IMG/VR virus record: IMGVR_UViG_3300017756_003168
Location: 1-27,330 of that record
Strand: one strand, 5' to 3'
From: a virus
Length of the DNA: 27,330 nucleotides
This document shows positions 1 through 27,330 of this stretch, piece by piece. The notes under the pieces are model-generated. The model had not been told where the DNA came from and ran no database searches. It saw only the letters and a program-made list of their open reading frames with translations. The position numbers were made by a program, and so were the translations under genes. Positions within the stretch are counted from its first letter, which is position 1. Each line of letters starts with the position of its first letter.

Positions 1-8
1 AAATTTAG

Positions 9-82
9 TGGAGGATATCGGAGTCGAACCGATGACCTCCTGCGTGCAAGGCAGGCGCTCTAGCCAGCTGAGCTAATCCCCC
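9..82 (-). tRNA. tRNA-Ala (anticodon UGC)
   Basis: The minus strand folds into a full 74-nt cloverleaf: a 7-bp acceptor stem, a 4-bp D stem, a 5-bp anticodon stem with loop CTTGCAC (anticodon TGC at 48-46), a 5-nt variable loop and a 5-bp T stem with loop TTCGACT. The acceptor stem carries a G3:U70 wobble (window positions 80 and 12), the known main identity element for alanyl-tRNA synthetase, and the discriminator is A73. CCA is not encoded after A73, so the host must add it. It lies 6 nt beyond the stop of the preceding gene and is probably co-transcribed with it. A synthetase-like gene for the same amino acid lies at 11011-11862. Confidence 0.96.
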
Positions 83-88
83 ATGAGT

Positions 89-376
89 TTACTTCTCTTC
101 AGAAGCTCCTTCCTCTAATAGCTCATTAATAGAATTTACTAAATTTTCAGCTAATTTATCTAATGCCTCGTCTTCTGATTTACTTTGATAAATTCTAAAA
201 AATCCATATGAGTTTACTATTTGTGCAAGGTCTAATCCTTTTTCTTTTTTAGCGGTTTTAATAGCAAGTAATTCTTTGTTGTCATTATCTATTGCTAAAT
301 AAACTTTAGTACTATTATCTAATTTTTCTGATATTTTTTCAATTAAAATATCTAAAATATGTATTGGCTCTTCCAT
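89..376 (-). CDS. Hypothetical protein (95 aa)
   Basis: This 95-residue acidic protein has no motif I recognise. It has a hydrophobic/charged alternation near residues 25-50 that suggests a small alpha/beta fold, and a C-terminal Glu-rich helix. The ATG at 376 is preceded by A/T-rich sequence and, about 30 nt upstream (405-416), by the late-type motif AAGATATATAAA that also precedes virion genes here. Expression late in infection is therefore inferred. It is the last protein gene before the tRNA-Ala gene. Function unknown. Confidence 0.7.
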   Translation of the reverse strand: MEEPIHILDILIEKISEKLDNSTKVYLAIDNDNKELLAIKTAKKEKGLDLAQIVNSYGFFRIYQSKSEDEALDKLAENLVNSINELLEEGASEEK

Positions 377-404
377 ATTAATTATATGTTATGTTTTAGA
401 TTTG

Positions 405-416
405 TTTATATATCTT
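405..416 (-). promoter_or_regulatory. Candidate late promoter motif
   Basis: The minus strand reads AAGATATATAAA, ending about 28 nt before the ATG at 376. The core GATATATA recurs at a similar distance before six other genes in this window. It is analogous to, but not identical with, the T4 late box TATAAATA. Assignment as a promoter is inference. Confidence 0.45.
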
Positions 417-417
417 T

Positions 418-666
418 TTAATATTCTTCACCGTATAAGCCGTTCTTAATATCCTTTTCTTCTTGAGTTTCAAACTGATCCATCTCCCATACACAGTGCC
501 CGTGTAGATCTTCTAGTTTTTGATCAGTTAACATGTCAATTTTAGCCTTATCAATGTCTTCTCCAACATGCTCATAATAGTCGTAAATTTCTACAAGCAT
601 CAATGCTCTTTTATTTAAGTCTGTTAATAATTTATTTGTCTTTCTATCGTTTGTTTGATTATTCAT
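418..666 (-). CDS. Hypothetical protein (82 aa)
   Basis: Acidic, probably helical 82-residue protein. The central part (residues 15-60) is rich in Leu, Glu, Asp and Lys; the end contains an EEKDIKNGLYGEEY-type tail. No recognised domain. The ATG at 666 sits 1 nt after the stop of the sigma-factor gene (TAA at 668-670), so the two are translated from one message and may be coupled. That position makes a partner or regulator of the sigma factor worth considering, but there is no sequence evidence for it. Confidence 0.7.
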   Translation of the reverse strand: MNNQTNDRKTNKLLTDLNKRALMLVEIYDYYEHVGEDIDKAKIDMLTDQKLEDLHGHCVWEMDQFETQEEKDIKNGLYGEEY

Positions 667-667
667 T

Positions 668-1276
668 TTATTTTATTTTTTCTGCGATTAATGTTTTACC
701 TCTACGGATTCTGTTTTTAACTGTTTGTAAATTGACTTTATGTTTTGCTGAAATGTCTTCATATTTCATACCTTTTAAAAGTCTATCTTCCATGATTTCT
801 TTGTACATTGGCTTAAGATTTACAATTGCTCTAAGCGCACTTTCATATTTTTGCATAAGCTCTTGATCTTCTTCAATATGATCATTTTCGGTTTTTTGTT
901 CGTATTCCATTAAGAGTCCATTTGCAGAACCATTAATAATACCATCATCACCTACTTGCACACCGAATTCTCTTAATTGATCGAGCGATGATTTTTTATT
1001 TCTTTCTTTAATGTAACCTAAAGACTCGTTATATGCGATCTTATATAACCATGTTGTAATTTGCCATTCTGGCTTATATTGATCGATTTTAGTCCAAAGT
1101 TTAATTAGCACATTTGAAGTTAAGTCATTTGCAATGCTATTATCTTTTACTATTTTATAAATATAAGTTTTAAGACCTGGTTTTACTCTTTTGTAGATTG
1201 CATTATAGTCTTTTTCTGACCTAGATGCTACGAAGTTTTCTGCTAATTCTCTGTAAGTGATTTTTGTTTTTGGCAT
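668..1276 (-). CDS. ECF-like RNA polymerase sigma factor
   Basis: A 202-residue protein with the two-domain layout of small sigma-70 family factors. Residues about 20-95 match region 2, including the run ANDLTSNVLIKLWTKIDQY and the following TTWLYKIAYNESLGYIKER, which correspond to the core-binding and -10 recognition helices. Residues about 140-200 match region 4, with a helix-turn-helix around 170-194 (MKYEDISAKHKVNLQTVKNR) that would contact a -35 or upstream site. Regions 1 and 3 are absent. The inferred role is to redirect host RNA polymerase to phage promoters, by analogy with T4 gp55, though gp55 is more diverged than this protein. The gene has its own upstream copy of the repeated promoter-like element (1301-1360). 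It could instead be a middle-gene factor. Confidence 0.85.
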   Translation of the reverse strand: MPKTKITYRELAENFVASRSEKDYNAIYKRVKPGLKTYIYKIVKDNSIANDLTSNVLIKLWTKIDQYKPEWQITTWLYKIAYNESLGYIKERNKKSSLDQLREFGVQVGDDGIINGSANGLLMEYEQKTENDHIEEDQELMQKYESALRAIVNLKPMYKEIMEDRLLKGMKYEDISAKHKVNLQTVKNRIRRGKTLIAEKIK

Positions 1277-1300
1277 ATTTATTGTTTTTTACGTTTTTTA

Positions 1301-1360
1301 TTTATGATACTAATATAACTATAATTTTTGACCCGTGAAAATTTTTGGGCACTTTTTTTC
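1301..1360 (-). promoter_or_regulatory. Repeated promoter-like element, copy 1
   Basis: Six related elements occur in the window. In the minus direction each has a GCC, then TTTTCACGGGTC (invariant), about 11 variable nt, and TTATATTAGTA(T/C)(T/C)ATAA. The TATATTAG stretch matches the Bacteroidota -7 box TAnnTTTG at five of six fixed positions. This copy ends about 25 nt before the sigma-factor start at 1276. An A-tract and AATTGTTCATAACTTTT lie just upstream of it (to 1377). Confidence 0.6.
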
Positions 1361-1376
1361 AAAAGTTATGAACAAT

Positions 1377-1571
1377 TTAATGTTCTCTATCCCATTGTTC
1401 ATTTTCGGCTGCGATTGAACACAACATTAAGAACTCATCTTTAAGTTCTGCTAAAGACCATTCGGAATAGTTAATTCCTCTAGGTCTAATTCCATGTGCG
1501 TCTTTATAGGCGTCGCTCATTACCTGTAAAAATTCTTTTTTAGTCCAAGTTTCAATTATGTCGTCTGTCAT
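1377..1571 (-). CDS. Small conserved-type phage protein (64 aa)
   Basis: A 64-residue acidic protein. The central phrase YKDAHGIRPRGINYSEWSLAE is of a kind I recognise from small uncharacterised proteins in many phages and plasmids, usually written as YKDA(Y/H)GxRPRG followed by Leu-rich helix; no function is known for that family. The gene stands alone, with one copy of the repeated promoter-like element upstream (1581-1660) and another immediately downstream (1301-1360), so it may be its own transcription unit. Confidence 0.8.
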   Translation of the reverse strand: MTDDIIETWTKKEFLQVMSDAYKDAHGIRPRGINYSEWSLAELKDEFLMLCSIAAENEQWDREH

Positions 1572-1580
1572 GTTTAAGTT

Positions 1581-1660
1581 TTAATTATAATACTAATATA
1601 ACTATAATCTTTGACCCGTGAAAACTTTTAGGCACTTTTTTTCCTAAAAGTTATGAACAA
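1581..1660 (-). promoter_or_regulatory. Repeated promoter-like element, copy 2
   Basis: Same layout as copy 1: TTTTCACGGGTC, 11 nt, TTATATTAGTATTATAATTA in the minus direction, ending about 10 nt before the ATG at 1571. The flank AATTGTTCATAACTTTT upstream of the A-tract is shared with copies 1 and 6, so the conserved unit is about 80 nt here. Confidence 0.6.
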
Positions 1661-1777
1661 TTATTTTTTAAAAATTCTTATTAAATCAAGGACGGTATTG
1701 CCCACGATAGAAATTAGTAGCACCATCCCTAGAAAGTGCCATATTGATTGAAATGTGAATTCGAAAAATGTCATCAT
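1661..1777 (-). CDS. Tiny membrane protein (38 aa)
   Basis: A 38-codon frame starting MMTFFEFTFQSIWHFLGMVL and ending in a basic tail RIFKK. One hydrophobic segment (about residues 10-33) fits a single transmembrane helix with the positive tail on the cytoplasmic side. The start ATG at 1777-1775 overlaps the stop TGA of the upstream gene (ATGA), the same coupling seen many times in this phage, which supports it as real. A second ATG follows at 1774. Function unknown; small membrane proteins of this sort in phages often act in lysis timing or exclusion, but nothing here shows that. Confidence 0.6.
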   Translation of the reverse strand: MMTFFEFTFQSIWHFLGMVLLISIVGNTVLDLIRIFKK

Positions 1778-2298
1778 GTTATTTCTTCTAATAAATTTAT
1801 AAGAGAATTAATATCCTGTGGCTTAAAGTTACATTGATCAGTACTACAATTTATCATTCTCTTTTTAGGTACTGTTTTGTATTTACGAGTTGGATAGCCT
1901 ATAACTCCATAATACTTCTTACCTTTTTTAGGCCATTCTTGCATAGGCCAATAATTTAAACATATTTTTAAAGCATCTATTGTAAAATATGGATCTATTA
2001 ATTTTACATTTTTAGGTAAATTGCCTTTATTATAAAGGTCTGTTAAAGGTTGGTCATTTTCTCCTAAAATAAAAAATATAACTTTACCTTTAAGTTGTAA
2101 TAATGCATCGTATGCTGTTTTAGGATCCCATGCAAAATTACCAAGGTGATAAACTACATCTTCATTAGTGACTATTTCATTCCAATTTTTAATTAAATCA
2201 GAAGTCATCTTATCAACACTAATATAAGGGCGCTTCCATTTTCCAATGGCTGATTGGCGCCCTAATTGCATATTACCTGTTATAAATGTTTTACCCAT
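1774..2298 (-). CDS. Metallophosphoesterase-fold protein with lost metal ligands
   Basis: A 174-residue protein that follows the layout of short bacterial calcineurin-like phosphoesterases: an opening strand FITGNMQLGR, then RPYIS...M...LIKNWNEIV, DVVYHLGNFAW, LKGKVIFFILGEND, LNYWPMQEW and a final FKPQDINSLINLL. In active family members the corresponding motifs are SDTHFGH, HLGDFA, GNHD, SHYP and HGHxH. Here Asp9 and His11 are Asn and Gln, the GD Asp is Asn54, GNHD is GEND (79-82), the SHYP His is Tyr116, and the final His pair is absent (GYPTRK). So the fold is probably kept while metal binding is lost. Starts with an ATG overlapping the stop of the upstream gene. It may be a binding or regulatory pseudoenzyme; the alignment is by eye. 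Confidence 0.7.
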   Translation of the reverse strand: MGKTFITGNMQLGRQSAIGKWKRPYISVDKMTSDLIKNWNEIVTNEDVVYHLGNFAWDPKTAYDALLQLKGKVIFFILGENDQPLTDLYNKGNLPKNVKLIDPYFTIDALKICLNYWPMQEWPKKGKKYYGVIGYPTRKYKTVPKKRMINCSTDQCNFKPQDINSLINLLEEIT

Positions 2299-2834
2299 TA
2301 AGCTACTGTAAATTTAATATTGTATCTATTCCAAAGATCCGTCATTAATTGAGCTTCTTTCGTGCCTGTTTGAGAATTCTTGATTCTTTGGTCTTTTGAT
2401 GTATCAATAAAAAGATACATTACAAAATCATAACTTGTTGAATAAACAAGGCTTTGTCCAATTCCACTTCTTAAACTATTTCCACTATCCCCTCTTCTAA
2501 ACTCAATTGCTATATTCATACCGTTCATTTCTAATACCATGTCTGGTCTATTTAATGTTCCCATAAATAAGGTATGGTGTACAGTAGTGTTAACATCACC
2601 TTCCCATTTTAAGTTTTTCTTTACCTTTACCTTTGCCTTCTCAGCAGTAATATCAGTATTTTCAACTAAATATTGAGTTAGTGATTGTACAAGGTGAGGA
2701 TAAACAAATTGTTTAATTTGATCTTCAGTCTTGTTTTTATAATCAATTGTATTAAATATGTCATCTTGTGTAATAGCTTCAGAAATTAATTCCATGAAGT
2801 CTAATCTCTTTTGACTTTTAACCTTTTGTCTCAT
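2298..2834 (-). CDS. Putative PD-(D/E)XK-type nuclease
   Basis: A 178-residue protein. The segment around residues 96-130 has the arrangement of restriction-endonuclease-like nucleases: RPDMVLE (Asp98), then a strand IAIEFRR (Glu111, with Arg113 in the place usually held by Lys), then GIGQSLVYS (Gln127), and a hydrophobic strand DFVMYLFID. The N-terminal 90 residues are helical and charged. A DNA-cutting role in recombination, repair or host DNA breakdown would fit, but the E-x-R variant may be inactive or altered. The ATG at 2834 overlaps the preceding gene by 17 nt; Met14 (2795) is a possible later start. Confidence 0.55.
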   Translation of the reverse strand: MRQKVKSQKRLDFMELISEAITQDDIFNTIDYKNKTEDQIKQFVYPHLVQSLTQYLVENTDITAEKAKVKVKKNLKWEGDVNTTVHHTLFMGTLNRPDMVLEMNGMNIAIEFRRGDSGNSLRSGIGQSLVYSTSYDFVMYLFIDTSKDQRIKNSQTGTKEAQLMTDLWNRYNIKFTVA

Positions 2835-3354
2835 TTGCAGTTTCTAAAGTAGGTTCAACTTCTTCCGTATTTTCGATTGAAGAAATGTTAGTGTCAAGAT
2901 CTCTTAATCTAACATGCATTTCTGAAATTTCTTTATTAGACTCAGTAAGTTCATTCATTGCATTAGTTACTGACTCACCTACTAATGTAAGCATTTTTAC
3001 AAATTTTCTTGCGTTTTCAACGCCAGTTCCATTTACATTTAATAATGCTTGGTAGAGACCATTTAACTCATAAGCCTTAAGCTCTAAAGTTACCTTATAA
3101 TCATCTCCTGCTGTTTCCATTTCTTTTTTAATTCTACTTCTTTCTGCTTTTAACCTATCAAATAAAGTTACAACAATAGCTGCATTCTTAGTTTCCCAAG
3201 TATATCCTTTATTTAAATGGTCTTGAATTGTTTTAATCATTGTTACGTCTTCAACTTCTACATTAAAAATCTTAGCCGCATTTTCTTTAGCAAGCTCAGT
3301 AACTTTACCTTCAAGTTCTGTTCTTTCTGCTTTTAAATCTTCTAAATTTGTCAT
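2818..3354 (-). CDS. Hypothetical coiled-coil protein (178 aa)
   Basis: Residues 1-30 (LEDLKAERTELEGKVTELAK) and about 120-165 have heptad-like spacing of Leu, Ile and Val with many Glu and Lys, so two helical coiled-coil segments are likely, flanking a central helical region. No catalytic motif. A late-type motif AGGATATATAAA lies about 25 nt upstream (3378-3390), the best match in the window, so a structural or assembly role late in infection is possible. The C-terminal tail is Glu/Thr-rich and probably disordered. Confidence 0.7.
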   Translation of the reverse strand: MTNLEDLKAERTELEGKVTELAKENAAKIFNVEVEDVTMIKTIQDHLNKGYTWETKNAAIVVTLFDRLKAERSRIKKEMETAGDDYKVTLELKAYELNGLYQALLNVNGTGVENARKFVKMLTLVGESVTNAMNELTESNKEISEMHVRLRDLDTNISSIENTEEVEPTLETANETKG

Positions 3355-3377
3355 TATTTGTTTGTTTTAAAATTACT

Positions 3378-3390
3378 ATTTATATATCCT
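3378..3390 (-). promoter_or_regulatory. Candidate late promoter motif
   Basis: Minus strand AGGATATATAAAT, about 24 nt before the ATG at 3354. It contains TATAAAT, close to the T4 late consensus. It lies in the short gap after the guanylate kinase stop and would separate the long metabolic operon from the genes downstream. Confidence 0.5.
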
Positions 3391-3862
3391 AAAATTCTGG
3401 ATTAGTCACTCGTAGATCATACTCTTCGAATTCGTTAAATTGCTTCATATCCTCAATCTCTCTTGACATTGGATGGTAAGCTTTATCATCTCTCAAGATT
3501 AATCTAGTTAACCTTGTAGTAGGGTTAATATCTAAGTAAATTATTAGACATTCTTTTTTAATATCTTCTGGTAATAACTTAAGACCATCAGGTGACATGA
3601 TTAATACATCGCTTTTTTGATATTCTTCTCTCGTCATTCCATATTTCCAACCTTTAAAATCCATATACTCAAGCATATCGCCAGATTCTACGATTTTCAT
3701 AAAGGTCTCATCATCTGTGTAATAATAATCTACACCTTCTGTTTCTGTTTCTCTTGGAGCTCTTGTTGTATGGCTTACAGCTCCTTTAAAACCTTTTTCT
3801 GCAAGTCTTGCTCTAAAATAATCTTTACCTGCTGCGGCCTTGCCTACTAATATAATTTTCAT
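3389..3862 (-). CDS. gmk: Guanylate kinase-like protein
   Basis: A 157-residue P-loop kinase. GKAAAGKD (7-14) is the Walker A loop; SHTTRAPRETETEGVDYYY (from residue 30) is the GMP-binding signature of guanylate kinases, SHTTRxPRxGExxGxxYxF; the segment RDDKAYHPMSREIEDMKQF is the lid. It would phosphorylate GMP/dGMP to the diphosphate with ATP, supplying nucleotides for phage DNA synthesis. It is somewhat shorter than cellular enzymes (about 200 residues). The ATG at 3862 overlaps the stop of a 59-residue gene (ATGA). It sits at the end of the operon with the PurU-type gene, which also feeds purine metabolism. T4 uses an unrelated dNMP kinase (gp1). Confidence 0.85.
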   Translation of the reverse strand: MKIILVGKAAAGKDYFRARLAEKGFKGAVSHTTRAPRETETEGVDYYYTDDETFMKIVESGDMLEYMDFKGWKYGMTREEYQKSDVLIMSPDGLKLLPEDIKKECLIIYLDINPTTRLTRLILRDDKAYHPMSREIEDMKQFNEFEEYDLRVTNPEF

Positions 3863-4038
3863 ATAGTGTTTAAGTTATCGATGTTTGACTTATCTAAATT
3901 ATCTAATCTTAATTGTCTAAGCTTTGCTCTTAGACTTTGTATTTCTTTTAAATTGGAAGTATTAGTTTCCCCCGCTAATAATATTTCCATTTCTTTTAAG
4001 ATTTCTATTTCTATCTTGTTGTATTCAGATTCTTCCAT
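3859..4038 (-). CDS. Small helical protein (59 aa)
   Basis: A 59-codon frame beginning MEESEYNKIEIEILKEMEIL. It is charged and Leu-rich throughout with a heptad-like pattern (EIQSLRAKLRQLRLDNLDK), so probably one long helix or coiled coil. Its stop overlaps the guanylate kinase start in an ATGA, and it begins 29 nt after the purU stop, which supports it as an expressed gene of the operon. No known family. An overlapping plus-strand frame in the same place is a shadow. Confidence 0.65.
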   Translation of the reverse strand: MEESEYNKIEIEILKEMEILLAGETNTSNLKEIQSLRAKLRQLRLDNLDKSNIDNLNTI

Positions 4039-4067
4039 GTTTATTATATACTAAAAAGTTAGTTAGT

Positions 4068-4901
4068 TTAAAAAATTACAGTTTTATTTCCGTTTAAAAA
4101 TATTCTCTGTTCACTATGATATTTTATTGCTTTTGATAGTGTGGCTTTTTCAAGGTCTCTACCTATTAACTCCATATCCTTTGGACTTTTTGAGTGATCT
4201 ATCCTTTCTACCATTTGTTCAATGATTGGACCTTCATCAAGGTCTGCAGTAACATAATGTGCTGTAGCTCCGAGAATCTTAACTCCTCTATCATGTGCTT
4301 GATGGTATGGCCTTGCTCCTTTAAAACCTGGTAAAAATGAATGGTGAATATTTATAATCTTGCCTGAATATAATTTACAAAATGTAGGAGATAATATCTG
4401 CATATATCTTGCAAGTACAATTAATTCTATATTTCTCTCTTCTAGAATTTCAAATGTAATTTCTTCTTGTTCTTCTTTAGTTTCTTTTGTAATTGGAATG
4501 TATCGATACTCTATGCCCATGCCTTCAACAAGTTTTCTCATATCTTCATGGTTTGAAATTACACATTGAATATCTATGTTTAGTTCACCTGCACTCCACT
4601 TATATAAAATGTCATGTAAGCAGTGTCCGTATTTAGAAACAAATATTGCTGTCTTTGGTTTATTTTCTACTTCCTTTAAAGACCATGTTGCACCAATGTC
4701 ATCTGCTACTTTTTGAAATTCAACATGATTAAACTCATTTAGAGATGCTATTTTTGTTAGCATAAAAAAGGTATTAGTATCTTTATCTCCATACTCCTTT
4801 AATTCTCTAAAGAAAAATCCAAGTTTTGTAACAATTTCTGAAATTCTAGAAACTATTCCAAAACCATCTTTACATCTTATTTTTAAAATATATTCTTTCA
4901 C
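4068..4901 (-). CDS. purU: Formyltetrahydrofolate deformylase (PurU)
   Basis: A 277-residue protein matching PurU over its whole length. Residues about 4-75 form the N-terminal ACT-type regulatory domain; 82-277 form the formyl-transferase/deformylase domain, with LARYMQILS (163-171), INIHHSFLPGFKGARPYHQA (183-202) and ADLDEGPIIEQ (219-229). The Asn-His-Asp catalytic residues of the family correspond to Asn184, His186 and Asp222, all present. The reaction hydrolyses 10-formyl-THF to formate and THF; in cells it balances the one-carbon pool and can supply formate for purine synthesis. The gene overlaps the GH16 gene by 4 nt and is in the same operon as guanylate kinase. A purU in a phage is uncommon in my knowledge. 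Confidence 0.93.
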   Translation of the reverse strand: MKEYILKIRCKDGFGIVSRISEIVTKLGFFFRELKEYGDKDTNTFFMLTKIASLNEFNHVEFQKVADDIGATWSLKEVENKPKTAIFVSKYGHCLHDILYKWSAGELNIDIQCVISNHEDMRKLVEGMGIEYRYIPITKETKEEQEEITFEILEERNIELIVLARYMQILSPTFCKLYSGKIINIHHSFLPGFKGARPYHQAHDRGVKILGATAHYVTADLDEGPIIEQMVERIDHSKSPKDMELIGRDLEKATLSKAIKYHSEQRIFLNGNKTVIF

Positions 4902-5638
4902 TTAGTAGATAGCGGTTCGTATTTAAAATTTCTTACAACATATTCTGAAGTAGGGTGATTGTTTACATCTACTCCTGCATCAACATGTGCATTTATTTTT
5001 ACATTCATTGATGTGCCATGATATTCTTTCAATAACTCAGGATCTTTAAGCTCTCTAACTAGTCTATCATTATAAAATATTTTAATCACATCTTCAGTCC
5101 ATAAACATCCAAATTTATTAAAGTGTTTTGCTGGATTTTTCCAACCTAACCAATGGGTCTTTGGTCCTAAATGATAATTATCAGGTTGTTTTCCACAGTG
5201 AAAATTAGTTTCTACTCTCCAAAAACCAAATGGATTAAAAAGATCAAAATGAAAAAAATGTTCTTTGTTTTTTGAATAAGCCTCAAAGACATCAATTTCA
5301 GGTGGCCAACTTTCAAATGGACTCATCCAAAATGCAGGCCATAGATTCTTACCTGTTGGTAACTTAGCCTCTATTTCAAAATATCCGTAGCCAAAGCCAT
5401 CAACGCTTGATACTAAACCTACTCCTATTGGAATTTCAAGTTCTGTTAATTCTGAACTATAATGAAGTGCCTTGCCTTTAAATGTTTTTGGATTCATTTG
5501 AGTCTTTAAGATCATTTCGTCCTTTTCATTTATTTCTATTGCGCTTCTATCATAGTAACAATATGTTTTGTCAGGGTGATATGTTCCCCATTTTTCTCTT
5601 GGACGCCATTTATATCCGCCCCATTGTATATGTGCCAT
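4898..5638 (-). CDS. Glycoside hydrolase family 16 protein
   Basis: A 246-residue GH16 beta-jelly-roll enzyme. EIDVFE at 114-119 is the GH16 catalytic signature ExDxxE: Glu114 nucleophile, Asp116 assisting, Glu119 acid/base. It has the beta-bulge form with an extra residue, typical of laminarinases, agarases and carrageenases rather than lichenases. Trp-rich substrate-cleft segments NLWPAFWM (98-105) and FESWPPEI precede it. YGYFEIEAKLP (84-94) is also typical. There is no signal peptide, transmembrane segment or binding module, so it either acts after lysis, is carried on the particle, or works inside the cell. The exact polysaccharide cannot be read from sequence. It is encoded between the thioesterase and purU genes and overlaps the latter by 4 nt. 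Confidence 0.9.
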   Translation of the reverse strand: MAHIQWGGYKWRPREKWGTYHPDKTYCYYDRSAIEINEKDEMILKTQMNPKTFKGKALHYSSELTELEIPIGVGLVSSVDGFGYGYFEIEAKLPTGKNLWPAFWMSPFESWPPEIDVFEAYSKNKEHFFHFDLFNPFGFWRVETNFHCGKQPDNYHLGPKTHWLGWKNPAKHFNKFGCLWTEDVIKIFYNDRLVRELKDPELLKEYHGTSMNVKINAHVDAGVDVNNHPTSEYVVRNFKYEPLSTK

Positions 5639-5639
5639 T

Positions 5640-6026
5640 TTATTTTTTAAATTTCTTTTTTACTCTTTCTGAAATTGGAATTGCATCTCCCATTTCATCA
5701 ATTCTTACAAACTTTACATTTGTTTGTAAAATAATATTTTGTTTGCCATTATAAACATTATGGCTTCTGGCTTCTAAATATAAATCTATAGAAGTTGTTC
5801 CTATATTATCTATCTTAGCATACATCTTTAAAAGTTGACCTTCCTTTGCTGGCTTTGTGAAAACACATTTATCGATACATTTTGTAACCATTCTTGGAGT
5901 ATCGCACATTTCTGCTGCATAGCTTGCTGCGGCTGCATCTAACCAAGCCAAGAGTTTCCCTCCAAACAAGTTTCCATGAAAGCCTAAATCTGATTTTTTT
6001 ATTGGGTGTGTACTAACTAACTGCAT
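5640..6026 (-). CDS. Acyl-CoA thioesterase, hotdog fold
   Basis: A 128-residue single hotdog domain of the YciA/acyl-CoA hydrolase type. HGNLFGGKLLAWLDAAAA (17-34) is the family signature with the catalytic-site Asp at 30; VTKCIDKCVFTKPAKEGQLL (from residue 47) and IGTTSIDLYLEA follow the usual order of strands. It would hydrolyse acyl-CoA to free acid and CoA, acting in the cytoplasm as an oligomer. It starts the metabolic group thioesterase - GH16 - purU - guanylate kinase, with 1 nt between its stop and the GH16 start. Its role in infection is unknown; changing membrane lipid or freeing CoA is a guess. Confidence 0.88.
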   Translation of the reverse strand: MQLVSTHPIKKSDLGFHGNLFGGKLLAWLDAAAASYAAEMCDTPRMVTKCIDKCVFTKPAKEGQLLKMYAKIDNIGTTSIDLYLEARSHNVYNGKQNIILQTNVKFVRIDEMGDAIPISERVKKKFKK

Positions 6027-6075
6027 TTCTTCTTTGTTTATTTATTTGTTAACAACCATTCAATGTTGTAGTGCA

Positions 6076-6204
6076 TTACTCTATCCAAATAATCTCACCC
6101 TCAAAAACATCTTCTATACTCCATTTATCTAATCTATAATAACTACAATCAATAAAATATTTAGGGTTAAAGTAATGTATTACTCTTGCTATAATTTTTT
6201 TCAT
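6076..6204 (-). CDS. Small hypothetical protein (42 aa)
   Basis: A 42-codon frame beginning MKKIIARVIHYFNPKYFIDC and ending EGEIIWIE. The start overlaps the stop of the upstream 63-residue gene (ATGA), which supports it. It has a basic amphipathic N-terminus, several Tyr residues and one Cys; it is too short for a clear transmembrane helix. No family recognised. A 12-codon frame follows in TAATG overlap but is too short to support. Confidence 0.5.
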   Translation of the reverse strand: MKKIIARVIHYFNPKYFIDCSYYRLDKWSIEDVFEGEIIWIE

Positions 6205-6392
6205 AATATGTTTATTTTATGTTTAACTATTTGAGTACATCGTTCATATTCTTCTTCATTTTCGTAATGTTTTAATATTACATCTCTATCTGTATGGTTA
6301 ACAGGTAACCAAAACTCATCGCCTAAATCATCATAGTCTATTTCACCCATGTATAATCTATAAGCATTATCATATGATTGGTCTATATTCAT
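6201..6392 (-). CDS. Hypothetical protein (63 aa)
   Basis: A 63-residue acidic protein rich in Tyr, Asp and Glu (for example DYDDLGDEFWLPVNHTDRD). No domain recognised. It overlaps the upstream 77-residue gene by 4 nt and the downstream 42-residue gene by 4 nt, so it is part of the continuous translationally coupled run that leads into the thioesterase gene. Confidence 0.65.
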   Translation of the reverse strand: MNIDQSYDNAYRLYMGEIDYDDLGDEFWLPVNHTDRDVILKHYENEEEYERCTQIVKHKINIL

Positions 6393-6622
6393 TTTTCTTG
6401 TTCGTCTACATCTAAAATTTCTGGCTTATCTAAACACTCATTAACTGCAGCGTCTGACATATCTAAAACTTCTCTTAAATAATCTGCTACTTTTCTACAA
6501 GTTTCTTGTTGTGCATTCTTAATCATTGTCTCAAGCTGCCCGTCTCTATAACTGTCTCTATAGAAGTCTGCATCTTCAAGCCAATTTATAAAAAGCCTAA
6601 GTCTATTTTCTAAATTTTTCAT
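6389..6622 (-). CDS. Hypothetical protein (77 aa)
   Basis: A 77-residue acidic, helical protein (LENRLRLFINWLEDADFYRD and KVADYLREVLDMS). No known domain and no membrane segment. Its start overlaps the stop of the lysozyme-like gene by 4 nt. Confidence 0.65.
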   Translation of the reverse strand: MKNLENRLRLFINWLEDADFYRDSYRDGQLETMIKNAQQETCRKVADYLREVLDMSDAAVNECLDKPEILDVDEQEK

Positions 6623-7134
6623 CCTCTTATTTCTTTAAGTTCTTTTTGTACTTTATTCCAATAATGCTGAGTCTTAATTTTCTTAGGGCCTTTAGGACCT
6701 CCATTCCAGCATTTTGCAATTACCTCATCACTATCTCCTATGTGATGGAAGTCTCTCCAAATAACAAACATTTCAATAGATTTTTGTCTACTAAAACGAT
6801 CTTTTCTTTTATAACGAATTTCAGAACCTTGGATTTTCAAGATTCTATTTACTTCTCTAACCATAATTGGACGTATTTGTAGGACGCCAACTGATGGTTC
6901 TCCTAGGTGTCTATCTCCTAAAAGATTTGATTTACCTCTGCTTTCAACATTAATTAATGCATGTATCAATGAAGAGTCTGCAACCTCAACAGTGTCTGTT
7001 ATTTGTATAATTTTTTCATTTTCTTCTAAACAAAATTCTTCTTCTTTAGGTTCATTTGTGGTTGAACCTGCCCAAAATGCAAATGGCACTAAAAGTGCAC
7101 TGATTCTTGGTACCGATATTGACTGTAAAATCAT
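6619..7134 (-). CDS. Lytic transglycosylase/lysozyme-like (SLT-type) protein
   Basis: A 171-residue protein with the SLT goose-lysozyme-like pattern: LIHALINVESRGKSN with catalytic Glu64, then GVLQIRPIM (83-91), and a later CWNGGPKG (142-149) that matches the family NGG turn. The first ~23 residues are hydrophobic (SISVPRISALLVPFAFWAG), so a signal peptide or signal-anchor is likely, which would carry the enzyme to the periplasm. It would cut the glycan strands of peptidoglycan, serving as endolysin or local cell-wall enzyme. Its start overlaps the stop of a 56-residue gene. A membrane protein with a coiled coil is encoded two genes upstream, which could be its lysis partner. Confidence 0.75.
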   Translation of the reverse strand: MILQSISVPRISALLVPFAFWAGSTTNEPKEEEFCLEENEKIIQITDTVEVADSSLIHALINVESRGKSNLLGDRHLGEPSVGVLQIRPIMVREVNRILKIQGSEIRYKRKDRFSRQKSIEMFVIWRDFHHIGDSDEVIAKCWNGGPKGPKKIKTQHYWNKVQKELKEIRG

Positions 7135-7301
7135 TCTATTTTTTTTAGTTTACTATGATATTTTAATAATAATTTTCTTGATAGTTGATCTACTGTTCCT
7201 TCGTCTATTACTTCTTTAAACAGCTTTTGATGTAGTTCGTGGATTCTTTCTTCTAAATAAAGTTTATGTCTTCTTTGTCTTGATCGAATCTTAAATTTCA
7301 T
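7131..7301 (-). CDS. Small basic helical protein (56 aa)
   Basis: A 56-codon frame starting MKFKIRSRQRRHKLYLEERI and ending HSKLKKIE, linked to both neighbours by ATGA overlaps (7301-7298 and 7134-7131), which is good support. It is strongly basic (many Arg and Lys) and predicted all-helical without a membrane segment. Nucleic acid or membrane-surface binding are both possible. It lies between a membrane coiled-coil gene and the lysozyme-like gene. Confidence 0.65.
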   Translation of the reverse strand: MKFKIRSRQRRHKLYLEERIHELHQKLFKEVIDEGTVDQLSRKLLLKYHSKLKKIE

Positions 7302-7534
7302 TTGTTGTGTTCTAGCTTTATTATTTGATCTTGTAATTGTAAATTCTCTTCTTCAAGGTGTATTACCTCATTAAAAGTTTTCATATATTCTTCTTGTAAA
7401 TCAAGGTATTGATCTACTATTTCAGCATTTTTAACTTTACATTTTTCGTCTTTTCTATATTCCACATTGGTAATATGTAATAATAAAAATACGATTGTTA
7501 AAAATTGTATTATGTTTAATGTTCTACTTTTCAT
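7298..7534 (-). CDS. Membrane-anchored coiled-coil protein (i-spanin-like?)
   Basis: The frame is open from 7582, but the start at 7534 (MKSRTLNIIQF) is preferred, giving 78 residues and leaving the ligase gene (stop at 7545) clear. Residues about 6-24 form one transmembrane helix with a basic N-terminus; residues about 30-78 form a coiled coil (DLQEEYMKTF, HLEEENLQLQDQIIKLEH). That layout resembles inner-membrane spanins (Rz type), and a lysozyme-like gene lies downstream. No matching o-spanin lipoprotein gene is seen, so the spanin role is only a suggestion. Confidence 0.6.
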   Translation of the reverse strand: MKSRTLNIIQFLTIVFLLLHITNVEYRKDEKCKVKNAEIVDQYLDLQEEYMKTFNEVIHLEEENLQLQDQIIKLEHNK

Positions 7535-7544
7535 ATTATTGTTT

Positions 7545-8837
7545 TTAAAAATCTCTTGCTTCTTCGTAAACGGCCTTAACAACTGGAAACCTTAATGAAT
7601 GTTCTCCTTCTTGATTTGTTGTTTCTTCAAAATATTGCACCGTTATGGTTTTGTTTAATATTTTATTTGGGTTTTTAAAAAAGTTTCTTTTTTCTTCAAG
7701 ACTAAAGCCACTGCCAACTTGTACTTTATTACCTTTATGTTCTATAATAACATTTTTAAGCATCATCTCTTCAACTTCTTTACCTTTTACAATTACTCTA
7801 TTAATTGCATTTTCAACTCCAACTACAGTGTACTCAGCATCAAACATTTTTTTAACTTTTAAAATGTCTTGACTTCTCTTACCTTTATACAACTCATCTT
7901 TTCTCAACATTAAACCTTCCCAACCTTCTTTAGCTGCGATTGCCATTTGTTCTTTTACCATATCCTCACTTGTTGTAAGATATTGTTTTAGATATTTAAG
8001 ATGTTTTAGCTTTGTGTCAGCAAGAATCATTTCAAGAGATTGTAGTCTAAGAAAAAGTTTTTCTTTTGAAACTTTACTTGCAAAATCTTCTGCGGTAATT
8101 ATATCAAATGCTTGAAATAATGGATTCTCAATAGTGTGATTTTTTCTTTTAATTTCTTTAATAATTGATTGAAAGTCTTCATTTCCATTTTCATCTACAA
8201 TACAAATCTCGCCATCCATTACGACGTTTTGTAGGTCTAGCCCTTGTAATTCTTCTTTAACTTTATCTAATGTAAGAAATGGCTTTCCGCTTCTTGAGTA
8301 GAGACTTACTTCTCCCCATTCGTTAAAAAATGCAAGACATCTAACTCCATCAAGCTTCCTACTAAGATACCAATCATCTTTTATAAAATCTACTTTCTTT
8401 TTAGTTTTATCATCATACGTTGATGCTAATGCGACATCAAATGTTGGAACGCAACCTGGGATAATTTTATTAATCATTGAAGCAGTAGATCTTGTCTTAA
8501 GATTTCTGTCTATGATGTTATAAATAAGGTCTGCATATTCTTGATTGTTACTAATATAACCATTAACCTCTGCGAGTGCAGCATGTCCTGTAATTTCTCT
8601 ATTGTCTAATTTATCTAAAAGTTGAAATATATTATCGTCACAATTAGAGTTCACTAGGTCACTTCTCTTCTTTAAATTTTTTGAAGTAACGTAATATTGT
8701 TTAAATGGTGAATATACATACTTGAGCATTCTAGTGACCTCTAGGTCGTTCTTAAACTGCTCTAATACTTTTAACTTGTCTAAGTTTGAATTTGAAGCAT
8801 TGCTTTGCTCTACAAAGTCTTTTATTTTTTCTAACAT
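7545..8837 (-). CDS. ATP-dependent DNA ligase (T4 gp30-like)
   Basis: A 430-residue nucleotidyltransferase ligase. The adenylated lysine is Lys161 in KLDG (motif I); MDGEIC (207-212) is motif III; FQAFDII (241-247) is IIIa; EGLMLRK (307-313) is motif IV; ILKVKKM (325-331) is motif V. An N-terminal helical DNA-binding domain occupies roughly residues 1-145 and a C-terminal OB fold follows motif V. It seals nicks in duplex DNA using ATP during replication and repair. The host ligase in Bacteroidota is NAD-dependent, so an ATP-dependent enzyme marks phage origin. It overlaps the upstream membrane-protein gene by 7 nt. Confidence 0.95.
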   Translation of the reverse strand: MLEKIKDFVEQSNASNSNLDKLKVLEQFKNDLEVTRMLKYVYSPFKQYYVTSKNLKKRSDLVNSNCDDNIFQLLDKLDNREITGHAALAEVNGYISNNQEYADLIYNIIDRNLKTRSTASMINKIIPGCVPTFDVALASTYDDKTKKKVDFIKDDWYLSRKLDGVRCLAFFNEWGEVSLYSRSGKPFLTLDKVKEELQGLDLQNVVMDGEICIVDENGNEDFQSIIKEIKRKNHTIENPLFQAFDIITAEDFASKVSKEKLFLRLQSLEMILADTKLKHLKYLKQYLTTSEDMVKEQMAIAAKEGWEGLMLRKDELYKGKRSQDILKVKKMFDAEYTVVGVENAINRVIVKGKEVEEMMLKNVIIEHKGNKVQVGSGFSLEEKRNFFKNPNKILNKTITVQYFEETTNQEGEHSLRFPVVKAVYEEARDF

Positions 8838-9028
8838 AAGATTGTTTTAATAATTTTTTTAATAATAAAACTTGCTATCCAGATAGCAACTAAAGCTATT
8901 AAAGCTTGTAATGGACTTGTAATTATAAATAGTAGTACTTTAAAAAATATATTTATAGCTAAATAAATAACGCTTGAGCTTATACAAAACGTTAAAATAA
9001 TTAATAGAATAAATGTTGTTTTTGACAT
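8831..9028 (-). CDS. Small membrane protein (65 aa, two TM)
   Basis: A 65-residue, almost wholly hydrophobic protein with two predicted transmembrane helices (about residues 5-30 and 38-57) and a basic C-terminal end (KKIIKTILC). It is the first gene of the ligase operon, placed directly after copy 3 of the repeated promoter-like element. No family recognised; holin-like topology is compatible but unproven. Confidence 0.6.
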   Translation of the reverse strand: MSKTTFILLIILTFCISSSVIYLAINIFFKVLLFIITSPLQALIALVAIWIASFIIKKIIKTILC

Positions 9029-9040
9029 ATTGTTTTAAGT

Positions 9041-9104
9041 TTTAATTATAATACTAATATAACTATAATCTTTGACCCGTGAAAATTTTGAGGCAACTTT
9101 TTTC
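9041..9104 (-). promoter_or_regulatory. Repeated promoter-like element, copy 3
   Basis: Minus strand TTTTCACGGGTC, 11 nt, TTATATTAGTATTATAATTA, ending about 13 nt before the ATG at 9028. It would drive the long operon from the 65-residue membrane protein through ligase and perhaps down to guanylate kinase; no further copy occurs until 1660. Confidence 0.6.
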
Positions 9105-9113
9105 ACTTTTTTT

Positions 9114-9323
9114 TCACTTTTTTAAAGTTTCTGATATTTGATACAAATTTATAATCATAATTGCCGTATTTGTAATTATGATAGGCATACTGAGAATAAG
9201 TAAACCATAAATTGTAAATAAAAAACAACCTATAGTATTGGCTATTCTTAACCATTTTAAATTTCTTATAGTAAATGAAAATATTACTATTGCTGTTGCG
9301 ACATATCCTAAGATCTCTATCAT
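9114..9323 (-). CDS. YgjV/SemiSWEET-like small membrane protein
   Basis: The frame is open from 9371, but the start at 9323 (MIEILGYVATA) is preferred because the upstream 45-residue gene ends there in an ATGA overlap. The 69 residues give three hydrophobic helices (about 3-20, 27-45, 48-64). The phrases LRIANTIGCFLFTIYGLL and PIIITNTAIMIINLYQI are typical of a widespread family of short three-helix membrane proteins related to YgjV and to half-transporters of the SemiSWEET kind. Substrate and role unknown; transport would need dimerisation. Confidence 0.65.
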   Translation of the reverse strand: MIEILGYVATAIVIFSFTIRNLKWLRIANTIGCFLFTIYGLLILSMPIIITNTAIMIINLYQISETLKK

Positions 9324-9457
9324 TTTTTTAATTCCTTTAATCTTGCTGGTATAACAGTTGTAAAGTTGCATGTATCACAACATCTTCCATTATTAACAGG
9401 CTCTGCGTTATTACCAAAGCCTGTTATTTTATTATTACATATTGAACACTTTTTCAT
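9320..9457 (-). CDS. Small Cys-rich (zinc-ribbon-like) protein (45 aa)
   Basis: A 45-codon frame starting MKKCSICNNKITGFGNNAEP with Cys4, Cys7, then CCDTC at 26-30. CxxC plus CCxxC is a likely zinc site. The pattern CSICNxKIxGFGNNAEPVxxGRCCDxCN...VIPARLKEL is one I recognise from small uncharacterised proteins common in phages and bacteria. The stop overlaps the start of the membrane protein gene (ATGA), and the start lies 4 nt after the phosphatase stop, so it fits tightly in the operon. Function unknown. Confidence 0.75.
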   Translation of the reverse strand: MKKCSICNNKITGFGNNAEPVNNGRCCDTCNFTTVIPARLKELKK

Positions 9458-9461
9458 AATC

Positions 9462-9929
9462 TTAAAAATCTCCTGGTGCAACTTGCATACATGTTATATC
9501 ATTTTTTCTCCACATGTTTACAACTTTATCTCTGTCATCAAAGACGCAAACAATGTTGCTTTTATCTGGAAATAAATCATCTAACCAATTTTGTTTAAGT
9601 TGATCGTCTGGCTTAAACATCCAATCTTTGCCAGTTGGTCTCATCTTAATTACATGGAAAGGTACTTTATGTTTAACCAACCAACTTTTAGTAGTCAATT
9701 GAGTACCTTTACTTCTACCACTAAATATAGCTATCATGTGACCGGACTCTGCAAGTATTTGAGCCATCTTTATCACAGCATGATTTGGCTGATCTAACTT
9801 TATATTTGCAGGATCGAAAAATATATCCCAATCTAATTTACCATTTGGCTTAGTCGCAAGCTTTCTTCTTGCATCTATATTCGCTAAGGTTCCATCTAAG
9901 TCGAATATTACCCATTTTTGATCTGTCAT
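9462..9929 (-). CDS. HAD-family polynucleotide 3'-phosphatase (PseT C-terminal-like)
   Basis: A 155-residue HAD phosphatase. FDLDGTLA (9-16) carries the nucleophile Asp10 and Asp12; FSGR (69-72) is motif II; Lys106 in the FKPDDQLKQNWLDD region is a candidate for the motif III lysine; VFDDRDKVVNMWR (129-141) is motif IV. The ending ITCMQVAPGDF closely resembles the C-terminal phosphatase domain of T4 polynucleotide kinase (PseT). The N-terminal kinase domain is absent, and no separate kinase gene is seen in this window. It would remove 3'-phosphates from DNA or RNA ends before ligation. Promoter-like copy 4 lies just upstream. Confidence 0.85.
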   Translation of the reverse strand: MTDQKWVIFDLDGTLANIDARRKLATKPNGKLDWDIFFDPANIKLDQPNHAVIKMAQILAESGHMIAIFSGRSKGTQLTTKSWLVKHKVPFHVIKMRPTGKDWMFKPDDQLKQNWLDDLFPDKSNIVCVFDDRDKVVNMWRKNDITCMQVAPGDF

Positions 9930-9940
9930 TTTTTTACGTT

Positions 9941-10004
9941 TTAAATTTATAATACTAATATAACTATTTTCTTTGACCCGTGAAAATTTTTAGGCATTTA
10001 TTTT
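9941..10004 (-). promoter_or_regulatory. Repeated promoter-like element, copy 4
   Basis: Minus strand TTTTCACGGGTC then AAAGAAAATAG, then TTATATTAGTATTATAAATT. The variable spacer differs from other copies while both flanking blocks are kept. It ends about 11 nt before the phosphatase ATG at 9929. Confidence 0.6.
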
Positions 10005-10139
10005 TTAATTATTTTTACGTTTATACTTTTTACAATCAGCTTTACTGCCTTGGAATACAACAGAATCATCTATATTATCAATGACTTGATAAATATCTCT
10101 ATACTCATATAATGCTACTATATATAAATTCCTTTTCAT
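10005..10139 (-). CDS. Small hypothetical protein (44 aa)
   Basis: A 44-codon frame starting MKRNLYIVALYEYRDIYQVI and ending CKKYKRKNN. It begins 10 nt after the stop of the 62-residue gene, in the same unit. A strand-rich N-terminus and a basic C-terminus are all that can be seen. It resembles short phage proteins that start with a YIV...Y strand and have no known role. Confidence 0.5.
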   Translation of the reverse strand: MKRNLYIVALYEYRDIYQVIDNIDDSVVFQGSKADCKKYKRKNN

Positions 10140-10149
10140 AACCTTTATT

Positions 10150-10338
10150 TTATATAAATTTTATTCCTAATTTCTCACAACCTTCTTCAAACTCAACGTG
10201 AATTTTATTTATTTCAACATATTCGTCCAAAGTAATAACTGGATTATCTGAATGAAAATTAGAACATAACTCCCAATCATATTGAGATTTACTACTCCAA
10301 CTTAAACTTAACTTTTCTATATTTTCTTTATTTGCCAT
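10150..10338 (-). CDS. Hypothetical protein (62 aa)
   Basis: A 62-residue acidic protein with two Cys residues (WELCSNF and EEGCEKLGI) and a helical C-terminal half. No recognised domain. It is the first gene of a two-gene unit behind promoter-like copy 5. Confidence 0.6.
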   Translation of the reverse strand: MANKENIEKLSLSWSSKSQYDWELCSNFHSDNPVITLDEYVEINKIHVEFEEGCEKLGIKFI

Positions 10339-10350
10339 AACCTTTATTTT

Positions 10351-10412
10351 TAATTATAATACTAATATAACTATAATCTTTGACCCGTGAAAATTTTTAG
10401 GCAACTTTTTTC
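10351..10412 (-). promoter_or_regulatory. Repeated promoter-like element, copy 5
   Basis: Minus strand TTTTCACGGGTC, 11 nt, TTATATTAGTATTATAATTA, ending about 12 nt before the ATG at 10338. Its upstream end runs into the last codons of the preceding gene (stop at 10397), so coding and control sequence overlap. Confidence 0.6.
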
Positions 10413-10777
10413 AACATTTTTTTAGTTGCATAGTTTAGAATTTTTTTAAGTCTTTCTTCTCTTGTGTTTAGCATAATTCTTTCTCTACCTATCCAATTAT
10501 AAGTATTGCCTGTTTCTGGACTTTTCCAAGAAGCTGGATAAGTTCTAGTTGGATTTAATTGCCAACAAGTATCTTGTAACAGTCTACTATCTGACATTCT
10601 AATATAATATCTTATTTTTCTAACATAACCAGTAGAATATTCTGCTACAGTTTCTCCAGTCTTTAGTCTCCACATTGAAGTACCGTTTTTCTTTTGTGTT
10701 TTAGATGAGATATTTTTTGCACCCATTGTTTCTAAAACTTCTTCGTAGATTTTTTCTTTACTTTCCATTATTTTCAA
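10397..10777 (-). CDS. Hypothetical basic protein (126 aa)
   Basis: A 126-residue basic protein. It has a helical start, a probable beta-rich centre (TSMWRLKTGETVAEYSTGYVRK) and a helical, very basic C-terminus (TREERLKKILNYATKKMLKK). No family recognised; the charge suggests nucleic acid contact. Two starts are possible, 10777 or the fourth codon at 10768, both overlapping the preceding 51-residue gene. Confidence 0.65.
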   Translation of the reverse strand: MKIMESKEKIYEEVLETMGAKNISSKTQKKNGTSMWRLKTGETVAEYSTGYVRKIRYYIRMSDSRLLQDTCWQLNPTRTYPASWKSPETGNTYNWIGRERIMLNTREERLKKILNYATKKMLKKVA

Positions 10778-10913
10778 GTGTTAATTTGTGATTAATTAAT
10801 TTTTTCATTGTTATGGCAGCTCTGTGCACCCAATATCTATTGTGCATCATTTTGGATTCTCCCATATAATCCATCTTGTCATCTAATTGATCTATTATTT
10901 TATTCCAGTTCAT
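10758..10913 (-). CDS. Small hypothetical protein (51 aa)
   Basis: A 51-codon frame starting MNWNKIIDQLDDKMDYMGES and ending NNGK. Its stop lies inside the start region of the next gene and it follows promoter-like copy 6 by about 17 nt, so it is the first gene of that unit. It is helical, with Met- and His-rich centre (KMMHNRYWVHRAA). No known family. Confidence 0.55.
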   Translation of the reverse strand: MNWNKIIDQLDDKMDYMGESKMMHNRYWVHRAAITMKKLINHKLTLENNGK

Positions 10914-10930
10914 ATTGTTTATTTTTAAAT

Positions 10931-11010
10931 TTTAATTATAGTACTAATATAAACAAAAAAAGCGACCCGTGAAAATCCCGAGGCGCTTTTTTTCAAAAAG
11001 TTATTAACAA
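10931..11010 (-). promoter_or_regulatory. Repeated element copy 6, with terminator-like hairpin
   Basis: In the minus direction it reads TTTTCACGGGTC then GCTTTTTTTG, then TTTATATTAGTACTATAATTA. It differs from the other copies in that AAAAAAAGCG (10984-10993, read on the minus strand) can pair with CGCTTTTTTT (10955-10964), a 10-bp stem ending in a run of seven U. So this copy can act as an intrinsic terminator for the AlaRS-like gene (stop at 11011) and as a promoter for the 51-residue gene (start 10913). Confidence 0.6.
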
Positions 11011-11862
11011 TTATAGACCTAATTCGTTCATTTCATCGATGTCGATACCATGTGTATCAAACCACCATTCTTTATCTTTATCTTGGTGCTTTTCCTTAAG
11101 TCTAAGATACCTAAGTTTCGTTTTTTCTTGTCTTTCAACTTCTTTTCTAAAAAACTCATGATCCATATAACCATTATTACTATATAAAATTCTAAGAAGT
11201 TTACGCAATACATAACCTTGTTTTTGTGGACCTGGCTTATAACCTGAATCTATAATTTTTAATATAGTGTCTTCGAGTGTCTCATTTGCACTCTTTATCT
11301 TTGTACCATTAACTATAGCATCAAGTCGCTCAAGGCCAAACCCGACATCTATAAAGTCTCCTGAGGTGTTTACAATGTTACCTATTTCTATACCATCGTG
11401 ATAGAATTCTGTACAATATCCTCCCATTTCTCCATCTGTCCAAACACATTCATCATCTAATTTTAAGGGAGTTTTATAAAGGTCATACATCCATTTCCAA
11501 TTATCAAATTTATCAGAATGAATTGTTGCACAATCAACATGAATGTCAAGTTCTTCTTGTATAAATCCCATCCAAAATTCAACAGCCTTATTAACTGTCA
11601 TTTCTCCAAAACTAAAAAGACCTAACATGTTAAAATATAAAAGATGACTTCCATCTCCTATCTCATCAATATCTTGTAGTCTTAAACATGATTGAACATT
11701 GGCTATTGTTGTACCATCTGGATTTTTAAAACGATCTTTAAATTGCTGCATGCCAGCAGGACAGAAAAGTGTTGTATCATCATAAGGTCTTACATGATTA
11801 TCCATTTGAAATTGAATTCCATGTCTTTCACAATATGTAATATACTTTTCTAAAACATTCAT
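11011..11862 (-). CDS. Compact alanyl-tRNA synthetase-like protein
   Basis: A 283-residue class II synthetase of the AlaRS type. AGMQQFKDRF (36-45) and QSCLRLQDIDEIGDGSHLLYF (from 57) through NMLGLFSFGE (78-87) correspond to motifs 1-2; DGEMGGYCTEFYHDGIEIGN (143-162) is the adenylate/alanine pocket; GFGLERL (174-180) is motif 3. GYVLRKLLRILY (216-227) and FDTHGIDIDEM (268-278) recall conserved parts of the tRNA-recognition domain. The editing and C-Ala domains are missing; cellular AlaRS is about 870 residues. It may charge the phage tRNA-Ala at 9-82, or may have been turned to another amino acid-transfer reaction. The start overlaps the stop of the preceding small gene (TAATG). Confidence 0.85.
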   Translation of the reverse strand: MNVLEKYITYCERHGIQFQMDNHVRPYDDTTLFCPAGMQQFKDRFKNPDGTTIANVQSCLRLQDIDEIGDGSHLLYFNMLGLFSFGEMTVNKAVEFWMGFIQEELDIHVDCATIHSDKFDNWKWMYDLYKTPLKLDDECVWTDGEMGGYCTEFYHDGIEIGNIVNTSGDFIDVGFGLERLDAIVNGTKIKSANETLEDTILKIIDSGYKPGPQKQGYVLRKLLRILYSNNGYMDHEFFRKEVERQEKTKLRYLRLKEKHQDKDKEWWFDTHGIDIDEMNELGL

Positions 11863-11999
11863 TATTTACCTTGTCTATTATATGGTTTTTTATAATTTTT
11901 AGACTTTTTATTATTAGAAGTTTTTTTAGAGTGTTGACCCTTTCTTCTTCTTTTCATTCCATCTAAATTACCATTTCCTAATGCTTTTACTCTTGACAT
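11862..11999 (-). CDS. Small, very basic protein (45 aa)
   Basis: A 45-codon frame starting MSRVKALGNGNLDGMKRRRK. About 15 of 45 residues are Lys or Arg, with many Asn, Gly and Ser, so it is probably unstructured alone and binds RNA, DNA or the ribosome. Its stop overlaps the AlaRS-like start (TAATG), giving translational coupling. That coupling may hint at a shared role in translation, but this is inference. Confidence 0.65.
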   Translation of the reverse strand: MSRVKALGNGNLDGMKRRRKGQHSKKTSNNKKSKNYKKPYNRQGK

Positions 12000-12010
12000 A
12001 ATTTATATAT

Positions 12011-12235
12011 TTAACTTATTTTAGTTGCTTTAATTTCTGTATTTTTAATATGTTCATTCAAGGCCTTACCTTGTGACTCAGCCATAGAGAACTTTTCGTA
12101 AATTTTAACATCGACATTATCATATTGATACGTTGTTCCTGAATTAAATGTTACTAATAATATCTTATCTTTAAAATTGTATTGTGAACATTTAATTGTA
12201 CTCGATTCATAAAATGTAGTTTCTGTTGTTTTCAT
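12011..12235 (-). CDS. KTSC-domain protein (74 aa)
   Basis: A 74-residue protein matching the small KTSC domain family: an SSTIKCSQYNF strand, LLVTFNSGTTYQYDNV (from residue 26), then IYEKFSMAESQGKALNEHIKN. The family is found alone or fused to other domains in bacteria and phages; its function is not established, though a nucleic-acid or regulatory role has been suggested by context. The start codon directly follows an 8-bp palindrome (12236-12256). Confidence 0.85.
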   Translation of the reverse strand: MKTTETTFYESSTIKCSQYNFKDKILLVTFNSGTTYQYDNVDVKIYEKFSMAESQGKALNEHIKNTEIKATKIS

Positions 12236-12256
12236 ACATTTTATATAGTAAAATGT
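12236..12256. repeat. A/T-rich palindrome abutting a start codon
   Basis: ACATTTTA, 5-nt spacer, TAAAATGT: a perfect 8-bp inverted repeat whose last base adjoins the ATG at 12235. It has no following U-run, so it is not a good terminator. It could be a translational hairpin or a protein-binding site. Confidence 0.5.
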
Positions 12257-12264
12257 GGGATTGT

Positions 12265-15200
12265 TTAAAGTATATTAGATTCTACCTGTACAACAGCATC
12301 TCCAGATACAAGAATAGCCTGTAGTCTTTTAATTTCAGCAATAAGAGCTTTATTATCCACAGTAGTTACAGAACCACCGGAAGAACCACCAGATGATGGA
12401 GAACCTGTTCCTAATACTGAATCAACTGCATTTCCAACAGCGTCTGCTGCTCTAGATATAAAGCCTTGTTGATTAGCTCTTGCAGTATCTACTGTACCTC
12501 CAAAGTCTGCTATCATTAATGCTAGTTTTTCAACAGCTTCTATTAAATCATCACCAAGCGCTTCGATTGCTGCTTCTCCTCCTTGTTCAGAAAGATATGC
12601 AAGTGCCTTAAACATATCAGTAGATGCTTCAATTGCTTCAATATTAAAGTTTTGGCTTGCTTCTGCTATTTTTACATAAGATTCTGCTATACTTTCTAAA
12701 TCTGTTTTAGCATTACTTAAATCTAATTCAGATATTTTTTCAAGGAAAGTTCCCATATATGGGAAACCTGTATAATTTGCTTGTCCCATTTGTTCAACAG
12801 CAGCTGCTATTTTTTTCATAGCGTCGCCTACTCCATTTGCTTCAAAATCACTTGCTTCTTCTACGAGATCTTCAATGTCACCTAAGTCATCGTACTTATC
12901 CATTATCTTAGTAGAATCAGCAATAAGTTTTATTGCCTTTGCAGTTTTATTAATATGTGTAGGAATAGCTCCTATACATTTAAAAAAGCTTGTTAAATTA
13001 GAAATTGCTGCCTGTTCTTTTCCAAATCTTATCATTACATCTATTCCATCTTCTTCATCTTCAAATGCTTCAAATAATTCTTCAATTCCATCTGCAACAT
13101 TTTCTACTCTATCACCGTCTACCTTTGCTAAATCACTTAAGCTAATTGCAAACTCTCTTAAGAAATTGTTAATTTGTTTAGGTGCGTCTTTTGCATTTTC
13201 ATTAAAGGTTTTCATACCTTCAACTATGGTTCCAAGGACTGGACCCATATCTTGTGCAATATCTAATCCTCTAGCAGCATCTCCTTGAGTTCTCCAATCT
13301 TTGTATGCTTTACCTACATTTGCAAACCCGTCGACTAAAACTTTAACCAAGTTCATTATGTTTTCTCCAACCTTTTTAAGGGCATTTCCTTTAGTTAAGT
13401 CTATTACTTTGGTTACTTTATTTGGCTTATTAGGATCTCCATATACATTAAATTTTAAAGTTGACATGTCTTTCATAGCACTTGCAATTCCTCCAAGAGC
13501 TCCTCCTAATCCTTGTACCATTGAGATACCTGCAGCTACTGGATCTTTAGTACCCATACTTTTAATAGCTTCCCATAGAGATTGTTCACCTTTACCATAT
13601 TTTTTACCTATACTTGCAAATGCTCCACTCAAGGTTTCTACCATCATTGCAACATTTGTAGTAATTGCAGTCATGGCTGCACCGTCTAATGTTATAATTT
13701 CTTTAACACTACCATCAGGATTATATGTTGGAAATTGTAGTTTTGCCATTTTTGACATTCCATATGCGATGCTACTTAATGCATTACCCATTCCCATTAC
13801 ACTTTGAATTCCTTGATAAACGTTACCTCCTCCAAGTCCAAATAAACCAGCACCTCCATGTTCCTTTCCAATTTTAGCAAATGAATCAGCAAGTGTATTA
13901 AGTAATTTATCCATTTGTACTGGGAAAACATCATAATTAATATCTAACCCTTGGAATTTTTGAATTCCCTTTCCTATTGTAACAAGTGCATTACCTGCAA
14001 CTAACATTGCAGCTGCTCCTATGCCTATTGAAGCAGCTCTAATTGGGTCCCACATAAATGAGTAACCAACGGCTGTCATTAATTTTTCTAAATTAGAAAT
14101 TTCTCCTCCAAAAAAGCCAGTTTCACCACTAGGTGCTATCATTTTTTTCCATGCGCTACCTTCAAATACCTCTGACATTGTAAGTAAGCCTTCTGCTATT
14201 ACAACTATTGCAGCACCTGCTAATAACATCGCCGCTGCACCAGCTGCTATCATAAGAGGAACTGGACCTGCACCTGCAGCTGCCATTGCTAAGCCTAAAC
14301 CAACTATTGTGACTCCAAGCTGTGCTAAGAATTCCCATGGACTATCAAGTCCTTTTATTGCTTGAGAAAATGTATAAACACCAATTGAAATTGCAATTAA
14401 TGCAAATCCTACTACAAGAAATGCCAATGCTCCTAGTGCAATATTCTTTGCTCTTTTTCCAGCAAAATCAAATGCAAACGATAATACGAGTATTGAAAGC
14501 CCTAATGCAAGTGATCCAAGTGTTATTAATATAGATATTGCTCCTATTACACCTAGTATTATCATCGCTGGTAATAATATTATCATAGTTGCTAATATTA
14601 AACCTGCTGTTATTATCGCACCTACCCATGTTCTTCTTCTTCTCTTGTCTCCTAATATTTTAAAGGCTCTTGTTAATATTACAATGGTTGGGTAAAATAT
14701 CAATGCACCTACAAAAGCAACTACTAGAAATGGGGTAGCAATTGTCATTAAAATACCGAATGTTAATATAGCATATGATACTCTTTTAACGTTATCTATT
14801 GCAATAGCTAAATTTGATTTTTTACCAAGTACTTCTCTAGAGAACCAACTTAGTGGAGCAGCACCGCTGCTTGCTCCTAAAACATTAAGACCTTGTTTAA
14901 TTATTACCATTGATAACCAAAATGCCGCAGCACCTATAAGAATCACAGGTGATAGTGCAGCAAACGCGACCAATGCTAACCCTAATTTCAAAATTCCCTC
15001 TGCTATAACATGGATTTGATCTTCGATAAATACTCCAAACACATTTGATAAAAAATCACCTGCCATTGCTAGTTTAATTATTCGCATAGTAACAAAGAAC
15101 GCTAATGCACCAAATAATATAATTGGAGACATTGCTGCAAAAGCAGACATGCTATGTCCAAACCCAACAATAACATCAGCAAGCTTTCCTAGAACTAAGG

Positions 15201-15549
15201 ATCTTGTTAACATCTCTTGTGAATCTTCTTCAGTAAGCTCTTCTATGAATGTTTTCTTTAATTGTATAAAAACTCCAAAAAACTTTTCGACATCTTTTGG
15301 TTTAGCAGCCGCTATTATTGCGATGGCTCCTGCCATTCTTTTACTTGCAAGAGCAAGACCTTCAATTGCAGCCAAGGCCTCTTTACTCATCTTACCTCCT
15401 GCTACTGCACCACCTGTTACGGTAGCCTCAGTGGCTGTTACTAATTTATCAATTAAATTATATAGGGCACCTCCTGGATTGACTGATTTAGCCATTGAAT
15501 CCTGTGCTTCATAACTTAATTTTTCAAAAGGTGACTTAAACGCTGCCAA
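12265..15549 (-). CDS. Candidate tail tape-measure protein
   Basis: A 1094-residue protein, the longest in the window, following the tail tube and chaperone genes, as tape-measure genes do in most tailed phages. Residues about 133-460 hold roughly nine to ten hydrophobic segments, a common tape-measure feature. Residues about 550-785 contain a degenerate tandem repeat of about 90-100 residues: FAKIGK/FASIGK/FANVGK at 557, 644 and 742, alternating with GNALSSIAYGM/GGALGGIASAM/GPVLGTIVEGM at 588, 682 and 769. The C-terminus (1050-1094) has a Gly/Ser linker then a short coiled coil (ALIAEIKRLQAILV). The frame begins at TTG; no in-frame ATG occurs before Met19. A late-type motif lies at 15567-15577. 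T4's own gene 29 is not recognisably similar by eye. Confidence 0.7.
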   Translation of the reverse strand: MAAFKSPFEKLSYEAQDSMAKSVNPGGALYNLIDKLVTATEATVTGGAVAGGKMSKEALAAIEGLALASKRMAGAIAIIAAAKPKDVEKFFGVFIQLKKTFIEELTEEDSQEMLTRSLVLGKLADVIVGFGHSMSAFAAMSPIILFGALAFFVTMRIIKLAMAGDFLSNVFGVFIEDQIHVIAEGILKLGLALVAFAALSPVILIGAAAFWLSMVIIKQGLNVLGASSGAAPLSWFSREVLGKKSNLAIAIDNVKRVSYAILTFGILMTIATPFLVVAFVGALIFYPTIVILTRAFKILGDKRRRRTWVGAIITAGLILATMIILLPAMIILGVIGAISILITLGSLALGLSILVLSFAFDFAGKRAKNIALGALAFLVVGFALIAISIGVYTFSQAIKGLDSPWEFLAQLGVTIVGLGLAMAAAGAGPVPLMIAAGAAAMLLAGAAIVVIAEGLLTMSEVFEGSAWKKMIAPSGETGFFGGEISNLEKLMTAVGYSFMWDPIRAASIGIGAAAMLVAGNALVTIGKGIQKFQGLDINYDVFPVQMDKLLNTLADSFAKIGKEHGGAGLFGLGGGNVYQGIQSVMGMGNALSSIAYGMSKMAKLQFPTYNPDGSVKEIITLDGAAMTAITTNVAMMVETLSGAFASIGKKYGKGEQSLWEAIKSMGTKDPVAAGISMVQGLGGALGGIASAMKDMSTLKFNVYGDPNKPNKVTKVIDLTKGNALKKVGENIMNLVKVLVDGFANVGKAYKDWRTQGDAARGLDIAQDMGPVLGTIVEGMKTFNENAKDAPKQINNFLREFAISLSDLAKVDGDRVENVADGIEELFEAFEDEEDGIDVMIRFGKEQAAISNLTSFFKCIGAIPTHINKTAKAIKLIADSTKIMDKYDDLGDIEDLVEEASDFEANGVGDAMKKIAAAVEQMGQANYTGFPYMGTFLEKISELDLSNAKTDLESIAESYVKIAEASQNFNIEAIEASTDMFKALAYLSEQGGEAAIEALGDDLIEAVEKLALMIADFGGTVDTARANQQGFISRAADAVGNAVDSVLGTGSPSSGGSSGGSVTTVDNKALIAEIKRLQAILVSGDAVVQVESNIL

Positions 15550-15566
15550 TACATTAAATTGTTTTT

Positions 15567-15577
15567 TTTATATATCT
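15567..15577 (-). promoter_or_regulatory. Candidate late promoter motif
   Basis: Minus strand AGATATATAAA, about 20 nt before the TTG start of the tape-measure candidate; it overlaps the end of the upstream 100-residue frame. Confidence 0.45.
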
Positions 15578-15878
15578 ATATTTTAGGCATAGATATATTA
15601 GGCATGCTTGGGCCTTTAAAATTCTTGGCCATTGAGTTAGGGTTCATTCCCTTCTTATATTTACTCATCTTTTCTTCTGCCCCTTCTTGTTGTTCTTTCT
15701 CAGATTTATTTTTCTTATCTAAATGTTCTTTTAAATTTTGAACATAGTAATAATACTCATAATAATCGAGATTATCTATTTCAGAGGGCTGGAGTCGTAA
15801 GTGAATGCCCAGATAAAATTTAGTCTTAAAGAAGTTCTCCAGCGAGATCCGAAATAATGAAAAGACTTTTGATTCCAC
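15576..15878 (-). CDS. Tail-assembly chaperone second frame (possible +1 frameshift product)
   Basis: A frame of up to 100 residues in the +1 frame relative to the gp26-like gene, overlapping its end by 53 nt. The only nearby start is GTG at 15878. The part after the overlap (LRLQPSEIDNLDYYEYYYYV, then a Lys/Glu-rich tail) looks like the C-terminal extension of tail-assembly chaperones, which many phages make as a frameshift fusion. At the junction the zero frame reads CTT CTT TAA G; a +1 slip on CTT before the stop (15831-15826) would continue as AAG ACT AAA and give a fusion of about 416 residues. It could instead be an independent gp51-like gene started at GTG. Confidence 0.6.
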   Translation of the reverse strand: MESKVFSLFRISLENFFKTKFYLGIHLRLQPSEIDNLDYYEYYYYVQNLKEHLDKKNKSEKEQQEGAEEKMSKYKKGMNPNSMAKNFKGPSMPNISMPKI

Positions 15879-16827
15879 CTGGGAAGTCGAGAGGGAGCGT
15901 TACCGTCTCTCCGTCGACGTCTACTTCCATTTCAGGTTGTGCACCAATTTTCATTTTTTCAGCTAGTCTGTACATAACCATGTATTTCTTTTCATTCCAT
16001 CCTTGAAATGCAACTTCTTGGTTAAATACTTCTTTTGTATTAAATCCTCTCCAGTCTAATTGAATATATGGTAAGATTTGAATAAATGATTGATCCCATC
16101 TTTTCTTTTGTTCTTGTTGTTCCTTAATATATTTAGTAACAGTTTCCATAACACCGACAGATGGAGGTCTCATTAATATTTCACCAGAACTCTTAGTTTG
16201 AATTCTAAAACACCTCGCAACGGCATCATAATATTTTTCAATTTCTTCAGGTACTTCAGTTCCAGTAAGATTCCTTGTAGCTAATTCAACATCTTCAGTT
16301 ACACCATAACTATTTTCAGCCTTTAACATTAATTTATTTTCAGCTTCTGGAAAAGTAAGATCTCTAATTGCTAAAATAACCGCAATTCTGTCTTCTTCTA
16401 AAAGATCTTTGTAAGATAATTTTTTACCAGGTGATTCAATTCTAGCGCATGCTTTTACTATTCCATTTAATTTATCTTCAATATCAAAAATATTACCTTC
16501 ATCCATTGTTGAAAAATGTCTAATTTCAGCAACCTTTGCTGATCTAATAGTTATTTTAGTATCTACTGGATAAAAACGTCCTTTTGAAAAAAGAGTTTCC
16601 ATGTCCATATCATGATAGCCTAAATGAAAATCAGCCTTATCAGCCTTATCAGGGTTGAATTTAGCCATATTGACTTTGCCTAATCCTTCTTTATTAATAG
16701 TATCTTCAATAGGATCAACCGTTTCTACGTTTTCTTTTGTAGATTCTTGAGAAGTATTTTCAAATGCTCCTCCTTCTTGTTCTTTTTTATTTAAGAACTC
16801 GTTTAAATCTTTATTGTCTTCACTCAT
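15826..16827 (-). CDS. T4 gp26-like baseplate/tail-assembly chaperone
   Basis: A 333-residue protein. The first ~75 residues are charged and probably disordered. After that FYPVDTKITIRSAKVAEIRHFST (from 83), a DIEDKLNGIVKACARI helix, DLLEEDRIAVILAIRDLTFP (161-180) and a long helical C-terminal part follow the pattern of the T4 baseplate-hub chaperone gp26 family, which plays the role of tail chaperone G in other phages. It would bind the tape-measure protein and hub during tail assembly and not be kept in the virion. Its position between tube and tape measure supports this. Overlaps the next frame; see that entry. Confidence 0.65.
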   Translation of the reverse strand: MSEDNKDLNEFLNKKEQEGGAFENTSQESTKENVETVDPIEDTINKEGLGKVNMAKFNPDKADKADFHLGYHDMDMETLFSKGRFYPVDTKITIRSAKVAEIRHFSTMDEGNIFDIEDKLNGIVKACARIESPGKKLSYKDLLEEDRIAVILAIRDLTFPEAENKLMLKAENSYGVTEDVELATRNLTGTEVPEEIEKYYDAVARCFRIQTKSSGEILMRPPSVGVMETVTKYIKEQQEQKKRWDQSFIQILPYIQLDWRGFNTKEVFNQEVAFQGWNEKKYMVMYRLAEKMKIGAQPEMEVDVDGETVTLPLDFPGGIKSLFIISDLAGELL

Positions 16828-16860
16828 ATTGATGTGTTTGTTAGATTATATAATTGTTTT

Positions 16861-17055
16861 TTATTTTGTTTCAGAATTTTTTTTAATTTCATTTTGTATT
16901 AATTCTCTTACAAATGCACTAACAGACTTAGGCCTTTGTTTTTCCTTAATAGCACGACTTAATATAATATGATTAAGTTCTTCAAATTCTGGTTCTGTTA
17001 ACAGAACTTGTATTTTTTTTATTAATTTGTTTACTATGTAGTCTTCTTTAGACAT
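16861..17055 (-). CDS. Ribbon-helix-helix (CopG-like) small protein
   Basis: A 64-residue protein. IQVLLTEPEFEELNHIILSR (15-34) would be the strand and helix 1, and SVSAFVRELIQNEIKK (44-59) matches the second helix of ribbon-helix-helix DNA-binding proteins (SxSxxVRxLI). It is likely a dimeric repressor. A 15-bp palindrome TATAATAGTATTATA (17058-17072) lies directly before its start codon and is a good candidate operator for self-control. It is an odd gene to find between the tail tube and tail chaperone genes. Confidence 0.65.
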   Translation of the reverse strand: MSKEDYIVNKLIKKIQVLLTEPEFEELNHIILSRAIKEKQRPKSVSAFVRELIQNEIKKNSETK

Positions 17056-17057
17056 AA

Positions 17058-17072
17058 TATAATAGTATTATA
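17058..17072. promoter_or_regulatory. Candidate operator palindrome
   Basis: TATAATA-G-TATTATA: 7-bp arms around one base, 2 nt upstream of the ribbon-helix-helix gene start. A/T-rich palindromes can arise by chance in this genome, so the operator call is inference. Confidence 0.4.
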
Positions 17073-17093
17073 ATATTTTTACCGAGCAAAAAA

Positions 17094-17117
17094 TAGAGAA
17101 GACTTACATCTTCTCTA
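17094..17117 (-). terminator. Intrinsic terminator after tail tube gene
   Basis: A 9-bp stem TAGAGAAGA/TCTTCTCTA with a 6-nt loop; on the minus strand it is followed by TTTTTT. It lies about 20 nt after the tail tube stop (17139). Confidence 0.8.
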
Positions 17118-17138
17118 AAATTTTAAACTCTAATTTTT

Positions 17139-17693
17139 TTAAACTAATTCCTCAGCCCATGTGTTAACTCTCCATGTAACATCTAATGCCTGAGCTTCTG
17201 CAGTTTCATAACTTAATTCAGCAGTTGGGTTTAAAGCTGAAGTAATAAAACAATCTTCACATGTGATTTTTCTATAAATATCACCAGCTCTGTTAAATTG
17301 TACAATCACTAATGTTCCTACATAGTCTTTCTTAAGACCAGTTTCACCAGTTTCTGGATTGTATGCTAATCTGTACCAGTCTCTCATTGTTTTATATAAG
17401 TACATTTGATTTGCCTCGTTTAAGTTTAATGAGAAGTTAACAGTAACATCTAGGAATGAATCAGCTGGTAAACCTGTATAAGATCTAGTTGACCATTTAA
17501 ATTTTTGATCTACAACTCCTAGTTCTTTATGAAGTTCTAAACCACTAATTGAATTTACATGTTGAATTAATAATTCTTGGCCACCAACGCCTGCTGGAGG
17601 AAGAATAGTTACCTCAAACATGTTAGCTAATACTGGTTCGAAATTCTTACCCTTCTTACTAGTTTGATCGTTTGAATAATGTGGTAATGCCAT
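17139..17693 (-). CDS. Tail tube protein (T4 gp19-like)
   Basis: A 184-residue protein with the gp19-type layout: FEPVLANMFEVTI near residue 18, HVNSISGLELHKELG (45-59), a central FLDVTVNFSLNLNEA strand pair, MYLYKTMRDWYRLAYNPETG (97-116) and a C-terminal ALDVTWRVNTW strand. It forms the inner tube of the contractile tail by stacking hexamers. The gene is bracketed by terminators (17742-17773 before it, 17094-17117 after it) and preceded by a late-type motif, so it is probably expressed as a single-gene message at high level. Confidence 0.9.
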   Translation of the reverse strand: MALPHYSNDQTSKKGKNFEPVLANMFEVTILPPAGVGGQELLIQHVNSISGLELHKELGVVDQKFKWSTRSYTGLPADSFLDVTVNFSLNLNEANQMYLYKTMRDWYRLAYNPETGETGLKKDYVGTLVIVQFNRAGDIYRKITCEDCFITSALNPTAELSYETAEAQALDVTWRVNTWAEELV

Positions 17694-17714
17694 TTTGTTT
17701 TTCTTTTATTTTTA

Positions 17715-17726
17715 ATTATATATCTT
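17715..17726 (-). promoter_or_regulatory. Candidate late promoter motif
   Basis: Minus strand AAGATATATAAT, about 22 nt before the tail tube ATG at 17693 and just after the sheath terminator, as expected for a separate transcript. Confidence 0.5.
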
Positions 17727-17741
17727 TAAAATTTCTTTAAA

Positions 17742-17773
17742 AATTAAGAGGGTATGTTTCAACCCTCTTAATT
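17742..17773 (-). terminator. Intrinsic terminator after tail sheath gene
   Basis: A perfect 12-bp stem AATTAAGAGGGT/ACCCTCTTAATT with an 8-nt loop; on the minus strand the stem runs into TTTTT. It lies about 10 nt after the sheath stop at 17784. Confidence 0.85.
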
Positions 17774-17783
17774 AATATTCTTT

Positions 17784-20048
17784 TTAGAAGTTACCTGATG
17801 CAATTTCTCCAGTATTTAAGATTGTTGTTCTGTGAACAATAATTTCTAATCCTTTAACTGGTTCAACAAATGTATCTAAGATACCCATGTTATTATCGAT
17901 AACCTCATTAGTATTATTTGTCTGATCCATTACGTTTTTGTAAGCGTAAACACCTTGATCTGCAAGAACTGATTCCATAAATGAATCTGCAAGAGTTTTA
18001 ATCTCTAATCTTGTTTGTGCGTTGTTAAATTCAAAAACATAATCTTTAAGAATATCTGCAATACCATTTTCAATGTAAATTAATACTTCTCTTACATGAG
18101 CAGAACTTAAAGCTGATTTGATAGACTGCTGTGCAGTTTTATTACCTTTAATTACAAGACCAACTCCTCTTTCGAATACTATTGGGTTATAACCAAATGG
18201 TTCTAAGTTATCTCTATCTGATTTATCAAATGGATATTCAGCTCCAATTACGTTAGTGCCTGCAACAACTCCTCTTCTTGGACCTGCAACAATTGACCAT
18301 GGTAATGAATCTGTAAATTTATCAATATAGTTATTTGATACGTAAGCAGCTGGTGGAACAACTGTTACTTTTCCATTTTCTCTAACATTTAAACCAGGAC
18401 CATAGTAGAATCCGTAGTTTGCGCCATCAGCTAATGAAGGTAATTGATATGTAGCTGTTGGGTTTTGTGATAAATCACCTCCGTCAGCAACAAATCTTGT
18501 TTCAAAACTTCCAGTAAATGCATCTTTAAAAGATGGATCCGTGGACTTTTTAAAATCTTCAACAGTTGGAGCATTTAATATACAAGAAACATTTTGTCTT
18601 TCTTTTGCTATTCTTGTAAATTCATTTTTATTTAAAATACCACCTTCATAAGAACCGAATGTGTCTACAATATATCTTAAGTCGATAACATCTCTATCAA
18701 CTAATGCAGCTTTAACACCTCCACTTGAGAATGCAGTTAAACAATCTTGAATAGATTGATCAGAAATTGCTACTTTATTAAAGTTAAATATTCTATATTC
18801 GCTTGCTGTTTTTTCAAAAGATTGAACAGCAACATCGCTTGCTGGATCGAATGCAGCGTCAACTGGTTGTGAACAAGTCACAGTATAAACAGTTGGTGCA
18901 GTACCAGTTTGAGAAATTCTAGTTACTTTTGCAAGTTTATTAGAAGCAGCAGCTGGGAAATAATCTCCAACTGATAATGTTAATGCATCGTCATTTGCAG
19001 AAGAAAATTGAAATGATGAACCTGTTGCAGTATATACAAAGTCAGTAGCAGAAAAATCAATATCTCTTTCACCTGCAGTTGCAGTATAAGAAAGCATATT
19101 ATAAGCAGATGTTGAATCGTAATTCTCACCTACTAAGTCAACTTTTCCTTCTTCAACTGCTTCTTCATTAACAGCACAGAATAAACCTGTTCTTCTTGTT
19201 TCAGCGTTAATTTGTTGTTCAACGTATAAACCATTTCCTTCTAAATCCGTAAAGGCTGGAATAATTGAACCAGTGTATTGTGCTAATAAACTAACTTGTC
19301 TTTCATTAGCAAACTCTACTAATTTATCTTTTAATAAACCTGTTGAAGTGAAATAATCTCCATAAACTGGGTCTAAATCCATTGCAGAAGCTTCGAATTT
19401 TCCTTGAAATACTAAAACATCTACCATGTAGTCTGAAATATAATCAAACTCTCCAATTCCATCAGGAATATTTCCTTCACCATACCATTCTCTTGCAGTA
19501 ACATTAAAAGACTTATCTAAATCTTGTGCTTGTCTTACAACAACTGAAAGGTTGCTTTGACCAATGTTTACTAAATTTAATGCAGTTGATTGAGCAGCTC
19601 CTAAATAACCTAATGTTTCTAATACCTCTTGATCAGAAGGGTACATAAACTTATCAGTGTTATGAAATTTTTCAAATTCATCCGTACCTGTAACATTTTG
19701 TGCAGTGTCATCAGAACCATCAGTAGCTAATCTAGCATAAGAAGCTAAATCAGAAGAATCAAAATCAGCTAAATTCATAGCTAAAATTGGACCTCTCTTT
19801 AATGCTTCTAAACATGATCTGTGGAAGAACATTCCTTTTTTCTCTAATTTTTTGTCGATTCCACCAAAGATTAAAACAAAAGTTTCTGTATCTTCAACGA
19901 AAACCGGCGTGTTGTAAGGTCCCTTTCTTGAGTGACCTGCAACTAATCTTATTGTCTCAGCAGATATACTTGATACCTGGGACTTATCAAATTCTAAACG
20001 GTAAACTCCCGAAGATTTGAATTGTAATAATTGAGGACTAAGTGCCAT
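17784..20048 (-). CDS. Tail sheath protein (T4 gp18-like)
   Basis: A 754-residue protein of the expected length for a T4-type sheath (gp18 is about 659). The N-terminal LLQFKSSGVYRLEFDKSQ, AGHSRKGPYNTPVFVED (37-53) and FVLIFGG segments are typical of contractile sheath proteins, and the C-terminal region (about 560-754) carries the conserved interlocking fold, ending in EIIVHRTTILNTGEI. A less conserved, Ala/Ser/Thr-rich insertion occupies about residues 320-420 and may be the surface-exposed domain. It surrounds the tube and contracts at injection. It is followed by a strong terminator and preceded by a late-type motif. Confidence 0.93.
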   Translation of the reverse strand: MALSPQLLQFKSSGVYRLEFDKSQVSSISAETIRLVAGHSRKGPYNTPVFVEDTETFVLIFGGIDKKLEKKGMFFHRSCLEALKRGPILAMNLADFDSSDLASYARLATDGSDDTAQNVTGTDEFEKFHNTDKFMYPSDQEVLETLGYLGAAQSTALNLVNIGQSNLSVVVRQAQDLDKSFNVTAREWYGEGNIPDGIGEFDYISDYMVDVLVFQGKFEASAMDLDPVYGDYFTSTGLLKDKLVEFANERQVSLLAQYTGSIIPAFTDLEGNGLYVEQQINAETRRTGLFCAVNEEAVEEGKVDLVGENYDSTSAYNMLSYTATAGERDIDFSATDFVYTATGSSFQFSSANDDALTLSVGDYFPAAASNKLAKVTRISQTGTAPTVYTVTCSQPVDAAFDPASDVAVQSFEKTASEYRIFNFNKVAISDQSIQDCLTAFSSGGVKAALVDRDVIDLRYIVDTFGSYEGGILNKNEFTRIAKERQNVSCILNAPTVEDFKKSTDPSFKDAFTGSFETRFVADGGDLSQNPTATYQLPSLADGANYGFYYGPGLNVRENGKVTVVPPAAYVSNNYIDKFTDSLPWSIVAGPRRGVVAGTNVIGAEYPFDKSDRDNLEPFGYNPIVFERGVGLVIKGNKTAQQSIKSALSSAHVREVLIYIENGIADILKDYVFEFNNAQTRLEIKTLADSFMESVLADQGVYAYKNVMDQTNNTNEVIDNNMGILDTFVEPVKGLEIIVHRTTILNTGEIASGNF

Positions 20049-20080
20049 AATTTTTATCTATTTTTTTTTAGTTTTTATAA

Positions 20081-20092
20081 TCTATATATCAC
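20081..20092 (-). promoter_or_regulatory. Candidate late promoter motif
   Basis: Minus strand GTGATATATAGA, followed by TTATAAAAA, about 33 nt before the sheath ATG at 20048. A 7-bp inverted repeat TAATCTA/TAGATTA overlaps this spot. Confidence 0.45.
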
Positions 20093-20110
20093 CCAAAAAA
20101 CTAGATTATT

Positions 20111-21925
20111 CTATAATAAGTCGTAAATGTCAAAGTTAAGGTCTCCTTGTTCTTGACTATCCTTATAGAGAGTCATTTCCATATAGTCATGGACTTCTGG
20201 ATCAATAATATCTAGTAGCTCTTCTACTGAATCTGCATATGCTGTGGTGTTAAAATATTCTGTTGCAATTATACTTGACATTGCAAGATCATCATGTCCC
20301 ATCTGTGCACCATATTTACCACTTGGTAATGTACCAAAAAGACTTATTTCATTTGCAGTTTCAAATTCAGTTATATTCATTCTGTTAATCTCGTATAATG
20401 ATTTAAAGTTTTGGCAAAAGATTGGCTTATTATCATTTTTTATTTTAATACCATGTTTAACTCCTCTTGCGTCATGTCTATGTTTAAATCTAAGTACCAT
20501 CTCTTCATCAAAATCATTTCTTCTTGGAAATACTGTTTGTAAATATTTAAGTAGCACAGAACCATATGTATTAAACTCTATCACCATCTTAACGTTTTCA
20601 CTATATAAAAGATCTACACTAATAATATAGAGACATTTTGCAAAATCTTCTATTACATGCTCATTTGATCTGAACGTGCCCACCTGATTAAGTTTAAAAA
20701 AGTCATACATTGCACCAGGTGTTGCCAGGTGGTCTATCTCTTTATTTGTCATTGGATCGACCCTAAATATATTAATGATTGAGTAGTCACCTCCATTACC
20801 TTCAGCAATGTCAACTGATAATAACCAATATTTGTCTCTATCTCCTAGTGTTTCAATGTCAAAACCAGGGTGCCAGTTTAAAAAACCTTTAGTGTCTATT
20901 TGTGCATCTGTGAATTCATCTATTTCATGATAGACATATTCTTTCATTTTACTTCTTAGTTTTTTCATAGAACCTGGGTCTAATAACAAATTAGATGAGC
21001 TGACAAACTCATTTCCATACTGTCTATTAAATGCTTCTATACTTCCTAAGTTTCCAAGTTCTCTCTTATACCAATCATCGTCTCTATCTGGATGTTGCCA
21101 CCAATCTATTCTCATTGGGTGATATTCATTATCTCCTCTCTCAGCTGCACTATAAATCTTATAAAATTTGTTAAAGCCATTTGGCGTACTTGTAATAATA
21201 ATCCTTGAAACATTAGATGCTGAAAGTGTTGGATAAACGTTTTCGTAAAAAGTATCAACTATTGAAGGGTGAATGTGTGCAAACTCATCTAAGAACAAGA
21301 GGTGAATTGTAAAACCAATACCTGCCTTTGCAGTCGTACTCTGTCCTACAAGTCTACTTCCATTATCACATTTCACATTCATTACATCATACTTTGTAAT
21401 TCCTGGCTTCATAAAGAAAGGTAAGTTTTCTATAACAACCTTTGCTTTATCTATAATTTCTTTTGTAGTATCTGATTTATTTGCAAGTAATAATGTATTT
21501 TTATCTGTAGAAAAAGTTAAAAACCAAGCATTAAATATAGATGCCATAACTGTCTTACCCATTTGCCTACTCGCAAGACATATATTAAATCTATTTTCTT
21601 GAAAATTTCTTAACATATCCTTTTGATAGTCTCTCAATTTTACTTGTTGAATTCCCTCATCAGTAAGAACAACTGCATATTTCTCTGCAAAATAAACAAT
21701 ATCTGCAGCACATCTTGCAAGTTCTTGAATTTCCTCATCAGTATATTCAAAAACAATATTTCCCCTTCTTAAAAATTGTCTACCTTCATAAAACGGCATT
21801 TTAACCTGAGGCTTATAACCTTGGTCTAGTGCAACTTCAAGATCTTGGATCTTTTTAGTTGACCACACTAATCGGTCACTACTTGCCTGTTCCGTTTCTT
21901 TCGGTATCCAAAAATTATCACTCAT
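20111..21925 (-). CDS. Terminase large subunit (T4 gp17-like)
   Basis: A 604-residue packaging motor. ATPase half: SRQMGKT (119-125) is Walker A, LLFLDEF (209-215) is Walker B with the catalytic Glu214, ITSTPNG (244-250) is the coupling motif. Nuclease half: Asp372 in SVDIAEG, Glu450 in VIEFNTYG and Asp545/546 in GHDDLAMS form the RNase H-like metal site. It cuts concatemeric DNA and drives it into the prohead at the portal. Start overlaps the small-subunit gene by 8 nt. Confidence 0.97.
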   Translation of the reverse strand: MSDNFWIPKETEQASSDRLVWSTKKIQDLEVALDQGYKPQVKMPFYEGRQFLRRGNIVFEYTDEEIQELARCAADIVYFAEKYAVVLTDEGIQQVKLRDYQKDMLRNFQENRFNICLASRQMGKTVMASIFNAWFLTFSTDKNTLLLANKSDTTKEIIDKAKVVIENLPFFMKPGITKYDVMNVKCDNGSRLVGQSTTAKAGIGFTIHLLFLDEFAHIHPSIVDTFYENVYPTLSASNVSRIIITSTPNGFNKFYKIYSAAERGDNEYHPMRIDWWQHPDRDDDWYKRELGNLGSIEAFNRQYGNEFVSSSNLLLDPGSMKKLRSKMKEYVYHEIDEFTDAQIDTKGFLNWHPGFDIETLGDRDKYWLLSVDIAEGNGGDYSIINIFRVDPMTNKEIDHLATPGAMYDFFKLNQVGTFRSNEHVIEDFAKCLYIISVDLLYSENVKMVIEFNTYGSVLLKYLQTVFPRRNDFDEEMVLRFKHRHDARGVKHGIKIKNDNKPIFCQNFKSLYEINRMNITEFETANEISLFGTLPSGKYGAQMGHDDLAMSSIIATEYFNTTAYADSVEELLDIIDPEVHDYMEMTLYKDSQEQGDLNFDIYDLL

Positions 21926-22568
21926 TGTCTTCTGTCTCTGCGTCTTCTATATCGGCTTGTTGAATTCCAGCCTGGATTTGGTTCATTAAATCTTTTGTGC
22001 CTCTTTGTATATTTGCACTTGAGTTATTACCTCCGACTCTATTAATTTCATCGTCATTTTCTCTCTTCTTATAAAGTTCAATGTCTCTTGCAATTCTCTT
22101 TGTACTTTCTTCAGTTGCCATTAAATACATTGTCTGACTTTTAATAATATCTAACATTGATTTTTGCAATGTTGCAAGTACTTCAAACATTCTTGGTGCA
22201 AGTTCTCCACCTTCTATAGTTTCTAATAATGTCGTTAGGGCTCTTTCTCCTGCCTTCAATTGATAGACTAACGAACTCATTGTCATTTCGTCCATTTTCT
22301 TTTTAGCCATTAAATACTCATCCTTTTCAATAATCTCTGCATCTAAATAAAACTGCATAAGACTTGTGATAGTTTTCTTAGCCTGCCTTTCAGCGCCAGT
22401 TTTCATATCACCATAATTAATTGCTGGAGTTGCATTATGAAATTTAGGAACAGGTAAATCTGTTGGGTCTTTTTCTACATCTAAGCTTTCGTTAGGACCT
22501 AAGAGTTCTTCTAAATCTCTTTTTATTTCGTCCGCCTGTTCTGAAATTGTTTTCTTTTTCTCTGACAT
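21918..22568 (-). CDS. Probable terminase small subunit (gp16-like)
   Basis: A 216-residue, largely helical protein placed directly before the large terminase, with an 8-nt overlap; that is the gene 16 position in T4. Residues about 55-175 (from the KKTITSLMQFYLDAEIIEKD stretch through LATLQKSMLDIIKSQTMYLM) form long helices suited to the ring oligomer of T4-type small terminases; both ends are charged and probably disordered. It would recognise DNA and regulate the large subunit. The assignment rests on position and helical character more than on motifs. Confidence 0.75.
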   Translation of the reverse strand: MSEKKKTISEQADEIKRDLEELLGPNESLDVEKDPTDLPVPKFHNATPAINYGDMKTGAERQAKKTITSLMQFYLDAEIIEKDEYLMAKKKMDEMTMSSLVYQLKAGERALTTLLETIEGGELAPRMFEVLATLQKSMLDIIKSQTMYLMATEESTKRIARDIELYKKRENDDEINRVGGNNSSANIQRGTKDLMNQIQAGIQQADIEDAETEDNE

Positions 22569-22586
22569 TGTCTATAGTTTTATAGT

Positions 22587-22597
22587 CTATATATCCT
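22587..22597 (-). promoter_or_regulatory. Candidate late promoter motif
   Basis: Minus strand AGGATATATAG, then ACTATAAAAC, about 20 nt before the small terminase ATG at 22568. Confidence 0.45.
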
Positions 22598-22598
22598 A

Positions 22599-24560
22599 TT
22601 ATTTATTAGTGCCCACCTTTTGAATTTGTAATGAAGGTATTGCATTATCTATAATAATAGCATTTTGACTATCTCTCACAACATATTGGTGTAATACGTT
22701 TACATGCTGTTCATCTTCTATTGTTTTATTAAACATTCTAATATTAGTTAAATTAAACTCTCCTCCTCTAAGACTCCAATTAACATCAGTTTCCCAAACA
22801 TGTGGAGAAAGAGATTCTAAATTACCTGAATGTGCAAGTTCTAATTCATTTTGACCAGTAGGATCTGTATAAGCTGCTTGATCGTCTAATTTATAAATAA
22901 ACGTGCTTACTTCTCCATAAGTATTACTAACATTAACTACCATTCCATACCAAGTAGTTAGACTAAATATTGTACTATGGTCGAAAATATATTCTTGTTG
23001 ATTAATACATATTTTAATATTCATGCTACTTAATTTAATAATCAAACCATTGCCTAAAACATTTGTACCGTCAATTATGTCATAATATGTATCGTTTGCT
23101 AAATCAAATGTTTTTGTTGGATTAAACCAAAATGTAAATGATCTATTCTCATCCATTTTTAAAGTTGACATTGCCTCATATACAACAGCAGGTGCCTGAA
23201 ACTCATCATTTAATATAGTTGATAAGTCATAATAGTTTCTTGTAATAACAGTCCATCTATTTTTTAAATTAATATCATTTAATGTGAGATCTTTATGTAC
23301 AAATTTCCTAACGCCGTCTTGTGCTCTATGATGAGTAGTTTGATATTGGAGAGGTTTTGTAACTTTATCAAATTCTTCTCTAATTTCCTCACCAAATACT
23401 TCTTCAACTCCTTTTACTAAATCTGTAAGATCTTCTTCAAATCCTTCTTTATTTGTTGAAGTTCTGTTTTCATATTTTTTCAACATTACTTTAAAATATG
23501 TAAGCTCTCTATTAAATTCATCTGCTAATGCGACTGAATTAACCTCATACATTCTATTGTTGAAAGGAAAATATAAATAATCTCTACTACGTGGACTTTT
23601 ATTTTCTCCAAAATGTTTTCTAAACTCTTCACCAACTATATGAATTTCAAAGTCTTCAAATCCCATTCCAAAAATATCAAATGTATTTTGTTCTGTTGGG
23701 AATTCATTGTCAGGTACCATTACTTTAATGCTTTCCTTTTCAATAACATCATATAGTGAATATTCTTTTAAAATAACATCTTTACTTCTTACGTTTGGTT
23801 CTACTCTATAATAAGTTACATTATGACCGTAAACACTATTTGCAAGATTTGAAAGACTCTTATAAAGATGTGCTGGTTTTTGTAAACCATAAGGCTGATA
23901 TAAATTAGCGGCATCACATTCTACTATTATATTTGCGCAACCGTCTAACTCAAAAGGTTCACAATCAACACAAGTCTGTGGGCATTCTTCAATAGTTCCA
24001 TCCTCATACTGAACAGTGTACACTATACTTAAAATTGCTAATTCATGTAGAGGCTGTATATTTTCAACAGTTGCTCTAATTTCTAACCAAAGAGGTTGAG
24101 TTGGATCAAAGTCTATTGATAATAATTCTCCAACAAGTGTTCCCTTTGTTAATGGATGCCATTGAGTGTGTTCTCCTCCTCCATCTATTGTGGTATTTTG
24201 ACTCCATCTATATTCATAACTAAAATAATTCCATTGATTCGTCTTTACATAAAAAGTGACATTAATTAAATCAACATCTGCTGGCGCCTGTAAAACTAAA
24301 GTCTCTTCATCTGGTGTATTATCTACAACAAATTCATATCCTCCAGCAAACACAATGTCTCCGTTATTTAAGTCTAAATTTGTACCAATACCTGTGACTG
24401 TATCGCTGCCATTCGTAAATGTTAATTTCCCAACGGTAAACTCGTTAGAAAAACCTGCCTTAACTTCCCAATCTAATATTCTATCAACTTTTAAATAAGG
24501 ATTTAAAAGCTTAGCAATAATTTTATCACCTACTTCAGTTGCTATGTAGTCTGTAACCAT
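22599..24560 (-). CDS. Virion structural protein with lectin-like C-terminal domain
   Basis: A 653-residue protein just before the terminase genes, where T4 keeps neck genes 13-15. The first ~200 residues are beta-rich with repeated short strands (LTFTNGSDTVTGIGTNLDLN). Residues about 190-240 contain several Cys (CPQTCVDCEPFELDGC). The middle part (about 300-380; YLYFPFNNRMYEVNSVALAD) is faintly like T4-type neck protein gp14. The last ~200 residues (SFTFWFNPT, WYGMVVNVSN, FNLTNIRMFNKTIED) match a concanavalin/LamG-like jelly roll, which often binds sugars. It is probably on the particle, at the neck or as a decoration; the exact role is uncertain. Confidence 0.65.
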   Translation of the reverse strand: MVTDYIATEVGDKIIAKLLNPYLKVDRILDWEVKAGFSNEFTVGKLTFTNGSDTVTGIGTNLDLNNGDIVFAGGYEFVVDNTPDEETLVLQAPADVDLINVTFYVKTNQWNYFSYEYRWSQNTTIDGGGEHTQWHPLTKGTLVGELLSIDFDPTQPLWLEIRATVENIQPLHELAILSIVYTVQYEDGTIEECPQTCVDCEPFELDGCANIIVECDAANLYQPYGLQKPAHLYKSLSNLANSVYGHNVTYYRVEPNVRSKDVILKEYSLYDVIEKESIKVMVPDNEFPTEQNTFDIFGMGFEDFEIHIVGEEFRKHFGENKSPRSRDYLYFPFNNRMYEVNSVALADEFNRELTYFKVMLKKYENRTSTNKEGFEEDLTDLVKGVEEVFGEEIREEFDKVTKPLQYQTTHHRAQDGVRKFVHKDLTLNDINLKNRWTVITRNYYDLSTILNDEFQAPAVVYEAMSTLKMDENRSFTFWFNPTKTFDLANDTYYDIIDGTNVLGNGLIIKLSSMNIKICINQQEYIFDHSTIFSLTTWYGMVVNVSNTYGEVSTFIYKLDDQAAYTDPTGQNELELAHSGNLESLSPHVWETDVNWSLRGGEFNLTNIRMFNKTIEDEQHVNVLHQYVVRDSQNAIIIDNAIPSLQIQKVGTNK

Positions 24561-24578
24561 GTTTTATTTATCTGATTT

Positions 24579-24833
24579 TTAAAATTGATCCTCATCACCA
24601 GAGACTCCTTCTTTTCTACTAAACTTTTCAACAGTAGCAAAACCTAAACCAGCTCCAGCTAGCCATAGCATACCTTCAAACATATATTCCTTTAATGGAA
24701 TTTCTACAAATATGTTAGCTATAAAAGCTGCTGAAATTAAAACAAAAGAAATTAAAGTAATTAATCTCTTAGAAGATGGTTGACCATCAACGTCCATTAA
24801 TATTTTTTCTAAATAAGATTTCTTTTTTTCCAT
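24579..24833 (-). CDS. Holin-like small membrane protein (84 aa)
   Basis: An 84-residue protein with a basic N-terminus, two hydrophobic helices (about 23-44 and 52-68), and a charged C-terminus. The phrases SSKRLITLISFVLISAAFI and LWLAGAGLGFATVEKF resemble small phage proteins annotated as holins, which control timing of membrane opening. A late-type motif lies about 20 nt upstream. The lysozyme-like gene is about 17 kb away, so this is not a classical lysis cassette. Another membrane role is possible. Confidence 0.55.
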   Translation of the reverse strand: MEKKKSYLEKILMDVDGQPSSKRLITLISFVLISAAFIANIFVEIPLKEYMFEGMLWLAGAGLGFATVEKFSRKEGVSGDEDQF

Positions 24834-24851
24834 ATAGCAAGTCTTCTTTTT

Positions 24852-24864
24852 GCTATATATCTTC
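24852..24864 (-). promoter_or_regulatory. Candidate late promoter motif
   Basis: Minus strand GAAGATATATAGC, about 20 nt before the ATG at 24833; it overlaps the last codons of the upstream gene, so coding constraint may explain part of it. Confidence 0.4.
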
Positions 24865-25494
24865 CAAATAGTCGGTAATTATCAGTGCTTCTGGATTGTC
24901 ATCATAAAATTGATCAAATTCTCTTAACATTCTATCACATACGTTTTTTACATTTTGATCGTCGGATTCTCTAAGTTTTTCAAGTCTATCTATAAGGGAT
25001 TTTAATTTTACTAAAGAATAGTTTAGGTTTTTTATACAGCCTATTTCCTTTAAAACATAATTAACAAATTCCATATCTTTTTCTTTAAAAAAATCAAAAG
25101 TTCTATAACTTCCTCTAATTGTCTTAAAAGAAAAACTCAATGTTTTTTCTCCGGTTTCTGCATTTGCAAGTATTCTAGAGTATTTGCTGTTTTTTGAAAA
25201 TGAAATTTGAAACCATCTTAAATTAGGCATTTCATCCATTATCTTTTTTAAAAAGTAAATCGTATCTGCGTGTATATGTAATTCATTTTGTGGAATTAGT
25301 GATATTTTATCTAAATCTTTTTTAAAATACTTATATAATAAAAAAAATACATCTTTTTTTCTAACTAATATTGTATCATTATGTGGCTTTATTAAACAAT
25401 TTTCTAATATTAATGTGTATAATTTGTTGTCTTTATAATTATACTTATAAAGAGTAATGCTTAGTACTTCTGGAAATAGATAAACTTTATCCAT
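24853..25494 (-). CDS. Hypothetical protein (213 aa)
   Basis: A 213-residue protein of mixed alpha/beta character: strands near the start (SITLYKYNYKDNKLYTLIL), a central LRWFQISFSKNSKYSR part, and a helical C-terminal quarter (LKSLIDRLEKLRES). No recognised family. It overlaps the preceding gene by 8 nt, so it is probably expressed with the 5' nuclease and the 141-residue gene; a DNA-metabolism role is inferred only from context. Confidence 0.65.
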   Translation of the reverse strand: MDKVYLFPEVLSITLYKYNYKDNKLYTLILENCLIKPHNDTILVRKKDVFFLLYKYFKKDLDKISLIPQNELHIHADTIYFLKKIMDEMPNLRWFQISFSKNSKYSRILANAETGEKTLSFSFKTIRGSYRTFDFFKEKDMEFVNYVLKEIGCIKNLNYSLVKLKSLIDRLEKLRESDDQNVKNVCDRMLREFDQFYDDNPEALIITDYLEDI

Positions 25495-25912
25495 AAACCT
25501 TAATTTGATTTTCTAATTTTTTAAGATCAGAATAAAATTGTTCTTTATTAAATGATTTTAATTCTTCAACCTCTCTTTTTCCTATTTCATTTTTTTCCAT
25601 ATAAAATCTCAATACTTCCTCAGAGGGCTGATACTTTTCTTTAACGTTTTTCTTTGAGCTTTTTGTTTTAGTATATATCCAACCTGGTACTCTATTGAAT
25701 CTACTTGCAACCATTTGCCAACAATCAATTACCTTACTTCCATTAATACCATTAAAATTAAATAACTGTGCATTTCCTGGATAGTGTATAGACATAAACC
25801 GATTAATCATAAAATGATGTCTTTTTTTAGAAGACTCTTTTATTTTTGCATAACTATCTCTCTTTGTAAACATTATTTTTACAAAGTCAAAAAGTTTAGT
25901 TTCGTCTAACAT
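25487..25912 (-). CDS. Hypothetical protein, faintly like clamp-loader subunit gp62
   Basis: A 141-residue basic protein. The order HHFMINRFMSIHYPGNAQLFN (32-52), then RVPGWIYTKTK (74-84), then YQPSEEVLRFY (94-104) loosely follows the pattern of T4-type clamp-loader small subunits (FMVNRxLSxFP...N, RxxKWxK, YxxSxxKA). No other domain is recognised. Start overlaps nothing; it follows the 5' nuclease stop by 1 nt and overlaps the next gene by 8 nt. The gp62 idea is weak and the gp44 partner is outside this window. Confidence 0.4.
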   Translation of the reverse strand: MLDETKLFDFVKIMFTKRDSYAKIKESSKKRHHFMINRFMSIHYPGNAQLFNFNGINGSKVIDCWQMVASRFNRVPGWIYTKTKSSKKNVKEKYQPSEEVLRFYMEKNEIGKREVEELKSFNKEQFYSDLKKLENQIKVYG

Positions 25913-25913
25913 A

Positions 25914-27149
25914 TTAAAATAATTTATTGTTTGTCTTTTTTCCTACTAGTTTTAACTTCTTTGGTCGTTTTGTTTCAGTAGGAATATTAGAAAATGCATC
26001 ATACTGCTTTGGTACTTTATTTATTTTTAACCAATCTGTACCTTCTAATATTTTTTCTTTATTTATAAGTTGTGATAAATCTGTTCCTTCTAGTACTTTT
26101 AATTCTGTTTCTACACTTTTGTATATTTCGTTTTGAATAGCATCTGGTATTACTTTAGTATGTAGCATCATTAATACCATGTTTTGTGAAATATTATTTT
26201 TAATTATTTGTTTAGAAGATTTACCTATAACTCTATAAACTATATCTGCTAGATTTTCTACTTCATTTTTATTAAATAATTGATCTATAACAAACTGATC
26301 ATTTTCTTTAGTATATTGTTCAAATATTTTATCTGCTATTTTATCTGTAATTGAATATGTTCTAAGTTTGCCGCCTTTCATTTCCTTTTGCCATAAAGCA
26401 ACAGATGGAATATTATCCGATTTATCTCCTATTAATATTTTTTTAAACATAAATTCATCGCAATTAACTTCTGTTAATTTTATTTTATTATTTTGAATCC
26501 ATGTTTTTATTGCTTCTTTATATTCTTCTTTAAAGCCGCTGTATTGTGATAAGTTAAATAATAAATCTTCTTTATTTTCTATTTCAGAAGTATTTAATAC
26601 ATCTATAAAATCTTTAAATCCATATAGACTTTTTTGAGTTGGTGAATACCATAATGAATATGAATCATTTGCCTTTGAATAATTAACAAGTTGAATAAGG
26701 TCTCTATCGCCAGTCCATATAATACAATTTCTACCTTTGTTAATTAATAATGTTGACCATCCAAATAAAACATCATCTGCTTCTGCACCTTCTATCTTAT
26801 GTACTACTACACCGTGTTTTTGTAAAATATTTTGAAATTCTTCATAAATATGATATACTGCATCCCAATTTATAGAACTATCTGTTTTTCTAGTCCCTTT
26901 ATATTCTGCACTTGGAAATAAATCTTTACGCCAGCTTCTTGCATCCACTGCAACAACAACTTTATCTATAAAACCTCGCATTTTTCTAACTTCAGATGCA
27001 AGATCAATTGCAAGTTTTCTCATTAGTGAAGCACGAGATGCTTCATCTTCTAACATTACACCATTCTTTGGTCTTGGCAAAACAAAGAGACGACTATGTA
27101 AAAAATAGTTACCGTCAATAAGTAATGTATGTCCGCCTTTTCTCATCAT
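25914..27149 (-). CDS. 5'-3' exonuclease / RNase H (FEN-like, T4 Rnh-type)
   Basis: A 411-residue FEN-family nuclease. Metal ligands fall in LLIDGN (Asp12), VAVDARSWRKDLFP (Asp69), EGAEADDV (120-127: Glu120, Glu123, Asp125, Asp126), WTGDRDLIQL (145-154: Asp148, Asp150) and GDKSDNIPS (241-249: Asp242, Asp245). The helix-hairpin-helix type DNA-binding part follows. It would remove RNA primers and flaps from lagging-strand fragments, together with the ligase at 7545-8837. It is longer than T4 Rnh (305 residues) because of a C-terminal part of about 110 residues. Two adjacent Met codons open the frame. Confidence 0.93.
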   Translation of the reverse strand: MMRKGGHTLLIDGNYFLHSRLFVLPRPKNGVMLEDEASRASLMRKLAIDLASEVRKMRGFIDKVVVAVDARSWRKDLFPSAEYKGTRKTDSSINWDAVYHIYEEFQNILQKHGVVVHKIEGAEADDVLFGWSTLLINKGRNCIIWTGDRDLIQLVNYSKANDSYSLWYSPTQKSLYGFKDFIDVLNTSEIENKEDLLFNLSQYSGFKEEYKEAIKTWIQNNKIKLTEVNCDEFMFKKILIGDKSDNIPSVALWQKEMKGGKLRTYSITDKIADKIFEQYTKENDQFVIDQLFNKNEVENLADIVYRVIGKSSKQIIKNNISQNMVLMMLHTKVIPDAIQNEIYKSVETELKVLEGTDLSQLINKEKILEGTDWLKINKVPKQYDAFSNIPTETKRPKKLKLVGKKTNNKLF

Positions 27150-27153
27150 AATT

Positions 27154-27330
27154 TTAGTTTTTTCTAATTATTTCTTGTGCCTTATACACAAGTGAAAGCA
27201 TTGTGATAACAGGGTCAATAACATGTAGTCTTTGTGCTTGATGTTTTGCTACTTCTACTACAATTTCAGGAATATGTTTTACACTTTGTGCTTTTTCCTG
27301 TTGGATGTATTCGATGAAGTCTTCACCTAA
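27154..27330 (-). CDS. 3' end of an unknown gene, cut by the window edge
   Basis: The last 58 codons of a gene that enters from the right edge, ending at TAA 27156-27154, 4 nt before the nuclease start. The visible part is helical (IEYIQQEKAQSVKHIPEIVV, then VITMLSLVYKAQEIIRKN). It is too short to assign. Confidence 0.6.
   Translation of the reverse strand, partial: LGEDFIEYIQQEKAQSVKHIPEIVVEVAKHQAQRLHVIDPVITMLSLVYKAQEIIRKN

Follow-up and report, generated by a model that had tools for sequence, protein, structure and literature searches.

A reduced AlaRS-like protein and an ordinary tRNA-Ala(UGC) in a large myovirus-type phage, with no support for a fixed private pairing of the two genes

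The reading of the G3:U70 base pair by alanyl-tRNA synthetase (AlaRS) is the textbook acceptor-stem ("operational") code, and this pair is a universal alanine identity element. In E. coli AlaRS, N303 contacts U70 and D400 contacts G3 (PMC10036535). The AlaRS of Tupanvirus (461 aa) has neither an editing nor a C-Ala domain and carries a proline (P321) at the position of N303; it binds and charges microhelix-Ala specifically, charges G3:U70 tRNA and complements yeast (PMC10036535). The E. coli N461 fragment, which contains the entire tRNA-recognition domain, has a low affinity for tRNA (Kd >32 uM) and does not work in yeast (PMC10036535). Huge phages that encode tRNAs as well as synthetases, with as many as 15 per genome, have been described (Al-Shayeb et al. 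2020, PMC7162821); the main text of that paper mentions neither an alanyl synthetase nor size reduction.

The DNA analysed here is a stretch of 27,330 nucleotides, referred to as the window, which belongs to a large marine phage of myovirus type with a T4-like terminase and a contractile sheath. A preliminary description had placed a tRNA-Ala(UGC) at 9-82, with its identity pair at positions 80 and 12, in the same genome region as an AlaRS-like gene (micro-AlaRS below), and had proposed that the two form a private charging pair. The tRNA gene is confirmed by ARAGORN (tRNA-Ala, anticodon TGC, at 8-82, minus strand), by an Rfam covariance search (RF00005 at 9-82, minus strand, 68.8 bits, E = 2.8e-13) and by reading of the sequence. 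Its minus-strand acceptor is GGGGGAU...AUCCUCC-A, with G3 exactly at base 80, U70 at base 12 and A73 at base 9; CCA is not encoded, and the anticodon loop (CUUGCAC) is ordinary. A cloverleaf with an alanine anticodon, G3:U70 and A73 are all present, and the gene is an ordinary, canonical tRNA-Ala of bacterial type, about which the RNA fold z-score of -1.6 tells no more than the covariance score does. An identical sequence is found in the related phages G005 and G009.

Among all tRNAs of the loci examined, G3:U70 occurs in 22 of the 25 distinct tRNA-Ala sequences and in just two other tRNA calls, and is thus a genuine alanine signature. The three tRNA-Ala without it are two 88-nt "Ala(AGC)" calls, which in our judgement look misassigned, and a second, aberrant copy in G026. 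Codon usage was considered as a test of the role of the tRNA and set aside as uninformative, because the alanine codons of the window (GCA 304, GCU 146, GCC 25 and GCG 19; GCA/GCU 91%) fit tRNA-Ala(UGC) but also simply fit a G+C content of 31%. Elsewhere, the tRNA-Ala at L168:19366-19439 has the acceptor stem of the window's gene (GGGGGAT/ATCCTCC) on an unrelated body and is a possible chimera. In three close relatives, G003, G007 and G004 (loci L011, L014 and L018), the slot of window 9-82 near micro-AlaRS holds a tRNA-Ala(UGC) whose sequence clearly differs, which looks like a swap of the tRNA that left the anticodon of the slot the same.

The AlaRS-like gene of the preliminary description is real as well, although about 11 kb off. 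It lies at 11011-11862 on the minus strand and encodes a protein of 283 aa (P0001), which matches PF01411 in Pfam (E = 2.4e-20) and TIGR00344 alaS (E = 3.9e-21), and its best matches, both by profile and by PDB sequence, are AlaRS exclusively. The protein comprises a catalytic core and a condensed tRNA-recognition part; the editing and C-Ala domains that a full-length AlaRS possesses are absent, and its TIGR00344 score of 75 bits falls far below the full-length NCBIfam cut-off of 457, so that we class it as a reduced variant and not as a standard AlaRS. In the alignment with E. coli AlaRS it retains class II motifs 1-3, the alanine pocket, the CLR arginine, the conserved Trp, EIGNIVN and the motif 3 Asp, and both the class II motifs and the conserved alanine-pocket residues expected of an AlaRS are found in the alignments and their invariant columns. 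Loops of the catalytic domain and most of the tRNA-recognition domain have been dropped: the latter now comprises about 90 residues in place of about 210, with about 120 lost, and the C-terminus lies just past WWFDTHGID. That the gene is truncated, or has its missing half nearby, was ruled out by the similar length of its homologues and by the lack of an editing domain elsewhere in the records searched. The 53 micro-AlaRS proteins of at least 260 aa, from large phages, measure 266-332 aa (median 283), a steadiness which indicates that micro-AlaRS is not a broken gene, and a search for a separate editing domain (tRNA_SAD) elsewhere in 14 records found none, while the control matched in 14/14.

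The catalytic residues are invariant in 34 diverse sequences, the others being 48-95% identical to the window's protein. This holds for the motif 2 arginine, R61 (CLR, where E. coli has CVR; 11680-11682, minus strand), and for D172, G174, G176 and R179 in motif 3 (D172-R179, DVGFGLER; 11326-11349, minus strand), where D172 aligns with the Asp that binds alanine in AlaRS. Micro-AlaRS is under purifying selection, with a dN/dS in the window's clade of about 0.09 (range about 0.04-0.12). Of the two residues that read G3:U70, the equivalent of D400 is kept as D269 in WWFDTHGID (11056-11058, minus strand), and the equivalent of N303 is P212 (11227-11229, minus strand), a proline as in Tupanvirus AlaRS. 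Of the 43 phage sequences in the alignment, 34 have Asp at the D400 equivalent and 23 have Asn at the N303 equivalent; members have Asp, Glu, Asn or Ser at the first position and Asn, Pro or His at the second. The WW-DT segment is strongly conserved among micro-AlaRS sequences.

An AlphaFold2 model, built on an alignment of 34 natural sequences (pLDDT 90.5, pTM 0.83), is predicted to have the AlaRS fold, with Z of 22-23 to the E. coli, A. aeolicus and human enzymes. When the predicted model was compared with known structures, 18 AlaRS entries were found at Z 18.6-23.3, among them E. coli AlaRS residues 2-416 (Z 23.3) and A. fulgidus AlaRS bound to G3.U70 tRNA-Ala (3wqy; Z 18.9), and the next family was GlyRS alpha, at Z 15. 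In a comparison with predicted viral structures, giant-virus alanine--tRNA ligases of 464-513 aa matched best. Model residues 1-283 superpose on the catalytic and tRNA-recognition regions of AlaRS, the C-terminal part included, in condensed form. Other stripped class II synthetase paralogues use non-tRNA acceptors, and micro-AlaRS might likewise be an amino-acid-activating enzyme that serves a carrier protein, a peptide or a nucleotide, as its reduced tRNA-recognition part, the replacement of N303 in many members and the lack of tRNA-Ala on some contigs would allow. We consider this improbable, given that the whole chain superposes on both AlaRS regions, that conservation is strong at the D400-equivalent Asp and in the WW-DT segment, and that micro-AlaRS stands among cognate tRNA and synthetase genes in the remote phages G026 and LR745206.

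Two scans yielded 55 viral loci, together with LR745206.1 (635 kb) and a single locus from a Rhizobiales assembly. All phage micro forms group together in a tree whose outgroups were E. coli AlaRS and the AlaRS of a gut phage record, and no others. A nucleotide-similarity search for a bacterial origin, by distant blastn, returned tRNA-level and housekeeping matches alone. The Rhizobiales locus (UEIF01000048.1, "Rhizobiales bacterium" assembly, L122), the sole micro-AlaRS locus that one scan found in the bacterial genome collection, has a frame disrupted near residue 40; the contig may be that of a phage, assigned to a bacterium in binning. At L112, a tRNA-Pro(GGG) at 10831-10905 overlaps the 3' end of the micro-AlaRS frame (9929-10840) by 10 bases. 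In G004-G006, G008 and G009, searches for three families turned up no further class II synthetase (PF00587, PF00152) and no member of PF00133.

In remote huge phages, micro-AlaRS is found in clusters of synthetase and tRNA genes. LR745206 (635 kb) encodes, in a row, a mini-GlyRS (246 aa), micro-AlaRS, tRNA-Gly, tRNA-Ala and a Thg1-like gene, and in G034 and G035 three tRNA-Ala and two tRNA-Pro lie within 1 kb upstream of micro-AlaRS. G026 (508 kb) carries 15 synthetase or synthetase-like genes, the short ones including TrpRS (240 aa), HisRS (211), GlyRS (266) and AlaRS (275), and has a cluster of two tRNA-Ala, GlyRS, AlaRS and TyrRS. As a set, its synthetases are nearer to their cognate tRNAs than in label permutations (0/20,000); those for Val, His, Phe, Asn and Trp are not close to theirs. 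In G027 and G030, tRNAs other than tRNA-Ala are nearer to micro-AlaRS. The clustering with tRNA-Ala indicates that the family travels with cognate tRNAs in some lineages, and gene order of this kind supports tRNA charging as its probable function, with alanine charging backed in particular. In G026 (L134 / L100), a PheS-related "mystery ligase", SrmL (L134:11861-12961), sits beside the 211-aa HisRS-like gene.

In the window, micro-AlaRS is about 11 kb from tRNA-Ala and not adjacent to it. The same order is conserved in G003, G004, G005 and G007, the close AlaRS-positive relatives with enough sequence, where tRNA-Ala is about 12-14 kb from micro-AlaRS; the contigs of G001 and G002 end too soon for the presence of tRNA-Ala to be judged. 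To this extent the proposed pairing is supported, in part, but the pattern does not extend to the sisters. The collinear G043 and G044, and by position also G045, G046 and G060, have tRNA-Ala in the same slot and no micro-AlaRS on the contig. Among relatives anchored on the DNA ligase gene, both L167 and L168 run from tail genes through the 74-aa gene, ligase, guanylate kinase, sigma factor and 95-aa gene to tRNA-Ala, with other genes in the place where micro-AlaRS would be, and L169, L170 and L191 likewise have tRNA-Ala, farther along the same contigs; profile searches of these whole contigs (L167-L170, L191) found no micro-AlaRS, and positive controls matched. On contigs of at least 75 kb, tRNA-Ala was present in 10 of 14 that bear AlaRS and in 6 of 11 that lack it (P = 0.43 by Fisher's exact test), counts to be read with caution, as contigs are genome fragments, are phylogenetically non-independent and in some cases could have an AlaRS elsewhere. 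No tRNA-Ala was seen on the AlaRS-bearing contigs G017, G028, G032 and G037 (84-149 kb), which are possibly fragments. Thus, obligate pairing of tRNA-Ala and micro-AlaRS is not supported, and the two are not a fixed private pair. The preliminary description had held that the pairing would be chance if related phages kept the tRNA without the synthetase, or the reverse, with no co-occurrence, and this is largely what we found.

These results bear on the proposed privacy, by which the phage AlaRS would charge the phage tRNA-Ala alone and the two genes would be kept together against host tRNA cleavage or AlaRS shutdown. Such an orthogonal pair is very unlikely. It would fit the presence and synteny of both genes in all close AlaRS-positive relatives with enough sequence, and the state of G038 (L117, 279 kb), in which a frameshift at a run of T and a stop codon (TAA) in frame disrupt micro-AlaRS, and the 21 tRNAs named by ARAGORN include no tRNA-Ala; this is possibly one case of joint decay of the two genes, or an assembly error. 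However, the tRNA carries the universal identity pair alone, with an ordinary A73 and anticodon loop and no altered identity elements that would exclude the host enzyme, and the universality of G3:U70 leads one to expect cross-charging with the host both ways, which counts against privacy. Collinear sisters retain tRNA-Ala without AlaRS, there is no association across contigs, and obligate co-occurrence is not observed among these incomplete genomes. Moreover, the same-slot tRNA differs between the window and G005 on the one hand and G003, G004 and G007 on the other, beside AlaRS proteins that are 90-95% identical, from which it follows that the tRNA is exchangeable. A search of the window's clade for a T4-type RNA ligase (PF09511) found none.

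Another reading is a looser relationship: tRNA-Ala and micro-AlaRS may be unrelated cargo in variable slots that concern the same amino acid by chance, with the AlaRS mainly serving host tRNA-Ala. In L167 the slot of AlaRS, between a 74-aa gene and 51-aa/126-aa genes, is occupied by other genes, tRNA-Ala occurs both with AlaRS and in its absence, and the two genes are 11 kb apart, whereas the clustering with tRNA-Ala in remote huge phages speaks against independence. We regard this reading as possible but doubtful; it overlaps on chemistry with the explanation that we prefer and differs on whether the two genes are selected together.

The explanation that we prefer, and think probable, is that an ordinary, lineage-owned tRNA-Ala(UGC) is accompanied by a separately held, reduced AlaRS which charges any G3:U70 tRNA, that of the phage and that of the host. 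The tRNA would belong to the phage lineage and supplement GCA/GCU decoding. Micro-AlaRS would most likely use ATP to activate alanine at an ordinary class II active site and would pass the alanine to the 3' terminus of any tRNA whose acceptor stem has G3:U70, phage and host tRNA-Ala alike, the stem being read through D269 and a short helical remnant; charging would involve neither an editing step nor an elbow-binding C-Ala domain, as in the Tupanvirus mini-AlaRS. The phage would gain a supply of Ala-tRNA that does not depend on the host during infection. The tRNA and the enzyme can plausibly work together. Against the preferred explanation stand the loss of about 120 tRNA-recognition residues, given the poor tRNA binding of the E. 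coli N461 fragment even with that domain complete, Pro or His at the N303 position in many members, AlaRS-bearing contigs without tRNA-Ala, and collinear relatives with tRNA-Ala and no micro-AlaRS. We infer catalytic activity, tRNA specificity and benefit to the phage; of the steps, tRNA binding is the weakest, because the phage protein is 178 residues shorter than Tupanvirus AlaRS.

The surroundings of the gene show further features. A 45-aa basic ORF directly upstream of micro-AlaRS (11862-11999, minus strand) shares its last base with the micro-AlaRS start codon and is conserved in L006; judging by the spacing, the two are probably co-transcribed. A terminator-like perfect 10-bp inverted repeat (AAAAAAAGCG...CGCTTTTTTT; 10955-10993, minus strand) follows micro-AlaRS and falls within one of six copies of a 102-nt intergenic repeat (1279-1380, 1562-1663, 9023-9124, 9924-10025, 10331-10432 and 10913-11014), which are 65-80% identical to the reference copy. 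The repeat contains the terminator-like part and a TATATTAGTATTATAA-like part, and looks like a terminator-plus-promoter unit of this phage. A formyl transferase gene (4068-4901, minus strand; 277 aa, with PF00551 on residues 83-259 and a PurU-like layout) sits between GH16 and guanylate kinase genes that are merely about 200 bp apart in L006, and is an apparent cargo insertion. A stand-alone PNKP-type HAD phosphatase (9462-9929, minus strand), upstream of an ATP-dependent DNA ligase and 94-97% conserved in L006/L007, possibly acts in end repair.

Micro-AlaRS, which is among the shortest AlaRS on record, is more unusual than the tRNA, the latter being ordinary by itself. We lean towards the view that it represents a widespread phage family of about 266-332 aa, acceptor-stem-only and possibly the shortest natural AlaRS, with the G3:U70 domain condensed to about 90 residues, which in the largest phages belongs to cognate tRNA-synthetase modules. 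If so, reduced AlaRS evolved in phages too, beyond the giant viruses of amoebae, and a natural core-plus-remnant enzyme that exists in many residue variants would allow one to ask what minimum is needed to read G3:U70.

We found no phage AlaRS of this size in the literature searched, an absence which is not proof of novelty. The only PHROG family matched by micro-AlaRS is phrog_28604 (E=2.9e-9, residues 4-146), an 897-position profile with no function given and three times the length of micro-AlaRS, and no PHROG family fits the micro form. The sets described for huge phages, as far as the main text of that study goes (PMC7162821), resemble that of G026, where 15 genes encode synthetases or synthetase-like proteins and a number of these are short. 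Bacterial AlaRS, as in E. coli (876 aa; TIGR00344, PF01411), shares with micro-AlaRS the class II motifs, the alanine pocket, the D400 equivalent and a whole-chain Z of about 23, at 20-27% identity in fold alignments; unlike it, micro-AlaRS is without editing and C-Ala domains and without about 120 residues of the tRNA-recognition domain. The Tupanvirus mini-AlaRS (TuAlaRS) differs in being encoded by an amoeba virus and related to the host AlaRS, in being 178 residues longer with a full-size tRNA-recognition domain, and in having Thr at the D400 position where the phage micro-AlaRS has Asp (PMC10036535). Both are viral enzymes that consist of catalytic and tRNA-recognition parts alone, with Pro at the N303 position, and Tupanvirus also carries a G3:U70 tRNA-Ala (PMC10036535). 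In its make-up, the protein of the window matches a mini-AlaRS of the Tupanvirus kind, an AlaRS without editing and C-Ala domains in a virus with its own tRNA-Ala.

Follow-up and report, generated by a model that had tools for sequence, protein, structure and literature searches.

A compact alanyl-tRNA synthetase encoded by a phage, and apparent frameshift control of its relatives at an alanine codon

Alanyl-tRNA synthetase (AlaRS) has ∼876 residues in enterobacteria, where it includes editing and C-Ala domains. Can an open reading frame (ORF) of 283 codons, one third of that length and lacking both domains, encode such an enzyme? The question is raised by a virus record of 27,330 bases (the whole stretch analysed, hereafter the window), in which the neighbouring genes form a T4-type phage set comprising large terminase, tail sheath and tube, head closure, a sigma-70-like factor, DNA ligase and a 5′-3′ exonuclease. 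A first-pass annotation had reported the ORF and given its coordinates, which held, but not its strand; the ORF lies on the minus strand (Table 1), and the plus strand of the same interval is riddled with stops. It starts with an ordinary ATG and has homologues, five of which, from the window clade, gave dN/dS values of 0.06-0.12, indicating that the gene is under purifying selection. ORF length is kept across dozens of independent contigs. The overlap between the AlaRS start and the stop of a small basic ORF suggests translational coupling of the two; this basic ORF is conserved in the close relatives L002-L006, and searches of protein families and PHROGs gave no match for it. Elsewhere in the window we observed a PurU/PurN-like formyltransferase-domain gene (PF00551, 3e-37), unusual beside phage structural genes, as well as adjoining glycosyl hydrolase and thioesterase genes and a guanylate-kinase-like gene.

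Table 1. Positions of the features discussed, in the window unless another contig is named.
Feature	Position	Strand	Remark or basis
Compact alanyl-tRNA synthetase, 283 aa	11011..11862	(-)	ATG 11862-11860, stop 11013-11011
45-aa very basic ORF (MSRVKALGNGNLDGMKRRRK...)	11862..11999	(-)	stop overlaps AlaRS start (TAATG)
Motif 3 region IDVGFGLERLDAIVNG, residues 171-186 including D172, R179	11300..11352	(-)	alignment
tRNA-recognition domain remnant, PGPQKQGYVLRKLLR helix to WWFDTHGID	11041..11235	(-)	profile search, alignment
tRNA-Ala(UGC), acceptor GGGGGAU/AUCCUCC, A73, G3:U70	8..82	(-)	tRNA search; probable substrate
Formyltransferase-domain protein	4068-4901	(-)	PF00551
Glycosyl hydrolase family 16 + 4HBT thioesterase	4898-6026	(-)	adjoining genes
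Guanylate-kinase-like gene	3389-3862		
Compact HisRS with +1 break	L267, L269, L271, L273, L277-L287 (mostly around 2850-3010); L292 1400-1500		
ThrRS of G015	L154 1213-1303		no in-frame start
GlyRS-like family, ∼225-255 aa	L151 1282-2022; L156, L161, L227-L246		normal starts
PheS-related 'SrmL'	L162 1950-3050		NF051887, 434 bits
tRNAs with two-base anticodons	L081 921-994; L095 1623-1696, 1791-1863		ARAGORN

Profile searches identified PF01411 (tRNA-synt_2c) as the sole Pfam family in the 283-aa protein (E 2.4e-20, above cut-off). The NCBIfam model TIGR00344 (alaS) matched with 75 bits; its cut-off for full-length proteins, 457, lies far higher, as most of the model is missing from the protein. 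The DGEMGGYCTEFYHDGIEIGN and GFGLERL motifs, on which, among other features, the AlaRS reading had originally been based, are present. The protein also matched AlaRS fragments in the PDB, and a profile of the whole family retrieved AlaRS chains only. An AlphaFold2 model built from 43 window and locus sequences (pLDDT 92, pTM 0.84) was compared with the PDB by Foldseek. A best structural match to another class II family had been named in advance as the outcome that would speak against AlaRS; ranks 1-27 all went to AlaRS, with TM to query reaching 0.78, and among them were the AlaSA-bound E. coli fragment and the complexes of A. fulgidus AlaRS with tRNA. GlyRS-alpha, PylRS, SepRS and PheRS ranked after AlaRS with weaker E-values. 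Identity to solved bacterial and human AlaRS was ∼20% over the structural alignment. Judged by profiles and predicted fold, the 283-aa protein is a compact class II AlaRS of family PF01411.

The active site was inspected by aligning the window protein with three bacterial AlaRS and by scoring conservation in 44 phage sequences with identities as low as 41%. As in cellular AlaRS, the catalytic core has class II motifs 1-3 and the AlaRS-type amino-acid pocket (CxR...H...F.M.G.FSF; W; EI.N.V; D.G.GLER). Residues R61, W141, E159, N162, V164, D172, G174, G176 and R179 were invariant in the 44 sequences, and motif 1 (YDDTTLFCPAGMQQFK), H73, F77, M79, G81, F83, F85, W141 and the stretch E159-I-G-N162-I-V164 were invariant or nearly so. 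Loss of the ATP-binding Arg or Asp/Glu residues was the other outcome held to count against AlaRS, and the motif-2 Arg (R61), the motif-3 Arg (R179) and the Asp of the motif-3 region (D172) are all retained. Absent from the phage protein is the GGKH insertion that follows the motif-2 Arg in bacterial AlaRS and holds K73 (E. coli numbering); the phage loop at this place reads RL(Q/N)D(I/L)(D/E), and the stretch also scores against an archaeal AlaRS model (6e-9 for the LR745206 protein).

The first-pass annotation had the protein stopping where the editing domain would begin, which is true in part. The editing (PF07973) and C-Ala domains are indeed absent, but alignment showed that the last part of the aminoacylation domain is gone as well and that internal deletions have removed catalytic-domain loops, the linker that follows motif 3 and, from the tRNA-recognition domain, the greater part of its middle. 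Both the catalytic and the tRNA-recognition domains are thus shorter than in cellular AlaRS. Traces of the latter, already suspected, correspond to a remnant in which the DTHG element is kept; the protein ends (DTHGIDIDEMNELGL) directly after this element, which corresponds to 'DTYG' near residue 400 in E. coli. The window enzyme would have no proofreading of its own, and no freestanding PF07973 domain was found in 21 carrier records; this counts against the AlaRS reading, since any Ser/Gly mischarging would need to be tolerated, or else removed by the host.

A viral precedent for such reduction, absent from the first-pass annotation, is the mini-AlaRS of Tupanvirus (TuAlaRS, 461 aa), a working enzyme that reads G3:U70 (PMC10036535). 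Like the window protein, TuAlaRS is a viral AlaRS without editing and C-Ala domains, made of aminoacylation-domain sequence only, and in both cases a viral G3:U70 tRNA-Ala is also encoded. Since TuAlaRS aminoacylates without these domains, their absence makes the window protein a variant and does not exclude it from AlaRS. In E. coli, N303 and D400 read G3:U70, N303 contacting U70 (PMC10036535). D269 of the window protein aligns with D400, and P212 with N303; Pro also occupies the N303 place in TuAlaRS, which lost both equivalents yet still reads G3:U70. Several relatives of the window protein have Asn at the first place and others lack Asp at the second. There are also differences. The 461 residues of TuAlaRS amount to roughly the whole aminoacylation domain, whereas the window protein is ∼180 residues shorter and carries internal deletions; TuAlaRS is related to the AlaRS of its amoeba host, whereas the window protein belongs to a phage family; and activity was demonstrated for TuAlaRS, whereas for the window protein it is predicted. 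Several points count against such activity: the shortness of the window protein relative to TuAlaRS, Pro at its N303 place, the uneven retention of the D400 equivalent among relatives, and the E. coli N461 fragment, which, though larger than the window protein, binds tRNA poorly and does not complement yeast (PMC10036535).

A probable substrate is at hand. The window tRNA-Ala is almost identical to the tRNA-Ala that directly follows the mini-AlaRS of LR745206, a 634-kb uncultured phage in which the synthetase gene lies ∼370 bases upstream of the tRNA and adjoins a mini-GlyRS. All 22 carrier records contain tRNA genes. Twenty distinct tRNAs were called Ala; 17 have a normal acceptor stem with G3:U70 and A73, and the other three, of which two are 'AGC' calls whose variable arms are long and one folds weakly, are unlikely to be true tRNA-Ala. 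G3:U70 and A73 therefore occur in 17/17 bona fide phage tRNA-Ala, and G3:U70 in 2/159 other tRNAs. We infer both the aminoacylation activity and the specificity of the window protein, and consider it very likely that the ORF encodes a minimal AlaRS charging G3:U70 tRNA-Ala via the acceptor stem. The catalytic domain and the tRNA-recognition remnant would make alanyl-adenylate and load alanine onto the phage's own tRNA-Ala, and probably onto that of the host too, with the acceptor stem alone being recognised.

Catalytic-domain-only relatives of synthetases often serve acceptors other than tRNA; EpmA/PoxA and SerRS-like carrier-protein ligases, for example, hand amino acids to non-tRNA acceptors. 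A paralogue passing an activated amino acid to a protein, carrier protein or metabolite would fit a protein that has lost its editing and C-Ala domains together with a large part of tRNA recognition, but not one that retains a mid-domain remnant with its DTHG element. Moreover, all carriers have tRNAs and carriers encode G3:U70 tRNA-Ala, compact synthetases and tRNA clusters adjoin the gene in LR745206 and in the 508-kb phage G015, no carrier-protein neighbour was seen, and an Ala codon at the frameshift site of relatives (see below) connects the gene to Ala-tRNA supply. Of the two readings offered by the first-pass annotation, we favour aminoacylation because G3:U70 tRNA-Ala is carried and the relatives are tied to an Ala codon, and regard transfer to another acceptor as highly improbable. 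A protein without catalysis of its own, whether one half of a split AlaRS, a booster subunit for the host AlaRS or a decoy for tRNA or ATP, is also very unlikely. Such a role would suit a protein very small for a stand-alone enzyme and devoid of C-Ala, and no partner was found by homology; however, the same 21 carrier records hold no separate editing fragment, and the decoy variant is weakened because the checked catalytic residues, which a decoy would not need, are all invariant across a divergent family. Charging of tRNA-Ala by the protein itself is thus the reading that we retain.

How widespread is this kind of AlaRS? Searches by tblastn and pattern scans recovered ∼55 viral relatives, 41-95% identical and nearly all ∼280 aa, in addition to that of LR745206. 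The genome collection gave at least one match, on a contig, probably of phage origin, in a Rhizobiales assembly, and the family appears essentially confined to phages. In a phylogeny against cellular AlaRS, a check put forward with the original annotation, a fully supported branch split the phage family from three bacterial AlaRS. Relatives with a frameshift-type arrangement occupied the deepest branches, the window clade has plain ATG starts, and the distribution of start types on the tree requires at least three changes.

That arrangement was found in 15 relatives (L010, L062, L074, L076, L081, L082, L083, L084, L086, L097, L165, L166, L177, L218 and L220) without a usable in-frame AlaRS start, a few of them having weak upstream alternatives. 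All share the motif ATG...[G/A]AC-GCN...stop, from which the AlaRS frame is reached only by a -1 shift at the Ala codon. The off-frame start is ATG or GTG, usually after GGAGG, as illustrated by L086 (ATG ACA CTG CGG GAC GCC TAA), L220 (ATG TCA CCG CTA AAC GCA ATG TAA) and L074 (GTG GAC GCA ATT TAA). There is a single invariant place, with GAC/AAC in the P site and GCN (Ala) in the A site in 15/15 sequences, the third base of GCN being A, C or T. The overlapping Arg codon in the AlaRS frame is CGC every time, although CGC makes up only ∼1-7% of Arg codons in these AT-rich phages; from codon use at the loci, the product probability of CGC throughout (14 sequences) is ∼10^-15 if they are independent, which they are not fully. 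The motif was also considered as a general phage element by a ATGACACNGCNGGACGC scan (53 contigs); among the loci collected, its looser ATG form occurred only in front of AlaRS.

In deeper-branching relatives, AlaRS synthesis therefore appears to depend on -1 ribosomal frameshifting at a conserved Ala codon. When Ala-tRNA is scarce, the GCN codon would stay unfilled, the ribosome would slip by -1 and AlaRS would be made; when Ala-tRNA is plentiful, the early stop would be reached and no AlaRS produced. Such hungry-codon control would be sensible only for a product that charges tRNA-Ala, which gives it a bearing on what the window protein does, even though the window gene itself lacks the arrangement; the window clade may have lost frameshift control or never had it.

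Offset starts could instead reflect non-AUG initiation, assembly errors, or a leader ORF followed by re-initiation. AUU stands just after the motif in L010, L062 and L081, and a search downstream for a conserved stimulatory RNA structure gave no consistent signal (z -4.3 to +0.8); at the L086 shift site, Rfam gave no element besides an upstream tRNA. However, L074, L076, L086 and L097 have AAU, CUA or CUG after the motif, and non-AUG initiation was rejected as a common cause since the codon at this place varies (AUU, AAU, UUG, CUA, CUG). Sequencing error was rejected on the grounds that many contigs share the offset, with identical frame and position, and that the HisRS gene of the cultured phage Phosso (below) has one too; L091 and L097 have further breaks that may be errors. 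Motif, frame relation and Ala codon are identical in 15 sequences from deeply separated branches, and CGC is kept in the AlaRS frame despite its rare use. Re-initiation does not suit HisRS because its long conserved 0-frame N-terminus could not come about that way. We consider these explanations unlikely and retain frameshifting. As a separate observation, in phages that need the -1 shift for AlaRS, ARAGORN called tRNAs whose anticodon loops are short and whose anticodons have two bases; doublet decoding is conceivable there.

A parallel case came from compact HisRS, the N-terminus of which, MLRGTR(V/I)...LRG, lies in another frame, so that many HisRS tblastn matches begin at residue 38. In 16 sequences from 16 phages, the two frames join at (C/G)TT CA(T/C) and a +1 shift is needed, with TGA directly next in 12/16, so that the site is built as AGGGGG-NNN-CTT/GTT-[His codon]-TGA. 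If the shift is assumed, a product of 202-213 aa results, as long as the unshifted homologues. The cultured Sinorhizobium phage Phosso (PV764938.1) carries this version with a tRNA-His gene just upstream, and its annotation starts the HisRS gene late. A conserved early frame-0 stop, beyond which the protein continues in a different frame, is thus found in 15 AlaRS and 16 HisRS sequences, and in every one the A-site codon is cognate to the controlled synthetase, Ala at AlaRS and His at HisRS. Missing in-frame starts are not an artefact of the method, since 19/19 mini-GlyRS genes and 33 genes of Thr, Asp, Asn, Lys, Ser and Pro type served as controls and start in frame, the exception being the ThrRS of G015. 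This single example reads ATG GGA ACG(Thr) AAA ATT TAG; the enzyme lies in frame -1, and a Thr codon stands where a shift could occur. No relative beyond itself was found in the viral set at the sensitivity used.

Taken together, these observations make it likely that phages control compact synthetases by hungry-codon frameshifting (AlaRS by -1 at Ala, HisRS by +1 at His, perhaps ThrRS by -1 at Thr), each enzyme being produced chiefly under shortage of its own aminoacyl-tRNA, and that this control was ancestral in the AlaRS family and dropped in the window lineage. It resembles the autoregulatory +1 programmed frameshift of prfB, with its cassette AGGGGG-NNN-CTT-TGA (PMC12421855), in that translation in frame 0 terminates early and the complete protein is reached by a shift when the factor decoding the A site is in short supply; at the HisRS site, the SD-like AGGGGG, the 3-nt spacer and CUU/GUU match as well. 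It differs in that the A site is slowed by a sense codon (His, or Ala with -1) and not by an RF2-read UGA, and in that the gene product is the synthetase for the slow codon. According to a 2016 review, there was no known hungry-codon frameshift making a trans-frame protein with a starvation-specific function (PMC5009743). We found no earlier report of frameshifting in phage HisRS or other synthetases in a search mainly of the open literature without bioRxiv, and one may exist elsewhere.

The first-pass finding stands, the window AlaRS being real, compact and probably active, a smaller variant of the Tupanvirus kind; the larger novelty lies in the control proposed for its relatives. If active, the window AlaRS would be far smaller than the 461-aa viral enzyme and would show how little protein suffices to read G3:U70. 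If true, frameshifting at a cognate codon would be a natural and direct sensor of tRNA charging that uses the ribosome alone, and its HisRS version in a cultured Sinorhizobium phage makes it experimentally accessible now.

Compact synthetases are also found more widely in these phages. Huge phages encode up to 15 synthetases and many tRNAs (Al-Shayeb 2020, PMC7162821), which the carriers resemble in their synthetase sets; that report does not speak of frameshifting, and no mention of compact AlaRS or HisRS was seen in the portions considered here. Catalytic-domain-only GlyRS (∼246 aa) and HisRS (∼211 aa) occur in carriers and related huge phages, and in G012 mini-AlaRS and mini-HisRS overlap in one operon. 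A GlyRS-like family of huge phages lacks the anticodon-binding domain and has normal starts. Finally, in a 508-kb phage, a PheS-related 'SrmL' gene of unassigned function directly follows mini-HisRS.
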